A stretch of 64,000 nt of DNA from Haloterrigena sp. KLK7 (GCF_037914945.1 NZ_CP149788.1:248001-312000), one strand, 5' to 3'. Positions 1-64,000 are shown, counted from the stretch's first letter. Notes: a model not told the origin generated them from the letters alone. A program made the numbers and translations.

Positions 1-1
1 T

Positions 2-220
2 CACGTCAAAGAGCGCGTCGAGAAGTGGCGCGGCTCGAATACGGACACCAGGACCGGAGCACCGCACTCAACCGACTCTCCGAGCGGCTCGTCGGCCTCG
101 AGCCGGAGTATCGGCCAGGTGGGATCGATACAGTCGTCGGACGGCACGGGACGCTACTCGACCGGTGGCAGCCGCACTCGAGAGCAGTTTGAGCGAGATC
201 GAGACCGCGGCTTCCAGTAA
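2..220 (+). CDS. C-terminal part of an unidentified protein (5' end outside window)
   Basis: The frame is open from the left edge of the window and closes with TAA at 218-220, leaving 72 visible codons. The tail is rich in Ser, Gly, Thr, Arg and Asp with no hydrophobic segment, as expected for a disordered C-terminus of a haloarchaeal protein. It lies 77 bp upstream of the VirB4-type gene on the same strand, so it may belong to the same transfer region, but an AT-rich promoter-like stretch sits between them. No family is recognisable from this fragment. Confidence 0.5.
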   Translation, partial: HVKERVEKWRGSNTDTRTGAPHSTDSPSGSSASSRSIGQVGSIQSSDGTGRYSTGGSRTREQFERDRDRGFQ

Positions 221-262
221 TTCGCTCTTTTTCGGCTTCGTTCTGCACTACGAATCCCAACG

Positions 263-274
263 AATATTATTATT
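263..274 (+). promoter_or_regulatory. TATA-like element for the conjugation operon
   Basis: The AATATTATTATT run is centred about 29 bp before the ATG at 298, the spacing expected of a haloarchaeal promoter driving a leaderless transcript. It is a sharp AT island in GC-rich surroundings, and similar TATTATT runs precede the regulator gene at 7512. No Shine-Dalgarno sequence is seen before the ATG. Confidence 0.5.
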
Positions 275-297
275 CACACTGTAGTACAATACATACT

Positions 298-3255
298 ATG
301 AATGGTGATGATGAAATAGACCCGTCTCAGATCACGCTCCCGTACGTGGAATCCGGAATGAAAATCGGCGACTACCGAGCTCGAGACCTCTGGTACGGCA
401 CTCCGGGATTCATCGCTCTCGGTGGCGCGATCGGCGCGCTAACTGTGGGAGCAGACGACCTCATCATTCCGCTCACGGCAATCGGGCTGCCAGCGGCAGC
501 AATCGGCCCGGTGTTTGCGAGTCGGGCTGACGACACCACGACTGGACTCGACAAAATGCGCTCCCCCATTCGCTACTTCCGACAGAAACGACAGCATCCG
601 ATCCCCCAAGAGGACGCCGCTGACGACCTCGTACATGGCGTCCGGAAGATTCGCCGTGACGGCGCGGCGGTCATGGCTGATGGACGGATGGTTGGCTTGC
701 TTCGGATCGAGCCACGGAATACGGACACCGAGACACGCGACGAGCTGCAGGCAGTCCTCTCGTCGCTCTCGACGCGGATCGATGAGACGCTCGAGCACGG
801 CTTTCGATACTATTCGACGACAACCGAGTTCGATCCCTCGGAAGTGGTCGGCAAGTACCGTGAGGCCGCGTTCTCGGAGCACCTCGCCGGCGACGACTGG
901 GCTGGCGCTCGCGAACTCTTGCACGACGTCGCCGACTGGTATGAGGGAAGTGAGGCACCGCGCTGGGACGCGAAGCAATGGCGCCATTACGTCGTCGTCG
1001 AGGTCGACAGCGAGGACGTCGACACGACCGGCCTCGATATGTCCGCATCTGTTCTCGACGGGATTAAGGAAGTCTTCGGCTCTGGCTCTGATGCCGGTGT
1101 CGACGACGAGGAATGGTATAGTCGGATGTCTGCTGCCCTCGAGAAGCGTCTCGAGCGTGTTGCGACAGTCTTCGGCGCTGTGACCGGCGTCGAGGTCGAA
1201 CGCGTCGGTCCCGCCGAAAACGCGCTCCTCCACAGCCGCTATTGGTCCGGCGTCGATCACAACTTCGACGACGTGACCGAGATTCGAGAGGGACGACTCG
1301 AGGAGATCCTCTCGGCGCCAAGCTATGACATCGACTCCGATCACATCCGCGTCGGCGATCAATACTGCAGAACCTACTGGATAGCCGAGTGGCCGGTCGA
1401 ACCCGATCCTGGATTCTTGCAGGGTCTTGTGACGATGAGCGGCGTCGATGTCGACGTGACGCTCCACGCCCAAGCACGGGACAAAGAGGAGACCGAGTAC
1501 GAGCTCGAGCACGCGATTGCCGAGATCGACGCCGATATCGAGGAGCGAGAGGAGGCGACCGATATTTCGGCGATGACGGTCGGTGACGACATGGAGGCGT
1601 ACGTACAGGCGTACAAACTCCTCCATAACACGTCCGTTCGTCCGTGGGACCTCAACGGCTACATTACTGTTCGCGCCGGGACGAGAGCCGCACTCGAGCG
1701 AGCAGAGAAGACGATCGAAAATGGCGCGACCTCGGACGATCTCAACTTCGACGTTGAGAAGCGCCGGGCGCTCGAGGATCGGTGTGAGGACATCCGCGAC
1801 GTCGCCGAGTCAACGCCCGCGAGTCTCACGCTACTCTCGCCCGATACGCGACAGCGCGACCTCTACGTTTCCGGGAGTCCGACCGCGCCTGACGTATACG
1901 ACGACGTCAGCCATCGCGACCGCTATACGATGGTTCTCGGTGGTACTCTTGGCGCTGCATTCCCGGGACTCTCGGCCGAGATTCGTCACGAGAACGGCGT
2001 CGAGTGGGGCCGTAAACTGCAGGATGGAAGCGAGGTCTCGGCGGATCCGGCCGGCGTCGGTGGCCCCGCTCACGCGCTGTTTATCGGCGACTCCGGCTCC
2101 GGGAAGTCGTTCTCCACCTTACAGAAAATCGTCCGCTGGTATCTCGCTGAGGACGATCGGACGGTCGTGCTGTGCGATACCTTCGGTGACTTCGCCGGGA
2201 TCGTCGAACTACTGAACGGGACGCACGTCGTCCTCGGCGGCAAGGACTCCATCAATCCGCTGAATATCTCCGAGACGCCCGAGCGCGTTCGTAATACCGG
2301 GATCGACCCATTCGGGATGAAGATCGACGGTGTCAACGCATTCATCTCGGGTGTACTCCGCGAGCAGGGTGTCGACGCCGGCGAGTACACGACACTGATC
2401 AAGGAGACGGCATACGAGACCTACCGGAAGGCAGGAATCAAGCCGGACGACTACTCGACGCACGGCCTCGAGAGCCCGACGATGGCTGACTACATCGACA
2501 CACTTCGCGAGATCGCGAACAATCCCGAAGACCCTGCGCTCTCCGAGTCGACAATGGAGGTCACCGAGATCGAGAGCAACGCGGCGACGCTACTCCGCAA
2601 GCTCTCTGGCTTCCAGGAAGGTCGTGAGTACTCCGAACTCGCCGGGACGGGCAGTGCTGAGATCACGCCCGGCGGCGTCTCCTACCTGGATCTGCAACAG
2701 ATGGAGAACGAGGGCGCGGTCGGCAAGTCCGTCATGCTGCAGCTGATGCTCGACAGAGTCTATGAGGCTGTCCAGAACGCACCCGGAGAGACGCTGTTCC
2801 TGATCGACGAGGCCCATTACCTGCTCGAGTCTGAGGAGACTGTCGAGTGGTTGCAGCGGGCGGCCCGTCACTGGAGACACTACGAGGCCGGCGTATGGTT
2901 CGCCAGTCAGTCGCCTGCGGAGTTCGTCTCCGGTGAGGACGAGGACGACCACAAAGACACGATCCGCAAGCAGGCAACGACGATCCAGTTCACACAGACG
3001 GATCTCGATCCCGAGACCGCCGAACTCTTCGATTTCAATGACCAGCAGTACGAGTTCATCAGGGAGCGGGCCACTCGAGGCGACTCGGGACAGGGGTACT
3101 CTGAGGCCTTGATCAACTTTAATGCGATTGAGGGGTGGTTCCGGACTCGAATTCGGGCATCAGACTTCGAGACGGCCGTATTGACGTATGAGCCCGAGAG
3201 CGACGTGAGCCTTGAGGAGCACATTCGCACCGAGTATGGGGAGGTGACGGCGTAA
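298..3255 (+). CDS. VirB4/TraC-type conjugation ATPase with N-terminal membrane anchor
   Basis: This is the probable motor ATPase of a type IV secretion/conjugation apparatus. The 985-residue protein begins with two hydrophobic segments at about 40-80 (a PrgI/VirB3-like anchor fused to the ATPase), followed by a long VirB4 N-terminal domain. The Walker A motif GDSGSGKS lies near residue 597 and the Walker B motif LFLIDEAH near 833, followed by a CagE/TrbE-like segment with WFASQSP. The ATG follows a TATA-like element at leaderless spacing. The stop codon shares one base with the next start, so the two are probably translated together. The family role is established knowledge; specificity for this element is inferred. 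Confidence 0.88.
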   Translation: MNGDDEIDPSQITLPYVESGMKIGDYRARDLWYGTPGFIALGGAIGALTVGADDLIIPLTAIGLPAAAIGPVFASRADDTTTGLDKMRSPIRYFRQKRQHPIPQEDAADDLVHGVRKIRRDGAAVMADGRMVGLLRIEPRNTDTETRDELQAVLSSLSTRIDETLEHGFRYYSTTTEFDPSEVVGKYREAAFSEHLAGDDWAGARELLHDVADWYEGSEAPRWDAKQWRHYVVVEVDSEDVDTTGLDMSASVLDGIKEVFGSGSDAGVDDEEWYSRMSAALEKRLERVATVFGAVTGVEVERVGPAENALLHSRYWSGVDHNFDDVTEIREGRLEEILSAPSYDIDSDHIRVGDQYCRTYWIAEWPVEPDPGFLQGLVTMSGVDVDVTLHAQARDKEETEYELEHAIAEIDADIEEREEATDISAMTVGDDMEAYVQAYKLLHNTSVRPWDLNGYITVRAGTRAALERAEKTIENGATSDDLNFDVEKRRALEDRCEDIRDVAESTPASLTLLSPDTRQRDLYVSGSPTAPDVYDDVSHRDRYTMVLGGTLGAAFPGLSAEIRHENGVEWGRKLQDGSEVSADPAGVGGPAHALFIGDSGSGKSFSTLQKIVRWYLAEDDRTVVLCDTFGDFAGIVELLNGTHVVLGGKDSINPLNISETPERVRNTGIDPFGMKIDGVNAFISGVLREQGVDAGEYTTLIKETAYETYRKAGIKPDDYSTHGLESPTMADYIDTLREIANNPEDPALSESTMEVTEIESNAATLLRKLSGFQEGREYSELAGTGSAEITPGGVSYLDLQQMENEGAVGKSVMLQLMLDRVYEAVQNAPGETLFLIDEAHYLLESEETVEWLQRAARHWRHYEAGVWFASQSPAEFVSGEDEDDHKDTIRKQATTIQFTQTDLDPETAELFDFNDQQYEFIRERATRGDSGQGYSEALINFNAIEGWFRTRIRASDFETAVLTYEPESDVSLEEHIRTEYGEVTA

Positions 3256-4313
3256 TGTCGCTTCTTTCTCGGCTGTTCGGTGACAATGCCTCAGATCCGA
3301 ATCCATCGAACTACGCCTCGACACGGCTCACGAGTTCGCACACACAGACCGCAGACGAGACACCTGGTGTCCTCCTGCAGATCCAACCACATGCCGAGAA
3401 TCAAGGCATGGTCGACGCTGCAGGCCTGCTCCAGTCGGTCCACGACGTGACGACCAACTTCCGTGGCAAGAACACGAGCGACTCGCACACGTACGAACTC
3501 TGGTTCGACGGCGAGCGCATTCGGTTCTTCATGCACGCTGCGAACGAGGCCGCGGCCGACAAGTTCCGCCGGCGCGTCGGCAACAACTACGCCAACAGCG
3601 CCGTTTTCGAGGCCGGCGGCGAGGGCTTCCCGCCGCTCGAGGCAGGTGAGTACGTCGCCGGTGCTCGCCTGAGCCTTGCGCGACACTACTACTACCCGAT
3701 TCATCACTTCCGCGACGGCGAGGGATTCGAGCGCGATCCCTACGGCGAGATCACCAGCGAGATGCTCTCGACCGAGGAGACGGCCGTCGTCGTTCAGGTC
3801 GCATTCCGCCCGGAGCCGGCGAATTGGACCGACGGCGGATGGCACGGCGAATCCGTCGATGATGTCGCCGAGGGCCTTCGCGACGGTCACGTGAAGGGCT
3901 GGATCAATCCCCGCGTTCGGGACGCATCCTCGAAAGAGAAACAGTCGGCGAAGATCGTCGAGCAACAGCGAGGACAACAGGCCTTTAGCACGAATATCCG
4001 CGTTCTCGCGGCCTCTCCAAACCAGACCGAGGCGGAAGCTCGCGCTCGAGGGGTGGCGGGGATGTTCGTGAAGTACTACAACGCGACGACGGAGCAAGGA
4101 TTCGTCGCCGAGTCGGTCTCTGATGCCCGGACGCTGATCAACGACGTCCACTCGAGGGCGTGGTCCGATCGGGAGATGATCTTGACCATCGACGAGCTCG
4201 CCAGCGCTGCACACATCCCGAACGAGGAGATCGAGACACCACGGATCGACTGGAAACACACGCAAGAGGGTTCGCGTGTTCCTGCGGACTCGAACAAGAG
4301 TGAGAGCCTATGA
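3255..4313 (+). CDS. Probable detached N-terminal domain of a TraD/VirD4 coupling protein
   Basis: The 352-residue protein has no nucleotide-binding motif and no clear membrane span. Its C-terminal third (FSTNIRVLAAS, then a region around KYYNATTEQGF, then LTIDELASAAHIP) resembles the segment that in many archaeal and candidate-phyla bacterial coupling proteins comes just before the HerA-like ATPase core. Here the ATPase is the next gene, which starts inside this one with a 4-bp ATGA overlap. The simplest reading is a coupling protein split into two chains that assemble together. This rests on motif memory, so the family call is moderate. It is sandwiched between VirB4 and VirD4 in one operon. 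Confidence 0.6.
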   Translation: MSLLSRLFGDNASDPNPSNYASTRLTSSHTQTADETPGVLLQIQPHAENQGMVDAAGLLQSVHDVTTNFRGKNTSDSHTYELWFDGERIRFFMHAANEAAADKFRRRVGNNYANSAVFEAGGEGFPPLEAGEYVAGARLSLARHYYYPIHHFRDGEGFERDPYGEITSEMLSTEETAVVVQVAFRPEPANWTDGGWHGESVDDVAEGLRDGHVKGWINPRVRDASSKEKQSAKIVEQQRGQQAFSTNIRVLAASPNQTEAEARARGVAGMFVKYYNATTEQGFVAESVSDARTLINDVHSRAWSDREMILTIDELASAAHIPNEEIETPRIDWKHTQEGSRVPADSNKSESL

Positions 4314-7048
4314 AGCTGTTCGGATCAAGCTCTACTGACGACAGCGACGAGAACGAGGACATCCAGGACGACGAGACGACCGTCACGGGAGAGACGTACG
4401 ATATCACGCCGACTGGTGGAGACCGAGTCGGTGGCGTCGAGGCCATCACAGAGACCGAAGCGGAAGGCGTCGTCGCCGGCCCGGCTGTCCGTCGGATTCT
4501 CGAGGAGGGCCACAGCAATCCAGAGAAGGACTTGTGGGTCGGATACACTGAAGATCCGCAAGAAGGGTTCCGCGAGGCCGGGATTCCGTTCGGGTCACTT
4601 GCCCAACACCTCTGGGTAGCTGGCGTCTCTGGCGCCGGCAAAACGACGGAACTACTCAATTGGATGATCCAGTTGGCGTACTCTGGATACGGGTTCGCGT
4701 ACTTCGATCCCAAGGGCAAGGACTCCAGGGAACTACTCCGGAAACTCCCAGAACATCGGCTCGATGACGTGGTTTGGATTGAGCCGGGGACCGAGAAAGA
4801 CCAGGAGATCGGTCTGAACCTGCTTGATGTCCCGGATACAGACAGTGAAGTCGAACTTGAGACGGGAATTGAAAGTCGCCTCGAGAATCTGAAAGCCGCG
4901 TTAGCCGCGAAAGGCGAACTCCACGCGACGATGGAGTCAGTGACCGAATCGATGGCCCGAGCCATGATGAAGGCGAACGCCGACCCGGATCGACCCAACT
5001 ACGGCGTCATTGACTTCTATTTCATCCTATTGAACCAGGAGCGACGGGAGACGTTCGCTGAGGAGTGTCCCGATCCATACGTTGGCGAGTTCCTCGAGCA
5101 AGTCGCCGAAATGGACGAGGAACAACTTCGTCCGCTCATGAAGCGCGTGAAAGCGTGGGTTGAGAACGGCGTCGTGCGTCGGATCATTGCCCGGCGAGAG
5201 TCAACGATCGACTGGCGCGCCCTCATCGACGAGGACCGGATCGTCGTCCTTCGCACGCCTGTCGACAGTACAGACGTGAAACGACTGACGACACTCGCCG
5301 CGATGCGTGGGATTTGGTCAGCAGTGCAAAACCGGTCATACGAGACGATGGACCCGGACCCCTACTTCATATTCGCCGACGAGTTCGACGACATCGCCAG
5401 TGAGCAGCTTGATATCAAATCGATGCTCGCGAGAGCGAGGTCGATGAACCTGAGCGTCACTGCTGCCGTCCAATACCCGTCACAACTCGACGAGAGCGTG
5501 TTGAAGCCGTTCAAGAATAACGCTGACAATCTGGTCACATTCAAGGCGAACGACGCCGATGACGCGAGAATCTTGACAGACCGGTTCAAGGGGTACAATC
5601 CGGAAGACCTCATACAAACAGAGCAGTACAAGGTGTGGACTCGACTCCCAACCGGCGGCGGCGAGTACTCGAGGCCGCTGAAACTCTCAGCGTTCGCGCC
5701 CTATCCACCGCTCCGGGACAAAGACGCCGTCGACGAGATTATCTCCGACAGTCTCGAGCGGTACGGCGAGCAGCCACTCACTGACGAACAGATTCAGCGC
5801 GAGCTGCCGTTTGGTGGACTCGCCGAGTCGGGCGTCGATCTCCTTACCGACGAGAGCACGCAAGGAGACGTCTGCAAGGCCGTCCACGACGAAGCACTCC
5901 GGTCGGACCGAGATGACCTCTCGATCCCACTCGAGGAGTGCGAGGACGCGATTCGGGCCGTGCTCCCGGCACACGACGAGACCCGGACAGACAGCCGAGA
6001 ACGTCTCTGGCGGAACGTTCTGCAGCCGATCCCCGATTCGATGCTCTCAGAGACCGAGCGAGACGGTGCGCTATGGCTGTCCGTCGGCGACGAGACTGTA
6101 TCGGCCATCCAGGACGTAGGCGACGACGAGAGTTCCGGTGGTGCACTGCACGCGCTCGTTCTGCAGGACGCATACCCTGCGTTCAACGAACTCGGCGTCG
6201 ACGTCGCAATCGCCGAGCAAGGCGAAGGCAAGAAGAGCCTTCCCGATGGGACGCTTGATCCGATGCCGCTGCTTGAGGTCGACAGTGACGCCGATCCCGT
6301 GGCAATTGCCGAAGCACTCGAGGAGTTCAAGAAGAGCCATCCAACGGTCGATGCTCTCACGGGCGGGCGTGAGGCCGTTCTCGAAGCCGAGAAGAGCACA
6401 GGATCGACGAAACAGGGACAGACCGTCCGCAACCTTGCGAGTGCGTTCAGCGAGGGCAAGAACTGTCTATTCGTCTGCCGAGAGGATGTCGCCCCGAACG
6501 TCTGGAAAACGCTGGCCGAGGAGCCGCAAGGCGCGCGAGAACGACACTCCGTTTCCGGAGAAACCCGGTTCTACAATCTTCGACCTCTGGGGATCGACGG
6601 GAAAAGAGTGTATCGCGACGGTGCTCGAGAAGACGTCTGGATTCGTGACGAGTCCACTGGTGAGATCATCCTCCGAGACAGCGCCGGCGAGGAGCACGCT
6701 CGGTTCCCTGATGCCGAGTCCGTATTCGAAGACGTCGACCGCTATCCTGCAGTCGGCGATCAGGCCGGCGACGATATGCGGACGATCAAGACGCCGATCA
6801 TCCCCGAGTTTGAGTTCGATGGCGAGGTCCCCGAGCCCGGTGAGGACTGGTTCATCGTCGTCGCCCCGTCGACAGATGAGGATGAGACGCTATCCACGGA
6901 CGACCTGAAGATTTACGTCGACGGCATGACCGTCCCGATCGAGAGCATTGGAATTGAGGACGACCAGGCCGAGAGCACGGACGAAAACGAATCTGACGAA
7001 ACGGACGGTTCCGGGACGCTTGAGGGGCTCCTCGAAAAAATCGACTAA
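4310..7048 (+). CDS. VirD4/TraG-HerA-type DNA-transfer ATPase
   Basis: This is probably the coupling ATPase that feeds DNA to the conjugation channel. The 912-residue protein has Walker A GVSGAGKTT near residues 105-113, the family signature YFDPKGKD just after it, and Walker B YFIFADEFDD near 351-360, followed by a sensor-like AAVQYPSQL. The last roughly 430 residues are an acidic, mostly helical extension that I cannot assign. There is no N-terminal transmembrane pair, so membrane contact may come from the upstream protein, which overlaps it by 4 bp. Its stop overlaps the stop of the convergent regulator gene. The ATPase family is confident; partners are inferred. Confidence 0.85.
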   Translation: MKLFGSSSTDDSDENEDIQDDETTVTGETYDITPTGGDRVGGVEAITETEAEGVVAGPAVRRILEEGHSNPEKDLWVGYTEDPQEGFREAGIPFGSLAQHLWVAGVSGAGKTTELLNWMIQLAYSGYGFAYFDPKGKDSRELLRKLPEHRLDDVVWIEPGTEKDQEIGLNLLDVPDTDSEVELETGIESRLENLKAALAAKGELHATMESVTESMARAMMKANADPDRPNYGVIDFYFILLNQERRETFAEECPDPYVGEFLEQVAEMDEEQLRPLMKRVKAWVENGVVRRIIARRESTIDWRALIDEDRIVVLRTPVDSTDVKRLTTLAAMRGIWSAVQNRSYETMDPDPYFIFADEFDDIASEQLDIKSMLARARSMNLSVTAAVQYPSQLDESVLKPFKNNADNLVTFKANDADDARILTDRFKGYNPEDLIQTEQYKVWTRLPTGGGEYSRPLKLSAFAPYPPLRDKDAVDEIISDSLERYGEQPLTDEQIQRELPFGGLAESGVDLLTDESTQGDVCKAVHDEALRSDRDDLSIPLEECEDAIRAVLPAHDETRTDSRERLWRNVLQPIPDSMLSETERDGALWLSVGDETVSAIQDVGDDESSGGALHALVLQDAYPAFNELGVDVAIAEQGEGKKSLPDGTLDPMPLLEVDSDADPVAIAEALEEFKKSHPTVDALTGGREAVLEAEKSTGSTKQGQTVRNLASAFSEGKNCLFVCREDVAPNVWKTLAEEPQGARERHSVSGETRFYNLRPLGIDGKRVYRDGAREDVWIRDESTGEIILRDSAGEEHARFPDAESVFEDVDRYPAVGDQAGDDMRTIKTPIIPEFEFDGEVPEPGEDWFIVVAPSTDEDETLSTDDLKIYVDGMTVPIESIGIEDDQAESTDENESDETDGSGTLEGLLEKID

Positions 7049-7512
7049 CGGTCCCGCTGTTCCAACTCCTTCTCGACGTGCTCGCTGATAATCGCCGGGA
7101 GATCCTCGGAGAGAGCGCTCCGGACGACCTCCTTCAAATTCTCGACTTCGCTCTCGAGTTCGTCGATCCGCTCGTTCAACTCAGAGACCGTCTTCGGTCG
7201 ATCGTCCCGCCCCATCTCGGCGTCGATCGTCTCCAGTAGGTCCTCGCCGGCGTCGGTGAGCCCCCACACAATTGCATCCTTGCCACCGTGGCTGACGTCC
7301 TTCCGACCGATCTCAACGATCAGTCCTTCCTCCTCGAGCCACCGGAAGTGATACCGAGTGCTACCCTCCGGGATCTCGGTCTCGGTCGTGCGCTTGATCG
7401 TCGATGTGTCACCCTCACCACCGACGGCTCGAATCGTCTCGAGGATCGATCGTCGAGTATCTCCAAGCCGGTCAATCGTGACTGACTCCTCGCTTTTCTG
7501 AGACTCTCCCAT
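7045..7512 (-). CDS. Winged-helix regulator with C-terminal coiled coil
   Basis: The 155-residue protein has a winged-helix domain at about 15-90 (helices around SILETIRAVGG and STRYHFRWLEEEG), then a heptad-like stretch at about 105-150 (LNERIDELESEVENLKEVV) for dimerisation. It converges tail-to-tail with the coupling ATPase gene, with overlapping stop codons. Its upstream region is a strong AT island with TATTATTG runs that resemble the AT element in front of the VirB4 gene, so it may autoregulate and control transfer genes. That regulatory link is inference. The domain assignment is by sequence pattern. Confidence 0.75.
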   Translation of the reverse strand: MGESQKSEESVTIDRLGDTRRSILETIRAVGGEGDTSTIKRTTETEIPEGSTRYHFRWLEEEGLIVEIGRKDVSHGGKDAIVWGLTDAGEDLLETIDAEMGRDDRPKTVSELNERIDELESEVENLKEVVRSALSEDLPAIISEHVEKELEQRDR

Positions 7513-7889
7513 AGCAATAATAATGGACCATACAATAATAAAAATATCGTTGATTATAAACCCCAGCCGAACCTATACAATTGGATCCAAACAACAGTAA
7601 ACGATAGAGCGGGAGAAAGAAGAACAGAGAACGTGACCGAAACTCGAGGAGTAGCGGCTCGAGTTCAGCCAGGCTCGAGTCTCGAGGAGAATTCATCCCA
7701 TAACCCACGGGAAAATCGAGACGGAAACCAGAGTGAGACTGACGAGTGCACCAGCAGGGATGGCACCCGAATAGATCACAAGAGAGAGAATAGACGAGAT
7801 GACGCGAACAGGGGCACCCCAGCGGACGCACAGAGCCGGCGGAAACTCGAATGAGCACCAGGTACCCAGAATAGGAACAACCAGCAGTG
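7513..7889. other. Intergenic stretch without supported genes
   Basis: An AT-rich promoter-like region for the regulator gene at about 7515-7560 gives way to GC-rich DNA with several CTCGAG steps. The open frames here have no codon or domain signature and I do not support any gene. Confidence 0.5.
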
Positions 7890-8211
7890 GGACAGTCCAC
7901 TCGAGAGCGACGGCGAGGAAGACAGCCGGAATGAGACTGTGGGACAGTCAGGACATGCCGGACCCAGAGCGGAAAGACGTAGAGACGAAAGGGGGGACAG
8001 TCCAGCAGTGCGAGCAGTGGCCCCCAAAGCAGAGTGTACTGCCAGCAGGACAGTCAGTACCGAGAGCACTGACAGCACCGCCATCCTGGATAGCGAGAAA
8101 CTGCGAACACGTGAACTCGAGCAGTGGGACTCCGGAGACCGCGTAACGATAGCGACAGCGCGGCTGGAGGTCAACAGCGGACAGTCTCTCCCGACGAAAG
8201 TGAGGACAGTC
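7890..8211. repeat. Array A: GGACAGTC cores on an approximately 26-bp phase
   Basis: Exact GGACAGTC occurs at 7890, 7942, 7995, 8048, 8179 and 8204, and a degenerate GGGACTCC copy has its GGAC at 8127. The steps are 52, 53, 53, 79, 52 and 25 bp, close to whole multiples of 26.2 bp. The flanks partly recur (CCAGCAGTGGGAC at 7881, GAGCAGTGGGAC at 8119). No coding potential is seen, and 26 is not a multiple of 3. The array resembles degenerate iterons; function is unknown. Confidence 0.6.
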
Positions 8212-8273
8212 GGCTCTATTGAAACCCTCAACTGGTGATAGGTTTGGCACCCTCAGCGATAAGTACAGAGGAA
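8212..8273 (+). repeat. Direct repeat copy 1 (partner at 10975)
   Basis: About 60 bp beginning GGCTCTATTGAAACCCTCAA match 10975-11035 with roughly seven substitutions. The repeat closes array A, as its partner closes array C. The GGCTCTRTTGAAA start looks like an IS end, but no transposase adjoins it. Confidence 0.7.
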
Positions 8274-8431
8274 GCAGAGAACGACCTCAGGGACCTCATC
8301 AATGATCCTACTGTTGGTATCGAGACTTATCTACAATCGAGGTATGGTTCAAGAAAGTAGGTATCTACGAACAACGGCGTCACGAGCACTCAGTCGTAGA
8401 CCTTTCCCGCTGGGAGCCACTGGTACAGACA

Positions 8432-9088
8432 ATGGCTACCGAGGCGACGTTCACGGTTCCATCCGATCAGTTCCCGCTGGGGACGGTGTTCAATCAACTG
8501 CCGGACGTGACAGTCGAACTTGAGCGCATTATCCCCGCACGGGACGTAGTGATTCCCTATTTCTGGGTACGGGGAACCGAAGTTGATGACATTGAGAGCG
8601 TGTTCACCGAGCATCCCGGCACGAAAGGGATTCGACTCGTAGACTCCGTCGAAGACGAGTATCTGTTACGAGTCGAGTGGGCGCTGGACTACGACGACGT
8701 CCTCACCGTATTGGCGAAGACAGAGGTACCGCTCATCGAGGCCATCGGTACGAACCACAAGTGGACGTTCGAGATCCGCGGCGACGACCAAAGCGACATC
8801 GCCGAATTTCAACAGCGCTGTCGAGAACTGGACATCCCGACCACGCTGACAGAGTTGCACGCGCTCACACCGGTCGAAACGGGAACTGAAGCCGCCCTCA
8901 CCGACACTCAGCAAGAGGCGCTGGTACTCGCCTACGAGCATGGCTACTTTGAGTCCCCGCGTGAGGTCACGCTGGAGGTGCTCGGTGAGGAGCTTGGCAT
9001 CTCACAGCAAGCCGTTGGATCCCGTATCCGAGGTGGAATCAAGCACATCCTCGGAAGCACGCTCTCCGCTGTCGAATACCGATTTTGA
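8432..9088 (+). CDS. Bacterio-opsin-activator (HTH-10) family regulator
   Basis: The 218-residue protein has an N-terminal sensor-like half at about 1-150 and a C-terminal HTH-10 domain at about 155-215. The family hallmarks are LTDTQQEALVLAYEHGYFESPREVTLEVLGEELGIS-like spacing and a final IRGGIKHILGSTL helix. Proteins of this type are cytoplasmic haloarchaeal transcription factors, related to the C-terminus of the bacterio-opsin activator Bat. Length is typical of the two-domain form. It stands alone between repeat arrays, so its targets are unknown. The ATG is the first in frame after the preceding repeats. Confidence 0.85.
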   Translation: MATEATFTVPSDQFPLGTVFNQLPDVTVELERIIPARDVVIPYFWVRGTEVDDIESVFTEHPGTKGIRLVDSVEDEYLLRVEWALDYDDVLTVLAKTEVPLIEAIGTNHKWTFEIRGDDQSDIAEFQQRCRELDIPTTLTELHALTPVETGTEAALTDTQQEALVLAYEHGYFESPREVTLEVLGEELGISQQAVGSRIRGGIKHILGSTLSAVEYRF

Positions 9089-9159
9089 TCGGCTACGTAA
9101 AAGCGGTTTGTGTGTGAAAAAGCCAGTGTGATTAGCGTCAGTCGTCTGCACTACATATA

Positions 9160-9519
9160 ATGAGTGAGGCTTCCTCCACCTTCGACTCGGTCCTCGACCT
9201 CTGTCAACACCATCATCGTCGGATCGTGCTTGGGATACTCGCAGCAGAACAGCGGTCGCTAACGCTGAATGACCTTACGCAAACCGTCCTCAAGTACAAC
9301 CATCACACGTCAATTACAGAGGTCTCTGAGGACGAACTAACCGATATTCGCCTCTCACTCTATCATGTCCACCTCCCAAAGCTGGCCTCGGAAGGGATTA
9401 TCACCTATGATTCAGACCGACAGCTCGTGGAACCGACCGAACAGTTCGAGCAGATACAGCCGACCGTGTCTACGATCGTTGATGCTGACCCCACACTTGA
9501 AGCGCCGATCGAACTCTAA
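9160..9519 (+). CDS. DUF7344-like winged-helix protein
   Basis: The 119-residue protein shows the pattern of small haloarchaeal winged-helix proteins: an N-terminal CQHHHRRIVLGILAA helix, a middle region with SLYHVHLPKLASEGIITYD (recognition helix leading into the wing) and an acidic tail. It is 71 bp downstream of the HTH-10 regulator on the same strand and may be co-transcribed, although an AT-rich ATATAATG just before its start could be its own promoter. Similar proteins occur at 18942 and, broken, at 47497. The DNA target is unknown. Confidence 0.75.
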   Translation: MSEASSTFDSVLDLCQHHHRRIVLGILAAEQRSLTLNDLTQTVLKYNHHTSITEVSEDELTDIRLSLYHVHLPKLASEGIITYDSDRQLVEPTEQFEQIQPTVSTIVDADPTLEAPIEL

Positions 9520-9710
9520 TGTCGATCAACCGCTCTCCATTCTCGTCTGGTGCCAGACCATTCCAGTGAGGGAATGAGGGCGACGAACAATACGCATCTC
9601 ATGTAACAGCTGTTTCAGACAACATCACATCTGAAGAATAGGATTTCGATAGAGCCAGACAGTCCTTTTCTGCCGAAATAGGCCGACAAAGACCCAAAGC
9701 GTCAGCGTGG
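9520..9710. other. Non-coding lead-in to the arrays
   Basis: No supported gene or clear repeat copy is present. A GGCCGACA near 9681 may be a degenerate member of the following array. Confidence 0.4.
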
Positions 9711-9933
9711 GGGTGCCAACCAGTGGGACCGGCATCTTGGGTGCCGACGTGAGCAATACAGGTTAATTCACCTCATTGTGATGCACTGCTGGGGTGCCAA
9801 CTGTACCACGTACGACTAGGGTGGCGGTGTGATGAGACGGAGGGTGACCAATGTAAACAGCACGAGAGCACCAGTGAGGTGCCAGTATCGACGCCCCATC
9901 TGGGTGCCATCGTGACCGCACTGGTTGGGTGCC
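9711..9933 (+). repeat. Array B1: GGGTGCC cores on an approximately 26-bp phase
   Basis: GGGTGCC or one-base variants occur at 9711, 9739, 9792, 9818 (GGGTGGC), 9842 (GGGTGAC), 9877 (AGGTGCC), 9902 and 9927. Steps are 28, 53, 26, 24, 35, 25 and 25 bp. All cores point the same way. There is no coding frame through the array. It may be an iteron-like or transfer-origin-like region near the conjugation genes; that is inference. Confidence 0.6.
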
Positions 9934-9965
9934 GTTTTGTGCGAAACACCGTGGTTCCAGTAACA

Positions 9966-10208
9966 GCAGATCACTGGGACTCGAGTTCAGGATTGAAATA
10001 GACAGCAGTAGGGGACTGTCACTTGCGAGCTTCAGTTCAGTAGGACCATTCACGAGCGACACGATGCTGTGTCGGCCGACACGCAACAGAGGGACTGTCA
10101 GTTCTGACGACCTGCATGTCCTCGACTCCGGCGGCTTCCAGCCGAGTAGACTGTCAGCCCTGGTGATCAGCGTATCACTGAACTCGAGAAACAACAAGTG
10201 ACCGTCCA
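9966..10208 (+). repeat. Array B2: GGACTGTC cores, first copy of a duplicated block
   Basis: GGACTGTC occurs at 10013 and 10092, with the variants AGACTGTC at 10148 and TGACCGTC at 10199 (steps 79, 56 and 51 bp). The roughly 135-bp block from 9966 is repeated at 10738-10870, including GATCACTG...ACTCGAGTTCA, TTCAGTTCAGT and ACGAGCGACACG. The array is cut at 10223 by a dispersed element. Confidence 0.65.
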
Positions 10209-10222
10209 TCTTGCGTGTTCCA

Positions 10223-10293
10223 GAGGGTGTCAGAGAACGATCCGCATAACGTTCTTTTCACCTAACCTGGAGCGAACTATCCGTTCACTACAC
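10223..10293 (+). repeat. 71-bp dispersed repeat, forward copy
   Basis: This segment starts GAGGGTGTCAGAGAACGATC and ends CCGTTCACTACAC. It recurs in reverse complement at 34281-34351 at exactly the same length with only about three differences. No transposase adjoins either copy. It looks like a MITE or a solo IS end. It interrupts array B2: the preceding GTCCATCTTGCGTGTTCCAG continues uninterrupted at 36456-36475. Confidence 0.75.
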
Positions 10294-10330
10294 TTGCGAA
10301 TCGAACGCTCGAAATCCTATCAGCGGTCAA

Positions 10331-10564
10331 TCACACGTTGTCAGTGAGGCCGGTCATCGGAGACGACCCTGCGGCGATCGCGCCGGCAGCCAAAATTGCA
10401 GCCGACAGGGCAACGAAGTCTCCGCTCGGCGAGTACCCAGCTAACCCCGCCCCTACCTGCACGATGAAGACTGTTACAAAGAAACTGAGGATAGCGAAAG
10501 CCAACATCACGATCGCAGCAATGATACTACTTGCTAACGCACCGAATGAATCCAAAACGCCCAT
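10331..10564 (-). CDS. Small two-helix membrane protein
   Basis: The 77-residue product is strongly hydrophobic, with one membrane helix at about 9-38 (SIIAAIVMLAFAILSFF core) and a second at about 48-66 (ALSAAILAAGAIAA). There is no signal peptide or metal ligand. It stands alone between repeat arrays with an apparent short leader. The pattern of alternating small and large hydrophobic residues is natural, not shadow-like. The family and function are not recognised. Confidence 0.6.
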   Translation of the reverse strand: MGVLDSFGALASSIIAAIVMLAFAILSFFVTVFIVQVGAGLAGYSPSGDFVALSAAILAAGAIAAGSSPMTGLTDNV

Positions 10565-10737
10565 GTCTATGACACCTCTCTCGGAATTAACTTCCTCGGA
10601 TGGATAAGCGTTGGCATCCTTGCTTATCAGATTTCACAGCGATTGCTACTCCGTACGTTAACATCTCCATCTTTACTTACTATTTGTCGGGTAGTCACAG
10701 AAAGGGTCTGGGAACGTTTCTATGACAGCCTGTGTTT

Positions 10738-10921
10738 CAGCGGATCACTGAACTCGAGTTCATGCTTGCACTCTACAGCAATAGGGACTGTCAATTACGA
10801 GTTTCAGTTCAGTGGAGCCCTCCACGAGCGACACGGCGCTACGTCGACCAACACGCGACAGGGGACTGTCAGACCTAGCGACCAGCGAATCGCCGAACTC
10901 GAGCATCAACAAGGGACTGTC
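10738..10921 (+). repeat. Array C: second copy of the GGACTGTC block
   Basis: GGACTGTC occurs at 10785, 10863 and 10914 (steps 78 and 51 bp), repeating the spacing of array B2. The sequence from 10738 aligns with 9966 onward. A second sub-unit, GAACTCGAG followed by CAACAAG, is shared between 10169-10198 and 10893-10912. It is non-coding. Confidence 0.65.
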
Positions 10922-10974
10922 ACCACGTGCAGACCTCAACGGACACCAGAGACGCCCAAACGTCTGAAAACAGT

Positions 10975-11035
10975 AGCTCTGTTGAAACCCTCAACTGGTG
11001 ACAGGCTTGACACCCTTAGCGATAAGTGCAGGTCA
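10975..11035 (+). repeat. Direct repeat copy 2 (partner at 8212)
   Basis: The segment begins AGCTCTGTTGAAACCCTCAA and lies in the same orientation as the copy at 8212-8273. The pair brackets 2.7 kb holding the two regulators, arrays B and C and the small membrane gene. Confidence 0.7.
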
Positions 11036-11053
11036 AGTAGGTAACGGAGCCGC

Positions 11054-11112
11054 AATTGATATCACAAGCACCCGTCAAAAACACTGTGCTGAATACAGAG
11101 GGTGCATTCAGC
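11054..11112 (+). repeat. Dispersed repeat with GTGCTGAAT...ATTCAGCAC hairpin
   Basis: A 48-bp segment starting CAATTGATATCAC matches 17706-17753 with about five differences. It runs into a perfect 9-bp inverted repeat (GTGCTGAAT at 11083, ATTCAGCAC about 11 bp later). It is probably an IS end or MITE fragment. The GTGCTGAATACRGAG core also occurs near 20120. Confidence 0.65.
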
Positions 11113-11284
11113 ACAGTCGATGTGTTTGATCGTGTACAGGCTGACGAAAGCACTGACAAATACGAATCAGAGTCCCGATCTACCGATTTCGCCGTAAATC
11201 ATCGTCTGGAGGGCCAGTTTCCCGTGGATGGTTCTCTTTCTCTGACGGACTGGTGCGATAACGGTAGTTTCTACGAGCGGGGAC

Positions 11285-11716
11285 TCATTCCCGAGCGACC
11301 AGAACCGAGGTAGTCACCGACTCGAGAACGTCCTCCGTCGTGCTCCCGAAGAGTTGTTCTGTGAGGGTCGAATCCTTGCTTTCTCCGATTACAATAAGGT
11401 CGATCCCAGTATCAGCGCTATACTGGGGTATTGCGTCTTCTGGAAATCCTTCGAGAACGGCTCGTTCGGACGTAACTCCGGCCTCATCGGCCATTTGCTC
11501 GGCCTGAACGAGCGCCTCTTCCGCCTCCTCATCAAGTGTTTCGGTGAGGTCATCCGCGATGTCGCCAACGGCGGATGCGGACATCTCCGTCCCAACATCT
11601 ACGACGTGCAGGAGATGCACCTTGGCACCCATACTCGACGCGATTTCCATCCCGTGGTCCAGCGCTGTTACGCTCGCATCAGATCCATCCGTCGGGATAA
11701 GGATGTCGCGGTACAC
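11285..11716 (-). CDS. Universal stress protein (UspA family)
   Basis: The 143-residue cytoplasmic protein has the complete Usp fold: start YRDILIPTDGSDAS, alternating strands and helices, an ATP-binding-type GESKDSTLTEQLFGSTTEDV (a degenerate G-2x-G-9x-G[ST] loop) and C-terminal strand VTTSVLVARE. The start is GTG at 11714-11716. Just upstream is a 54-codon remnant that ends with TAG. It diverges from the CNNM pair at 11982. A role in stress tolerance is family knowledge only. Confidence 0.9.
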   Translation of the reverse strand: MYRDILIPTDGSDASVTALDHGMEIASSMGAKVHLLHVVDVGTEMSASAVGDIADDLTETLDEEAEEALVQAEQMADEAGVTSERAVLEGFPEDAIPQYSADTGIDLIVIGESKDSTLTEQLFGSTTEDVLESVTTSVLVARE

Positions 11717-11725
11717 GTCGAGGTC

Positions 11726-11890
11726 CTATTGGCTGAACGGCAAAAAGCGTGCCCCCGAGTCAGATGGACCGGACGATATCGTGATATTGGGAACTTGGCT
11801 CGTAACCCGCCGGAGCGGAACACGCTCGGGGAAGGTCTCCCCGTCCAGCGCGTCATCGAGACCATCTATCGCTTCTCCGAGACCGGGCGG
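11726..11890 (-). pseudogene. Start-less 54-codon remnant upstream of uspA-like gene
   Basis: This reading frame has protein-like haloarchaeal composition (LGEAIDGLDDALDGETFPE, then PLRRVTSQVPNI) and ends with TAG ten bases before the UspA start. It is preceded by an in-frame TGA and has no start codon. It may be the C-terminal end of a gene once in operon with UspA. The family is unknown. Confidence 0.3.
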
Positions 11891-11981
11891 TCAGACTCAA
11901 CTGAACAGCCCATCCGGCAGCAATGTTAGTTTGCCACCCGTGCTTTTTTGCCTCGACGTCGTATCGATGGACCTATACTGA

Positions 11982-13088
11982 ATGCAAGCACCCGAAATAC
12001 TCCTTCGTCTCATCGCGGGTGCCGTGTTGATTCTCGCCAACGGGTTTTTCGTCACCATCGAGTTCGCGCTGACCCGCGCCCGACAGTATTCCAAAGCGGA
12101 GTTCATGGAACCGGGTCTCGAACGCGCGTGGGAGATGACCGAGGACCTCGAAATCTATCTCACCGGGTGTCAGGTCGGCATTACCGCCTGTAGCATCGCA
12201 CTGGGTATCGTCGCCGAACCCGCGCTCGCAGCGCTGTTCGAGCCGTTGTTCGGAGGGACGGTTCTCGCGTCGATCGGCGCGGGCGTGCTCTTGGCGTACA
12301 TCATCGTGAGCTTGGTACACAAGGTCTATGGCGAACAGGCCCCCACCTACCTCGGCGTCGAGCGCTCGAAACAGGTCTGCCGCTACGGCGCGACGCCGCT
12401 GTATTGGTTCACGTGGGTCATTCGACCGATTCTCCTCATCGGTGACTGGGTGGCGAAAGGGACGCTTTCGCTGTTCGGCGTCGAAATGACCGGTGCGTGG
12501 CTCGAATCCGACGGCGAGGACATCGAGGGGCGTGCGGACCTCCACCGACAGCTCGAGTCGATACTCGACGACAATGAGATTCCCGAAGAGCGTCGTCAGG
12601 AAGTAATGAACGCGTTGGTGGTCGAGGAAATCCCCATCCGTGACATCATGGTGCCGCGCGAGGAAATCGCCACACTCTCGACCAACAATACCCCCGAGGA
12701 AAACCTCGCGGTCGTCGAGGAGCATCCACATCTCCGCTATCCGCTGGTCGGCGAGGACATCGACGATTTCCGAGGGGTTGTTTACCTCGCGACGGTCACA
12801 AACCAATTCGAGGCGTTCAAAAACGGCGACATCGACATCGAGGAGCTCGCCGAGTCACCGATGACGCTCCCGGCCGACGAGGTAATCAGCGACGCCATCG
12901 ACCGCTTCCAGACGGAAAATCAGGAACTCGCGTTCGTCACTGAGGAGGGACGGGTCGTCGGCCTGTTAACCGCGACGGACGCCTTCGAGGAAGTGATGGG
13001 CGAACTCGAAGACCCCATTGACGTCTACCAGCGCGAACAACACGGGGACGACGCATCGGGACTAGACTCTCAAAGCGACCCGGCTTGA
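11982..13088 (+). CDS. CNNM/CorC-like membrane protein with CBS pair (copy 1)
   Basis: The 368-residue integral membrane protein has a DUF21/CNNM domain at about 1-190 with hydrophobic helices near 5-28, 55-75, 80-105 and 135-160. A CBS-pair domain follows at about 205-335, with the DIMVPREEIATLS start and VTEEGRVVGLLTATDAFEEV end typical of the hemolysin C/CorC group. Such proteins are linked to Mg2+/Co2+ efflux and sensing. The charged C-terminus is likely disordered. It is followed 89 bp later by a close paralogue in the same direction. Confidence 0.87.
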   Translation: MQAPEILLRLIAGAVLILANGFFVTIEFALTRARQYSKAEFMEPGLERAWEMTEDLEIYLTGCQVGITACSIALGIVAEPALAALFEPLFGGTVLASIGAGVLLAYIIVSLVHKVYGEQAPTYLGVERSKQVCRYGATPLYWFTWVIRPILLIGDWVAKGTLSLFGVEMTGAWLESDGEDIEGRADLHRQLESILDDNEIPEERRQEVMNALVVEEIPIRDIMVPREEIATLSTNNTPEENLAVVEEHPHLRYPLVGEDIDDFRGVVYLATVTNQFEAFKNGDIDIEELAESPMTLPADEVISDAIDRFQTENQELAFVTEEGRVVGLLTATDAFEEVMGELEDPIDVYQREQHGDDASGLDSQSDPA

Positions 13089-13177
13089 GACACCTCGTGA
13101 GGACGGTAGCCGTCGTAGCGCGAAGAATCGGTTTGCAGACAAGCCGTTTATCTGTGTTGCGATTCGTATAATTCGCT

Positions 13178-14272
13178 ATGCCGATGCCCGCGCTCGAAGC
13201 CTCCATCAGGCTTATTGCCGGTCTACTACTTATTCTCGCCAACGGGTTTTTCGTCGCCATCGAATTCGCGCTGACCCGCGCCCGACAGTATTCCGAAGCG
13301 GAGTTCATGGAACCCGGTCTCGAACGCGCCTGGGAGATGACTCAGAACTTGGAGATTTACTTGACCAGTTGCCAGATCGGGATTACGTTCTCGAGCATCG
13401 CGGTCGGTATCGTCGCTGAACCCGCGCTGACGGCCATCTTCGAACCGCTGTTCGGTGGTACCGTTCTCGCATCGGTCGGCGCAGGAGCCATCCTCGCGTT
13501 TCTCATCGTCAACCTCCTCCATCTCACCCACGGCGAGCAGACCCCGACCTATCTCGGCGTCGAGCGCTCGAAACTGGTCTGTCGGTACTGTGCGACGCCG
13601 CTGTACTGGTGGACGCGGGGCATCTGGCCAGTCATCAAGTTTGGAGATGGGGCGGCGAAATGGACGCTTTCGTTGTTCGGCGTCGAGATGACCGGCGCGT
13701 GGCTCGAAACCGAGGAGGACGTCATGCAGGGGCGTGCGGGTCTCTACAAGCGCTTCGGCTCGGCCCTCGAAGCGGGAGACGTTCCCGAAGAACGCCGGCA
13801 GGAGGTGATGAACGCGCTGGCCGTTGGCGCCATCCCGGTCGAGGTGATCATGGTTCCGCGCGAGGAGATCGTCGCGCTTTCGACCGAGAACACCTCCAAG
13901 GAGAACCTCGCGCTCGTCGAGGAACACTCCCATTCTCGCTACCCAGTGGTCGGCGAGGACATGGACGACTTCCGCGGCATCGTCTATCTCCCGACGATCA
14001 CGAACCATTTCGAGGACCTCATGAGCGGCGAAGTCGACATCGAAGACCTCTCCGAATCGCCGATGACGCTCCCGGCCAAGGAGGAAATCGATGACGCCAT
14101 CGACCGCTTCCAGACGGAAAATCAGGAACTCGCCCTCGTTACCGAGGACGACGAGATCGTTGGTCTCCTGACCTCGACGGACGCCTTCGAGGAAGTCATG
14201 GGCGACCTCGAAGACCCGATAGACGAGCGGGCCAGACGCGCGCGCCGTGGAGCGGACCCGACCGGGACCTGA
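13178..14272 (+). CDS. CNNM/CorC-like membrane protein with CBS pair (copy 2)
   Basis: The 364-residue paralogue of the preceding gene shares the same architecture: DUF21 membrane domain to about 190, then CBS pair. Long stretches are nearly identical, such as LILANGFF and TEFMEPGLERAWEM-type segments and the FQTENQEL region. The linker and CBS1 region have diverged (EVIMVPREEIVALS). Likely a recent tandem duplication with retained reading frames, so both copies may be functional or may form hetero-oligomers. Its 3' end abuts the remnant of a winged-helix repeat gene. An ion role is family knowledge, not demonstrated here. Confidence 0.87.
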   Translation: MPMPALEASIRLIAGLLLILANGFFVAIEFALTRARQYSEAEFMEPGLERAWEMTQNLEIYLTSCQIGITFSSIAVGIVAEPALTAIFEPLFGGTVLASVGAGAILAFLIVNLLHLTHGEQTPTYLGVERSKLVCRYCATPLYWWTRGIWPVIKFGDGAAKWTLSLFGVEMTGAWLETEEDVMQGRAGLYKRFGSALEAGDVPEERRQEVMNALAVGAIPVEVIMVPREEIVALSTENTSKENLALVEEHSHSRYPVVGEDMDDFRGIVYLPTITNHFEDLMSGEVDIEDLSESPMTLPAKEEIDDAIDRFQTENQELALVTEDDEIVGLLTSTDAFEEVMGDLEDPIDERARRARRGADPTGT

Positions 14273-14284
14273 GACGACTTCGGC

Positions 14285-14450
14285 GATCAGTCGCTCGACG
14301 AAACGCTTGAGTACCTTTCCGGTTTCAGGGTCAGAACTGTCGAGTTCTCGAGCGAGCTTAGTCGTCAACTCCTCGAGCATTTCGCCCCACTCGGCGAACG
14401 TTGTGCGGAGGGTCTCGGGGTCGTTGAGAGCGGCCTCGGAGAGTCCATCG
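14285..14450 (-). pseudogene. Remnant of the winged-helix repeat protein N-terminus
   Basis: The reverse strand encodes a DGLSEAALNDPETLRTTFAE segment continuing EWGEMLEELTTKL, nearly identical at DNA level over about 100 bp to 26230-26325, the start of the split repeat-protein gene. Only this piece remains. The downstream part reads differently (ARELDSSDPETG) and no intact gene follows. It is evidence that the same gene family once sat here too. Confidence 0.6.
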
Positions 14451-14760
14451 CTGTCCCGAGTGCGATACCTACTGTCGGCAGACCTGCGGGTCCTTGCTGG
14501 GATCGACGTCGCGATCCCGAACCCGAGAGTCGCCCGGTCGTCATGGGAGTGACCCGATGTCTTATGGGTTCGTTTGGGCGAGCCAGCTGTGCGACGCCGA
14601 GAGTGGACATCCATAGCTCATCCGGCCCATCAAGCAACCGACGCTGACGTTCGGTGCGCGCTCGAGAACCGGGAAATTCGTGCCGACGGCGGTAACGCCT
14701 TGAGCGGTACTGATCCGTTCACGCCAGACGGTCAGCGTATAGCGAAGGGGTTCTGCGAAA

Positions 14761-14883
14761 CTACTCGATCACCACAGACTCGCCGCAAACAGGGCAGACG
14801 GACCCATTATTTGTACTTTCGATTTCGGACTGTTTGCCCGTCCAGCCACAGATTGGACACTGTATTGGATCGGATCGAGACAC
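14761..14883 (-). CDS. 40-residue double CPxCG zinc-finger microprotein
   Basis: With a GTG start at 14881-14883 and TAG at 14761-14763, this encodes MSRSDPIQCPICGWTG followed by a 14-residue linker and VCPVCGESVVIE. Two CPxCG knuckles 20 residues apart form one tetracysteine zinc site, matching the abundant class of tiny haloarchaeal zinc-finger proteins. A TGA lies a few codons upstream, so no longer version exists. No gene partner is obvious. Function is unknown, with regulatory or protein-binding roles known for a few members. Confidence 0.7.
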   Translation of the reverse strand: MSRSDPIQCPICGWTGKQSEIESTNNGSVCPVCGESVVIE

Positions 14884-15447
14884 AGGACACAGGGGTCATT
14901 CGTCGCCGGGCCAAAAAGCGTAGTGTCTGGATCGAACACCTGTTGATACTCGACGAGTTCTGCTCACTACGTGCGGCTACTGAACGCGAGCTGGATGATC
15001 GATGAACCGTTCGAGCCAGTCTCGACTCGCCACGGCGTGACACAATCGATCGCGACCGGGAATCCGGTTCGAAGGTGCTTCGACGCGGGTACCGTTGAGA
15101 TCGCGGCGGCTGTCCAGCCACCGCAGGGTACGGGCTCACTCATTGGGAGTCTCGTCGAGAATTCGATCTCCTGTCGTGTGGTACTAGCTATATTGAACGA
15201 CGTGGATAGAGGGAAACGGCGCGTCGATCGATCGAGTGGGAATCAGATATTTCAAGTCCGCTGCCGATCCACGTCCGGTATGGACGAGCGAAACCGGCGC
15301 GCACTTCTCATCGGTGCCTGTGGAACCATCGCGGAACGCCGCTGACGATCCCAACTCCGGGTTCAATCACGAGTGATCACGGATTCTTCATCAACTCCTG
15401 AAACGTCGTGGTTCGACGTAGCCATTCCTTGGATCGTACGGCCAACA
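14884..15447. other. Intergenic stretch without supported genes
   Basis: No open frame here has protein-like composition or a recognisable domain. A YTATATTG run near 15188 is the only promoter-like feature noted. Confidence 0.4.
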
Positions 15448-16188
15448 CTATGGGTAAGCGTAGACCATCTCCATCGGGAGTTCACCAGTCGGATCTCCTG
15501 TCTCGTCATCTGGCCACTTGTCAGGAAGCGTTCGTAGGGATCCGGTTTTTGGACTGGCAGTAAGCGCTAACGCGAACGCGTCGATGACGTCGTCGTTACC
15601 AACCTTAGCATCGAGATCGGTTGCAGCATCACGGACGTCATCGACAATCGTATCGTCGATGGCTTCGAGTATCCCGATCCGTTCCCAGAAGGCGGCAGCC
15701 GGTTGACCTGTTTTCGAGTGCTTCGTGGCGGATTCGCCGTTCAGCGCCCAGAAGCAGACTTCGGGATGTGCCTCACGGATCGTTCCAACGGCGTCTGGTT
15801 CTGTTTCGCGGAGGAAGGAATCGAGTTCGGCGATCTTATCGGCGATGCCCCACGATTGAACGCCGAGACTTCCATCTGTGTGCTTCTCCTGCGTCGCCTT
15901 TGCGTCCTCGTAGCTTTCCTCGTGAACGGCAGCCCGTACTGGAACGGAGAACACGCTGGAGTGACGTTTCGGACTGAGTTTCTTTCGAGCGGCGTCGTCA
16001 CACGGGCGCTTCATGTTTGAGTTCTCTCGAAGACCGATCGGTACGTCAATCAGGATCCGTTCTGCCGTATCGTGGTGAGCTGCCCAGAGCTCGTCAATAT
16101 CTTTGTACAGAGAAGAGTCTTCGTAGCTGTCCTCCTCGTACTGAACAGCGATCCAGCCGGTTGAGCATCCATCGACGCCAATGTACAT
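15448..16188 (-). CDS. DUF429 family protein
   Basis: The 246-residue protein opens with the family hallmark MYIGVDGCSTGWIAV, a strand and acidic residue in an RNase H-like/ASKHA-like fold. It continues with ERILIDVPIGL, RRPCD-like NMKRPCDDAARK, EAHPEVCFWALNG and, near the end, GNDDVIDAFALALTA, all placed as in DUF429 proteins. Conserved Asp residues suggest a nuclease-like metal site, but no activity is established for the family. It is monocistronic. Start ATG at 16186-16188 follows a TATA-poor leader. Confidence 0.85.
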   Translation of the reverse strand: MYIGVDGCSTGWIAVQYEEDSYEDSSLYKDIDELWAAHHDTAERILIDVPIGLRENSNMKRPCDDAARKKLSPKRHSSVFSVPVRAAVHEESYEDAKATQEKHTDGSLGVQSWGIADKIAELDSFLRETEPDAVGTIREAHPEVCFWALNGESATKHSKTGQPAAAFWERIGILEAIDDTIVDDVRDAATDLDAKVGNDDVIDAFALALTASPKTGSLRTLPDKWPDDETGDPTGELPMEMVYAYP

Positions 16189-16278
16189 GGGGCTCTCCTC
16201 GTATCTCTGGCTATTGAAAGTTCAAATCGATAACTGAGAATAGTTCGACCCCAAGTGCTATTACTCAATACACGAATT

Positions 16279-16887
16279 ATGAATTGTATGTCGAGGACTG
16301 CCGGTGATCCTGAGCGAGCCGTCAACGGCCTGCTGTCAGTCGCACAGCTGTTAGAGGAGCCGCGGCTGGCGCGACTCTACACGTTCGTTCTCCGAGAAGG
16401 GGAAGTCTCCATCGACGACATCGTTGACGAATTGGAGATGCCACGGACGACGGCGTACTCGGATGCCGGCACGCTCGTCGAACTCGGGGTACTGACCCGG
16501 AACGAAGAGCAAAAGATGCACACGCATTCGGCAGTACCGATCACACTCACCGCAAATCTCGATGGGGACGAATACACAATCACACCGACGCTCATCGAAG
16601 CGTTCGGCCGATCGACCCGAGATCCGGACCTCGATCTCCTCATCGAGCGACACGGACTCGGAAAGCTTGCAATTGCTCTCACGTACGCCATCCCGTACGC
16701 TGAAGGCGAGATGTCGGAACGGGTCGCGGCACGGGAACTCGATCTCCAGCAGGCGTTCGCAATTGCGGCGCTGCAAGCGTTGCGAGACGTCGTCCTCGAT
16801 ATGAAGACGGTTGACCCGTACTTCGAGGAGATCCGGAACGCCCGCGAGCAGCCGGCAACAGCAAAGGACTGCGAACGGGACCGATGA
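16279..16887 (+). CDS. Winged-helix partner of a PIN-domain gene
   Basis: The protein carries an N-terminal winged-helix domain at about 20-85 (YTFVLREGEVSIDDIVDELEMPRTTAYSD-like spacing, then LVELGVLTRNE). It is followed by an alpha-helical region and an acidic C-terminus. The start is ambiguous: ATG at 16279 or 16288 are both possible, and GTG at 16255 extends it by eight codons. It overlaps the PIN gene by 4 bp (ATGA). This arrangement is common in haloarchaea and resembles an antitoxin/toxin pair with the HTH protein as repressor-antitoxin. That role is inferred. Confidence 0.78.
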   Translation: MNCMSRTAGDPERAVNGLLSVAQLLEEPRLARLYTFVLREGEVSIDDIVDELEMPRTTAYSDAGTLVELGVLTRNEEQKMHTHSAVPITLTANLDGDEYTITPTLIEAFGRSTRDPDLDLLIERHGLGKLAIALTYAIPYAEGEMSERVAARELDLQQAFAIAALQALRDVVLDMKTVDPYFEEIRNAREQPATAKDCERDR

Positions 16888-17411
16888 GTGAGCCGTTCGA
16901 TCCGTTCCAGGAGTCAGTAGCGTGGGTGGCAGATACGGGCCTCTTCATCGCGTGTGGCCGCCAGCAAAACAACAAGTACACTGCCCTCGAGCGATTCGCC
17001 CGTCAAAACGACCTCACGTTCGTCGTTCCCCACCGGGTCTACGACGAACTCGGTGGTGCGCCGGATCGAAGTACGCCGGGACAGACACCGATCAACAGTG
17101 CTATCGATGCTGGCTGGGTTACGGTTGCTGACGGCCCAGACTATACGAGCAGTACGGTATCCCAGGTTATGGACGATGTCCGGTCGTTCATCGCTCGCTC
17201 GTCGAATCGGGACGAGGACCAGATTGAGAAGGCTGACACCTCGCTCGGTGCGGTCGCAGTCGGATTACTCCAAAGAGAGAACGACTTCGTTTGCATCGTG
17301 ACGACGGACATCGATGCCGGGGAATCCGTCGTTGCTGCTCTCGAGGCAAACGGGTTTGAGGGCCGCGCACAGTTCAAAAATGGGTTCGAGTTGATTGACG
17401 AGATCACTTGA
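16884..17411 (+). CDS. PIN-like nuclease domain protein
   Basis: The 175-residue protein has a PIN-type layout: WVADTGLFIACG near 13-24 supplies the first acidic residue, RVYDELGG the conserved Glu helix, ADTSLGAVAVGLLQR a third acid and IVTTDIDAGES the fourth, in the usual order. PIN proteins are Mg2+-dependent ribonucleases, often toxins. The start codon lies inside the upstream regulator gene (4-bp overlap), strongly implying a two-gene operon. Substrate unknown; whether it is a toxin is inference. Confidence 0.8.
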   Translation: MSEPFDPFQESVAWVADTGLFIACGRQQNNKYTALERFARQNDLTFVVPHRVYDELGGAPDRSTPGQTPINSAIDAGWVTVADGPDYTSSTVSQVMDDVRSFIARSSNRDEDQIEKADTSLGAVAVGLLQRENDFVCIVTTDIDAGESVVAALEANGFEGRAQFKNGFELIDEIT

Positions 17412-17440
17412 CCTCGTCGAACGATTCCGGAGGTTTTCGA

Positions 17441-17702
17441 TTACAGGTTGTCAAGGTAATCCCTCCGCTGTTCCATCCGTTCTTGTTCCGTACGGCGGTC
17501 GTAGTGCTGTTCGATGACTTTCGGACTGACATTTGCGCGATCGCTAACGACCTTGTCTGGCATGTTGCTGTTCAGGCTGTGCGTGATGCTTCCACGACGG
17601 ATGGCGTGCGGACTCACACTGGATGGGCACTTCGAAGCGGCGTCACACGTATTTGCCTCGCAGTCGTCCGGGTCTCGGTCGTGCGGACACTCCTCCTCAT
17701 AA
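17441..17702 (-). pseudogene. C-terminal fragment of a tyrosine integrase
   Basis: About 85 codons encode HAIRRGSITHSLNSN (box II H-x-x-R) and HYDRRTEQERMEQRRDYLDNL (catalytic Tyr), closely matching the end of the intact integrase at 59251. Homology stops at about 17702, exactly where the dispersed repeat 17706-17755 begins, so the N-terminal three quarters are missing. Not expected to be active. It marks a former integration event. Confidence 0.8.
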
Positions 17703-17705
17703 CTG

Positions 17706-17755
17706 CAATTGATATCACAGACACCTGTCAAAAACACTGTGCTGAATACAGAAGT
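17706..17755 (+). repeat. Dispersed repeat copy truncating the integrase fragment
   Basis: The segment from CAATTGATATCACAGACACC to GTGCTGAATACAGAA matches 11054-11101. Its left edge coincides with the end of integrase homology. Confidence 0.7.
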
Positions 17756-17989
17756 ACTCACCTCCCACTCGGTCATCCCTTCGCCATCCCCTTCCCACCT
17801 AGTACATTTGCCGGAAACCTTTTGGCAAGGTAGATCGGGGCCAAGTATTGGTCCAGGTGTGGTAGTTACCCTTCGAGCTCATCATCAGAGTGATTTTCAC
17901 GTGACTGCCACCACTGCACCTTTCGAACGAAAAAGAGTGGATCGGGAGTCGTCTGGGTGGGTGTACCTGGAACACGAGAATTTCCTCGA
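17756..17989. other. Scar region without genes
   Basis: No supported coding sequence; the stretch lies between the repeat and the O-antigen ligase remnant and has no clear homology within the window. Confidence 0.35.
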
Positions 17990-18564
17990 GCTATCCAGCA
18001 TATGTAACGTCGCCTGCCAGAATATCACTTGAGAATCCCCTATATAGGTAACGAGGCCTTGAGAGCCGCCGGCCGCCGTCGCGAGGAAAAGGGCAAAACC
18101 GATCGCACCGAGCTCGACAAGGACGCCGACCAGTGCGGAGTGGGGCCACAACACAGCGGCCTCGAACTCGATCGACGAGGCCGGCCCGACGGCCGTGTTG
18201 AACGCTGCGATTCCGAGGCCGAGAAGCGGGTTCGCACTCTCGAACGCCGTCCATCCTGCCGCCCAGATATCTGTCCGACCGGAAAGTGAGATGTCCGTGA
18301 GGTGCATCGTCCGATAGGTCGGGAGCATCTGGATGACGGCGCCGCCGAGGGCGACGATCGCCGCGACGGCCAAGCCGCCCGTTACGACCAACTTCCGCGG
18401 GACATCAGGCCCTCCCTGAGCGCTTCCGCGGCTCTGCCAGCGCCGGAGTCCCTCGAGCGTGACGAAGGTCGCCGACCCGATGGCAAAGGCCACGAGCGCC
18501 TAGCGGACGACGGCCGCGAGCATCGCAACGAACGCGATCGCGAGAAAGGCGACCACGAGGGTCG
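17990..18564 (-). pseudogene. O-antigen ligase-like membrane protein remnant
   Basis: The reverse strand encodes hydrophobic segments and the family-like stretch SGRTDIWAAGWTAFESANPL then GLGIAAFNTAVG, followed by PHSALVGVLVELGAIGFAL, typical of Wzy/O-antigen ligase proteins. An in-frame TAG near 18500 follows FVAMLAAVVR, and both ends are missing. It is a fragment of a larger polytopic protein of surface glycan assembly, almost certainly dead. No glycosylation genes remain nearby. Confidence 0.65.
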
Positions 18565-18909
18565 TTATTCTCCAGCCGCGTCAAGGACGAGCTGCCGGCA
18601 GTCCCACGGCGTCGATAACGTGGCGAGGGTCTCCCGGTCGAGCGTCGTCACCCGGATCGACTGGAACACGATCGGATCCAGCGTCCCGTAGAACTGGTCC
18701 TGCAGAGTCGCCGGCGTCAGCGTCAGCGGCACGTCGGGTTCAACGAACACCGTCACGCCATTAACAATCTCCCACCCTTCTCCACGCAGCATCATCGGCC
18801 ACAGAGAATCACATGTAATCCAGCCATCCGAGTCAGAAAGCGCCCGGTCGTCTTCCTTAATGCGGAAGCTCGCGGCCGTCAGGGCCGGGAGGAGTGCAGA
18901 TGATATCAC
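18565..18909 (-). CDS. Conserved-looking hypothetical protein downstream of a winged-helix gene
   Basis: Starting from GTG at 18907-18909 this gives a 114-residue acidic protein with a compact mixed sequence (WITCDSLWPMMLRGEGWEIV, then FVEPDVPLTLTPATLQDQFY). It begins 32 bp after the DUF7344-like gene on the same strand, so the two probably form an operon. Stop TAA directly abuts the O-antigen ligase remnant. The true start could differ because the frame is open further upstream. I recognise no family. No membrane span or metal motif is visible. Confidence 0.5.
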   Translation of the reverse strand: MISSALLPALTAASFRIKEDDRALSDSDGWITCDSLWPMMLRGEGWEIVNGVTVFVEPDVPLTLTPATLQDQFYGTLDPIVFQSIRVTTLDRETLATLSTPWDCRQLVLDAAGE

Positions 18910-18941
18910 GTTGTTCGGCTGACCGCGGCTACCGCTGTTCT

Positions 18942-19259
18942 TCACGGCCACTCGACCGGTAACTCGTCCGCGTTCTCCGCGAACAGTTCCAGCACCGGTT
19001 CGATCTGGTCGAACTTCGGGCCTCGCACAACCCTGTGCTGCTCCTGTTTCCACTCGATGAATCCCGCGGCTTCCAACCGGGGCAGATGGTTATGATACAT
19101 CTCAACCTGGAGATTTTCCAACTGCTCATCATCTAACCGCACGCCCTCTGGTGTCTGGACCGCGGCCTGCGGATTATGCTCCACCAGCGCGACCAGTAGC
19201 TCCCGACGATGCTCATCAGCTAACGCCGCCATGACCTCGTCGAGCATACCCCTATTCAT
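18942..19259 (-). CDS. DUF7344-like winged-helix protein
   Basis: The product is about 105 residues with an N-terminal MAALADEHRRELLVALVEHNP helix, then LQVEMYHNHLPRLEAAGFIEW, the same EMYHNHLPKL-type recognition motif as the protein at 9160, and an acidic tail. ATG codons at 19259 and 19247 both fit; the first is chosen as slightly closer to the promoter side. It likely heads an operon with the 114-residue protein. Small regulators of this type commonly sit next to HalOD1 proteins, as here (19429). Confidence 0.75.
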   Translation of the reverse strand: MNRGMLDEVMAALADEHRRELLVALVEHNPQAAVQTPEGVRLDDEQLENLQVEMYHNHLPRLEAAGFIEWKQEQHRVVRGPKFDQIEPVLELFAENADELPVEWP

Positions 19260-19428
19260 TAGGTAAAACAATGAAGGTCTTTCGGCTGCCTATGACAGGT
19301 TCTTCCACAGCTATCCACTCTAAACTCTGTCTATTCGTATTATTATATTTACTAAGTAGGTAGTGAATATAAGGATTTGCTTGTCCATGCCGAAATATAA
19401 CGATGACTGCTCATGGAGACCCAAGACA

Positions 19429-19680
19429 ATGACCGACAGTGACGGCCCTGACACACCGTACGAATACGAGTCAGAACAGCCACCAAGCCTCGCCGTTGTC
19501 ACCGCACTCGCCGACCTCGAAGATAAGAAGCCTACAGAACTGGATTACACGCTCTACAACTACATCCAGCCCCAGGCACTTGATACACTCACCCAATCAC
19601 GAACCGTCGAAATCACGTTCCCCATCGAGCAATATTTGATCCATATCATGGAGTCCGGCACCATCCGGATCACCAGCTGA
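19429..19680 (+). CDS. HalOD1 output-domain protein
   Basis: The 83-residue protein consists almost entirely of a HalOD1 domain: PSLAVVTALADLEDKKPTEL then YNYIQPQALDTL and a C-terminal beta strand IRITS. HalOD1 is a haloarchaea-specific module thought to act as an output element in signalling. ATG at 19429 is chosen; ATG at 19387 would add 14 residues of poor composition. It faces away from the DUF7344-like gene at 18942-19259. Activity unknown. Confidence 0.75.
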   Translation: MTDSDGPDTPYEYESEQPPSLAVVTALADLEDKKPTELDYTLYNYIQPQALDTLTQSRTVEITFPIEQYLIHIMESGTIRITS

Positions 19681-19736
19681 GCGAGCTATTCAGTACAGGG
19701 GATTCACTTATCGGTGCAGGCAGCGTACCGTTCACT

Positions 19737-20024
19737 ATGCCTGAAGAAGTCCTATTCAAATCAGAGAGTGACCAGAACCGAGAAGACATTGCCTCGTATC
19801 TCCGCAGTGTCGCTGATAAGCTCGAACAAGGGGATGCAGTCACACTCAAATCCGGTTCCGAGTCCGTGACAATGGAACCGCCATCACGCCCGACATTTGA
19901 GGTTAAAGCCGAACGCGAGGGGCCAACGGACGGCCCCGGTGAATTGAGTATCGAGTTCGAACTCGAATGGGACGAGAACGGCAATGAGGGAGACGGCGGG
20001 AACGGTCAGTTAGAAATCGAGTGA
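19737..20024 (+). CDS. Amphi-Trp domain protein
   Basis: The 95-residue acidic protein has the amphi-Trp layout: MPEEVLFKSE, then REDIASYLRSVADKLEQGD and VTMEPPSRPTFEVKAEREG, ending in FELEWDENGNEGD. Small stand-alone members are common in haloarchaea; the function is not established. It follows the HalOD1 gene by 56 bp in the same direction and could be co-transcribed. Confidence 0.8.
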   Translation: MPEEVLFKSESDQNREDIASYLRSVADKLEQGDAVTLKSGSESVTMEPPSRPTFEVKAEREGPTDGPGELSIEFELEWDENGNEGDGGNGQLEIE

Positions 20025-20109
20025 CGTGTTCTCACACGGAGTTACCGCTCAGTACAGGGTATCGGTAAGAGCGTTACCAGCAGCGCCATCGCTCTATCTC
20101 CAGACTGCC

Positions 20110-20150
20110 AAGAATCGCGTGCTGAATACGGAGCATAGATTGTGCTCAGT
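20110..20150 (+). repeat. Third GTGCTGAATACRGAG-type repeat fragment
   Basis: The GTGCTGAATACGGAGCATAG stretch near 20120 shares its core with 11083 and 17741 and is followed by an imperfect inverse (TTGTGCTCAG). It lies just upstream of the kinase start and argues against initiation at 20026. Confidence 0.45.
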
Positions 20151-20244
20151 GATGACACATCAGTCTTCCTCTCTTTCACGCAGCCAGTCTCCTTCCTGTT
20201 CCGTTGACGGAACTCTTTTTGACGCTCCGTTATTGGACCCCAGT

Positions 20245-23200
20245 ATGGCTTCTGACCGGGTAACGGACTCCAAGACTCTCAGTGCAGTCACCAGCACAGG
20301 GTCAGTCCACGAACCCGTCACAGCGAGCGAAATCGCCGACATACTCGGCTGTTCTCGGCGCGCCGCCTACAACAATCTCGAGGACCTTCACGACCGTGGT
20401 GCGGTACACACGAAGAAAGTCGGTGCCCGGGCACGTGTCTGGTGGCGTCCTGCTGACTCCTCGAACGAGCACCCCACATCCATCAGCGTTGAAGAGAAGT
20501 ACCGAACGTTGTTCGACTCCATCAACCAGGGGTTTTGCATCATCGAGATGCTGTTCGATGATGCGGGCAATCCCATTGATTATCGCTTTCTGGAGACAAA
20601 TCCAGCGTTCGAGGAACAGACCGGACTGAGAGATGCAGAGGGCGAACGAATGCACGACTTGGAGCCTGACCACGAGCAATACTGGTTCGACCGCTACGGT
20701 GAAGTCGTCCAGACAGGTGAGTCAGTAGAATTCGAAGCAGAGGCAGAAGCATTAGACCGCTGGTACGACGTGTACGCATTTCCGTTTGGAGACCACGAGA
20801 GCCAGCAAGTCGCGGTCCTTTTCGACGATATCACCGAGCGCAAGCAGGCCGAGGCGAAACTTCAGAAGAGCAAAGAACGATTCCGTACGCTGGTCACTGC
20901 CAGCTCGGACGTGGTGTATCGCATGAGCCCCGATTGGAGCGAGATGCACGAACTCGAGGGCAAAGAGTTCCTCGCTGATACAGACGAACCGATCAGCGAC
21001 TGGCTCGATAAATACATTCATCCCGACGAACAGCCGCGAGTCACGGAAGCCATCAACGAAGCGATCCAGACGAAGAGCACGTTCGAGTTAGAACACCGGG
21101 TGGAACAGGACGACGGAAGCACGGGCTGGACGTTCTCACGTGCGGTCCCGATACTGGATGAGGACGGTGAGATCGAGGAATGGATCGGCATGGCGAGCGA
21201 TATTACCGAGCGGAAACAGCACGAGCGGGAACTCGAACGGTCCGAGCAACGCTACCGGACGATCGCCGAGCACGTTCCGAACGGGCTCGTCACGCTGTTC
21301 GATCACGACCTCAAGTACACGCTGGCTGCGGGTCGGGGCTTCAACCAGATTCCCGTCGAGCCCGACGATCTTGAGGGGACGAAGTTCCATGAAGTCTGGC
21401 CTGACGAGGCCGCCGCCGAACTCCGGCCGGTGTTTCAGGCTGCCCTCGCGGGTGAAGAACACTCGATCGAACTCGAGTACGCCGGCCACGAATGGATCCT
21501 CCACGCGGTCCCGATCACCGACGAGCACGGCGAGGTCTTTGCCGGGATGACAATGGCCCAAGACATCACCGAGCAGAAGGAGCGCGAACGGTACCTCCGG
21601 GACGCCAAATCCCAGCTCGAAGCGGCGACGGAGGCAGGTGCGGTCGGGACGTGGGAGTGGGACGTCCGGACCGACGAGATGATTGTCGGCCCGTCGTTCG
21701 CCCGGACGTTCGGCGTCGATCCGGATGCGGCGCAGCAGGGCGTCTCGCTCGACCGGTTCATCGAGGCCATCCACGAGGACGACCGCGACCGGGTGGTCAC
21801 CGAGATCGACGCGGCCGTCGAGACCTGCGGCGAGTACGAATCGGAGTACCGCGTGTGGAACGCCGACGGCGAACTGCGCTGGGTCGTCGCCCGCGGCCGC
21901 GTCGAGTGTGACGATGACGGCGAGCCGCTGACGTTCCCCGGCGCGCTGACCGACATCACCGAGCGCAAGCGCGCCGAACTCGAGCGCCGGCGCAACGAGG
22001 AACAACTCCAGACACTGTTCGAAACTCTCCCGGTCGGCGTCGTCGTCGCCGACGCAGACGGGTCGCTGATCAGAACCAACGACACGACCAAGGAGATTTG
22101 GGGTGGCGACGTATTAGACACCGACTCGGTCGCGGAGTACGAACAGTACTCGGTCCGATGGGCGGACTCGGGCGAGTCGGTGGCAGCCGAGGAGATGACG
22201 ATGAGCCGTGTCCTCGACGGGGAAGAGGTTCGGGAGCCGGACATCTTCGAGATCGAGGTCGACGATGGCGAATGCCGAATCGTCCGCATCGAGGGAATGC
22301 CGGTTCGGAGCACCGACGGCGACGTAACTCGGGGCGTCATCACGATTACGGACATCACCGACCGCCGCGAGTACCAGCGCAAACTCGCCGAAAGCGAGCG
22401 CCGATACCGGACGCTCATCGAAAACTTCCCAGAGGGCGCGGTTGGTCTCTTTGACGAGGACCTCGAGTACACGGCCGTCGGCGGACAACTACTCGATGAA
22501 ATCGGGGTTGAGCCGGACGAGCGCGTCGGAAACAGCATCATGGACATCCATCCGAGCGATCGGGTGGACGAAATCAAGCCGTCCTTCCACGCGGCGCTTG
22601 AGGGTGAGTCGAACGAGTTCGACCTCGAACTGTACGACCGGCACCTCTACGCCCATACGTTGCCGGTCAGAAACGGCGACGATGAGATCTTCGCCGGCAT
22701 GATCGTCGTTCAAGACGTCACCGAGCGCCGCGAGTATCAGCGGAAACTCGAGGAGTCCAACGAGCGACTCGAACAGTTCGCCTACGCGGCCTCCCACGAC
22801 CTGCAAGAACCCCTGCGGATGGTCACCAGTTACCTGCAGCTGCTCGAGCAGCGCTACGGCGACACCTTCGACGAGGATGGCGAGGAGTTCCTCGCGTACG
22901 CCGTCGACGGCGCCGAGCGCATGCGCGAGATGATCGACGCCCTCCTTGAGTACTCGCGGATCGAGACGCGGGGTGATCCGTTCGAGCCCGTCGACCTGAA
23001 CGAGATTCTCGAGGAGGTACTCACAGATCTCCAAGTCCAGATTGCGGAGAGCGACGCCGAAGTGACGGTCGAAGAGCTTCCCCATCTCGAGGGCGACGCC
23101 AGCCAGCTTCGGCAGGTGTTCCAGAATTTACTCGACAATGCGATCACGTACAGCGGGGACGAGCCGCCGCTGATCCATGTCGAAGCAGATCGATGCGGCG

Positions 23201-23442
23201 ACGAGTGGATGATCTCGGTCGAAGACAACGGTATCGGTATCAAGCCCGACGAGCAGGACCGGGTATTCACGGTCTTCGATCGGCTGCATAGTCGCGAGGA
23301 GTACGACGGGACAGGCATCGGTCTCGCGCTCTGTCAGCGGATTATCGAACGCCACGGCGGCGAGATCTGGGTCGAGTCCGAACCCGGCGAAGGAGCGACA
23401 TTCTCATTCACGCTTCCAGCCGGAAGTGAACACGATCTATGA
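20245..23442 (+). CDS. Sensor histidine kinase with N-terminal HTH and six PAS domains
   Basis: With ATG at 20245 the protein has 1,065 residues. An HTH at about 20-70 (VTASEIADILGCSRRAAYNNLEDL spacing) leads into six PAS domains between about 80 and 815, each ending in a D-I/V-T-E/D-R/Q box. HisKA follows with the phospho-acceptor His at 851 in ASHDLQEP, then an HATPase with NLLDNAITY, DNGIGI and GTGIGLALC. No transmembrane helix is visible, so it is cytoplasmic and may sense redox or small ligands. An ATG at 20152 is also possible but lies next to repeat-like DNA. There is no adjacent response regulator. Confidence 0.88.
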   Translation: MASDRVTDSKTLSAVTSTGSVHEPVTASEIADILGCSRRAAYNNLEDLHDRGAVHTKKVGARARVWWRPADSSNEHPTSISVEEKYRTLFDSINQGFCIIEMLFDDAGNPIDYRFLETNPAFEEQTGLRDAEGERMHDLEPDHEQYWFDRYGEVVQTGESVEFEAEAEALDRWYDVYAFPFGDHESQQVAVLFDDITERKQAEAKLQKSKERFRTLVTASSDVVYRMSPDWSEMHELEGKEFLADTDEPISDWLDKYIHPDEQPRVTEAINEAIQTKSTFELEHRVEQDDGSTGWTFSRAVPILDEDGEIEEWIGMASDITERKQHERELERSEQRYRTIAEHVPNGLVTLFDHDLKYTLAAGRGFNQIPVEPDDLEGTKFHEVWPDEAAAELRPVFQAALAGEEHSIELEYAGHEWILHAVPITDEHGEVFAGMTMAQDITEQKERERYLRDAKSQLEAATEAGAVGTWEWDVRTDEMIVGPSFARTFGVDPDAAQQGVSLDRFIEAIHEDDRDRVVTEIDAAVETCGEYESEYRVWNADGELRWVVARGRVECDDDGEPLTFPGALTDITERKRAELERRRNEEQLQTLFETLPVGVVVADADGSLIRTNDTTKEIWGGDVLDTDSVAEYEQYSVRWADSGESVAAEEMTMSRVLDGEEVREPDIFEIEVDDGECRIVRIEGMPVRSTDGDVTRGVITITDITDRREYQRKLAESERRYRTLIENFPEGAVGLFDEDLEYTAVGGQLLDEIGVEPDERVGNSIMDIHPSDRVDEIKPSFHAALEGESNEFDLELYDRHLYAHTLPVRNGDDEIFAGMIVVQDVTERREYQRKLEESNERLEQFAYAASHDLQEPLRMVTSYLQLLEQRYGDTFDEDGEEFLAYAVDGAERMREMIDALLEYSRIETRGDPFEPVDLNEILEEVLTDLQVQIAESDAEVTVEELPHLEGDASQLRQVFQNLLDNAITYSGDEPPLIHVEADRCGDEWMISVEDNGIGIKPDEQDRVFTVFDRLHSREEYDGTGIGLALCQRIIERHGGEIWVESEPGEGATFSFTLPAGSEHDL

Positions 23443-23991
23443 ACGGCCTGTATTGGCCGCTCACCTTCAACAGCCGTCCCGATCCCGGCCGCGTCAATTG
23501 CCTCATGCAGAGTCGTGCCGTCCGTTCTTCAAGTGGTTCTCGCCATAAGGTGGAGCTATGACAGGAAGTCGGCTTCTCCCAGTATCCGCACACTCGAGAG
23601 AGGCATTTCCACCGCCTGCGGCAAGTAATCAGGAGCGGTAGTCTACAACCACTGTATAAACCATCCAGCCCACAGCACTAGCAGCCGACCGCTGGCGCGG
23701 CCGGAGCACGGGCAGCGTTACCGATGCACACTGCTGCCGGTGCGAATGCCGCGCCCCGTTACTCTCATTCCAGCGGTCCCGGCTGCGGACGGAACCCGAC
23801 GGGTACGGTCCGCCACGCGACGCCCCATGATTTTCCTGCTTCAGATTACCGCGGTACAGCGCAGAAGCCCACAACCTTCAGTCGTGGAGTACTGACTCAA
23901 CGAACAACACTGGTGATGACATCCAAGAACCGCTACCCCCGTCTAAACCGGAACGGTGTGAACCGACTTGCGGACCGATCGACTGGTTCGT
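23443..23991. other. Gene-free stretch with an IS605-end-like hairpin
   Basis: No supported gene. At 23868-23892 GAAGCCCACAACCTTCAGTC then GTGG can fold as an imperfect hairpin of the type found at right ends of haloarchaeal IS200/IS605 elements. No TnpB or TnpA coding sequence is recognisable beside it. Confidence 0.35.
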
Positions 23992-24333
23992 CTACCGCAG
24001 CCAGCCGACTGCCCAGATCAGGACTCCCGCTGCGATCAAGAGCAGCCCTGCGGTCGAGGTAATCGGTTCCGGGAACAGGAAGAGAACGATCCCAGCGGCG
24101 ACGAGCAGCGTTCCGAGCCCGTACTTCGCTTTCGCCTGGTCAAACCAACTCCCCGAACCGTCCGTTGTTGGTTCCGTTGACTCGCCTCTTTCTCGATCCG
24201 TCCGACGCCCTGAATCGTCCGTCGGAGACTCCGTTGAGCCGCCGCGCACCCGATCTAATAACCCGCCCGACTCGTCCTCAGTCTCCCCTCTTGATTGTCT
24301 CCGTCGCATAGATAATGCATACATATGAACCAA
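23992..24333 (-). CDS. Small membrane protein with charged N-terminal half
   Basis: The product is up to 113 residues. Residues 1-70 are hydrophilic, Ser/Asp/Arg-rich with two similar DSGxRTDRERGEST-like units. Residues 74-113 form two hydrophobic helices (GTLLVAAGIVLFLFP, AGLLLIAAGVLIWAVGW). The start is uncertain: ATG codons at 24333, 24324 and 24309 are close together. The hydrophobic hairpin resembles small haloarchaeal membrane proteins of unknown function. It stands alone. Confidence 0.5.
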   Translation of the reverse strand: MVHMYALSMRRRQSRGETEDESGGLLDRVRGGSTESPTDDSGRRTDRERGESTEPTTDGSGSWFDQAKAKYGLGTLLVAAGIVLFLFPEPITSTAGLLLIAAGVLIWAVGWLR

Positions 24334-24655
24334 GAATAGCAGACCGCCTTCCAGCGCCGGCCATTGAACTCCTATCCGGGAGAGACGACTCCACCGAAGC
24401 GAAGACCCGATTCAGAGGCTAACAGATGACGCGAACGAGATGGATACCAGTCCATCCAACTATAGTCTGCTCGCGTACCTTCTCTTCCCCCTTAGCGCAG
24501 TCTTCATCGGCCCCGCACCGACGCGAACGGATGCCCCGTGTGTCGTATCCGGTGGATTAGGTACGGTTCGAGACGAACCCTTGTTGTCTCGCGAGTACGA
24601 TGGGAATGAAGTCGACGGCGCCGCAAAAGTCGAATCGAAGAACCGCGCCGCTATC
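24334..24655. other. Intergenic stretch without supported genes
   Basis: Open frames here lack protein-like composition; nothing further is seen. Confidence 0.35.
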
Positions 24656-26377
24656 CTACGGAGTTGTCTGAGACAGCGCTTGCTGCTCGAGCGATGGGCC
24701 CATCTGCACCGCCCGGTTCTTCCCGGGAGATCCTGTCGCTGTGAGCGCAGCTGCCAGCTGTAGCCACAGACCTACTCTGGGATGATCGAGTAACCGTCCC
24801 GGGTCTAGCGGCCAAAACAGTACACTCCCTATCGGATCGTCGGGGTTGCCGTACCGATCTGCTGGAAGAAGTATGTCGAGGAGTGCGTCAGCTGCGTCAC
24901 GTAGCGTCTGGCTCTCCTCGAGGCTGGTCGGAACAACGGGCTCGCGACGTTCGGTGGCCGTTCGGAACGACAACGCTAGTCGATACCCGCTCTCGTCGAC
25001 ACGAACGAGATCGAGTGCCTCGAGCCGGTTGCGATAGTTCCGGATGGTCCGTGCTGAGACGCCCACTCGGTCGGCGAGGTCCCGCTGTGACAGGCGGTTT
25101 TCGGCTGTGAGAAGCATCTGAACGAGTCGGCCAACTGTCGGTGGGAGATCGGAGAGCAACTGTTCGGACTCGAGCGTTCCCAACGCGTAGCGGAGTTCGT
25201 CCGGTCGGAGTTCTCGGCTCTCGTCTTCGCTAGCGAGTTCCTGGAGTGCTCAAGCAGCAGCGTACGGCGAGCTGACTACCGCCTGGAGGAGCGAGATGCT
25301 GTCTCGAGTCGGTCGCAGGTTTTTCGACTCTAGGATCCGCATTGTAGTCGCTGCGTAGCCTGTTCGATCGACCATAGAGAGGGGGGCGTGGACAGCAAAT
25401 TCGGGAGCGTCATCAGCGACCGCTGCTGGCCTCTCGAGCGCTTCCTCCAGAGATGGGTGAAGAGGATGGACATCCTCCCTACGAACGACAACAGAGCCGA
25501 TGAGCGTCCCCAGCGGGTTATCTGCATCAACAGTCGGTGTGAGTGCGGTGCGACGCTTTTCCTCACGAGACTCGAACAGTTGTCGGTACGAGGCGAACAC
25601 ACCGTATTTCCCCTGAATCGCGGCCGAAATACTGAGAGATGTTGCTTCGCTCTCGAGTTGGTTCACGGCGTGAGCGACGTCGAATGGACTTCCGGTGAGC
25701 GCGTGGAGAACTGAGACAGCCTCGCGAGTCGGTCGGAGATTGTTGTCTTCGAGTAGTCGGGTCACCGTCGTCGCGATCTCCGGGCGGCCAGCGTCGGTGA
25801 CAGTAATCGGGACGGTGATCTCCGGCGCATCTTCGAGGACGTCACCTGGCGACGAGAGCCGCATCTCGAGCGGGTCCCGGATCCGGTGGACGTCTGGGCC
25901 CCGGAACACGAACGATCTGATCAACTCGCCATGTGGATCCGCAGCGTCGACCGTCGGTGAGAGTGACGGCTCGCCGGCGTCAGTTTCGAGGATGTGATGG
26001 TAGGGAGCGAATACACCGTATTTCGATTGGATGAGTGCCGATCGAGTGATTGACTCGGCAAGCCCCTCAAGGTCGGCGCTCTCGCAGCTACTGGGGACGC
26101 GAACGTCACAAACGACATCGATTCCGGTAGCATCGAGCAAATGTATGATCGAGCCCGCGAGACCGTGACTCGAGCGCATGATCTCGGCGCCGAGTGGGGA
26201 CGTGTCGTCGCCGGTGGCTCGAGAGAGCTTAGTCGTCAACTCCTCGAGCATTTCGCCCCACTCGGCGAACGTTGTACGGAGGGTCTCGGGGTCGTTGAGA
26301 GCGGCCTCGGAGAGTCCATCGATGTTTCGAGCGCCCCGAAGGATCGCAGGCGGCTCATCGAGTGCGTTGACTACCTG
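24656..26377 (-). pseudogene. Winged-helix repeat protein split by an in-frame TGA and 5'-truncated
   Basis: Two frames separated by a single TGA (at about 25250-25252) are in register and read as one product of about 570 residues. The first part has an N-terminal helical region (LSEAALNDPETLRTTF) and two homologous units of about 140 residues; each contains SAxIQxKYGVFAxY, a TVDAxxPxGxLIxS stretch and a final NLRPTRxxxSxLxA. After the stop comes a winged helix (RLSQRDLADRVGVSARTIRN) and a conserved tail ending in RVGLWLQLAAALTATGS. The N-terminus is cut by the transposase remnant at about 26350. C-terminal copies recur at 34580 and 40766. I do not recognise the family. Confidence 0.75.
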
Positions 26378-26734
26378 CAAGTATCATTTCGTGTGGTGTC
26401 CGAAGTACCGCCACCCTGTCCTCAGCGCGGTGGAAGATGATGTGCGAGAGTTGTTTGGTGAGACTGCCGACCACTTCGGGCACGAGATTCTGGCGTTAGA
26501 AATCGCGGACGATCACGTACACCTGTTTGTCCAATCCGATCCGAAGCACAGTCCTGCCGACATTGCTCGGCAGTCAAGTCGTACTCAGGAAAGCACTTGC
26601 TGGAGCGTTACCCAGAGATCCGGGAGTCGTATCTCTGGGGTGGTGGGTTCTGGAAGGTTGGGTACTACGTGGGGACGATGGGCGCGGTGTCGGAGGAGGT
26701 GGTTGAACGGTATATCGAGAAGACAGAACATTAG
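26350..26734 (+). pseudogene. IS200-type TnpA transposase remnant, frameshifted
   Basis: The forward strand encodes TTCKYHFVWCPKYRHPVLS, then EIADDHVHLFVQSDPKHSPADI, which carries the HxH of Y1 transposases. Near 26574 the frame shifts: the continuing KSYSGKHLLERYPEIRESYL and YYVGTMGAVSEEVVERYIEKTEH are one base out of register, consistent with a single-base deletion. The first codons are also missing. TAG is at 26732-26734. Expected to be inactive. Confidence 0.85.
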
Positions 26735-26790
26735 GCCGAGTGTCGGGCTTTACCCCCGATCCCGGTAGGTCGGGGAACTCGCCCTCGAAA
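26735..26790 (+). repeat. Right-end remnant of the IS200-type element
   Basis: CCGAGTGTCGGGCTT followed by CCCGATCCCGGTAGGTCGGG can form the hairpins expected of an IS200/IS605 right end. A diverged copy lies at 49900-49965 without its transposase. Confidence 0.6.
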
Positions 26791-26795
26791 CCAGT

Positions 26796-27983
26796 TTAGA
26801 TCACGCCGTCGCTTTGGAGTTTTTCGATCTCGTCCTCCGAGAGACCTAGGCGATCGCGGTAAATCTCACGGTTGTCCTCACCCTTTCGTGGAGCGGGCTC
26901 GATATCGGGCATTTCCGATCCCGAGAGGCGAATCGGAGTCCCGGGAACGCGGATCGGCCCTTCGGTAGGGTGGTCGACCTCGACGACCATTTCTCGCTCC
27001 TCGAGGTGGGGATCGTGAATCACCTCCTCGACGCTCTGGACCGACCCGCAGGGGACCCCAGCCGCCGAAAGGGTCGATACGATCTCCTCGCGAGTGCGCT
27101 CTCGAGTCCACTCCTCGATGGCCGCATCGATCGTTTCCATGTGTTCGACGCGATCGACGTTGGTCGCAAACCGGTCGTCATCTCGCAGGTCCTCGCGACT
27201 GATTGCTTTGCACAGGGTTTGCCAGTGGTCGTCGGACGTACAGAGGATCGCCACGTAGCCGTCGTCGGCCTCGTAGGCGTTGTAGGGTGCTTTTGCGAGG
27301 CTGCTGTGACGGTTGCCCGTTCGAGAAGGCACGTCAGCGTCGGCGTAGTAGTTCGCCAGCTGGGACATTAGGGAGGGGTACACCGCGTCCTGCATGCTTG
27401 CCTCGACGAACTGGCCCTCGCCGGTTTGTTCGCGCTGATAGAGCGCCGCCATAACGCCGGCCGCGAGGTGAATCCCACCGAGGAAGTCGCCGGGTGCGAT
27501 ACCAGTCTTGGTCGGCGGGTCTTCTGGATTGCCGGTCGTATCCATGACGCCGCTTTCGGCCTGAACGATGAGGTCCATCGCCAGCCGGTCGCTCTTGGGG
27601 CCGTCCTCGCCAAAGCCGCTTCCGTGAGCGTAGATCAGTTCGGAATTGATCTCCGAGAGGGTCTCGTATCCGAGGCCGAACTCCTCCATCGTTCCCGGTG
27701 CGAAGTTCTCGACAAGGACGTCCGCGTCCCGAACGAGGTCTTTGAATAGTTCCTTCCCCCGCTCGTCTTTGAGGTTGAGTGTGATCCCGTCTTTCGTGGA
27801 GTTGAGCATCACGAGCTCGGGCGGTTCGCCCTCGTCGACGCGAGAGCGGAGGGGTTCTCCGAACGGCGGTTCGACCTTCGTTACGTCGGCTCCCAGATAC
27901 GAGAGCATCAACGAACTGTACGCGCCGTTGTAGATCTGTCCAAGATCGATAACGTCGACGCCGTCTAATGCCTGTTGATTCAT
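26796..27983 (-). CDS. Family III CoA-transferase (CaiB/BaiF type)
   Basis: The 395-residue cytoplasmic enzyme should move CoA between carboxylates. It shows ALDGVDVIDLGQIYNG, GADVTKVEPPFGEPLR, VLVENFAPGTMEEFGLGYE and, at about 163-180, APGDFLGGIHLAAGVMAAL, where Asp166 fits the catalytic Asp of formyl-CoA transferase. The region around EGQFVEASMQDAVY is also typical. Length is normal for the family. It is the last gene of a minus-strand cluster with an acylating aldehyde dehydrogenase and a TctABC transporter, so its substrate is probably the imported acid. The substrate is not identifiable from sequence alone. Confidence 0.9.
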   Translation of the reverse strand: MNQQALDGVDVIDLGQIYNGAYSSLMLSYLGADVTKVEPPFGEPLRSRVDEGEPPELVMLNSTKDGITLNLKDERGKELFKDLVRDADVLVENFAPGTMEEFGLGYETLSEINSELIYAHGSGFGEDGPKSDRLAMDLIVQAESGVMDTTGNPEDPPTKTGIAPGDFLGGIHLAAGVMAALYQREQTGEGQFVEASMQDAVYPSLMSQLANYYADADVPSRTGNRHSSLAKAPYNAYEADDGYVAILCTSDDHWQTLCKAISREDLRDDDRFATNVDRVEHMETIDAAIEEWTRERTREEIVSTLSAAGVPCGSVQSVEEVIHDPHLEEREMVVEVDHPTEGPIRVPGTPIRLSGSEMPDIEPAPRKGEDNREIYRDRLGLSEDEIEKLQSDGVI

Positions 27984-28028
27984 ATATCAGTAATGTTGGA
28001 AATCAATTGTTGGGCCTGACTGGGTCGG

Positions 28029-29462
28029 TTAGCGGCCGTACTTCTCGTGATACGAACCGAATAGTTCGTCCTCGGTCGGTTCGTCGGGTTCGACGGTTTC
28101 GGCGACCGTCGTCGTGTTGAGGAAGTGGGTGTAATTGATGTTCTCGTCGGTTTGGTTACCGCCCCACGTGCCGGCTCCCATCGAGAGTGTGAAGTTCAAC
28201 CCGTTATCGAAGCTTCCGCCGTTGCCGTAACACTGGGGCTGGTTGATCAACAGCCGGGCGACGTCGATCTCGTGGCCGATGCGTTCCCGGTGGTCGTCGT
28301 CGGTCGTATGTAATCCACAGGAGTGGCCGCTGCCCTCGAAGTCGAGGATCTCGCTTGTCGTCTCCAAGGCATCGTCGAAGTCGGCGACGTCGTAGAGGGT
28401 GAGCACGACCGAGAGCTTCTCGCCCGAGAGCGGGTACTCCGCACCGATTCCCTGCCCTTCGACCATGAAGAAGTCGGCCTCGTGAGCCTCGGGCGGGAGG
28501 TCGGCGGCCGCCGCGATCTCCGCCGGCGGTTGCGCGGTGACCGCCGAGGAGAGCGACCCGTGACCATCTGGGAACATCGTTTCCTCGAGGCGCTCGCGTT
28601 CGTCCTCATCGCAGAGATACCCACCCTGGGCTTCGAGGGCGGCGACGGCGTCGTCGTAGACCGACCCGACGATCACTGCGGCGTTATCGCTTGAGCAACT
28701 GGTCGCGTAGTCGAACGTCTTGCTCTTCGCGATGCGTTCGGCAGCCGCCTCGAGATCGGCCGTCGCGTCGACGACCGAGACGACGTTCCCTTCGCCCACG
28801 CAGTAGTTGGGCGTCCCCGAGCGCTCGCCGCGTCGGACGTTGTTCTCGGAGCCGGTCACTTGCAGCAGGTCACAGCGGTCCATCAGCGCGTACGTTTTCT
28901 CCTTTTCGACGGGCGCCGGCAGCATCTGGACGAGGTCCCGCGGCGCGCCGACCGACTCGAGTTCGTCGCGGACGTATTCGACGACCAGTTCGCACGTCGA
29001 GAGACCGGCCGGCGACGGCGAGACGACGATCGCGTTGCGACCTTTCACCGCCATCATCGCGAGGTTCGCGGGCGTCGTCCCCGGATTGGTGGAGGGGACG
29101 ACCGCACCGACGACGCCGACGGGTTTCGCGATTTCGGTGAGTCCCGCCTCCTCGTCCCGATCGATCACGCCGACCGACGGCTCCCCGAGCAGATCGTCCA
29201 GCGTACCCGCGGTCTTTCGGCGCTTTTTCGTTATTTTGTCCTCGACGTTGCCGAAGCCGGTGTCTCTGACTGCTACCTCTGATATCTCTCGGGCCCGTTC
29301 GTCCTCGTAGATCGCCCAAGCGACCGCCTGGACGAGTTCGTCGACCCGCTCTTGATCGTAGTCCGCGATCTCGTCCATCGCCGCTCGAGCGCGGTCGAGA
29401 CAGGCGTCGACGCCGTCCGCCGTCTCGGATGCCGATTCGACCTGTGAAGGGTTCGTTGTCAT
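28029..29462 (-). CDS. CoA-acylating aldehyde dehydrogenase (EutE/SauS-like)
   Basis: The 477-residue enzyme belongs to the acylating branch of the aldehyde dehydrogenase superfamily, which interconverts aldehyde, NAD(P)+ and CoA with acyl-CoA and NAD(P)H. It has GVVGAVVPSTNPGTTPANL (coenzyme region, about 116-134), VTGSENNVR near 202-210, and the catalytic Cys256 in YATSCSSDN. The canonical general-base Glu region is replaced, as in acylating forms. The TSCSSDN pattern recalls sulfoacetaldehyde and propionaldehyde acylating enzymes. It sits 45 bp upstream of the CoA-transferase gene in one direction. The aldehyde is unknown. Confidence 0.85.
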   Translation of the reverse strand: MTTNPSQVESASETADGVDACLDRARAAMDEIADYDQERVDELVQAVAWAIYEDERAREISEVAVRDTGFGNVEDKITKKRRKTAGTLDDLLGEPSVGVIDRDEEAGLTEIAKPVGVVGAVVPSTNPGTTPANLAMMAVKGRNAIVVSPSPAGLSTCELVVEYVRDELESVGAPRDLVQMLPAPVEKEKTYALMDRCDLLQVTGSENNVRRGERSGTPNYCVGEGNVVSVVDATADLEAAAERIAKSKTFDYATSCSSDNAAVIVGSVYDDAVAALEAQGGYLCDEDERERLEETMFPDGHGSLSSAVTAQPPAEIAAAADLPPEAHEADFFMVEGQGIGAEYPLSGEKLSVVLTLYDVADFDDALETTSEILDFEGSGHSCGLHTTDDDHRERIGHEIDVARLLINQPQCYGNGGSFDNGLNFTLSMGAGTWGGNQTDENINYTHFLNTTTVAETVEPDEPTEDELFGSYHEKYGR

Positions 29463-29531
29463 ACCGGACGTGGTCGATTCCCGCGGATAGCTATGTTGCC
29501 GGCATACTACACGCCGGCAGCCCTGGCCGTT

Positions 29532-31028
29532 TCAGTCCTTGACGACGGTGACGATCAGCGAGAGTGCGATGAGGATCAATAGACCGATCGCGATGTAGCT
29601 GTTGAAGAGGAAGGCCGTAACGCTCTCGCCGGTCAACAGCCAGCCGGTGACGAAGCCGGACTCGGCGATGTCCCCCAGAATGACTCCCAACACGAGGCTG
29701 ACGAGTGGATAGTCGTACTTGATGAACAGGATGCCGATCAGTCCGAAGATCAGCACGATATACAGATCGACGGTCGCGTTTCGCACCGCGAAGCCGCCGA
29801 CGATCGCGAGTACTGCCACCGCGGGGATGATGTAGCGAATCGGAATATACGCGAGCTTTCCGAAGTAACGCGACCCGGAAATCCCGTACACCAGGATCAG
29901 GACGTTCCCGATGAACAGCGAGAGGATCATCGCGTAGACGATCTCGCCCGACGCGTCGAACAGCCCGGGGCCCGGATTCAGTCCGTGGAGCGCAATCGCA
30001 CCCAACAGCGCCGCCGTCGAGCCGCTTCCCGGAATACCGAGGGTCAGCGTCGGGATCAGCGCACCGCCCTGCGTCGCGTTGTTGCTCGAGTCGGCCGCGA
30101 TGACGCCTTCGATGACGCCGGTGCCGAACCGGTCGGACAATTCGTCGCTGGCCCACCGCCTGGCCTCGTTGTACGAGACGAAGTTCGCCACGTCCGCGCC
30201 CGCGCCGGGCAGCGAGCCGACGAAGGTACCGATGAAAGCCCCTCGAAGGAACCCGACCGGGCGAGAAGCGACGGCTCGGGCGGCCTCGTACACCTCCGAC
30301 ATACCGCCCTCGACGTTTTCGTCGGCGGTGACGGTAGCGCCGCGGTGGGCGAGCCGGAACACTTCCGCGAGGACGAACAGTCCGATGAGCACGACGACGA
30401 AGTCGACGCCCTGAAGCAGCGTCGTCTGGCCGAACGTGGCCCGCGGCTGGGAGAGTTGCGGATCGTTACCGATCGTTCCGATCAGCAGTCCGAACAGGCC
30501 GGCCAAAAGTGCCTTCGAGAGCGACGCTCCCTTCGCGGCGGGGATGATCGTCAGGGCGAACACCGCGAGCAAAAACATCTCCGGCGGCCCGAAATTGAGG
30601 GCGAACTCGGAAATCGGCGGGGCGAAGACGAGGAGGAAGGCGGCCGCGATCAGCCCCGCGAGCCCGGAGACGATCGCGGAGACTGCCAGCGCGTAGACGG
30701 CCCGCCCCTGTTTCGTGAGTTCGTACCCGTCCCAGCAGGTGACGACCGATCCCGGCGCGCCGGGCGTATTAATGAGGATCGCCGGAATCGAACCGCCGTA
30801 CACCGCGCCGCCGTAGGCTGAGACCAGGAAGATCAACGCCGTCGTCGACTCGAACGGAATCGTAATCGGCGTAAACAGGATGATCGTCATCGTCGCAGAG
30901 AACCCGGGAATCGCGCCGAAAACGACGCCGATTGCGGTCCCCAGGAGGATCGCGAGGAGAACGTACGGGTTCGCGAGTACGCCGAGTCCGTCCGCTATCG
31001 TCGCGGGGAAGAGAAACGCCTCGATCAT
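29532..31028 (-). CDS. tctA: Tripartite tricarboxylate transporter large permease TctA
   Basis: The protein has about 498 residues from ATG at 31026-31028, with some twelve hydrophobic helices. TctA signatures include GVVFGAIPGFSATM, the loop PAILINTPGAPGSVVTCWDGY near 110-130 and a second half SLPGAGADVANFVSYNEARR followed by GGALIPTLTLGIPGSGSTA. These paired GxPG motifs are characteristic of the large membrane subunit. Its start overlaps the TctB stop by ATGA. It imports a carboxylate captured by the binding protein TctC; the particular substrate cannot be read from this subunit. Confidence 0.92.
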   Translation of the reverse strand: MIEAFLFPATIADGLGVLANPYVLLAILLGTAIGVVFGAIPGFSATMTIILFTPITIPFESTTALIFLVSAYGGAVYGGSIPAILINTPGAPGSVVTCWDGYELTKQGRAVYALAVSAIVSGLAGLIAAAFLLVFAPPISEFALNFGPPEMFLLAVFALTIIPAAKGASLSKALLAGLFGLLIGTIGNDPQLSQPRATFGQTTLLQGVDFVVVLIGLFVLAEVFRLAHRGATVTADENVEGGMSEVYEAARAVASRPVGFLRGAFIGTFVGSLPGAGADVANFVSYNEARRWASDELSDRFGTGVIEGVIAADSSNNATQGGALIPTLTLGIPGSGSTAALLGAIALHGLNPGPGLFDASGEIVYAMILSLFIGNVLILVYGISGSRYFGKLAYIPIRYIIPAVAVLAIVGGFAVRNATVDLYIVLIFGLIGILFIKYDYPLVSLVLGVILGDIAESGFVTGWLLTGESVTAFLFNSYIAIGLLILIALSLIVTVVKD

Positions 31029-31561
31029 ACCGGCACCCCCAGCCACTCGATGAACACGAACCAGAGGAGAAACGTGAACCCGATCGAATAGAGCGTCAGG
31101 GCGAACAGGCTCTCCTCGCCGAACAGGTATAGCGTGACCGCCAGATACCCGGTGGTGGCAATGAGGAACCCGATCGGCTCGAGAGCGACGATATAGACGG
31201 TCGTCAGTGCGACCAGCAACGCTGCGTTACGTACAGTGAACACCTGATCGTCTGATGTCGTCTCAGCCGCTGTATCGGGAGCGGGAGCGACCATTGCTAT
31301 TCCGAGCCCGGACTCGCCTCGGTCTCCGGACCCGTCGACTGAGACAGCCTGCTGGAAGACAGTCACGACGGCGAGCGCTGCCGTCATATACAGCAACGGG
31401 CCCGCGTACAGCATCGAGAGATCCGGCAACGTGTGAGTATCCCAGTAGTAAAACAGGCAAAACGCCAGTACGAGTCCCGGAAACAACAGTTCCCCTGTAT
31501 CGATCTCGAGCGTTCGTGAGCCGGCCGAGACGTTGACGACCGGCGGCGTAATATCCGTCAT
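31025..31561 (-). CDS. tctB: Tripartite tricarboxylate transporter small permease TctB
   Basis: The 178-residue protein from ATG at 31559-31561 has four hydrophobic helices, at about 23-40, 50-72, 115-135 and 140-172, separated by an acidic loop. That is the usual topology of the small TctB subunit, which is poorly conserved in sequence. Position between TctC and TctA, with a 4-bp overlap to TctA and 5 bp from TctC, makes the call firm. The frame extends upstream of this ATG, but only as Arg-rich antisense-like sequence, so the shorter start is chosen. Confidence 0.85.
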   Translation of the reverse strand: MTDITPPVVNVSAGSRTLEIDTGELLFPGLVLAFCLFYYWDTHTLPDLSMLYAGPLLYMTAALAVVTVFQQAVSVDGSGDRGESGLGIAMVAPAPDTAAETTSDDQVFTVRNAALLVALTTVYIVALEPIGFLIATTGYLAVTLYLFGEESLFALTLYSIGFTFLLWFVFIEWLGVPV

Positions 31562-31566
31562 GGCTG

Positions 31567-32592
31567 CTACTGGTCGTAGATGAAGTTCTCGATCACGTCG
31601 GCGTACTCCTTCATGAACTGAGCGGTGGCCTCGACTTCTCGCTTCGTCTCGTCGGGACCGCGATAGTCGATGATCTTGTCGAGGCCGCCCTGTTCTTCGG
31701 TTCGGGCCTGAAACGCATCGTTCTCGAATACTGCGGCGTAGGTCTCCGATAGCTCCTCGAACCGATCGGGATGTCGATCGCGAACGCCGCCGGGTAATAC
31801 GACGAGCTTCCACTGACCGAGGCCCTCGTCGACCAGCGGGATCTCTTCCAGACCGAGGTCACCGAAGGACGGCGCAGACGGCCACAGTTCCTGTTGCTCG
31901 GACGTGTGAGAGCCCAGAGCGGTCACGTCGCCGGCGTAGTCGGGGTTGAACGCCCACGGCTGGTTGACGCCGGCATCGATGTCGTCGGCGAGGACGGCCT
32001 GTCGGACGCCCGATCCGCCCCCCATATTGATGATCGTCAGATCGAGGTCGTAGGTCTCTTTGACGAGCAGCGCCGACAGCGCCGTATTCCCGATTGCTGC
32101 AGTGATTCCGACGGTCGCCTCGTTCTCGCGGGCGTACTCGATAAACCCCTCAAGGTCGTCGTACGGGCTATCGGGTGGCGCGAACCACATCGTCGGATCC
32201 CAGTGATGGGTTCCGAGATAGTCGAAGTCCCCGATTCTGTACGGGGCGTTCTGGAACAACCACGTCGCCTGCATTTGGGGCATGTTCCACATCGCAAGCG
32301 TGTAGCCGTCGGCGTCTGCGTTGTACAACTCTTCGCCCCCGACCTGTGTCGAACCGCCCGGGTGATTTTCGACGACGAACTCGGTGCCCAGTAGTTCGGA
32401 CCACGTCGGCGTCGTAACACGCATCGATCGGTCGGTACCGCCGCCCTGCGACCACGGCACGATCGCTCTGATCTGCGTTCCGTCGGACGTTCCCAGAATA
32501 CCCCGCGCCTGGGCGGTGTACGCCGCTGCGCCCGCCAATCCGACCGTTCCCGCCGCGATAAATTCTCGTCGACTAGTATTTTTTAGTGTCAT
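31567..32592 (-). CDS. tctC: TctC-type solute-binding protein with Tat signal
   Basis: The 341-residue protein begins MTLKNTSRREFIAAGTVG, a Tat signal typical of haloarchaeal exported binding proteins; no lipobox Cys is seen in the mature start. The Bug/TctC fold follows: IRAIVPWSQGGGTDRSMR, VVENHPGGSTQVGGEELY, then a conserved GNTALSALLVKE and NMGGGSGVRQAVL. It would capture a carboxylate outside the cell for TctAB. It is the first gene of the TctCBA-dehydrogenase-CoA-transferase cluster, so transcription probably starts in the 426-bp gap upstream. Confidence 0.9.
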   Translation of the reverse strand: MTLKNTSRREFIAAGTVGLAGAAAYTAQARGILGTSDGTQIRAIVPWSQGGGTDRSMRVTTPTWSELLGTEFVVENHPGGSTQVGGEELYNADADGYTLAMWNMPQMQATWLFQNAPYRIGDFDYLGTHHWDPTMWFAPPDSPYDDLEGFIEYARENEATVGITAAIGNTALSALLVKETYDLDLTIINMGGGSGVRQAVLADDIDAGVNQPWAFNPDYAGDVTALGSHTSEQQELWPSAPSFGDLGLEEIPLVDEGLGQWKLVVLPGGVRDRHPDRFEELSETYAAVFENDAFQARTEEQGGLDKIIDYRGPDETKREVEATAQFMKEYADVIENFIYDQ

Positions 32593-33018
32593 CGTTCGAT
32601 AGTGAAGCCGCCTTGGTCCGTTCCAGCTCGAAACCAGTTGCGGATGCGATTCGGTGCATCCCTATCTCGAGCCGGTCGTTCGATTCATCGATCCGCGGAC
32701 ACCACCGCTCTGTCACAATTGAGATCATTGGAATATCACCGGCGATTAAACGTCAACTCGAGCGTCGCATTCGACGATTCGGTTGTCGAAATGTGTCCTC
32801 GTCTACGTGTTATATCAAAAACCCATTCGGGGTTGCCTATTCGGCTTGCGACTGCAACTGACACCGCCGAATCACAGACCGTTATATCATCTAGACTTCA
32901 TTGAGGGTACTGTCACATAGAGATTCGTAGTACGATAACACATTGCACAATTGAGATCTGACGTGCATATTTCAAATGCAACCCGAGTATCTTTGTTCAC
33001 ACTAGCCACAGCTACCCC
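32593..33018. promoter_or_regulatory. Divergent promoter region between transporter cluster and aldo/keto reductase
   Basis: The 426-bp gap separates the minus-strand tctC start from the plus-strand reductase start. It becomes AT-richer toward 32900-33000, where promoter-like runs lie. I see no gene in it and cannot name an operator. Confidence 0.4.
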
Positions 33019-33996
33019 ATGGAGTACACGACGCTCGGATCGACAGGAATGCGCGTCAGTCGGCTCTGTCTCGGCTGCATGAGTTTCGGCGACCCCGACT
33101 GGCGCGACTGGGTTCTCGAGGAAGACGAAGGAAAAGAGATCATCGACCGGGCCATCGACCTCGGGATCAACTTCTTCGACACGGCGAACATGTATTCGCG
33201 GGGTGAGTCCGAGCGGATCCTTGGGAAGGCGCTCGAGGGGTACGACTCCGACTGGCCCGTCATCGCCACGAAGGCGTACATGGAGATGAATGAGGACAAT
33301 CCGAACGCCAGTGGACTGTCGCGGAAAGCGATCGAACAAGAACTCGCGAACAGCCTCGAGCGGCTCGGAATGGAGACGGTCGATCTCTACCAGATCCACC
33401 GGTGGGATTACGATACGCCGATCGAGGAGACGATGAGAGCGCTCGACGATGCCGTCCGTCGCGGGCAGGTCCGCTATCTCGGCGGCTCCTCGATGTGGGC
33501 CCACCAGTTCGCCGAGGCACTCCATACGAGCGACCGACTGGGACTCGACCGGTTCGTTACCATGCAGAACCACTACAATCTCGTCTACCGGGAGGAGGAA
33601 CGCGAGATGCTGCCGCTCTGTGAAAAGGAAGGGATCGGCGTGATGCCGTGGAGTCCGCTCGCCCGTGGCTATCTCGCTCGGCCTGCCGAGGATATCGACG
33701 CGACGGCTCGAGGCGAAACGGGTGAGAAACTGTACGAACACCCGTATCGTGACGGTGGCGGCCGTGAGATCAACGAACGAGTCGAGGAAATCGCTGAGAA
33801 CAAGGGAGTGACAATGGCACAAATCTCGTTGGCCTGGCTGTTACACAAAGATTGGGTCGACGCGCCGATAATCGGAACAACGAGCATTGAACATCTCGAA
33901 CAGGCTGTCGAAGCACTCGATATTTCGTTGTCCGAGAGCGATATTGAGTATCTCGAGGCGCCATACGAACCAGTACCAGTATCAGGTCACACATAG
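33019..33996 (+). CDS. Aldo/keto reductase
   Basis: The 325-residue TIM-barrel oxidoreductase has MEYTTLGSTGMRVSRLCLGCMSFG, then FFDTANMYSRGESERILGKAL with catalytic Asp and Tyr, ATKAYM with the catalytic Lys, and DLYQIHRWDYDTPIEETM with the His. IIGTTSIEHLEQAVEAL near the end binds NADP(H). All four catalytic residues are in place and length is normal. It is divergent from the TctCBA cluster and could reduce an aldehyde made by the acylating dehydrogenase, but that link is inference from position only. Confidence 0.92.
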   Translation: MEYTTLGSTGMRVSRLCLGCMSFGDPDWRDWVLEEDEGKEIIDRAIDLGINFFDTANMYSRGESERILGKALEGYDSDWPVIATKAYMEMNEDNPNASGLSRKAIEQELANSLERLGMETVDLYQIHRWDYDTPIEETMRALDDAVRRGQVRYLGGSSMWAHQFAEALHTSDRLGLDRFVTMQNHYNLVYREEEREMLPLCEKEGIGVMPWSPLARGYLARPAEDIDATARGETGEKLYEHPYRDGGGREINERVEEIAENKGVTMAQISLAWLLHKDWVDAPIIGTTSIEHLEQAVEALDISLSESDIEYLEAPYEPVPVSGHT

Positions 33997-34280
33997 ATGA
34001 GTTAGAAGTCTGAAGCAAAATTATACTGAGAAGCCGTTACGATGTCATAGGGATGGCGATCGCACGCCCAGCCGAACGTGATGAGTTCGTCGAATGCTGC
34101 AGCGAGAACGACGTGTACTAGGTTGGGGTTATTGATTCACTGTGGTCCTTTCGAGTTCCTCACGGAATGACTGTACTTAGGACAGATCTGGATTCCCTCG
34201 TCACATGCGTTCGCAGACGACTGTCGGCGGCATCACGCCGTACCGTCCGAGACCGGCCCGGCTTATCGCTCACCTCGCAG
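33997..34280. other. Degraded stretch without supported genes
   Basis: A frame at about 34053 reads MAIARPAERDEFVECCSEND then hits TAG within 25 codons; composition beyond it looks protein-like for a while, so this may be an old coding remnant, but no family is recognised. Confidence 0.3.
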
Positions 34281-34351
34281 GTGTAGTGAACGGATGGTTC
34301 GCTCCAGATTAGGTGAAAAGAACGTTATGCGGATCGTTCTATGACACCCTC
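34281..34351 (-). repeat. 71-bp dispersed repeat, inverted copy
   Basis: This is the reverse complement of 10223-10293 with about three differences and identical length. It is flanked by no transposase and shows no obvious target duplication. Confidence 0.75.
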
Positions 34352-34407
34352 AGTACAGATGGGTAGAAGAGGAGATGACTGAGGACCGGAGGGCGACAGC
34401 GTCGGTG

Positions 34408-34557
34408 TCAAGACTCCTCGAGCAGCGAGCGGGCCCGTTGTACGTAGCTGTTTGCGTCCCAACTGCAGGCGTCACTGATCTCGTCAAGGAGCATCCGAGC
34501 ATCGGCAGCTGACAGCTGCTCGGTCCAGGACCGAGAGCAGCGTCGGCGTCGACTCAT
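34408..34557 (-). CDS. Possible 49-residue helical microprotein
   Basis: An ATG at 34555-34557 opens a frame of MSRRRRCSRSWTEQLSAADA, continuing ARMLLDEISDACSWDANSYV and QRARSLLEES to TGA. The central part is amphipathic and acidic as in haloarchaeal proteins, the start is Arg-rich. It lies just downstream of the winged-helix gene copy at 34580 and could be a piece of it shifted in frame, or a small gene of its own. Low certainty. Confidence 0.35.
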   Translation of the reverse strand: MSRRRRCSRSWTEQLSAADARMLLDEISDACSWDANSYVQRARSLLEES

Positions 34558-34579
34558 TATGTGTACAATGTGAGCTAGA

Positions 34580-35224
34580 CTACTTCCCGTCCGATGGGCG
34601 GCCAGAGACACGATGAAGCGCTTGCTGCTTAAGCGGTGGGCCCATCTGTACGGCTCGGTTGTTCTCGGTAGATCCTGTTGCTGTGAGCGCCGCTGCCAGC
34701 TGTAGCCACAGACCGACTCTGGGATGGTCGAGTAATCGTATTGGATCTGGTGGCCAGAACAGTACACTCCCTATCGGATCGTCGGGGTCGCCATATCGAT
34801 CTGGTGGAAGAAGTATGTCGAGGAGTGCGTCAGCTGCGTTACGTAGCGTCTGGCTCTCCTCGAGGCCGGTCGGAACAACGGGCTCGCGACGTTCGGTGGC
34901 CGTTCGGAACGACAACGCCAGTCGATACCCGCTCTCGTCGACACGAACGAGATCGAGTGCCTCGAGTCGGCCGTGATAGTTTCGGATTGTTCGTGCCGAC
35001 ACGTTTGCTTGGTCGGCGAGCTCACGCTGTGAGATCCGGCTCTCGGTGGTGAGAAGCGTGTGGATGATTCGACCAACGGCCGGTGGGAGGTCGGCAAGTA
35101 ACTGCTCGGGCTCGAGCGTACCCAGGGCATAGCGGAGTTCATCCAGTCGGAGTTCGCGGTGTTCGTCTTCGGGAGCGAATTCCACAGCTTGGATGCGGAG
35201 AACCCGCATTGTCAAGGACGTCAC
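34580..35224 (-). CDS. Winged-helix repeat-family protein, C-terminal copy 2
   Basis: The 214-residue product matches the C-terminal third of the gene split at 24656-26377, at about 90% DNA identity by eye over its main part. It has an N-terminal ELRLDELRYALGTLEPEQLL, a winged helix (RISQRELADQANVSARTIRN) and the tail DDPIGSVLFWPPDPIRLLDH. The two large repeat units of the family are absent, so it is either a 5'-truncated pseudogene or a stand-alone regulator starting at 35224 or 35209. It lacks a recognisable promoter. Family and role unknown. Confidence 0.65.
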   Translation of the reverse strand: MTSLTMRVLRIQAVEFAPEDEHRELRLDELRYALGTLEPEQLLADLPPAVGRIIHTLLTTESRISQRELADQANVSARTIRNYHGRLEALDLVRVDESGYRLALSFRTATERREPVVPTGLEESQTLRNAADALLDILLPPDRYGDPDDPIGSVLFWPPDPIRLLDHPRVGLWLQLAAALTATGSTENNRAVQMGPPLKQQALHRVSGRPSDGK

Positions 35225-35377
35225 GCACCTGACTAACGAGATGCCCCTAGCAACTTAGACCACGTCTCCGTCGTGAATGGTGGGCTGGGAGAACTACAAG
35301 GCGGTCCTCGCTCGGCGCTCATTCACTTTCGTTCGAAGGAAACACATCTTTCATCGCGTGTCGACAAACGATAATCG

Positions 35378-36385
35378 ATGCCAGGACTGCTCGGCACCCT
35401 TGTTCTCGCAGTTGTCGCAACACTCGTCATCTGGAAAGGAAGCGGATACTTCGAGCAGGCGGCAGAGCGACTGAGTAAGCACTATGGGTTACCTGTCGCC
35501 GTCCATGGAGCCATCGTCGTTGCCATCGGTTCGAGTTTCCCCGAGATCAGTTCCATCGTCATCAGTACGGTCGTTCACGGTGAGTTTTCCCTCGGTGTCG
35601 GAGCAATCGTTGGGAGCGCCATCTTCAACCTCCTCGTGATTCCAGCTCTCTCAGCCCTCTCTAGCGAGGAACTGGAAGCGACCCGCGACCTCATTCACAA
35701 AGACGCGCAGTTCTACGTCATCAGCGTTCTCGTCCTATTCATCACTTTCGCACTCGGTGCGACCTACGTTCCAGGGGGAACGAACCGTGCTGCGATCCTG
35801 ACACCTCCGCTGGCTCTGATCTCACTTGCCACGTACGGAATTTACGTCTTTCTCCACCAGCAGGATGCCAGTGAACACGTCACTGACGATTCTCTCGATG
35901 TACGTCCAGCCCGAGAATGGGGAGTGCTCGTAGTGGGTCTACTCGTCATTGCCGTCGGCGTCGAGGGAATCGTCCGTGCCGCCCTCTCACTCGGAGCGAT
36001 CTTCGACACGCCGAGTTTCCTATGGGGGTTGACCGTTATCGCTGCCGGAACGAGTCTGCCCGACGCATTCGTCAGCGTTCGCGCCGCTCAGAATGACGAC
36101 AGCGTTACCAGTCTTACGAACGTCCTCGGAAGTAATACGTTTAACCTCTTGGTCGCTATCCCCGTCGGTGTCCTCTTAGCGGGGTCTGCGACCATCAACT
36201 TCCTCGCGGCGATTCCAACGATGGGGTTCCTCGCGTTCGCTACGCTCGTATTTATCGTGTTTACTCGTACTCACCTCGAACTTACCGATCGCGAAGCATA
36301 CGGTTTCCTCGGACTGTACGGGCTGTTCCTTCTCTGGATGATTCTCGAATCAATGGACGTTATTGAGACCGTTCAGGGAATCTAA
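35378..36385 (+). CDS. Na+/Ca2+ exchanger-family (CaCA) membrane protein
   Basis: The 335-residue protein has about ten hydrophobic helices with the two inverted alpha-repeats of the CaCA superfamily. The first is GSSFPEISSIVISTVVHG followed by VGAIVGSAIFNLLVIP. The second is AAGTSLPDAFVSVRAAQND followed by TNVLGSNTFNLLVAIP. The acidic residues and Asn that bind cations are present in both repeats. A hydrophilic loop at about 165-185 joins the halves. It probably exchanges Ca2+ or another cation for Na+ or H+ in the cytoplasmic membrane. It stands alone. Confidence 0.9.
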   Translation: MPGLLGTLVLAVVATLVIWKGSGYFEQAAERLSKHYGLPVAVHGAIVVAIGSSFPEISSIVISTVVHGEFSLGVGAIVGSAIFNLLVIPALSALSSEELEATRDLIHKDAQFYVISVLVLFITFALGATYVPGGTNRAAILTPPLALISLATYGIYVFLHQQDASEHVTDDSLDVRPAREWGVLVVGLLVIAVGVEGIVRAALSLGAIFDTPSFLWGLTVIAAGTSLPDAFVSVRAAQNDDSVTSLTNVLGSNTFNLLVAIPVGVLLAGSATINFLAAIPTMGFLAFATLVFIVFTRTHLELTDREAYGFLGLYGLFLLWMILESMDVIETVQGI

Positions 36386-36424
36386 TCAATATTCACTTCA
36401 AATTATTCCAACAGGGCCAAATCT

Positions 36425-36563
36425 GGTGCCTTCCTTGCGCAATCTCGAGTGGACTGTCCATCTTGCGTGTTCCAGGTCGACTGTCCACCGGTCGCCAGCA
36501 ACGGCGGCCGCGGTGCGGTGCTGGGCATTCGCCACGATTCTGTCCGTTCGGGCATCGGTTGTC
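36425..36563 (+). repeat. Array D: small 26-bp-phased array
   Basis: GGTGCC at 36425, GGACTGTC at 36451 and CGACTGTC at 36478 are 26 and 27 bp apart and combine both core types of the 9.7-10.9 kb arrays; weaker TCTGTC and GTTGTC copies follow at 36539 and 36558. GTCCATCTTGCGTGTTCCAG at 36456 is shared with 10203-10222. Confidence 0.55.
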
Positions 36564-36701
36564 CGTCCATTGCCGCTGCCTTGCGACCAGACTCGAGAGT
36601 CCGTGGTGAAGTGGTATCGAAAGATAAAGAAGGAGTGATGACAACGAATTAACGTCAGAGGCACTTGACACCCTCGTTGGGAGATACAACCGTCACCGAT
36701 C

Positions 36702-36956
36702 TCACTCTACGGAATACTCAACCGTGTACTCCCAAGTGTCGGGGTCGTACCAAATCGTGGCTACGTGCGTTTTTGCGTCGTGCTCATCGAGATCAACGCG
36801 CTCGCGAATCTCATTGAACGCAGGCGTTTGAAGATCCGATCCGGAGCCGGAGTCACCAGGTCCGCGAATCTCTGGCGGTTCTGGGTCGGTGTCGACGCCG
36901 AGATCGCCGGCTCGTCGCACTACAACCTTCTCGAATCCGGTTCCATCATTGCTCAT
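36702..36956 (-). CDS. Acidic hypothetical protein
   Basis: The 84-residue product is acidic and hydrophilic, with a Pro/Gly/Asp-rich centre (DTDPEPPEIRGPGDSGSGSD) and a C-terminal strand-like IWYDPDTWEYTVEYSVE. Its composition is typical of haloarchaeal proteins. It lies opposite in direction to the serine-recombinase remnant. Start ATG at 36954-36956. No domain is recognised. Confidence 0.5.
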   Translation of the reverse strand: MSNDGTGFEKVVVRRAGDLGVDTDPEPPEIRGPGDSGSGSDLQTPAFNEIRERVDLDEHDAKTHVATIWYDPDTWEYTVEYSVE

Positions 36957-37154
36957 GTTACTTCCTCCATATCCTCTGTATCCTACCTACTTGTGTCGTC
37001 ATCCCACTGGATACTGCACGACTCGCACATCGGTTGGCCGTCGTCGGCGTCCAAGTTCTTCGATATGAATCGGGAGACTACCCTCGAGTGGAAGATTGGA
37101 AATGCGAGCAGCAAGCTCGAGATCACCGGCCATAACAGTAGCGGGGAGTAGCGT

Positions 37155-37625
37155 ATGAGCGGAAACAGCGAGAGCGTCGCCGACTCCGGTGGGCCAGTAA
37201 CGGTGCCAGACAACGCTCCCGTTCTCGGCTACACGCGGCTCTCCCAAGAGTCTGACCGTTCGATCATCGGCCAGAAAGAGGACATTCGGGAGTACTGTGC
37301 TGACCGCGACCTCGAGCTTGTCTGGATTCTTAATGATGGAACGGGCTTGAGTGGGTTTGATGGGAGTCGAGAGAAGTACGACGAGCTCCGACGTCACGTT
37401 AGCGAAGGCGCCGTCTCGGCTGTCGTCGTTCGGGACTTGTCGCGGCTCTCGCGGAATCAGAACAATTGGATCCGACTACTGCTCGCTCTTGATGAGCGCG
37501 ACGTCGAACTGCATTCGGTCGAGCGGGCTTGTCGATACCTCCGACTATAATCTCGCGACCGAGACCGCCATGAGTGAGCGATCCTCGAGAGAACTACACA
37601 CGGCGGGTGTGTGCATCCTAGATGT
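37155..37625 (+). pseudogene. Serine recombinase N-terminal domain, frame-disrupted
   Basis: Residues 22-130 match a resolvase catalytic domain: VLGYTRLSQESDRSIIGQK supplies the Tyr-x-Arg-x-Ser start with the nucleophile region, and VVRDLSRLSRNQNNWIRLLL the conserved Arg helix. After HSVE at about 37523 the frame ends 8 codons later, while the next frame continues GLVDTSDYNLATETAMSER, as expected for this family. A two-base deletion or one-base insertion explains it. No DNA-binding C-terminal domain is found downstream, so it is inactive or a fragment. Confidence 0.75.
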
Positions 37626-37832
37626 AGACTGTATGAACAGAATGGTCGCTGACCGCTATACTGTTGAGCTAAACACAACGAAAATAGCGTTAATTTCGGT
37701 TAACGCTTACTAAGGCAATCAACAGTCTCAGGCCTTCAATACTGTCGATTTAGTTGGTTAGAGTATCCGGCCAGATGCAAAGGCAGAGACCAGATCCAGA
37801 CGTCTCCTTTGCTGGACCGGATACCACTAGCT

Positions 37833-37988
37833 ATGACAGCTAATACCCAAACGAAGGGGAAGGTGCCAAAGAGGTGCGATGAATGCGGCGAGCTGATAGA
37901 GGGAAGACGAGTACACAAGGCGACAGAGGGAGGCAAGTTCGGCCTTGGTGTTTTCCATCCGAGTTGTATATCTTCAGAGAACCGGTGA
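37833..37988 (+). CDS. 51-residue zinc-ribbon-like microprotein
   Basis: An ATG at 37833 opens MTANTQTKGKVPKRCDEC then GELIEGRRVHKATEGGKFG and VFHPSCISSENR. The CDEC and HPSC pairs, 26 residues apart, form a C2HC-type zinc site of treble-clef flavour. The frame is complete, ending with TGA at 37986-37988. There is a promoter-like TAGCTATG context just before it. Such proteins often bind nucleic acid or protein partners; nothing specific can be said here. Confidence 0.6.
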   Translation: MTANTQTKGKVPKRCDECGELIEGRRVHKATEGGKFGLGVFHPSCISSENR

Positions 37989-38750
37989 ATTTCTGACTCG
38001 TCACCATCTGCCCCGTTCGATGAGGAGACCACCGATAGCCAACACCAGTGACTGATGGTTTCCAGTCCCGCGACTCGAGGATGCTGATCGGCTGAGGAGT
38101 GGAGATCTCAGAGGAACGACTCCCTGGTATATCTCTACCTTGTGCCGAGAACCACTTAAAGCGAAATACCCCATGCAATCCAGCTTTGGATAGGTTCGGT
38201 TCGATATATGCAACGGCCTATGCAACGCTCCTTGTGACCGAGTTGTGACTGTGGGGTAAGCGCCTCAGAGAACCTCACTTCCCGTCATAGCTCTACCTTG
38301 TGACCAGAACCACTTAAAGAACGACTGGGTCGGATCTTTTGTAGGAAACACGTCTATGACTCATTTGGGACTCCTTACTGCCATTCGCGGAGTAGAAACA
38401 GTATTAGGGATTTTTGAGAATGGGGGTGGGGGAAACACTCGCGGTGCTGTCGCAGATCACGGTGCAATGCTGGGGGGCGTTGCACCATAGGATCTCATTC
38501 CTATCAGTGTGCCGCGAGTGTGAGAGTTACCACTATATCTAAGTATATAAAACCACTCTAAACTACCATCCAGTTGCCCCGTCAATCCTACTACTCGAGG
38601 ACATTGCTAATTGGGGTTGGAACAACTACCAAACTTGAGAACGCAGAAGAACGACTTAGTCACCCCCTCAAAGCGTCCATGCAAAGGGCGGGCCAATCGC
38701 TATGTAATGGACTAGCAAACGCTTAATTGACCTGCCTTCGGTACGGTCCC
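37989..38750. other. Gene-free region with direct repeats and hairpins
   Basis: No supported gene. Two similar stretches, CTCTACCTTGTGCCGAGAAC (38133) and CTCTACCTTGTGACCAGAAC (38290), each followed by CACTTAAAG, lie about 157 bp apart. A perfect 7-bp inverted repeat GGTGCAA/TTGCACC spans 38461-38486. A TATA-like ATATCTAAGTATATAAAACC begins near 38534. Confidence 0.5.
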
Positions 38751-38825
38751 ATGACCCCGAAGGTGGGTCAGAGCCACCGTTGAACACTCTCGAAGGGTAT
38801 GGGCAGACCCACAATACCCTTTCAA
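38751..38825. ncRNA. Possible structured RNA: two adjacent stem-loops
   Basis: TGACCC (38752-38757) pairs with GGGTCA (38765-38770). AAGGGTA (38793-38799) pairs with TACCCTT (38815-38821), with an inner GGG/CCC at 38801-38803 and 38808-38810. They lie in a 1.1-kb gap with no genes and downstream of a TATA-like element near 38540. Orientation is not determined, and no known RNA family is recognised. This could also be a recombination or replication site. Confidence 0.35.
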
Positions 38826-39134
38826 CTCGATCACTCTGACAGCAACTCCGAAACCACTCTGATTCTCGAGAGAACCTTCGCTAGAAAGCTACTGGATTGG
38901 TTATCTGATAGAGATGAAATGCGGTGCGGCGTAGGGGTAGTTTTCTCCATACTCTCAAATCACACTTGACTTTTCAGAAATCAAGCGTACTCCGAACAAC
39001 GTTCCAGCGACGACGTCGGCTTGACTTGAGGGCTGAGCGGGTGTTCTCGCGCTGTGCTCATGGCGGTAGCGTCGTCTCACGATTAGCATGTCGGCATAGA
39101 GACTAAGTCACCATGAATGGTGACAATCGGATAG
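38826..39134. other. Intergenic stretch without supported genes
   Basis: Mixed-composition DNA upstream of the small gene at 39135; only Arg-rich spurious frames are open. Confidence 0.35.
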
Positions 39135-39392
39135 ATGTCTAAGGCGGATCTTGATTCGACAGCGAACCAATCTATCGAAGTTGGCGAGGTATACGACCAT
39201 GCAAGCCACGGCAACGTCAAAGTCACTGGGATCTGGCAAGGCGTTAGCAGCGTCGATACGGCGCGTAACACCGACACAAAGCATACGATCGTCATCCGAT
39301 TCTCGCCGATCGAGACAGATGACCGCAGATCAGTCCCGGATCTCGCCGATACTCTCAACAAGTTTCTCGACGCAATCAAGATAGATGACTGA
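39135..39392 (+). CDS. Small acidic hypothetical protein
   Basis: The 85-residue protein has a compact alternating pattern: SIEVGEVYDHASHGNVKVTG, then HTIVIRFSPIETDDR and a C-terminal helix VPDLADTLNKFLDAIKIDD. This reads as a beta-rich domain with one helix, resembling small haloarchaeal proteins seen near signalling genes. It is 48 bp upstream of the response regulator in the same direction and may share its transcript. The family is not recognised. Confidence 0.6.
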   Translation: MSKADLDSTANQSIEVGEVYDHASHGNVKVTGIWQGVSSVDTARNTDTKHTIVIRFSPIETDDRRSVPDLADTLNKFLDAIKIDD

Positions 39393-39440
39393 TTAATATG
39401 AAAGCCTGCGCCCTTTCCCGTTGCTTCTTCAACAACGATT

Positions 39441-39896
39441 GTGCCACCCCGCCAATCCGCAGAGGTATTGCTAATCGATCCAAATCCTGAGGACACCCAG
39501 CTTTTTCTAGACGCGCTCAACGACGAGAAAATCGCCAATCATGTTCACACAGTCTCCGACGGTACCGAAGCACTCGATTTTCTCCATCAACGCGGCAACC
39601 ACACTGACGCACCCCGACCTAATCTGATCCTGCTGGACGTTGACCTCCCTGAAATAGATGGCTATGACCTACTTGAGGAACTCACTGATGATTCCGAATT
39701 GGCCGAGATTCCTGTAATCGTTCTCACTGACTCTAGCGACGCCGAAGCTGTTGCGCGATCGTACGAACTCCACACGAACGCTTTCGTCCAGAAACCCGTC
39801 GATCCCGACGAGTTTATCGATGTCGTCCGCAGTCTCAAGAATTTCTGGCTCGAGATTGTCTGGCTTCCGTCCGATGCTGATGACGATCAGTTGTAG
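39441..39896 (+). CDS. Stand-alone response regulator receiver (Rcp1-like)
   Basis: The 151-residue CheY-like protein starts at GTG. It has the receiver landmarks: EVLLIDPNPEDTQLFLDAL with acidic pair (reduced to Asp-Pro-Asn), phospho-acceptor Asp66 in ILLDVDLPEIDGYDLL, VIVLTDSSD with the conserved Thr, and FVQKPVDPDEF with the Lys. There is no output domain, as in Rcp1-type regulators that pair with PAS/GAF histidine kinases. No kinase is adjacent; the orphan kinase at 20245 is a possible but unproven partner. Confidence 0.88.
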   Translation: MPPRQSAEVLLIDPNPEDTQLFLDALNDEKIANHVHTVSDGTEALDFLHQRGNHTDAPRPNLILLDVDLPEIDGYDLLEELTDDSELAEIPVIVLTDSSDAEAVARSYELHTNAFVQKPVDPDEFIDVVRSLKNFWLEIVWLPSDADDDQL

Positions 39897-39898
39897 TC

Positions 39899-40069
39899 CT
39901 ATTCGGTCTGAGACTCGATCCGATTAAGCGCCTCTATGGTCCGTTGAAGTTCACTAATCGTTTGGTTCAGGTTCAGTTCCTCAGGAAGCTGCTCAGCCTC
40001 TGTTTGAGCGTCTCTGAGTAGTTCTTGAATCCGCGTCTGTTGTCTTTCAACACTAGAAGTATCAGCCAT
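39899..40069 (-). CDS. Small coiled-coil protein
   Basis: From ATG at 40067-40069 the product has 56 residues, almost entirely helical with heptad-like spacing (TRIQELLRDAQTEAEQLPEE, then ISELQRTIEALNRI). A longer start at 40102 adds 11 residues. It converges with the response-regulator gene with 2 bp between stop codons. No domain is known; the composition is natural for a haloarchaeal protein. Confidence 0.55.
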   Translation of the reverse strand: MADTSSVERQQTRIQELLRDAQTEAEQLPEELNLNQTISELQRTIEALNRIESQTE

Positions 40070-40489
40070 TTTTTGGAGCCTACTCTCGATTTCATAGACC
40101 ATCCTTATTCTTTATGATGGTATTCACTTACCAGTCAGCCATTACGCTTAACCCAAATTGGTCGAGTTATCCATCTGGCGGAGTGGGGACTGTCGTTGCC
40201 AACAGGCTCCGTCCAAGCTGAGACACCGGACTCGCTACATGAGTCAATCCAACGTCAGAGGCACGATCATCGAACCACCAACCGATTGGCAGAACCACCA
40301 GTTGTGGGGAGTCCAACGCCACCCCAGCGTTTCTCATACTACTCTTTAAATAGAAAACCGCAGCCAGAAGGTTTGATGTCCGAAACCAATCGTCGAGACG
40401 ACCTGCTCGAGGCCGTGGCACTCACGGAGTTTAGCGTACACTACGAAGACGTTGATCCCGAATTATCGCGAAGAGCCTGGCAGGACCGA
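40070..40489. other. Degraded intergenic stretch
   Basis: Holds an isolated GGACTGTC at 40187 and a frame at 40376 (MSETNRRDDLLEAVALTEFS) that looks like a gene start but has no recognisable continuation. I support no intact gene. Confidence 0.35.
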
Positions 40490-40597
40490 TTACTCAGGTT
40501 TACCATTGTATCCGCGCCATGCTTCTGCAACTCCTTGGAGGACTCTGTATGCGACGAAAACTCCGAGTAGCAATATCAGTAGTCCTGTTTCATCCAT
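40490..40597 (-). CDS. 35-residue single-span membrane microprotein
   Basis: An ATG at 40595-40597 opens MDETGLLILLLGVFVAYRVL, then QGVAEAWRGYNGKPE and TAA. One membrane helix (residues 5-20) is followed by a short amphipathic, basic tail, so N-out/C-in topology is likely. An AT-rich AAATAATTAT lies about 30 bp upstream of the start, matching a leaderless promoter. No family is known for it and no partner is visible. Confidence 0.5.
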   Translation of the reverse strand: MDETGLLILLLGVFVAYRVLQGVAEAWRGYNGKPE

Positions 40598-40765
40598 ATG
40601 TATATATCCGTTCGCACAGGGGATAATTATTTCTCTCCATCCTACATTTTTAGTTGATCGTCATGATAAGTACGCACACGTACTTACCGAACACCCGATT
40701 CAGTTTCAGATAGAGTTCTGAATGAGGAATCGTGCTACCATCTACTGGTCAGGCGCGAGAAGGTG

Positions 40766-41233
40766 TCAAGTGCAAAGCGCTTGCTGCTTAAGCGGTGGGC
40801 CCATCTGCACCGCCTGGTTGTTCTCGGTGGAGTCTGTCGCTGTGAGCGCAGCTGCCAGCTGTAGCCACAGACCGACTCTGGGATGATCGAGTAACCGTCC
40901 CGGATCTGGTGGAAGAAGTATGTCGAGGAGTGCGTCGGCAGCATCGAGGAGCGTCTGGTTCTCCTCGAGGCCGGTCGGAACAAGAGGCTCGCGACGTTCG
41001 GTGGCCGTTCGGAACGACAACGCTAGTCGATATCCGCTCTCGTCGACACGAATGAGATCGAGCGCCTCGAGTCGGTCGTGATAGTTTCGGATTGTTCGTG
41101 CCGACACGTTTGCTTGGTCAGCGAACTCACGCTGCGAAAGACGACACTCAGTTGTGAGAAGCGTGTGGATGATTCGACCAACGGCCGGTAAGAGATCGGA
41201 AAGTAAAGGACTCTCAAGCGGTTCGAGGGACAC
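40766..41233 (-). CDS. Winged-helix repeat-family protein, C-terminal copy 3
   Basis: The 155-residue product is a third copy of the winged-helix/tail module (RLSQREFADQANVSARTIRN, then LALSFRTATERREPLVPTGL). Compared with the 34580 copy it lacks 18 residues between two PPD segments, an in-frame 54-bp deletion. The N-terminal part upstream of the winged helix is shorter and starts MSLEPLESPLLSDLLP. It is probably a truncated relic of a larger gene but the frame is intact, so expression is possible. Function unknown. Confidence 0.6.
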   Translation of the reverse strand: MSLEPLESPLLSDLLPAVGRIIHTLLTTECRLSQREFADQANVSARTIRNYHDRLEALDLIRVDESGYRLALSFRTATERREPLVPTGLEENQTLLDAADALLDILLPPDPGRLLDHPRVGLWLQLAAALTATDSTENNQAVQMGPPLKQQALCT

Positions 41234-41517
41234 ATCCCGCTGATCTATATCAGGACATAGCCGACGATTCCCGTCGAACTAAGCGATCTCACTGGCTCGA
41301 GTGGACAAACGAGCCGGCGCCATTTACGATGGGAGAGGATGGATCTCGGCTACCCGCTGGCGAAACCATCTCTTTGATCGGTGGTAATGATTCGTGAATC
41401 CGGACTCACCGATTAGACATACCGTGCTATCCGCTACGGGTGTCGCTCCTCACCATTCAGTCCGTTCGTCGTGGGGTGTGGATAACAAAACTGATCGCCG
41501 CTGATCGTTCGATCGTA
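41234..41517. other. Upstream region of the copper island
   Basis: No supported gene is seen. A frame that runs into the copper-binding protein from 41440 is Arg/Ser rich and is not taken as the true start. Confidence 0.4.
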
Positions 41518-41871
41518 ATGGCACTAACCCAGATTGACCACGTCAGCGAAAGTGAAGAGATGCAGGACTGTATCGACAGCTGCTTCGAATGCGCTCAGGC
41601 TTGCGAGTGGTGTGCCGACGAGTGCGCCGGCGAAGGCGAAGCGATGGCCGAGTGTCTACGGCTCTGCAGGGACGTCGCTGACTTAGCGACCATGCATGCA
41701 CGGTTCATGGTCCGTAATTCCGACTACAGCTCGGATCTCGCCGCGATCACCGCCGACGCCTGCGAGGAGTGCGCTGACGAGTGCGAGCAACACGACGCCG
41801 AACACTGTCAGGTCTGTGCGGATGTTCTCCGTGACTGCGCGGAGACCTGCCGAAACATGGCTTCGGCCTGA
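41518..41871 (+). CDS. Cys-rich four-helix-bundle copper-binding protein (copy 1)
   Basis: The 117-residue protein carries 15 Cys and repeats of CxxC and CxxxC along predicted helices (CIDSCFECAQACEWCADEC and CEECADECEQHDAEHCQVC). This is the layout of Csp-type copper storage proteins and the related DUF326 family, in which Cys line the core of a four-helix bundle and hold Cu(I). It has no signal peptide, so it would act in the cytosol. ATG at 41518 is chosen over 41440. It heads the copper island; a close second copy is at 47953. Confidence 0.87.
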   Translation: MALTQIDHVSESEEMQDCIDSCFECAQACEWCADECAGEGEAMAECLRLCRDVADLATMHARFMVRNSDYSSDLAAITADACEECADECEQHDAEHCQVCADVLRDCAETCRNMASA

Positions 41872-41944
41872 AATCGCCGTTCACCCCGTTTCGTGGCTCC
41901 AAACGCACCTCGCTCTCGATCGAGACAAACACGAGCGCCTGATC

Positions 41945-42310
41945 ATGGACCCAACGACGAAGTTGACAGTAGCCGGTAACGGTGTGCTCGGCTGCTGGTT
42001 GATCGCGGCTCCGTTCGTTCTCGGTACGCCAGCGGTCGGTCGCTGGAACGACGTCATTGTCGGCGCTGCGGTCATCCTCGTTGCCGGCTATAACTATGCT
42101 AGGGCAGTCAGACGGCGACCTGTAAGCGCGACCGGCGCGGGTCTTATCGCGGTCCTCGGACTCTGGCTCGTCGTCGCGCCGTTTGCACTCGGTCTCGAGG
42201 GCGTGGCGCTGTGGAACGACGTCGTCTCGGGCACGCTCATGGCGAGTTTCGGGAGCTACAACGCGTACGTCGCTGGCACTACCCCGGCCTTTCGAGCGAC
42301 TGCCCAATAG
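41945..42310 (+). CDS. SPW-repeat membrane protein
   Basis: From ATG at 41945 the product is 121 residues with two homologous halves, each with two hydrophobic helices and the motif GCWLIAAPFVLG...VGRWNDVIVG in the first and GLWLVVAPFALG...VALWNDVVSG in the second. This is the SPW repeat layout of small membrane proteins of unknown function. It follows the copper-binding gene by 73 bp in the same direction. A link to copper stress is only positional. Confidence 0.82.
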   Translation: MDPTTKLTVAGNGVLGCWLIAAPFVLGTPAVGRWNDVIVGAAVILVAGYNYARAVRRRPVSATGAGLIAVLGLWLVVAPFALGLEGVALWNDVVSGTLMASFGSYNAYVAGTTPAFRATAQ

Positions 42311-42397
42311 GAAAGACGATCGGTGACTAGAAATGAACGGGTTATCGACAATCGGCGATCGATTCGTGCGGACGGCGATCCAACCTTCCTGGTGATC

Positions 42398-43066
42398 ATG
42401 CAGTACAAACCCCTCGAGGAATACAGCGTAATTGGTGGGAACACGGTCGCGTTAGTCGGTCGTGACGGTTCGATCGACTGGTGTCCGTTCTCGCATATTG
42501 AGTCGCCGAGCGTCTTCACCGCGCTGCTCGATGCCGACCGCGGCGGCCACTTCGCTGTGCGGCCGATGCAGTCGTTCGAATTCATCCAGCAGTATCGCGA
42601 CCGCACCAACGTCCTCGAGACGACGTTCCGGACCACCAGTGGAGATGCAACAGTGACGGATTTCGTGCCTGTCGCCGAGTTCGATAACAATCGGGACGAA
42701 CTGTTGGTTGGCTGGCCTACGCTGAAGTCGATCCTTGGTAACCGACTAATTCCGCGTTGGCTCGATCACTACCTGGCAAGTAGTGGATATAACTCCCAGC
42801 AAACCGACGAGTTGGTAGACCCTGATAGACAACACAATCTTCACGAGCCACTTGCGGACGATTACGGCGCACACGGTCCGTTTGATGAGCAGGACCACAA
42901 CCGAAGTTGTCAGCTCTGGATGTCGATGCATCGGCGAATACTTGCCTTGATTACTGGTTTTGTAGTAGTGGTCATGGGCATAGTCCTCGGTCAACGCCTT
43001 CTCCCCCTCGACAGTGATACAGAGACAGAAACCAGTGACAGCACGATAACATACGGATCACCATAG
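42398..43066 (+). CDS. Chimeric gene: GH15 N-terminus fused to SDR C-terminus
   Basis: Residues 1 to about 95 (MQYKPLEEYSVIGGNTVALV then GRDGSIDWCPFSHIESPSVF and TVTDFVPVAEF) match the start of haloarchaeal GH15 glucoamylase/trehalase-like proteins. From about residue 100 the sequence becomes the C-terminal tail of a haloarchaeal SDR oxidoreductase (LLVGWPTLKSILGNRLIPRW, then YNSQQTDELVDPDR and an SMHRRILALITGFVVVVMG membrane helix). Neither half holds its catalytic domain. An internal deletion joining two genes in frame explains it. Probably non-functional as either enzyme, though the membrane-tail product may persist. Confidence 0.75.
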   Translation: MQYKPLEEYSVIGGNTVALVGRDGSIDWCPFSHIESPSVFTALLDADRGGHFAVRPMQSFEFIQQYRDRTNVLETTFRTTSGDATVTDFVPVAEFDNNRDELLVGWPTLKSILGNRLIPRWLDHYLASSGYNSQQTDELVDPDRQHNLHEPLADDYGAHGPFDEQDHNRSCQLWMSMHRRILALITGFVVVVMGIVLGQRLLPLDSDTETETSDSTITYGSP

Positions 43067-43090
43067 CCGCTATATTTACTGAGTAAACCC

Positions 43091-45352
43091 ATGGACGACC
43101 ACAATCACTCAACGAACGACGAAAATCTGTCCGAAGACCACTCCGACCATAATCATCGATCTACCAAAACCAACGAGGCAGGTAGTGGCGAGGGGGGATC
43201 AGACCCTCAAGTAGAACAGTCGATGCTTGAGGAGGAGGCCACGGACGCGAACGAGGCCGAACAGGCGATTGAAAAGCAACACGAACACCAGATGGATCAT
43301 GACGAAGAAGATCATGATCACGGTGATCATGGGGGAATGCACGAGGGCCATGAAAAGATGTTCCGCCGTCGGTTCTTCATCTCGACGCTGCTCTCGATTC
43401 CGGTCCTCCTCTACAGCGAGATGCTCCAGGAGTGGCTGGGATTCTCTGTTCCGGCGTTCCCCGGAAGCGAGTGGATTAATCCGGTCTTCGCGGTGATTGT
43501 CTTTGCGTACGGTGGCCTTCCCTTCCTTCGAATGGCCGCTCCCGAACTACGAGATCGATCGCCGGGGATGATGACGCTCATCTCGATGGCGATCTTAGTT
43601 GCGTTCGTCTATAGCCTGGCGAGCGTCGTTCTCCCAACCGAGTCAGCATTCTTCTGGGAGCTCGTCACCCTAATCGATATCATGCTGCTCGGCCACTGGA
43701 TCGAGATGCGGTCAGTTCGTCGAGCTCAGAGCGCTCTCGATGAGTTAGCACAGCTCATGCCTGACACGGCCGAGCGAATCACAAAAGACGGCGAGACAGA
43801 GGAAGTTCCAGTAAGCGACCTCTCCGAGGGCGACCTTGTCCTCATCCGACCCGGCGCAAGCGTTCCTGCCGACGGTGTTGTTGCGGAGGGCAGCTCCGAT
43901 GTGAACGAGTCAATGATCACCGGCGAATCGATGCCAGTCTCAAAAGAATCCGGTGACGAAGTGATTGGTGGGACTATCAACGGCGATGGGAGCCTCCGTG
44001 TTCGCATAGAGGCGACAGGTGAGGAGACGACGCTTGCGGGAATCATGCGTCTTGTCGAGGAAGCACAGGGAAGTAAGTCACAGACACAAGTACTTGCTGA
44101 TCGGGCCGCAGGTTGGCTGTTCTATGTCGCTCTAGGGGCAGCGGCTGTGACTGCTATCGCGTGGACAGCCGCAGTTTCGTTCAACGCAACAGTCATCGAG
44201 CGAGTCGTCACTGTACTCGTAATCGCGTGCCCGCACGCGCTTGGACTCGCCATTCCACTCGTAGTTGCGATCAATACCTCCCTTGCCGCCCGTAACGGAA
44301 TGCTTGTCCGTGATCGCATTGCCATGGAAAAGTCACGGAACCTAGATGCGATCATCTTCGACAAGACGGGAACGCTCACCGAAGGCGAACATGGTGTGGT
44401 AGATATGGCGACTGTTGACGGTATCGAGGAAGATGATGCCCTAGCTCTTGCTGCCGCGGTTGAAGGCGATTCGGAGCACATGATCGCTCGCGCCATTCGC
44501 CAAGCAGCCGACGAACGTGATGTCAGTATCCCAGATACAAGCGACTTCGAGGCGATGAAAGGCCGAGGCGTTCGTGCGCGAGTTACCGGTGAAGAGGTCT
44601 ACGTCGGTGGGCCAAACCTCCTAACTTACATCGACACCGAGGTTCCGTCGTCTCTGCAGCAATTCGTTGACAAGGCCGGCGAGAACGGACAGACGGTCGT
44701 ATATGTCGTTCGAGAAGGCGAACCGATCGCTGCCTTTGCCATGGCCGACGTGATCCGCGAATCGAGTTACCGGGTCGTCGATGCACTCCACGATCTTGAT
44801 ATTGAGGTGGCGATGCTGACCGGTGACTCACAGGACGTGGCCGATTCAGTGGCCGACGAACTGGGCATCGATACAGTGTTCGCCGAAGTGCTGCCGGAAG
44901 ACAAGGACAAGAAGGTACAGGAGCTACAAAACCAGGGAAAGCTCGTGGCGATGGTCGGGGATGGAGTGAACGACGCACCTGCCCTGACCCGGGCAGATGT
45001 TGGCATCGCTATTGGTAGCGGGACGGACGTAGCAGTTCAATCAGCTGATGTTATCCTCGTCCAGAACAATCCCATAGATGTTGTCCGCCTCGTGAAGCTG
45101 AGCAAAGCAAGTTATCGGAAGATGCAGGAGAACATCGTCTGGGCCGCTGGCTACAACGTCTTCGCCATCCCATTGGCCGCAGGCATCCTTGCTCCGATCG
45201 GAATCCTGCTCTCGCCAGCAATAGGGGCACTCTTGATGTCACTGAGTACTGTTATTGTCGCAATCAATGCCCAGCTACTCCGCCGTGTCAATCTTTCCAT
45301 CCCGAATTTGTCAGGTACAGCGCCAGCCGACAATGCACAACCAGCAGATTAA
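43091..45352 (+). CDS. copB: CopB-type copper/silver P1B-ATPase
   Basis: The 753-residue membrane pump starts with a His/Asp/Glu-rich region at about 1-90 ([13 protein letters not shown] type), a cytosolic metal-sensing tail. It then has eight membrane helices, the CPH motif near residue 380 in [12 protein letters not shown] (characteristic of CopB, subgroup P1B-3), [12 protein letters not shown] with phospho-acceptor Asp near 424, [10 protein letters not shown], and a TGES actuator loop. The nucleotide-domain HP motif reads SEHM, with Met in place of Pro. It should export Cu or Ag, in keeping with its neighbours. A TATA-like element at about 43071-43078 precedes it. Confidence 0.9.
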
Positions 45353-45383
45353 GAATACATAGAATACATATTACTGATAATAA

Positions 45384-46385
45384 ATGCAACTCACCTATCT
45401 TACCTTCGGCGTTCTCATTCTTCTTATCACGGTTTCAGATCTTCTCTGGACGACACTCTGGATTGAAGGCGGTGCTGGTCCACTTACATCTCAATTGATG
45501 GGTTGGACGTGGCGAGTACTACGACGGATAAGTCCCCAGAATCCTCGACTACTCAGTCTCTCAGGACCAATTGTTTTTGTCCTCAGTCTCACAATATGGA
45601 TTGTCCTACTCTGGAGTGGTTGGACACTTATTTTCGCTGGAGCTGGAAGCATTCTTGTTGATACGCTTAACCGTGGACCCATATCATGGTATGATCGGAT
45701 CTATTACACTGGATACACAATATTCACCTTAGGTACAGGCGATTTTGTCTCTGAAAAAGGCCCCTGGCAGATCGTAACGATACTTGCAACAGGGAGTGGA
45801 ATGCTCTTCGTTACGTTAACTGCTACATATATAATTTCGGTCCTTGATGCGGTAACTCAGAAACGTGCATTCGCTAGCAATGTGAGTGGTATTGGTACAC
45901 AGAGCGAGGAGATTGTTCGAACAAGCTGGAATGGTGAAGAGTTTCAAGGACTTGATCTACCCCTGAATACTTTCGTAACTCAGCTTACTATTCTAACAGA
46001 GAATCATAAAGCATATCCAATACTTCATTACTTTCACAGTGCCCAGACTGATCGGTCACCTGTTATTGAGATCACTGTCCTTGATGAAGCATTGACGCTT
46101 CTCCGATTTGGGATCCCAGAGCAACATCAACCCGATGAAATTATTCTCCAGAGTGCAAGAGCAAGTGTCGATAACTACCTCGAAACACTCAATGGATCAT
46201 TTGTCAAACCTGCAGATAGTCCTCCTTCGTCACCAGATCTTGGAGCCCTTCGAAAAGCAGGTCTCCCAACTGTTTCAGACGAAGACTTCGAGATGTCTCT
46301 TCAGGAATTAGATAACCGACGGAGAATGCTACTCGGTCTTGTCAATTCTGACTCACGACAATGGCCTTCAGAGACGACTGATTGA
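45384..46385 (+). CDS. Two-helix potassium-channel-like protein
   Basis: The 333-residue protein has an N-terminal helix at about 2-22, a second at 55-85, a pore region YTGYTIFTLGTGDFVS near 105-125 and another helix after it, as in Ion_trans_2 channels. The filter LGTGDF differs from the canonical TVGYGD, so selectivity is uncertain. The C-terminal half is hydrophilic without a recognised RCK domain. It lies 31 bp downstream of copB and may be co-transcribed. Its AT content is higher than that of neighbouring genes, hinting at separate acquisition. Confidence 0.7.
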   Translation: MQLTYLTFGVLILLITVSDLLWTTLWIEGGAGPLTSQLMGWTWRVLRRISPQNPRLLSLSGPIVFVLSLTIWIVLLWSGWTLIFAGAGSILVDTLNRGPISWYDRIYYTGYTIFTLGTGDFVSEKGPWQIVTILATGSGMLFVTLTATYIISVLDAVTQKRAFASNVSGIGTQSEEIVRTSWNGEEFQGLDLPLNTFVTQLTILTENHKAYPILHYFHSAQTDRSPVIEITVLDEALTLLRFGIPEQHQPDEIILQSARASVDNYLETLNGSFVKPADSPPSSPDLGALRKAGLPTVSDEDFEMSLQELDNRRRMLLGLVNSDSRQWPSETTD

Positions 46386-46606
46386 TTTCAACTCAAATAT
46401 TATTATAATAATGGAAACTGCACTGTCCAGTTTAGCACCTCGGCTCTACGAGAGTTTGTGTCTGAAAAAGAGTTTTTCAACAGAGATATTATTTCTGATA
46501 AAATGTCATCTAATTAGATACGCGCCTAACGGAAGGTGGATAACTGTTGGTATTATACGCCGGATAAGGAAACCAGGGGAGACGTATCGTCAATTTAGCG
46601 GTCACA
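46386..46606. other. Intergenic promoter region of the halocyanin gene
   Basis: AT-rich ATATTATTATAATAATGG at 46397 suggests a promoter, but no gene is supported; frames reading into the halocyanin are spurious. Confidence 0.4.
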
Positions 46607-47305
46607 ATGAGCAATCAGCCATCTCGGCGGCACGTACTCGGGATAGCTAGTGGTGCAATTGTAACTGGACTTGCCGGTTGTCTGACCGGAGACGACCAAT
46701 CGGAGAACGATACCAACTCGAATGAGGGGGCTGCTAACTCGAGCAAGGGTCCTGACAATCAGAGTAATGAAACGGATTCAAACTCTGGCAACGAGAGCAG
46801 CCCTGATGAACCGAACAGTACGTCTGAGAGTGCAGCCGAAGTAACAATGGTGACGAATGACTCTGGAACTCACTTCGAGCCCCATGTCGTCCAAATCGAA
46901 CCCGGAGAGACCGTCACGTGGACGCTCGAGAGCGGTTCTCATACGACGACCGCTTATGCATCGGCGAATGACAAGCCCCAGCGGATCCCTGATGACGCTG
47001 AGGCATGGGATAGTGGGACGGTTGATGAACAAGGAGCTACCTTTGAACACACGTTCGAAACCAAAGGTGTCTATGATTACTACTGTCGCCCACACGAAAA
47101 CACGGGAATGATCGGATGCGTTGTCGTCGGTAATCCTAACTTTGATACTCAGCCAGGAATGGCTGAGCCACAGCCTGAACTGCCTGACGAAACTCACGAG
47201 AAGATCCGCGAACTGAACGAGATGGTCCGGAATGGTGGCAAAAGTGAGCATGGTGGACACGAAAGTGGCGAAGATGACCACGGAGGTCACGAACATGGCC
47301 ACTAA
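46607..47305 (+). CDS. Halocyanin-like blue copper protein, Tat lipoprotein
   Basis: The 232-residue exported protein begins MSNQPSRRHVLGIASGAIVT and has lipobox LAGC at about 24-27, indicating a Tat-exported lipid-anchored protein. A Ser/Asn/Asp linker follows. The plastocyanin-like domain at about 80-175 has the type 1 copper ligands His (ESGSHTT), Cys (YDYYCRPH), His and Met (ENTGMIG). The last 30 residues are His/Gly-rich (HGGHESGEDDHGGHEHGH) and may bind extra metal. Membrane-surface electron carrier or copper scavenger; position in the copper island supports the latter. Confidence 0.9.
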   Translation: MSNQPSRRHVLGIASGAIVTGLAGCLTGDDQSENDTNSNEGAANSSKGPDNQSNETDSNSGNESSPDEPNSTSESAAEVTMVTNDSGTHFEPHVVQIEPGETVTWTLESGSHTTTAYASANDKPQRIPDDAEAWDSGTVDEQGATFEHTFETKGVYDYYCRPHENTGMIGCVVVGNPNFDTQPGMAEPQPELPDETHEKIRELNEMVRNGGKSEHGGHESGEDDHGGHEHGH

Positions 47306-47496
47306 CGCTAACTGATTGAGAGAGGTAGCGCTCTTTCTTTATCTAGAACTGACCGTGATAATTGCGGCACGTACTGAGTATAGACTTCCTGTTTCGTCCT
47401 TTTCGGAAGTGATACCCTTGCTATCTCTCACCTCATGCTTATGAAACGAAATGGTGTATATTAGCTATAGACAAGAGTTCGGAAGGAGGAGATGCA

Positions 47497-47724
47497 CCAG
47501 CTGAACTTTCTCTGGATGCAATCCTTGACGTACTCAGTCATCATCACCGACGGATACTAGTCTGTTGGTTACGGGATCGACCTGACCAGCGTGCTGATTC
47601 TTAAGCACTAATCAGCTACCTGATTCAGCAAGAACACAAACGGATAGGAAAAACGCCGAGTCCAGACCGCATTCAAATCACACTCTATCACATCCATCTA
47701 TCTAAACTCAGTGAGACAGGCTGA
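47497..47724 (+). pseudogene. DUF7344-like winged-helix pseudogene
   Basis: The forward strand encodes PAELSLDAILDVLSHHHRRI then a TAA at about 47602, and in the same frame ALISYLIQQEHKRIGKTPSP, RIQITLYHIHLSKLSETG and two stops. The HHHRRI and TLYHIHLSKL motifs match the proteins at 9160 and 18942. No start codon is found. Single nonsense plus start loss marks recent decay. Confidence 0.7.
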
Positions 47725-47952
47725 TAACGCACGACGATGCCGCTCAAGAGTACCAGTACCACCCAAATGACCGATTGGAGAAATGGTGTAAACTGATTGA
47801 CTCTAGACATGCGTCTGAGTGGTGACAAGAGACGGAGTGGATAGCTCACCGTTCAATAAGCACGTAGAGTTGTCGTTCAATTCAGGGTGTTCAGTGAACG
47901 GTTGCCTATTCCAGCCCCCGTTTTACGCCGTCGGTTGCTGAAACGGTGAGTG

Positions 47953-48306
47953 ATGGCGTTAACTCAAATTGACCACGTCGGCGAGAACGACCAGATGGCA
48001 GAGTGCATCGACAACTGTCTCGAAGCCGCTCAAGCATGTGAATGGTGCGCTGATGAATGTGCTGGTGAAGGGGAAGGGATGGCCAAGTGCCTTCGTCTCT
48101 GTCGGGATGTCGCCGATCTCACGACGATGCACGCACGCTTCATGGCACGGAACTCGAACTACAGCACGCAACTTGCAGAAGCCTGTGCTGGTGCATGCGA
48201 AGAGTGTGCGAGTGAGTGCGAACAACACGATGAAGAACACTGTCAGGTCTGTGCCGACGTGCTTCGCGAGTGTGCCGAGTCTTGCCGGGAGATGGCGTCG
48301 GCGTAG
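47953..48306 (+). CDS. Cys-rich four-helix-bundle copper-binding protein (copy 2)
   Basis: The 117-residue paralogue of the protein at 41518 keeps 15 Cys with nearly the same spacing (CIDNCLEAAQACEWCADEC, CEECASECEQHDEEHCQVC) and the QIDHV start. ATG at 47953 matches the other copy; the preceding GTG at 47950 is an alternative. It follows the halocyanin gene and pseudogene. Same presumed role in cytosolic Cu(I) storage. Directly after its stop begins an integrase fragment. Confidence 0.87.
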   Translation: MALTQIDHVGENDQMAECIDNCLEAAQACEWCADECAGEGEGMAKCLRLCRDVADLTTMHARFMARNSNYSTQLAEACAGACEECASECEQHDEEHCQVCADVLRECAESCREMASA

Positions 48307-48730
48307 AACCCGCAACCAGTACAATCATCCCAAGGTCGCCGACGACTACGGTCGCATGCCGCTCATAGGGACGTCCCATGGTCGAGCAAATCCTTCCACC
48401 ATCCGCGGGATGGTCTACAAATGGACACGGCCCTGTGAGCTCGGGGAAACGTGCCCTCACGGTAAGCAGCCCAGCTCCTGTGAAACAGCGGAGAATCGGG
48501 ATAAGCCATCGGATTGTCCATCGACTCGCTCGCCACACGACATCCGACGTGGGTACATTACTCACGTCAGTAGTGAGGGAGTCCCACCGCGAGTCCTGAG
48601 CGATCGCGTCGACGCCGAACCGGGAACGGTAAAAAAGTATTACAACAAGAACGACGACGAAGAAAAGATGCAAGCTCGTAAAGAGCTCATAGAGCGTATC
48701 ATGCAGGACGAAGAAGAGGTTAACTACTAG
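48307..48730 (+). pseudogene. C-terminal fragment of a second tyrosine integrase
   Basis: About 135 codons encode DYGRMPLIGTSHGRANPSTI, then HDIRRGYITHVSSEGVPPRV (box II) and KKYYNKNDDEEKMQARKELI near the catalytic Tyr, ending in TAG. Homology begins right after the copper protein gene, with no start codon and no N-terminal DNA-binding or Arg-I segment. It belongs to a different integrase subgroup from the 17441 and 59251 proteins. It is a scar of an insertion or deletion. Confidence 0.72.
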
Positions 48731-49066
48731 GGATGAATTGGTCCACCTGGGATCGGGCTACCTCTTCCTTCCTCCACTGACCCCGACACAATAGTTGACT
48801 GGCGTCTCTAAACTGATCGTCTATTAGCGATTGCTGAGTTCGAATTTGGCTAGTTACAAGAACACGACCCTGTCATAGAATCGTCCTCAAGAAATTGTTT
48901 TCACCCGGACTTCAGCGAATTGGCTGTTAGATAGCTCGTGCGTATTGACTGCCGAGAAATCTACCATCTCAGAGATGTGTTCCGATAGCCGTGCGAGATA
49001 CAACGCGCGTATCGGTCATGTGCTAAGACAAGAACTACAACTATTCCTCTCGGCCTGTTTAACCTA
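48731..49066. other. Gene-free stretch
   Basis: No protein-like frame, repeat copy or strong hairpin was noticed. Confidence 0.35.
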
Positions 49067-49255
49067 CTACCTCGCAAGAGGGAGTCGAATCAGAGAATCG
49101 GTTTCTGCGTAGTCATCTATACACCAATGGTCGCCAATCAATCGCCGTGGTGAACCACTTTCCGTGTTAACGAGTTCAGTACCTGCTTCCCCGTCTTCGA
49201 GAGGTGCGTAGCCGACGACGACCGTCTCCGTCTCGTCCGGGTCGCGGGCAGTATC
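49067..49255 (-). pseudogene. Unassigned gene fragment
   Basis: The reverse strand encodes DTARDPDETETVVVGYAPLE, then DGEAGTELVNTESGSPRRLI and GDHWCIDDYAETDSLIRLPL, ending in TAG at 49067-49069. Composition is strongly haloarchaeal, but the frame meets a TGA at its upstream end with no start. Either the end of an older gene or a small pseudogene. Family not recognised. Confidence 0.35.
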
Positions 49256-49550
49256 GACACGTCAGACACCCCGTCAGAGGCCGACGACCTCTACGCGGCC
49301 GTAGATCGCACGACCTTACGTCTCACCGCGCTTGATGGATTGAGAGAGCGAGCAGGCAGAATGCCGTGACCTCACTCTCGCTCATTCGAATATAAATGCC
49401 CGTAAACCAATAGATTCTGTGCAGAATTCGAGGTATGAGGCGCTGAAATCGTTTTTAATCAAGAGAAATTACAATAACCACTCCTCCGGGGCAGCAATTA
49501 TAGATGTAAAGAGCTCCGAAAAATAACTTGCTGATTCTTCTGGGATTTCC
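49256..49550. other. Gene-free stretch
   Basis: No supported gene; GC content drops toward 49450-49550. Confidence 0.3.
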
Positions 49551-49691
49551 CTATTTGATGACCTCGTTGAATTCTACCTCCTCTCTCGACTCCCACGCGA
49601 GCGAAGAACCCTCGTTCGGCCCAATCTCATATTCTCCTTTCGTCGATGAGGAGACCTTCACGCACTCATCATCTGGATCTACTCGAATCAT
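49551..49691 (-). CDS. Possible 46-residue acidic microprotein
   Basis: An ATG at 49689-49691 opens MIRVDPDDECVKVSSSTKGE, continuing YEIGPNEGSSLAWESREEVE and FNEVIK to TAG. It is acidic with alternating hydrophobic residues, as expected for a small haloarchaeal beta-domain, and the opposite-strand frame is Ser-rich and unnatural. No homologue is recognised and no promoter is obvious. Confidence 0.35.
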   Translation of the reverse strand: MIRVDPDDECVKVSSSTKGEYEIGPNEGSSLAWESREEVEFNEVIK

Positions 49692-50003
49692 CAAAGTCCG
49701 ACTATCATCGGTAGCGTGGTGAAGGCAACATCGCCATTAATGAACTGGCAGAGATGGATCTGCGGCGTTGACGTAGATACCAGACCTTCGCCAGCAGTTC
49801 AAGCGGGTGACTGTTTTTATAATTTAGCGGCCGTAGTAGATAACCACAGAACGCACGTTTGATCAACACATATCATATTCTATATTGAGGTGACTGAACA
49901 CTAAGCCGAGTATCGGGCTTCACTCCCCGCACCTAGTGGAGCAGAGAACTCACTCTCGCAAGTCGTTTAGAAAATAGGTTGGTTCTCAATCCTCTGGTGT
50001 GAC
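49692..50003. repeat. Stretch holding a solo IS200-type right-end remnant (49900-49965)
   Basis: CTAAGCCGAGTATCGGGCTT and GAACTCACTCTCG resemble 26731-26790 at the end of the IS200-type remnant. No transposase is left beside this copy. The remaining bases show no gene. Confidence 0.5.
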
Positions 50004-51275
50004 TTACCCGGGTGCTTCTTGGGCCGGAGCTGGAGGTTCGTGGGTTCCGAAGTCAGGATGAGTTTCTTCCATCCAGAGGAACACGACTGCCCCGGAGAAG
50101 AACATCAAGAGCGCAGTCATGTAGAACGCAGCTTCGGTGTTCACAAACTGCATCGTGAGGCCGATCAGGATCGCGCCGACGCCGTAGCCCGAGTCGCGCC
50201 ACATCCGGTAGACGCCCATGCCCGCCGACCGCCAGGTCGGGTGGGCAGCGTCGCTCGGGACCGTCATCAGGTTCGGGTAGAGCAGCGCCATCCCCAGACC
50301 AGAGATGCCGGCCAGGACGACCCACGGGAGGTAGCTGTCGACGAGCACCATCCCGAGGACGCCAGCACCGGCGATGAACATCCCCACGACAACGGGTGGG
50401 CGGCGACCGATACGGTCAGCGAGGCCGCCGGTCCCGATCTGGAGGAAGTACATCGCGCTGTGAACGCCGACGACGACGCCGACGGCCTCGATCGCGAGGC
50501 CCTGGCTCGTGAGATACAACGGGACGGCGATCCAGAACAGCGTGTCCACGAAGTTCTCGATGTGGCCGGCCTGCGCCGCCGCGAACAGCGTCTTGTCGCC
50601 GTAGGTCGCGCGCTTCAGAACGTCGACGAACGGAAGATTCGCGTCGTGGTGGTCGTCGTCGCACTCAAGTTGCGCGAACTGGACCGTCTCCTTGATCAGG
50701 AAGATCGAGATGAGGAACGCCAGCATCACAACGGCCGCGAGGAAGTAGAACGGCTCGGGCCGGAGACTGGTCTGGCCGGCGATAACGCCGGTGATCCACG
50801 CGCCCGCGGCGACGCCGGTGTAGCCAAAGGCCTCGTCGATACCGACGGCGAGCCCGCGCTGGTCAGGGCTCGCGAGGTCGATCTTGGCGTTGATTGCCAT
50901 GCTCCAAGTCAGCGCCTGATTGATCCCCAGCAGGATGTTCCCGACAGTGATCCAGCTCCAGCTCGGCGCATAGATGAGGATCACCGGAATCGGCAACGCG
51001 GTGATCCAGCCGAGAACGAGTACCGGCTTGCGCCCGTACTCCTCGCCCCATTTACCCGCGTAGAGGTTGAGCAGCGCCTTGACGAAGCCGAAGGAGACGA
51101 CGAACGAGCCGATGACGAAAAACGACTCGACGCCGAGCACCTCCTCGCCCAGCACGGGCACGACGGTACGCTCCGAGCCGATTGTCAGGCCCGTCGCGAA
51201 CACCAACAGGACGTGCAGCGAGAACTGCCCGAGGTGCTCGCGGATTCCCTGTTTCACCTCAACTTTATCCTTCAT
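50004..51275 (-). CDS. MFS transporter of the sulfur island
   Basis: The 423-residue protein has 12 hydrophobic helices. MFS features include GKWGEEYGRKPVLVLG between helices 2 and 3 and GLADRIGRRPPVVVG in the equivalent C-terminal position. A hydrophilic loop ECDDDHHDANLPF joins the halves. It is the first of several minus-strand genes in the sulfur cluster and lies 83 bp from the rhodanese-MBL gene. Carriers of this type next to rhodanese and YeeE genes may move sulfur oxyanions, which is inference. Confidence 0.88.
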   Translation of the reverse strand: MKDKVEVKQGIREHLGQFSLHVLLVFATGLTIGSERTVVPVLGEEVLGVESFFVIGSFVVSFGFVKALLNLYAGKWGEEYGRKPVLVLGWITALPIPVILIYAPSWSWITVGNILLGINQALTWSMAINAKIDLASPDQRGLAVGIDEAFGYTGVAAGAWITGVIAGQTSLRPEPFYFLAAVVMLAFLISIFLIKETVQFAQLECDDDHHDANLPFVDVLKRATYGDKTLFAAAQAGHIENFVDTLFWIAVPLYLTSQGLAIEAVGVVVGVHSAMYFLQIGTGGLADRIGRRPPVVVGMFIAGAGVLGMVLVDSYLPWVVLAGISGLGMALLYPNLMTVPSDAAHPTWRSAGMGVYRMWRDSGYGVGAILIGLTMQFVNTEAAFYMTALLMFFSGAVVFLWMEETHPDFGTHEPPAPAQEAPG

Positions 51276-51358
51276 TACTGATAGTGGATTCTGTAGTTAT
51301 ATTCAATTTCGATGACCCCTGTGCGATTGTGGAAACGGATCGAACTGATTTGCCCGCT

Positions 51359-52483
51359 CTAGTTAGCAGCGCAGTTGTTCGGGCCGAGTTCAAGCGCTTC
51401 AGTATCCCCGCTTGGCTGCTGCTTACCCCAGTTGATCTGCTTGATCTCGTTATAGTTCGCGGGCTCGTCGGCGAGACTTTCGACGATAGTTTCAACAAAC
51501 GCCGTTTCGTCGTCGTCCTCGACGTAACTCAGGAGTTCGTTCGTTGTTTCTTTTTGAAGCTCTTCGAGCTCGGTAGCGAGCGGACGAATCTCTTCGTCAG
51601 TGAAGTGGCCCGGCAGAACGAGCGTCTCGTCGTCTAGGTCCGTCAGTCGGTCGAGACTCCCGAACAGCTGGCCAGCCGCTTCGCGGACCGCGTCTTCGGC
51701 GCTATCCTCGAGGTCCGGACGGCCGACGCTGCGCAGGAACAGCGTGTCTCCGGAGAGGAGCGCATCGCCGAACCGGAATGAAGCACTCCCGGGTGTGTGA
51801 CCGGGCGTGTGGATCACGTGGAGGCCGCTGTTGCCGACAGGGATCGTCTCACCGTCTTCGAGTTCCGTGACTCCTTCGAGTTCGCCAGCGTCGTCCTCGT
51901 GCAGGTAGTACGGAACGTCGAGTTCACCGGCGAGCCGACGAGCGCCCGAAACGTGGTCAGCGTGTGCGTGTGTGTCTGCGACGCCGACAATCTCGAGATT
52001 GTGCTCGTCTGCCACGTCCAGATACTGATCGATGTACTGGCTCGGATCGATGACGATGGCCTCACCGTTGTCGGTGGCGAGATACGAAACGCATCCCGTA
52101 CCGGGGCGGACAATCTGGATGACGCCGTCGACGCTCTCAACTTCATACTGGCGGTGAACACGTCCCCAGCCGTTCATTCCGCGATCGATCGACTTCGCGT
52201 CGAAGCCGTGCTCACGGAGGAATTCGGCAGCGCGTGCCGACGTGATACCACCGACGCAGACGACTGCGATTTCCTCGTCTTCCGGTAGTTCATCGAGCGT
52301 CGTCTCCAACGTGGAATAGTCGTGTTCTAGCAGCTCATCGTAGATGGGAACGTTGGTACTCCCTGGGATCTGCCACTCGTCGTAATCGTCCTCGTTGCGG
52401 ACGTCGAGGACAAAGATGTCCTCGGCATCGTCTTCTTGAACGCGTCGAGCGACATCCGATGGGTCGATAGCAGTATTGCTCAT
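51359..52483 (-). CDS. Rhodanese/metallo-beta-lactamase fusion (persulfide dioxygenase-like), copy 1
   Basis: From ATG at 52481-52483 the product is 374 residues. An N-terminal rhodanese domain at about 1-105 has the active loop VVCVGGITSARA with Cys. The MBL domain follows with ADTHAHADHVSGARR (HxHxDH metal site), VIHTPGHTPGS and LLSGDTLFLRSVGRPD. Fusions of these domains oxidise glutathione or other persulfides to sulfite and pass sulfane sulfur on. The rhodanese-first order is the reverse of many bacterial fusions. A CATAGTATTGG motif sits just before the start. Confidence 0.87.
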   Translation of the reverse strand: MSNTAIDPSDVARRVQEDDAEDIFVLDVRNEDDYDEWQIPGSTNVPIYDELLEHDYSTLETTLDELPEDEEIAVVCVGGITSARAAEFLREHGFDAKSIDRGMNGWGRVHRQYEVESVDGVIQIVRPGTGCVSYLATDNGEAIVIDPSQYIDQYLDVADEHNLEIVGVADTHAHADHVSGARRLAGELDVPYYLHEDDAGELEGVTELEDGETIPVGNSGLHVIHTPGHTPGSASFRFGDALLSGDTLFLRSVGRPDLEDSAEDAVREAAGQLFGSLDRLTDLDDETLVLPGHFTDEEIRPLATELEELQKETTNELLSYVEDDDETAFVETIVESLADEPANYNEIKQINWGKQQPSGDTEALELGPNNCAAN

Positions 52484-52488
52484 TATAT

Positions 52489-52500
52489 CCAATACTATGA
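52489..52500 (-). promoter_or_regulatory. Candidate operator ATAGTATTGG before rhodanese-MBL copy 1
   Basis: TCATAGTATTGG (minus strand) lies 6-17 bp before the start codon at 52483. The same GATAGTATTGG occurs before tusA (57541). Could be the site of the HTH regulator at 53248. Confidence 0.4.
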
Positions 52501-52677
52501 AATAGCGCGTATTAAGTCCATTGGTCGTACTACCACTGAGAAATTCTGCTTTCTCTTTCAATAGGGGATTTATTCGGCATTTTCGCCACATCCCGTATCG
52601 AGAGTCAGAGAAGCATGGTGCCTCGTTCGGAGAACAGCAGCGTTAACTCTTACATAGTTTTGGCACTACTGCGAACT

Positions 52678-53238
52678 ATGGGCTATCATACGTTCGAGGT
52701 TGAGCAAGCTGAGAAATTAGAAGACGCAGCGTCTCGGTATCGGTATCTTTCTGCCGAAGAACTCCTCTGGTACGTTTCACCGTCGGATGACGATGTCATC
52801 GCCGATCTCGGAAGTGGGACCGGCTTCTACACGGACGATCTAGCTCCGCACGTTGGACAAGTGCATGCGGTCGACGTGCAGGAAGCGATGCACGACTACT
52901 ACCGTGAGAAAGGAGTGCCCGAGAACGTCGAGCTCATCACAGCGGAAATCAGTGATCTCCCGTTCGATACCGACTTCCTTGATACGGCAGTTTCGATGAT
53001 GACGTATCACGAGTTCGCCAGTTCGAATGCATTACACGAACTCTCCCGAGTCGTGAGTTCGGGTGGTCGGCTCGCTATCGCTGACTGGACAGCTGACGGT
53101 CACGGGGAGGCTGGTCCGCCGTTGGACGAACGATTCACTGTCGAGGAGGCAGTCTCCTCACTTCGGAATCACGGTTTCAAAATTCATCAGGAGGTTACAC
53201 GCCCTGAGACGTTCGTTCTCGTCGGAACTCGAGAGTAG
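52678..53238 (+). CDS. Class I SAM-dependent methyltransferase
   Basis: The 186-residue enzyme from ATG at 52678 has SAM motif I VIADLGSGTGFYTDDLAP, motif II AVDVQEAMHDYY, and post-motif SMMTYHEFASSNALHELSRVVSSGGRLAIADW. Length fits a minimal Rossmann methyltransferase. The frame extends 21 codons upstream without promoter support, so MGYHTFE is chosen. It may act on small thiols or arsenic-like acceptors, since similar enzymes often lie near metal or sulfur genes, but substrate is unknown. It converges with the HTH gene. Confidence 0.85.
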   Translation: MGYHTFEVEQAEKLEDAASRYRYLSAEELLWYVSPSDDDVIADLGSGTGFYTDDLAPHVGQVHAVDVQEAMHDYYREKGVPENVELITAEISDLPFDTDFLDTAVSMMTYHEFASSNALHELSRVVSSGGRLAIADWTADGHGEAGPPLDERFTVEEAVSSLRNHGFKIHQEVTRPETFVLVGTRE

Positions 53239-53247
53239 AGAGGTTGA

Positions 53248-53652
53248 TCAGCTTTCGACGGTCGGCGTCTGGCTGGACGTGTCGCCGTATTTGTCGCTGA
53301 ATTCGCCGATGAGTTGGCCCATCTGTGCGTACCAGTCGTTGAGCATCCGCTGCATCTCCTGGGCAATCTCGTCGGCGTCTCGGGGAAGGTAGACGTGATA
53401 GTAGCCGCCCTGTTCGTAGTTGACCTGCTCCTTCTGGAGGAACCCGGCCTGCATCAACCGCTTGACTGCTCGGTAGGCGGTCGACCGCTCGCGGTCGATC
53501 TCGTCAGCGATCTCGTCAACGGTGAGCGGCTCGTTGGCTTCGTTCAACAGTCGGAACACGTCTTTGTCGATTTCTTTGAGGTTGTGGAAACACTCCAGCA
53601 GGCCCTCACACTGCATATCCTGCCGAAGCATTTCACTCATCGAGTCAGGCAT
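53248..53652 (-). CDS. TrmB-like HTH transcriptional regulator
   Basis: The 134-residue protein has a wHTH at about 20-90 (NEPLTVDEIADEIDRERSTAYRAVKRLMQAGF), the wing KEQVNYEQGGYYHVY and a C-terminal helix for dimerisation (IAQEMQRMLNDWYAQMGQLI). ATG at 53652 or 53640 are both possible. It sits in the middle of the sulfur island and may be its regulator, reading sulfane sulfur through its single Cys (QCEGLLEC has two). Targets could be the ATAGTATTGG elements. The latter is inference. Confidence 0.82.
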   Translation of the reverse strand: MPDSMSEMLRQDMQCEGLLECFHNLKEIDKDVFRLLNEANEPLTVDEIADEIDRERSTAYRAVKRLMQAGFLQKEQVNYEQGGYYHVYLPRDADEIAQEMQRMLNDWYAQMGQLIGEFSDKYGDTSSQTPTVES

Positions 53653-53697
53653 CAGTTACCGATACTAGGTGCCTGTCACTCAAAAGTATTTGCATAG

Positions 53698-53859
53698 TCA
53701 GCACAATACTGTTCCTATCCATGACGACACCAGCCGGCACCGTGTTCCGAGTCGCTCCTGCCGAAGTACACAAACCGTCGCGAGCACAATCGCAGTGCTG
53801 ACCGCGGCCGTCGCACCGAAGAAGAGTGCGATGCTTACCGTATCAGTAGTTAGTAGCAC
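53698..53859 (-). CDS. Possible small membrane protein
   Basis: With GTG at 53857-53859 this gives 53 residues with a hydrophobic helix of about 30 residues (SIALFFGATAAVSTAIVL, then ATVCVL) and a basic tail RQERLGTRCRLVSSW. A purine-rich GGTGAAG precedes the GTG. It lies upstream of the HTH gene on the same strand and ends within a GCATAGTC motif. Plausible but unproven. Confidence 0.4.
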   Translation of the reverse strand: MLLTTDTVSIALFFGATAAVSTAIVLATVCVLRQERLGTRCRLVSSWIGTVLC

Positions 53860-53950
53860 AATTTCTTCACCTAGAAATACAGCTGAAACTGAGATGGGGG
53901 ATTGGCTAAGTACGTCTACGGAGTGATTGTTGACTCTGCCAAATAACACA

Positions 53951-54877
53951 TTACTGATGGTCTCTGGAGTCTCTGTTACCGAGTTCCGCAACGATCGCCC
54001 GGCGTTTCAGAATACCGAATCCTGCAACGATGAGTACGAAACCCGCGATTGCCGACTGCGGGAGGGTATCGCCGAACAGTATATACCCCGCCACGATTGC
54101 AACGACCGGGAAGAGATAGTGGACCAGGTTGATTTCCACAGCAGACCGCCGGTTGAGCAGTGTGAAGTAGACGATATATGCGAGCGCGGTCGAGACTACT
54201 GTCAGGTAGCCGACCGCGAGCACTACTGTGGCGTTTATTGTTACGTCCGACAGCGACTCGCCGATAGCGGGGCTGAGCACGTGCATAAGTCCGGCACCGA
54301 GAAGCATCGACCATGCAGTCACCGCAGGGGTAGAGATTCCATTTTCCGCCCGTCGGATCAGGACACTCCCGAGCGCGGTCCCGATTGCCGACACGAATAA
54401 CAATAGCTTCCCAAGAACGCCCTGGCTGAACAGCGGGGTGGCACCGGGAATCAGGACGAGGAGTACGCCCGCAAACCCGATGCTGAGTCCTGCGAAACTC
54501 TCCCCCGTCACCCGGTCTTCGGGGACGAGAACCCACGACCACGCAGCAGTGAAAAGCGGTATGAGGCTGGCCATCAATCCGGAAAGGGCGCTCGTAGTGA
54601 GTTCCTGACCGATGTACCAGATACCTTGTCCAACCGGGACAAACAGGATTCCCCCTCCCACGATAGCGAGGATGTCACCACGAGTAGACGGTTGCCAGCT
54701 CTCGGTCGTCATAAGCGCATACCCCAGCATAAACAACCCGACGAGGTCAAACCGAACGGCCGCGATCAACAACGGGGGCATAGAGGAAAGGGCTGCCTCC
54801 ACGGCAGGAAACGCCGTTCCCCACATCAACGCCAGGCTGATAAATAACGTAAAATCGCGGTACTGGGTCGAATTCAC
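53951..54877 (-). CDS. EamA/DMT-family transporter
   Basis: The 308-residue protein has ten hydrophobic helices and two EamA repeats: WGTAFPAVEAALSSMPPLLI in the first, and GISTPAVTAWSMLLGAGLMH then LVHYLFPVVAIVAGYILFGD in the second. These carriers export amino acids or metabolites, and several haloarchaeal ones lie by sulfur genes where they may export cysteine-like compounds or sulfite. Start ATG at 54875-54877. It is in the same direction as the HTH gene. Confidence 0.87.
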   Translation of the reverse strand: MNSTQYRDFTLFISLALMWGTAFPAVEAALSSMPPLLIAAVRFDLVGLFMLGYALMTTESWQPSTRGDILAIVGGGILFVPVGQGIWYIGQELTTSALSGLMASLIPLFTAAWSWVLVPEDRVTGESFAGLSIGFAGVLLVLIPGATPLFSQGVLGKLLLFVSAIGTALGSVLIRRAENGISTPAVTAWSMLLGAGLMHVLSPAIGESLSDVTINATVVLAVGYLTVVSTALAYIVYFTLLNRRSAVEINLVHYLFPVVAIVAGYILFGDTLPQSAIAGFVLIVAGFGILKRRAIVAELGNRDSRDHQ

Positions 54878-55219
54878 AACCGATCAATGAGGACTTCGTG
54901 TCGTCATTTAAAGAAAAGCCGGTTGCAGTATGACTGGTGTTTAAACACTCGCTGCTAAAGAGTGTTGTTCCCGCCTAATCCTCAGCAATGATACGTCTGT
55001 TCTCGAAGACGTAGACATGTGAAATACCCCTGATTGAGCGAAACAGCGGCTTGAAGAGCAATTGCTATCTGTGCTCTCTATACTGAACGTGATTTTCGAC
55101 CCTCTTTCTGAATAAAGAAACCGTATTACCAACTACTGGTATTAAACGACTCAATACCGAGCGAGTTAATCCGTTCTCAGATCACCCAGTATCAGGTGAT
55201 TTTATGAGAATATTGATAG
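54878..55219. other. Intergenic stretch between EamA and YedE genes
   Basis: No supported gene. The stretch is AT-richer (around 55080-55210) and likely holds promoters or terminators, but no clear palindrome was noted. Confidence 0.35.
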
Positions 55220-55690
55220 TTAGCTGGAAGCGGTTTCGGTCACGTCGTCGGTGGTGCTCGAGCGAAGTGCTCGCCAGTAGCCCTGTGCGTACGCGCCGAG
55301 GAACATTCCGACGACCGCCCACAGGATCGGATAGTTACCGATACCGACGCTCGCGTAGGCAGCCCCAGGACAGATTCCCGAGAGACCCCAGCCGACACCG
55401 AAGATCGTCCCGCCGATGACGACGTTGCGATCGAACGCTTTCACTCGGCGCGTGTACTCGCTGGCCGTCAACGGCGCCCGATCGAGATACCGGGTGGCGA
55501 CGGCAAACGTGACCCCGGTCACGACGGCTGCACCACCCATGACGAACAAGAGGCCAAAGTCCTCGAACTGGAGGAAGTCTAGTACGACCTCGGGGCGAGC
55601 CATGCCGCTAATCGCGAGGCCGAAGCCGAAGATCAGCCCACCCACGTAGATTATCGGCATGAACAGTTGGCTACGACGGGTACTGCTCAT
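55220..55690 (-). CDS. YeeE/YedE-type sulfur transporter half (C-terminal)
   Basis: From ATG at 55688-55690 the protein has 156 residues with four or five hydrophobic helices and the conserved Cys region GWGLSGICPGAAYASVGIG. YeeE/YedE (TsuA) proteins take up thiosulfate through Cys-mediated relay. Here it is one of two half-size proteins; its start overlaps the stop of the partner gene upstream (ATGA). The frame continues upstream to 55894 only as Arg-rich shadow sequence. Confidence 0.85.
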   Translation of the reverse strand: MSSTRRSQLFMPIIYVGGLIFGFGLAISGMARPEVVLDFLQFEDFGLLFVMGGAAVVTGVTFAVATRYLDRAPLTASEYTRRVKAFDRNVVIGGTIFGVGWGLSGICPGAAYASVGIGNYPILWAVVGMFLGAYAQGYWRALRSSTTDDVTETASS

Positions 55691-56181
55691 GGTGCCACCC
55701 CCACCGCCTGCACGAGTTGGGCTGTCCCGATCGCGATAGCGAGGAACGTCGCCACGTTCACGAACGAGGTGTTCGAGAGCGAGCCGACGCCGCAAACGCC
55801 GTGGCCCGACGTGCAACCTTTGCCGAGGCGGGTCCCGACGCCGACGAGGAAGCCACCGCCGAGGAGCCGCCACCACTGGACCTCCGTCGTCCAAATCCCG
55901 CCCTGAAAGAGGACTGCGTACACGGCGGCGCCGCTGACGATGCCCGCTGTGAATACGAGTCGCCAGTCTCGTGACTGGACGTACTTGAACCGGTTGAACC
56001 GGGGCACATTGGAGACGTACGACAGCGTCGACTCGAGGAACGTGCTCGCACCGGCAATGATCCCCGTGGCGAGGTAGATGACCGCAGCGCCGACCCCAAC
56101 GAGTAGCCCACCGAGGAGATACGGCAGGACTCCTCGCGGGAAGGGCTCACCGAGCGCGAGCAATGGTGAAAGTTCGTTCAT
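55687..56181 (-). CDS. YeeE/YedE-type sulfur transporter half (N-terminal)
   Basis: The 164-residue protein has about four hydrophobic helices and the family signature GTRLGKGCTSGHGVCGVG near 112-130, with two Cys that bind or relay thiosulfate sulfur. It starts one base after the stop of the rhodanese-MBL gene and overlaps the second half by 4 bp. Therefore the order rhodanese-MBL, YeeE N-half, YedE C-half looks like one operon: a membrane sulfur importer and its oxidising enzyme. Confidence 0.87.
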   Translation of the reverse strand: MNELSPLLALGEPFPRGVLPYLLGGLLVGVGAAVIYLATGIIAGASTFLESTLSYVSNVPRFNRFKYVQSRDWRLVFTAGIVSGAAVYAVLFQGGIWTTEVQWWRLLGGGFLVGVGTRLGKGCTSGHGVCGVGSLSNTSFVNVATFLAIAIGTAQLVQAVGVAP

Positions 56182-56182
56182 T

Positions 56183-57370
56183 TTAGTTCGTCAACGCCTC
56201 CTCACTGGCCGCACAGTTGTTCGGACCGAGTTCGAGTTCGAACGCCTCCTCGTCGCCGAGCGATTCCCGGCCGAGGTTCGTGGCGATGATCGCTTCGTAG
56301 TTCGCCGGTCGCGGCGGCATATCCGAGACGATGAACTCAACGAACGCGTCTTCGTCCATCGACAGCGCGTCCATTGTCTCTCGTAGCTCACCGAGCGTTG
56401 CAGTGTACGCGCCGTCGTCGTTCGGTGTTGCAGAATCGCTGAAGTGTGCAGGTGCGACGACTGTGTCGTCGGACCGCGTCAGCACTTTTTCGGTGAGCGA
56501 TTCGTAGAGCGTCCTCGCGGCGTCCCTGGCTGCCTCGGAATCTTCGAGATCGGGGCGTGCGACGCTTTCGGTGAACAGTCCGTCACCGGTAAACAGGACG
56601 TTCCCGACTTCGTACGCGGTCATTCCCGTCGTGTGACCGGGCGTGTGAATCACGTCTATCTCAACGTTCCCAACCGTGAGCGTATCGCCGTCTTCGACGG
56701 CCTCGTACTGACGGTCGTACTCGACGCCGCGCGCCGCAGCTGCTTCGAGCATGATCGCAGTTGCGTCTGTCTGCTCGGCCACCGCCCGAATTCCAGAGAT
56801 GTGATCTGCGTGGACGTGCGTGTCGAGAGCGTACGTGAGTTCGGCACCGAGATTTCGAACGTCCTGGATGTAGTCGTCAGTGAATGCTCGTAGCGGGTCG
56901 ATGACTGCGGCTTCACCGTTCGAGAGGACGAGGTACGCGAGACACCCGCTGGACGGACGCTGGTACTGTGCAATCGTCGCGTCGACGTCGATGTTGAGTT
57001 CAGTGTATTCGTAGATGCGTGCCCAGCCCTTCATTCCGCGTTCGAGGTGGTCGACGTCGTATCCTTCCTCCTCGAGGTTTTCGGCGACCATCTCGCTGGA
57101 ACCGCCCTTCGCGCATAGGACTGTGATCTTCTGGTCTTCGGGAAGGTCTGCGAGAAGGTCCTTCGGAATCCCGTCAAGCAGCTGGAAATAGGGGTAATTC
57201 ACGATCTCAACGTTCTCTCCCTCGATATGCCACTCGTCGAAGTCACCTTCCGAGCGCGCGTCGAGAATGAAGACGTTCTCGCGGCTGTCAATCCGCTCTT
57301 TCAGTTGTTTCGGTGTGATTGATTCGACGTCATCTTCAATGGCTGGAAGGTCTTCTTCGGTCATCGTCAT
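56183..57370 (-). CDS. Rhodanese/metallo-beta-lactamase fusion (persulfide dioxygenase-like), copy 2
   Basis: The 395-residue protein has an N-terminal rhodanese domain (FILDARSEGDFDEWH, active Cys in VLCAKGGSSEMV) and an MBL domain with LDTHVHADHISGIRAV, VIHTPGHTTGMT and LFTGDGLFTESVARPDLED. It resembles the copy at 51359 in order and length but is divergent in sequence. ATG at 57370, or at 57364 two codons on. It heads the operon with the YeeE halves and is divergent from tusA, with a shared promoter region of 199 bp. Confidence 0.88.
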   Translation of the reverse strand: MTMTEEDLPAIEDDVESITPKQLKERIDSRENVFILDARSEGDFDEWHIEGENVEIVNYPYFQLLDGIPKDLLADLPEDQKITVLCAKGGSSEMVAENLEEEGYDVDHLERGMKGWARIYEYTELNIDVDATIAQYQRPSSGCLAYLVLSNGEAAVIDPLRAFTDDYIQDVRNLGAELTYALDTHVHADHISGIRAVAEQTDATAIMLEAAAARGVEYDRQYEAVEDGDTLTVGNVEIDVIHTPGHTTGMTAYEVGNVLFTGDGLFTESVARPDLEDSEAARDAARTLYESLTEKVLTRSDDTVVAPAHFSDSATPNDDGAYTATLGELRETMDALSMDEDAFVEFIVSDMPPRPANYEAIIATNLGRESLGDEEAFELELGPNNCAASEEALTN

Positions 57371-57467
57371 CCCCTTCTACAAACGGCTCGCCAATAAGGC
57401 TTTGCATAGTAATTCTATATCTGTACAAGACCATGTACGGATAACAAGAGTGGTGTGCCGTTTTTAG

Positions 57468-57552
57468 GCCGATATAGTATTTTCATCTACTACAGTAATG
57501 TTGAATCGGTGATTTACTACCGACACGCTTTTATTGTGGCCGATAGTATTGG
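57468..57552 (+). promoter_or_regulatory. Divergent promoter with repeated GGCCGATA..GTATT elements
   Basis: GGCCGATATAGTATTTT (57468) and GGCCGATAGTATTGGG (57538) are near-identical elements 70 bp apart between rhodanese-MBL copy 2 and tusA. The second sits 17-32 bp before the tusA ATG. GCTTTTATTGTGG before it may be the TATA element. Confidence 0.5.
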
Positions 57553-57569
57553 GTAGTGTAGTCAATATC

Positions 57570-57812
57570 ATGACTGAGTACGAAATCACCGAGACACTCG
57601 ACGTGAAGGGACAGAATTGCCCGATGCCGGTCGTCAAGACGAAGCAGAACATCGACGAACTCGGGGAGGGTGAGGTTTTGGAAGTCCTCGCGACTGACCC
57701 TGGGAGTATGAGTGACATCGCTGGGTGGGCGGATACGACCGAGGGTGTGGAGCTCGTCGATCAGGACGAGGGAGACGACGTCTTCACGCACTACGTCCGC
57801 AAGACGGAGTAA
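57570..57812 (+). CDS. tusA: TusA-like sulfurtransferase
   Basis: The 80-residue carrier has LDVKGQNCPMPVVKTKQNID, whose Cys-Pro-x-Pro is the TusA active site, and LEVLATDPGSMSDIAGWA. TusA proteins accept sulfane sulfur as Cys-persulfide and pass it to partners. It is 4 bp from the DsrE-like gene and in the same direction as DUF2270, so all three form an operon. ATG at 57570 is chosen by comparison with the family length; the frame is open upstream from 57534. Confidence 0.92.
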   Translation: MTEYEITETLDVKGQNCPMPVVKTKQNIDELGEGEVLEVLATDPGSMSDIAGWADTTEGVELVDQDEGDDVFTHYVRKTE

Positions 57813-57816
57813 TACG

Positions 57817-58401
57817 ATGAGTACGGACACCACACAGGCGACCACCGCCGACGATGAGACTCTGAGCAGCGCAGAACTCGAAGAGAGAATTACGGAACTT
57901 GAGGACCGACTTAGCGATGTCGAGTCCGAGAGCAGCGATGAACAGCCGAAGATGTCGATCATCGCGACGAAGGGGACACTCGATATGGCGTACCCGCCGC
58001 TCATTCTCGCAAGTACCGCCGCTGCGTTCGGCTACGAGGTGACGGTCTTCCACACGTTCTGGGGGCTGGACATCCTCCATGAGGAGAAGTCGAAAAACCT
58101 GAAGCTAAGTTCCGTCGGCAATCCTAATATGCCGGTCCCGAATGCGATCGCGGCGCTTCCGGGTATGGATCGCATGACGACGAAAATGATGGAACGGCAG
58201 ATCGAGGATAACGACACGGCGACGATCGAGGAACTCATCGATACCTCCCTGGAGATGGGTGTCGAGTTCCAAGCCTGTCAGATGACAATCGATCTGATGG
58301 ACTACGACGAAAACGACTTCTACGACGGTGTCACCGTCGGTGTCGGGGCAGCGACGGCGATTCAGGACATGGCCGAATCCGACATTCAACTTCTCATCTA
58401 A
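57817..58401 (+). CDS. DsrE/DsrF-like sulfur relay protein
   Basis: The 194-residue protein has an acidic coiled-coil-like N-terminus (about 10-45, SSAELEERITELEDRLSDVE), then a DsrE-like domain: MSIIATKGTLDMAYPPLILA, VFHTFWGLDILH, and GVEFQACQMTIDLMDY with a conserved Cys at the expected place. It should receive or donate sulfane sulfur in partnership with the adjacent TusA. Its stop overlaps the DUF2270 start by one base. Confidence 0.87.
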   Translation: MSTDTTQATTADDETLSSAELEERITELEDRLSDVESESSDEQPKMSIIATKGTLDMAYPPLILASTAAAFGYEVTVFHTFWGLDILHEEKSKNLKLSSVGNPNMPVPNAIAALPGMDRMTTKMMERQIEDNDTATIEELIDTSLEMGVEFQACQMTIDLMDYDENDFYDGVTVGVGAATAIQDMAESDIQLLI

Positions 58402-59102
58402 TGTCACAACCCTCAGAGAAGGAGATCGATCCTGGCGATTCAGAGCACAGGGAATTGGGAGAAGGCCTTCTTGAGGAAAATATGGGGCCCAGCTCGGCCA
58501 CCGCTCACCTCTATCGGGGCGAGATACATCGTATGAAATTCTGGCGAGAGCGCCTCGATCGAACGACGAACTGGGCCGTTCTCGTCATCTCTGCGATCCT
58601 CACGTGGGCGTTCTCACGGCCCGACATTCCCCACTATATCCTTCTCATCGGCGTGGCCACGCTCTCGGTGTTCCTGCTGATCGAGGCCCGTCGGTATCGA
58701 GGATACGACATCTGGCGAAGCAGAGTCAGGAAATTGCAGGAAAACGTCTTCGCATACGGACTTGACCCCTCTGCTGGACTGCCCGATTCCGACTGGCGTG
58801 AAGCGTTGAGTCAGGATTATCGGGAACCAACGATCAAGATCAGCGCAGAGGAAGCGATAGCGCACCGTTTACGACGAGTGTATCTGCCGCTGTTCACCGT
58901 GTTACTCGCTGCGTGGATCGTGCGTATCACTGTGTTCTCTCCAGAGCCATGGGTGACGAGTGCCGCGATCGGCATGATTCCCGGAACGATTGTCGTCGGA
59001 ATTGTGGCACTATCCTATCTCGGTGCAACTATCGTCGCTATGCGCCCACGAACGTGGCACGCGAAGGGTGAACTGCGTTCCGAAAATCTGCGCAAAAAAT
59101 AA
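58401..59102 (+). CDS. DUF2270 membrane protein
   Basis: The 233-residue protein has the DUF2270 start MGPSSATAHLYRGEIHRMKFWRERLD-like (only the core GEIHRMKFWRERLD is quoted as diagnostic) with two membrane helices at about 55-90 and two at 155-205, separated by a long cytoplasmic loop. Function unknown; it is the third gene of the tusA operon. Co-occurrence with sulfur carriers suggests a linked role, which is only positional. Confidence 0.8.
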   Translation: MSQPSEKEIDPGDSEHRELGEGLLEENMGPSSATAHLYRGEIHRMKFWRERLDRTTNWAVLVISAILTWAFSRPDIPHYILLIGVATLSVFLLIEARRYRGYDIWRSRVRKLQENVFAYGLDPSAGLPDSDWREALSQDYREPTIKISAEEAIAHRLRRVYLPLFTVLLAAWIVRITVFSPEPWVTSAAIGMIPGTIVVGIVALSYLGATIVAMRPRTWHAKGELRSENLRKK

Positions 59103-59250
59103 GACTCAGGCAACAACTGCTAGCGAATTTTCGTTTCCGAGCATCGCAATCATATGGTCAAATACTATATTAGCTCACAGTGGATTCCATCGATATGAAT
59201 TCTGCCATTATATAGAAGAAATAAAGTAAAGGCGTAAAGTTATGCTGGGG
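59103..59250. other. Short AT-rich gap before the integrase
   Basis: AT-rich CATTATATAGAAGAAATAAA near 59208 may be a terminator region or an attachment-site neighbour; no gene is seen. Confidence 0.35.
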
Positions 59251-60264
59251 TCAGAGTCGATCCAAATAGTCCCGCCGCTGTTCCATCTTCTCTTTCTCAG
59301 TGCGCCGGTCGTAGTGTTGTTCGATGACCGCAGAGCTCACGTTCGCTCGATCACTGACGACGTTGTCCGGGAGGTCGCTGTTGAGTGAGTGCGTGATGCT
59401 GCCCCTGCGGATGGCGTGGGGGTTGACGTTCGCGGGACATCTGAACGCCTCTTGGTCGTTGACAGCAGCCTCACATTCTTCTGGATCCCGATCTTCAGGA
59501 CACTCTGCTCCACGGAAGCACGGCCGGGTTGCCTGGTAGACGTACTTCCGAAGCGTAGTCTTGTTCGCGCGCCCCTCCCTCGTCGCGACGAGCGGCTCAC
59601 GGCCGAAGTCGTCGGTCACGTTCGGTCGCTTCTCTTCGATCCAGTCGTCAAGCAGCATATAGATTTCATCTGACAGTGCAACCAGGCGCTCACCGTCTTT
59701 CTTGTTCTTGATTGGCGTGTCAGTCTCCGGGCGGTGGTGGACCTCGATGTACTGCTCGCCGGGATTGTAGTCGTCGACGTCGAGGGCGTTGACGCTGCTG
59801 ACACGCATCATCGTGTGCCACATCAGCGCGACGGTGACGTGTTCACGTGATGCGTAGTCGTACTTAGCGAGGTACGAGAGAACTGCCTCAGCTTCCTCGG
59901 TCTCCAGCATCTCGTCGCGGGTGTTTTGCTCCGGCGTCATCGACGGCGAACGAACCTTCGTCGAGAGGTCCTGCTCGACGGCGTCGATCGACTCGGCCCA
60001 GCGGATGAACACGCGCAGCGTGTCCATCTGGGTCTTCTCGCTGGCAACGGAGAGGTCACCATCGTCGCGACGCCAGAGACGATACTGCTGGAGTTTGCGA
60101 CCGGTGAGGTCGTTAAGGTTGTCGATGTCCTCCATCTCGCACCAACGCAGGAAGTGCTTGAGGCGGTATCTGTGCGACTGAATCGAACTCTCGGCGAGTT
60201 CGGCTTCCTTGTCCGTGAGGTACAGTTCGAGTGCTGTCTCCGGATCGATTGGCTCGAGACTCAT
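59251..60264 (-). CDS. Tyrosine recombinase/integrase
   Basis: The 337-residue protein has a SAM-like N-terminal core-binding domain at about 10-95, box I Arg in HTMMRVSSVNALD, box II HAIRRGSITHS (H-x-x-R) and the nucleophile Tyr in VIEQHYDRRTEKEKM. A Cys-rich insertion CFRGAECPEDRDPEECE before box II is shared with the remnant at 17441. It is complete and probably active. The start lies 233 bp from the divergent tRNA-Tyr, the usual kind of target for such enzymes. Confidence 0.92.
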   Translation of the reverse strand: MSLEPIDPETALELYLTDKEAELAESSIQSHRYRLKHFLRWCEMEDIDNLNDLTGRKLQQYRLWRRDDGDLSVASEKTQMDTLRVFIRWAESIDAVEQDLSTKVRSPSMTPEQNTRDEMLETEEAEAVLSYLAKYDYASREHVTVALMWHTMMRVSSVNALDVDDYNPGEQYIEVHHRPETDTPIKNKKDGERLVALSDEIYMLLDDWIEEKRPNVTDDFGREPLVATREGRANKTTLRKYVYQATRPCFRGAECPEDRDPEECEAAVNDQEAFRCPANVNPHAIRRGSITHSLNSDLPDNVVSDRANVSSAVIEQHYDRRTEKEKMEQRRDYLDRL

Positions 60265-60456
60265 AGTCGTGAGTCGCGAACCGATAACGGGTCGATCTGA
60301 ACTCCGCGATTTCCCTCCGTTCGTCAGACCGAACGAGAGGAATTCTGAGGGCGTCTGAGTGGCTGTGAGCCTGCAGCGCCCATCCGAATTTACTATCGCA
60401 TCTGTAATGCCTACTCGTTCTCAACCACGTACGAAACCACAGGACAGCGTCGGGTT

Positions 60457-60465
60457 TTTATAAAG
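60457..60465 (+). promoter_or_regulatory. TATA box of the tRNA gene
   Basis: TTTATAAAG lies about 36 bp upstream of the mature tRNA 5' end, the expected archaeal spacing with a short leader. Confidence 0.65.
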
Positions 60466-60496
60466 GCATACACCCTACGTCGAGGCCGTCTTTCAT

Positions 60497-60571
60497 CGAC
60501 TGGTAGTTCAATCTGGTCAGAACACCGCACTGTAGATGTGGGTGTCCTTGGTTCGAATCCAAGCCAGCCGA
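60497..60571 (+). tRNA. tRNA-Tyr (anticodon GTA)
   Basis: The 75-nt cloverleaf has acceptor CGACTGG pairing with CCAGCCG with one A3-C70 mismatch, D-stem GTTC/GAAC with a GG-containing loop, anticodon stem CCGCA/TGTGG around loop CTGTAGA, and T-stem CTTGG/CCAAG with TTCGAAT. Discriminator A and the C1-G72 pair are Tyr identity elements in archaea. CCA is not encoded. The mismatch is unusual for a chromosomal housekeeping copy, and the gene sits between an integrase and an OLD-type gene, so it may be element-borne or a reconstituted attachment site. Confidence 0.9.
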
Positions 60572-60739
60572 TCTTCATTTACAATGCGTTGGCGAGGCGG
60601 TGCAACTCCGATAAGCTGCAACGATAAAAATAGAGAAATCTCCTTATCACCTACCGGCCGGCTTGGTGGAGTGTCAGTATTGATATATACAGTTATATTC
60701 CCAACTGCTTTTACTGCTGGTAGTGGAGTAGTTTGCTGT

Positions 60740-62449
60740 ATGAAGATAGAAGAATGGAAAGTCTCCGGATATCGCAGTATTCACGAGGAGCGATTCTCGT
60801 GCTCCAAATTCAATGTGCTAATTGGGAAGAACAATTCTGGGAAGTCTAATGTGCTGGATTCGATCCTAGATTATAGAGATATACTAAATGACGATATTGA
60901 TTTGAGTTCTTGGTACTCAGACCGCCTTATTCGGAACAACAATGTAGATGAAATTGCATTTGAGGCAACCTTTGGACTATCCGACGAATCACGATCCTCA
61001 TTGATTGAGGAGCTTACTGAACGGGATGTTTTCGGCGAATCACAGGCTGAGGATTTCCGTGATTCAGATACCTTCTCTAAGATCCAACACGAGATTCATC
61101 TCTCAGAAGGTGGGATCACAGAGGAAGTCTTCAGGACCAATATCAAGGGGTCAATGGAGGATCTTTCTCGTGAGGGCAACCGTACAAGGGAGAATGATGT
61201 TCTAGTCCTCGAAAACCTACCAGCAGTAACATACACATCTGCAAAGTACCGTGTTGACAAGTCCTTTCTTGATACACTTCAGAACTCTCTATCGAATTGG
61301 CAAACCCTACGTGCAACACGAAATCCGAAAGGGATGATGGACCTCATCAGGAGAAATAAAATTGATGAAGCAGGTGAGAAGCTTGCTCAGGTGCTCGGCA
61401 CGCTCAGCATGAATTCTCCGGAGACTTTCCAGGAAATCTCAGAGAGTTATCAATCTATAATGGAGGGCGTCTCGGAGGTAGATGTACAACTGCTTGAAGA
61501 GGGCAATGTAACTGTCGAAGTACTTGGGGAGGGGTTCACGGATTCTTTTGTGCTAGATGAGATCTCAGCTGGTTCTCAACAAATTCTCATCTTGCTAACT
61601 GCGATTATTCGTGCTAAAGAAAACTCGGAGGTTCTATTTGTAGAGGAGCCAGAGCAACATCTCCATCCAGGAGCAGAGCAGCATGTATATGACTTAATAG
61701 AAGAAATTTCTCTTAGCGGAACACAAGTCTTCGTAACTACTCATTCGGATGTCTTTGTCAACGAAACCGGAACGGAGAATATTATGTCTGTATACCGGAA
61801 TGAGGAGAACGTCACGGAACTCGAGACCGTGGAAGGCACGGAAATTGATAGTACTCTTTCGATGCTAGGGTACGAGAAGAGTGATTTCTATCAATCGAGT
61901 GCTGTCGTTTTTGTTGAGGATCAATCAGATAGAGTCGTCTTCAAACAATTGGCCGATACTCTAGGATATCCCCTTAAAGAACGAGGTATTCGGTTGATCT
62001 CTTTGGAGGGAGACAATATGTTTGCAGACGCGGAGCCTATGTTAAAGATAATTCGGCAGCTTCGGATGCCGTATTTGTTCATTTTAGATTCTGATAAGAT
62101 GGATCCTGAGGAGAAGACTAAATCGGTGGCTTCGGATCTGGGGGTAAGTCCTGAGAATGTATATGTCCTAAAGAAGCCTGTTATTGAGTCATATTTGATT
62201 GAGAGTGCAGAACCTATTGCAAGAGCTTTCAATATTCAGGATCTGGAGGTTGTTGAGGAATTCCTTGATGGAGCTGGAAAGAGGAATCATGCAAAGACTC
62301 TGAATAGAATCTGTAAAGAGGAACTGGACCAGAGTATGAGTAAAAAGGCTATCAATGGTATAGTTTCTCGACATATGGAACGAGGTGAGATTCCTGGTGA
62401 ACTCGACCAGCTTTTGAGGCGGGTAAGAGATATGCCAAGTGAAAGTTAG
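60740..62449 (+). CDS. OLD-family ATPase/TOPRIM nuclease
   Basis: The 569-residue protein has an ABC/SMC-type ATPase domain with Walker A LIGKNNSGKSNVLDSI near 30-45, signature-like ISAGSQQILILLTAI, Walker B EVLFVEEPEQHLHPG near 303-317 and HSD switch TTHSDVF. A C-terminal TOPRIM domain follows with VVFVEDQSDRVVFKQLADTL and LFILDSDKMD. Such proteins cut DNA and act in phage exclusion or defence; there is no helicase partner for a Gabija system. Its GC content is clearly lower than that of the sulfur island, a sign of transfer. ATG at 60740 follows TATA-like GATATATACAG. Confidence 0.87.
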   Translation: MKIEEWKVSGYRSIHEERFSCSKFNVLIGKNNSGKSNVLDSILDYRDILNDDIDLSSWYSDRLIRNNNVDEIAFEATFGLSDESRSSLIEELTERDVFGESQAEDFRDSDTFSKIQHEIHLSEGGITEEVFRTNIKGSMEDLSREGNRTRENDVLVLENLPAVTYTSAKYRVDKSFLDTLQNSLSNWQTLRATRNPKGMMDLIRRNKIDEAGEKLAQVLGTLSMNSPETFQEISESYQSIMEGVSEVDVQLLEEGNVTVEVLGEGFTDSFVLDEISAGSQQILILLTAIIRAKENSEVLFVEEPEQHLHPGAEQHVYDLIEEISLSGTQVFVTTHSDVFVNETGTENIMSVYRNEENVTELETVEGTEIDSTLSMLGYEKSDFYQSSAVVFVEDQSDRVVFKQLADTLGYPLKERGIRLISLEGDNMFADAEPMLKIIRQLRMPYLFILDSDKMDPEEKTKSVASDLGVSPENVYVLKKPVIESYLIESAEPIARAFNIQDLEVVEEFLDGAGKRNHAKTLNRICKEELDQSMSKKAINGIVSRHMERGEIPGELDQLLRRVRDMPSES

Positions 62450-62573
62450 TTCTGCCTTTCGAGGAACCTTTATAAACACTATCCTTCAGAAGATCGCTGA
62501 TAACCAAAACCACTCAATAGCAGGCCAAGTCCAGAACTGGATCGACCGCTTCTACGAGGGCAATACTGAGTGA
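62439..62573 (+). CDS. Small ORF overlapping the OLD gene
   Basis: A GTG at 62439 starts a 44-residue frame, MKVSSAFRGTFINTILQKIA, continuing DNQNHSIAGQVQNWIDRFYE and GNTE, that overlaps the OLD stop by 11 bp and ends in TGA overlapping the next GTG. The sequence is natural and amphipathic. It may be translationally coupled to the nuclease, or a remnant of a longer gene. Confidence 0.4.
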   Translation: MKVSSAFRGTFINTILQKIADNQNHSIAGQVQNWIDRFYEGNTE

Positions 62574-62764
62574 AGGAGATCAACGGCTCAGATGAGGACG
62601 AGTTTGAATACTGGCTGGAACGCCAATTAGGAGCTGATCCCAAGGCCCAGAAGTTGTACAAATTTCACGGCTACCTCCATAGTGACGGGATTGATACTGG
62701 CACACGGCTTGGCTATCAGCGGAAGGTTCGAGACGAGTTGAACGAGGGTGGTAGCTTATTCTAA
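62570..62764 (+). CDS. Small acidic protein after the OLD gene
   Basis: The 64-residue product starts at GTG 62570, inside the stop of the previous frame (GTGA). It reads MKEINGSDEDEFEYWLERQL, then GADPKAQKLYKFHGYLHSDG and IDTGTRLGYQRKVRDELNEG, mostly helical with balanced charges. No domain is recognised. The chain of overlapping frames suggests one operon with the nuclease, or a two-piece relic of one larger gene. Confidence 0.5.
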   Translation: MKEINGSDEDEFEYWLERQLGADPKAQKLYKFHGYLHSDGIDTGTRLGYQRKVRDELNEGGSLF

Positions 62765-63006
62765 GTCATGTTAATAGTTCGAACGTACTTTCAATCCGGT
62801 GGCCGTCACTGCAGGTTTGTATGCATCGAATCTCATCATCCTTATCGCCAGGTTCCATGTGATACTTTTCTGATCTGATGTCGGACTGGTAACGATCGCC
62901 GGCCTTTGATGCACTCTGACTCCTCCCTACCGTATTCTAACGTTTTTCGAGAAGTATAATGCTGCTTTGTCAAAGAAGGATAGAAGACTGTCGGCGAAGA
63001 TGCCGA
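62765..63006. other. Intergenic gap
   Basis: AT-rich, gene-free; it separates the OLD operon from the convergent PH-SHOCT gene. Confidence 0.35.
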
Positions 63007-63603
63007 TTAAATCTTATCGAGAAGTTCCTCTTTCTTCTCCTCGAACTCTTCGTCGGACAATACATCGTCCTCATGTAGTTCTTTTAGCCGCTGCAACTGT
63101 TTAGTCGGGTCCAGTTCACTGCTTGAAACGGTTGTCTGCTGCAATTCTTCTACTTTGTTCCGAAGGAATTTGACAATTTCACGGCACTCATCCTTCCCTG
63201 GCTTGTCAACTTCGATGTGATACGCTTGGCTGTTCGTTTTCAATGACAGCCGCTTCTTCAACAGTCCGGTGTCCAGATCAATACTAGTAATATTTTGGTA
63301 TGGCACTGATCGTTCGTCAGTCCCGGTTAACTGCGGGATTTTAATCGCGGCTCGTGTATCGGTGAACGCGGTCCGGACGTAGCCTTTCGTCCCTGATTTC
63401 CGGCCTCTGTCATTGCCGAACAACGAGGTGCCGGACTCGTCCCCTGCGACATCGATTGTGCTGCCAGCGGTCATGTAGTGGATGGGTTCATCGTCGTCGA
63501 TAACATCGCCCATTTTCTTGACGCGTTTTTCGGTCACGTGGTTGCCTTGCGGTGAGGCGTTCATATTGCCGGATAAGTCGTCGTCTGACCCGAAGATTCC
63601 CAT
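63007..63603 (-). CDS. PH-like plus SHOCT domain protein
   Basis: The 198-residue protein has a Ser/Asp-rich N-terminus, a PH-like (bPH) domain at about 35-150 with VRTAFTDTRAAIKIPQLTG and NITSIDLDTGLLKKRLSLKT. A short C-terminal SHOCT domain QLQRLKELHEDDVLSDEEFEE follows. Such pairs are common in halophilic archaea and actinobacteria, often near phage-defence or mobile genes. Role unknown; it may oligomerise through SHOCT. Start ATG at 63601-63603. Confidence 0.85.
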   Translation of the reverse strand: MGIFGSDDDLSGNMNASPQGNHVTEKRVKKMGDVIDDDEPIHYMTAGSTIDVAGDESGTSLFGNDRGRKSGTKGYVRTAFTDTRAAIKIPQLTGTDERSVPYQNITSIDLDTGLLKKRLSLKTNSQAYHIEVDKPGKDECREIVKFLRNKVEELQQTTVSSSELDPTKQLQRLKELHEDDVLSDEEFEEKKEELLDKI

Positions 63604-63758
63604 TATAGTAGTGAGAATAACATCACAACCAATAAATGTACGTCTTCTAGTTTAGTCTGATTTTTGATAAGACAAGCACAACGAATCTGCCGACTGAAGG
63701 AGAGGTAATATCCAATCAAACATATATAAACGGTAATTATTATATTAATTTCATTACA

Positions 63759-63977
63759 ATGAAAGAGGTTGAGATGAAACTGGCCGAGGTACACAGCGAT
63801 CTCGATTACGAAGACGTACTGATACTACGACCGGAGACATTCAGAGATGTATTATCGTCAATGGGCCTTCGACGCCGGGCAAATGCCCGTCTGGTCTACC
63901 AGAAGTTCTCAAGGAGACAGAACTATTATCTGAGGATGCCACTCGGAGCGGTATTATATCAGGATACAAGTCTGTAG
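63759..63977 (+). CDS. Small basic hypothetical protein
   Basis: The 72-residue product starts MKEVEMKLAEVHSDLDYEDV and has a basic centre, MGLRRRANARLVYQKFSRRQ, ending GAVLYQDTSL. It follows an AT-rich ATATATAAACGGTAATTATT promoter-like run. The basic tract suggests nucleic-acid binding. No family is recognised. Confidence 0.45.
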   Translation: MKEVEMKLAEVHSDLDYEDVLILRPETFRDVLSSMGLRRRANARLVYQKFSRRQNYYLRMPLGAVLYQDTSL

Positions 63978-64000
63978 TCAAGGGTCTCATAGAGTAGTTC

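Follow-up and report, generated by a model that had tools for sequence, protein, structure and literature searches.

Background

Sulfoacetate is widespread as a product of the breakdown of taurine and plant sulfolipid sugars. Its described catabolic routes are bacterial and activate it with one of two types of ligase. In the SauST(U) system of Cupriavidus necator H16 (Weinitschke et al. 2010, as cited in PMC12625764), the MFS importer SauU is combined with the ligase SauT, and sulfoacetate is converted through sulfoacetyl-CoA to sulfoacetaldehyde by SauS. The SauSCD-SauXYZ system of Bilophila wadsworthia (Liu et al. 2023, as cited in PMC12625764 and PMC12890257) combines a tripartite tricarboxylate transporter (TTT) and SauS with the ADP-forming ligase SauCD; the sulfoacetaldehyde formed from sulfoacetate is reduced to isethionate (PMC12890257), by another enzyme than the aldo/keto reductase of the locus described below, and isethionate is cleaved by the radical enzyme IseG. 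Hybrid clusters have also been described, and SauXYZ, a TTT transporter, is named there as the putative importer of sulfoacetate (PMC12625764, 2025); the oxidative direction is described for SqwD and SqwKL of a sulfoglycolytic pathway (PMC12890257; PMC11659671).

Among the bacterial sulfoacetate clusters examined here, plasmids of Azospirillum and Indioceanicola carry TctCBA-SauS-SauCD-molybdoenzyme together with Xsc, a Rhodococcus plasmid carries SauS-SauCD-MFS with Xsc, phosphotransacetylase and TauE, and plasmids of Ruegeria and Sulfitobacter carry Tct, SauS and SauT; in one SauS-SauT-Tct cluster an SDR oxidoreductase is adjacent. No CoA-transferase was found in these clusters, which have a SauT or SauCD ligase instead. 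The haloarchaeal locus described below shares with C. necator H16 (in the cited summary of that system) the predicted conversion of sulfoacetate to sulfoacetaldehyde via SauS, but with SauT replaced by a family III CoA-transferase and SauU by a TTT transporter. With B. wadsworthia, as summarised in the same sources, it shares the pairing of a TTT transporter with SauS, whereas both SauCD and IseG are lacking. The nearest gene layout is that of the Azospirillum and Indioceanicola clusters (SauS 52% identical), which however have SauCD and Xsc where the window has a CoA-transferase and no Xsc. In the literature searched, which covers the primary sulfoacetate work incompletely, neither a sulfoacetate route using a CoA-transferase nor haloarchaeal routes for sulfoacetaldehyde, organosulfonates or isethionate were found.

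Gene layout and conservation of the locus

The window, i.e. the whole stretch of 64,000 nucleotides analysed, corresponds to positions 248001-312000 of a 397-kb contig (C2) in a 4.6-Mb haloarchaeal genome of five contigs. Six ORFs, all intact, occupy 26796-33996 in the ORF reading of the window, and they are listed here with their surroundings:

26796-27983, minus strand: CoA-transferase, family III (CaiB/Frc-type); PF02515, 408.7 bits
28029-29462, minus strand: sauS, acylating sulfoacetaldehyde dehydrogenase by family membership; NF047625, 675.6 bits
29532-31028, minus strand: tctA, large membrane subunit of the transporter; 457.5 bits to PF01970 over the whole profile
31025-31570, minus strand: tctB, small membrane subunit of the transporter; PF07331, 48.6 bits (cut-off 29.1)
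31567-32592, minus strand: tctC (sauX-like), solute-binding protein of the tripartite tricarboxylate transporter; PF03401, 62.4 bits (cut-off 27)
32593-33018, no strand: divergent intergenic region with the presumed promoters of tctC and the aldo/keto reductase gene; inside the 83%-identity block in common with G241
33019-33996, plus strand: divergent aldo/keto reductase (AKR); PF00248, 247.5 bits
24675-25241, minus strand: HTH-protein gene, left copy (context, not pathway); direct repeat with 34617-35183
34617-35183, minus strand: HTH-protein gene, right copy (context, not pathway); direct repeat with 24675-25241

The first-pass annotation had named a set of six genes here (TctCBA, an acylating dehydrogenase, a CoA-transferase and an aldo/keto reductase), and the set is real, with intact ORFs at or near the places where it had put them and families confirmed by Pfam. 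It had also read one pathway from the gene order; the order holds for the five minus-strand genes, and the AKR gene is divergent. The order tctC-tctB-tctA-dehydrogenase-CoA-transferase is operon-like in layout, with 4-base overlaps of tctC with tctB and of tctB with tctA, followed by gaps of 69 bases before the dehydrogenase and 45 bases before the transferase. Since the AKR gene is encoded on the opposite (plus) strand, with 426 bases in between, it falls outside this operon, on a separate transcript. Scans of the window for sigma-70 promoters and terminators, with models unsuited to archaeal promoters, gave fewer matches than in shuffles.

A genome-context search, proposed along with the first-pass annotation, found the five genes together in three genera, and blastn matched them as a block. 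In G241 (same family, other genus), one alignment covers exactly 26796-33996 at 83% identity, including the intergenic region, while in G225 (other family) the alignment covers 26798-32592, that is, the five minus-strand genes without the AKR gene, at 81% identity. Purifying selection is seen in each of the six genes, with dN/dS of 0.27-0.29 for tctB and 0.09-0.15 for the others. The cluster is a conserved unit and not a chance assembly, five or six genes being kept together in the three genera; gene content, gene order, family membership and co-occurrence were observed directly, as was the purifying selection.

The two HTH-protein gene copies bracket the cluster as direct repeats of 86% identity, 9942 bases apart, and an IS200-type transposase remnant, truncated and frame-shifted, lies at 26378-26733, immediately downstream of the CoA-transferase gene. 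SauS is absent from the five other sampled genomes of the window's genus. Together, the bracketing repeats, the adjoining remnant and the congeners without SauS suggest that the cluster was gained by lateral acquisition. A third copy of the HTH-protein gene is located in the window at 40775-41202.

The acylating dehydrogenase

The window dehydrogenase, which Pfam places among the aldehyde dehydrogenases, scored 675.6 bits against NF047625 (profile positions 5-464 of 464), the NCBI curated family for the acylating sulfoacetaldehyde dehydrogenase SauS, for which the cut-off is 600, and is thus SauS by family membership. Its TSCSSD motif contains Cys256, which is aligned with the TSCSS(D/E) motif of Xsc- and ligase-linked SauS and is the presumed nucleophile. 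In ten SauS proteins whose genes are linked to Xsc or a ligase, 123 positions do not vary, and the window protein keeps 120 of them.

A second haloarchaeal clade of SauS-like proteins (57-63% identity) differs at T84, N133, S351, F418 and M428, with Glu replacing Met at 428, whereas at each of these sites the window SauS carries the sulfoacetate-type residue. The loci of this second clade (L012, L049, L050, L051, L052, L054 and L095) mostly lie beside genes for a propionyl-CoA-synthase-like fusion and an iron alcohol dehydrogenase, with carboxyltransferase genes in some genomes. The fusion, of about 1800 aa, joins acyl-CoA ligase, enoyl-CoA hydratase and reductase parts, and methylmalonyl-CoA mutase genes are present in some genomes. 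Because the second clade adjoins propionyl-CoA-synthase-like genes, the dehydrogenase family appears to take other substrates too, and the Glu that this clade conserves at window position 428 points to a non-acidic aldehyde, perhaps 3-hydroxypropionaldehyde. In the SauS tree, the bacterial Sau-linked proteins form a supported clade; the haloarchaeal CoA-transferase-linked proteins and the propionyl-linked clade are not cleanly separated, and the proteins from three of the four Xsc-less cluster genomes form a supported clade of their own.

The CoA-transferase and the transporter

The window transferase contains the CoA_transf_3 domain at full length (PF02515 positions 1-366 of 366), and Asp137, in the AMDLIVQA motif, is invariant across 13 homologs; as in Frc, it is the presumed catalytic residue. 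The protein scored below every curated NCBIfam equivalog cut-off. The nearest curated family, NF041294 (haloarchaeal succinyl-CoA:mesaconate CoA-transferase), gave 310.9 bits against a cut-off of 700, and by sequence the transferase is without a characterised close relative.

SauS was found above its cut-off in 7 of 391 genomes of the haloarchaeal class. When the same 391 genomes were searched with the transferase, the seven top matches (67-100% identity) came from these very genomes, followed by matches of 61-65%; full overlap of two sets of seven has a chance of about 4e-15 under independence, a figure that ignores relatedness among genomes, which span several families. With Halomarina halobia (L011/G391) added, SauS and the transferase occur in eight genomes, each of which has TctCBA linked; the distance in G324 from SauS to the transferase and Tct genes is about 12 kb. 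By tblastn, no homolog of SauT, SauC or SauD was detected in the window, and neither SauT nor SauCD was seen in the haloarchaeal clusters. One further genome, G331, has TctCBA and a transferase (63%) without SauS, inside a polysaccharide gene region (L084 4570-9826).

TctA, TctB and TctC are all present in the window, as adjacent overlapping genes with three Pfam matches above cut-off; a 2018 review (PMC5812351), citing a 2003 survey, reports that TctB and TctC homologs had not been observed in archaea. The tctC product carries a twin-arginine-like leader (SRREFI), and tctC was found in all eight clusters with SauS and the transferase (55-86% identity). Six genomes of one Natrialbaceae genus, and G064, also have TctCBA orthologs (TctC 72-78%) but neither SauS nor the transferase, and these orthologs are closer to the window's transporter than the Xsc-linked ones; for this reason the transporter alone is no proof of substrate. 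Most of the SauS-less TctCBA loci examined adjoin a PAPS-reductase-family gene (L096, L097, L098, L101, L102 and L103), with a TauE-family homolog in the same 20-kb stretch in some of them, which fits a sulfur-containing ligand, yet points to a transporter with other partners as well. The G064 tctC (L101 9478-10501) is split across two reading frames, and this copy may be broken.

Relatives with Xsc

Four of the eight cluster genomes have Xsc, with TIGR03457 scores of 700.5 (H. halobia), 672 (G324), 671 (G029) and 702 bits (G339); relative to the cut-off of 676.4, H. halobia and G339 are above, and G324 and G029 just below. In H. halobia, G029 and G324, Xsc and Pta genes are located within or beside the SauS cluster, and in G339 Xsc is on a different contig from the SauS cluster, next to acetate kinase. 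A gene for a Thi4-type thiazole synthase, whose function is connected with the thiamine cofactor of Xsc, was seen in G029 close to the cluster and in G339 close to Xsc. A molybdopterin oxidoreductase is paired with an Fe-S/NrfD protein in G324, with a TauE-family gene nearby; the Fe-S/NrfD protein is present in 4/4 of the Xsc genomes and 0/4 of the Xsc-less cluster genomes, and by its context the pair is a candidate sulfite dehydrogenase. These four genomes share TctCBA, the CoA-transferase and SauS with the window genome but, unlike it, add Xsc with Pta or acetate kinase, and by gene content theirs is a full set for sulfoacetate degradation. Separately, two haloarchaeal clusters without SauS (L104 7281-11663 and L105 7551-11932) combine an iron alcohol dehydrogenase with Xsc and Pta, one of them with additional genes for Thi4 and an MFS transporter, and look like archaeal isethionate degradation clusters.

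The window genome is without Xsc (best TIGR03457 match 282.3 bits vs 676.4), and Xsc was likewise not found in G241, G225 or G255. A hidden Xsc elsewhere was considered and rejected: the best match is far below the cut-off, and the one lying 36 kb off on the same replicon fits acetolactate-synthase-like families better. The thiamine-diphosphate enzyme encoded on this replicon beside an IclR regulator (L061 8584-10407, G000:C2) is acetolactate-synthase-like, not Xsc. No homolog of the Fe-S/NrfD protein, the candidate sulfite dehydrogenase subunit, was detected in the window genome, G241, G225 or G255. Because Xsc and the Fe-S/NrfD complex are both absent, sulfoacetaldehyde would have to go elsewhere in the window genome. 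Glycyl-radical enzymes of the isethionate sulfolyase (IseG) family were sought through PF02901, which is absent from all eight cluster genomes, with controls working.

Proposed pathway and alternatives

The family assignments and gene context make it quite probable that the five-gene module serves haloarchaeal uptake of sulfoacetate and its conversion to sulfoacetaldehyde. From sequence and context we infer every reaction, substrate and direction of the module, and its CoA donor, as follows. TctCBA would take up sulfoacetate, and the CoA-transferase would shift CoA to the sulfoacetate carboxylate, with an acyl-CoA of the host (acetyl-CoA or succinyl-CoA) as donor, to give sulfoacetyl-CoA. With NAD(P)H, SauS would reduce this to sulfoacetaldehyde. 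In the Xsc-bearing relatives, Xsc would then cleave sulfoacetaldehyde with phosphate to acetyl phosphate and sulfite, Pta or acetate kinase would regain acetyl-CoA or ATP, and the molybdo-iron-sulfur complex would probably oxidise the sulfite. Acetyl-CoA would be the natural donor in these genomes, being the end product via Pta; succinyl-CoA is equally possible.

The earlier outline of the pathway (import of a carboxylate, CoA transfer to it and reduction of the acyl-CoA to an aldehyde) is supported by the families, the SauS match and the gene sets of the relatives. So is the remark that a family III transferase takes the place of the ligase known from the sulfoacetate route, the window having no SauT or SauCD homolog. 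The transferase had been taken to set the cluster apart from sulfoacetate metabolism, a view that is revised here, as relatives pair the same transferase with SauS, Xsc and Pta. The substrate, left unnamed at that point, can now be proposed: sulfoacetate is the clear favourite, because the dehydrogenase passes the SauS cut-off and the relatives' set of transferase, Tct and SauS sits with Xsc and Pta.

The first-pass annotation had ended the pathway in an alcohol. In the window genome, the neighbouring AKR might reduce sulfoacetaldehyde to isethionate, which would be excreted or used by other genes; this variant, which overlaps the reading preferred here, is a guess from the sequence and is put forward as a tentative one. 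The AKR gene and the intergenic region are within the block shared with G241, the AKR gene has a dN/dS of 0.09, B. wadsworthia makes isethionate from sulfoacetaldehyde, and an SDR oxidoreductase adjoins the bacterial SauS-SauT-Tct cluster mentioned above. Against this, the gene is linked in 2/8 clusters (the window and, at 88%, G241) and absent from the other six, close paralogs are found in 7/8 cluster genomes (including 75-81% identical ones in the window genome), and its best NCBIfam matches are far under cut-off. The AKR was therefore rejected as a fixed pathway part, given the six clusters without it and the common paralogs; the linkage and paralogs leave the reduction to an alcohol weak. 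In G255 a Zn-alcohol dehydrogenase gene adjoins the cluster (L048), an arrangement seen once that gives the idea of a substitute reductase.

It is unlikely that the module has been re-purposed in the window lineage, with malonate or a C3-C4 acid imported, given CoA by transfer, reduced to a semialdehyde and then by the AKR to a hydroxy acid. Four genomes lack Xsc, three of them with SauS in a clade of their own, and the sister enzyme clade is linked to the iron alcohol dehydrogenase and the propionyl-CoA-synthase-like fusion; the window SauS, however, is above the family cut-off with sulfoacetate-type residues at the clade-separating sites, and it and the transferase share 71-77% identity with the Xsc-linked copies in relatives. 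Still less likely is operation in the oxidative direction, from sulfoacetaldehyde through sulfoacetyl-CoA to sulfoacetate, with the transferase saving the thioester as acetyl-CoA or succinyl-CoA. SqwD and SqwKL provide a precedent, CoA transfer is reversible and the window genome has no Xsc to drain sulfoacetaldehyde, but the binding-protein-dependent transporter in the operon implies uptake, no recognised sulfoacetaldehyde-producing gene is present in the block, and the Xsc-linked relatives require the reductive direction. That the window copy is a functionless, decaying remnant of a former Xsc pathway, as the missing Xsc and the adjoining IS200-type remnant might hint, is very improbable given intact ORFs throughout, dN/dS of 0.09-0.29 and the retention of five or six linked genes in three genera.

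Conclusions

Relative to the known pathway, the module proposed here for sulfoacetate would be a variant, new in its archaeal setting, in the replacement of the ligase by a CoA-transferase and in its Xsc-less form, and it is likely novel to the literature. A further possibility, considerably more speculative, is an Xsc-independent use of sulfoacetate by haloarchaea in which CoA transfer replaces ATP, sulfoacetaldehyde goes to isethionate or to an unrecognised desulfonation, and the cassette moves between archaeal families. If the sulfoacetate reading is true, the transferase would represent a third activation step for sulfoacetate, with no direct ATP cost, and the first archaeal version among the literature searched; it would also assign a substrate to one group of archaeal tripartite tricarboxylate transporters, and would provide a defined gene set for organosulfonate turnover in salt lakes.
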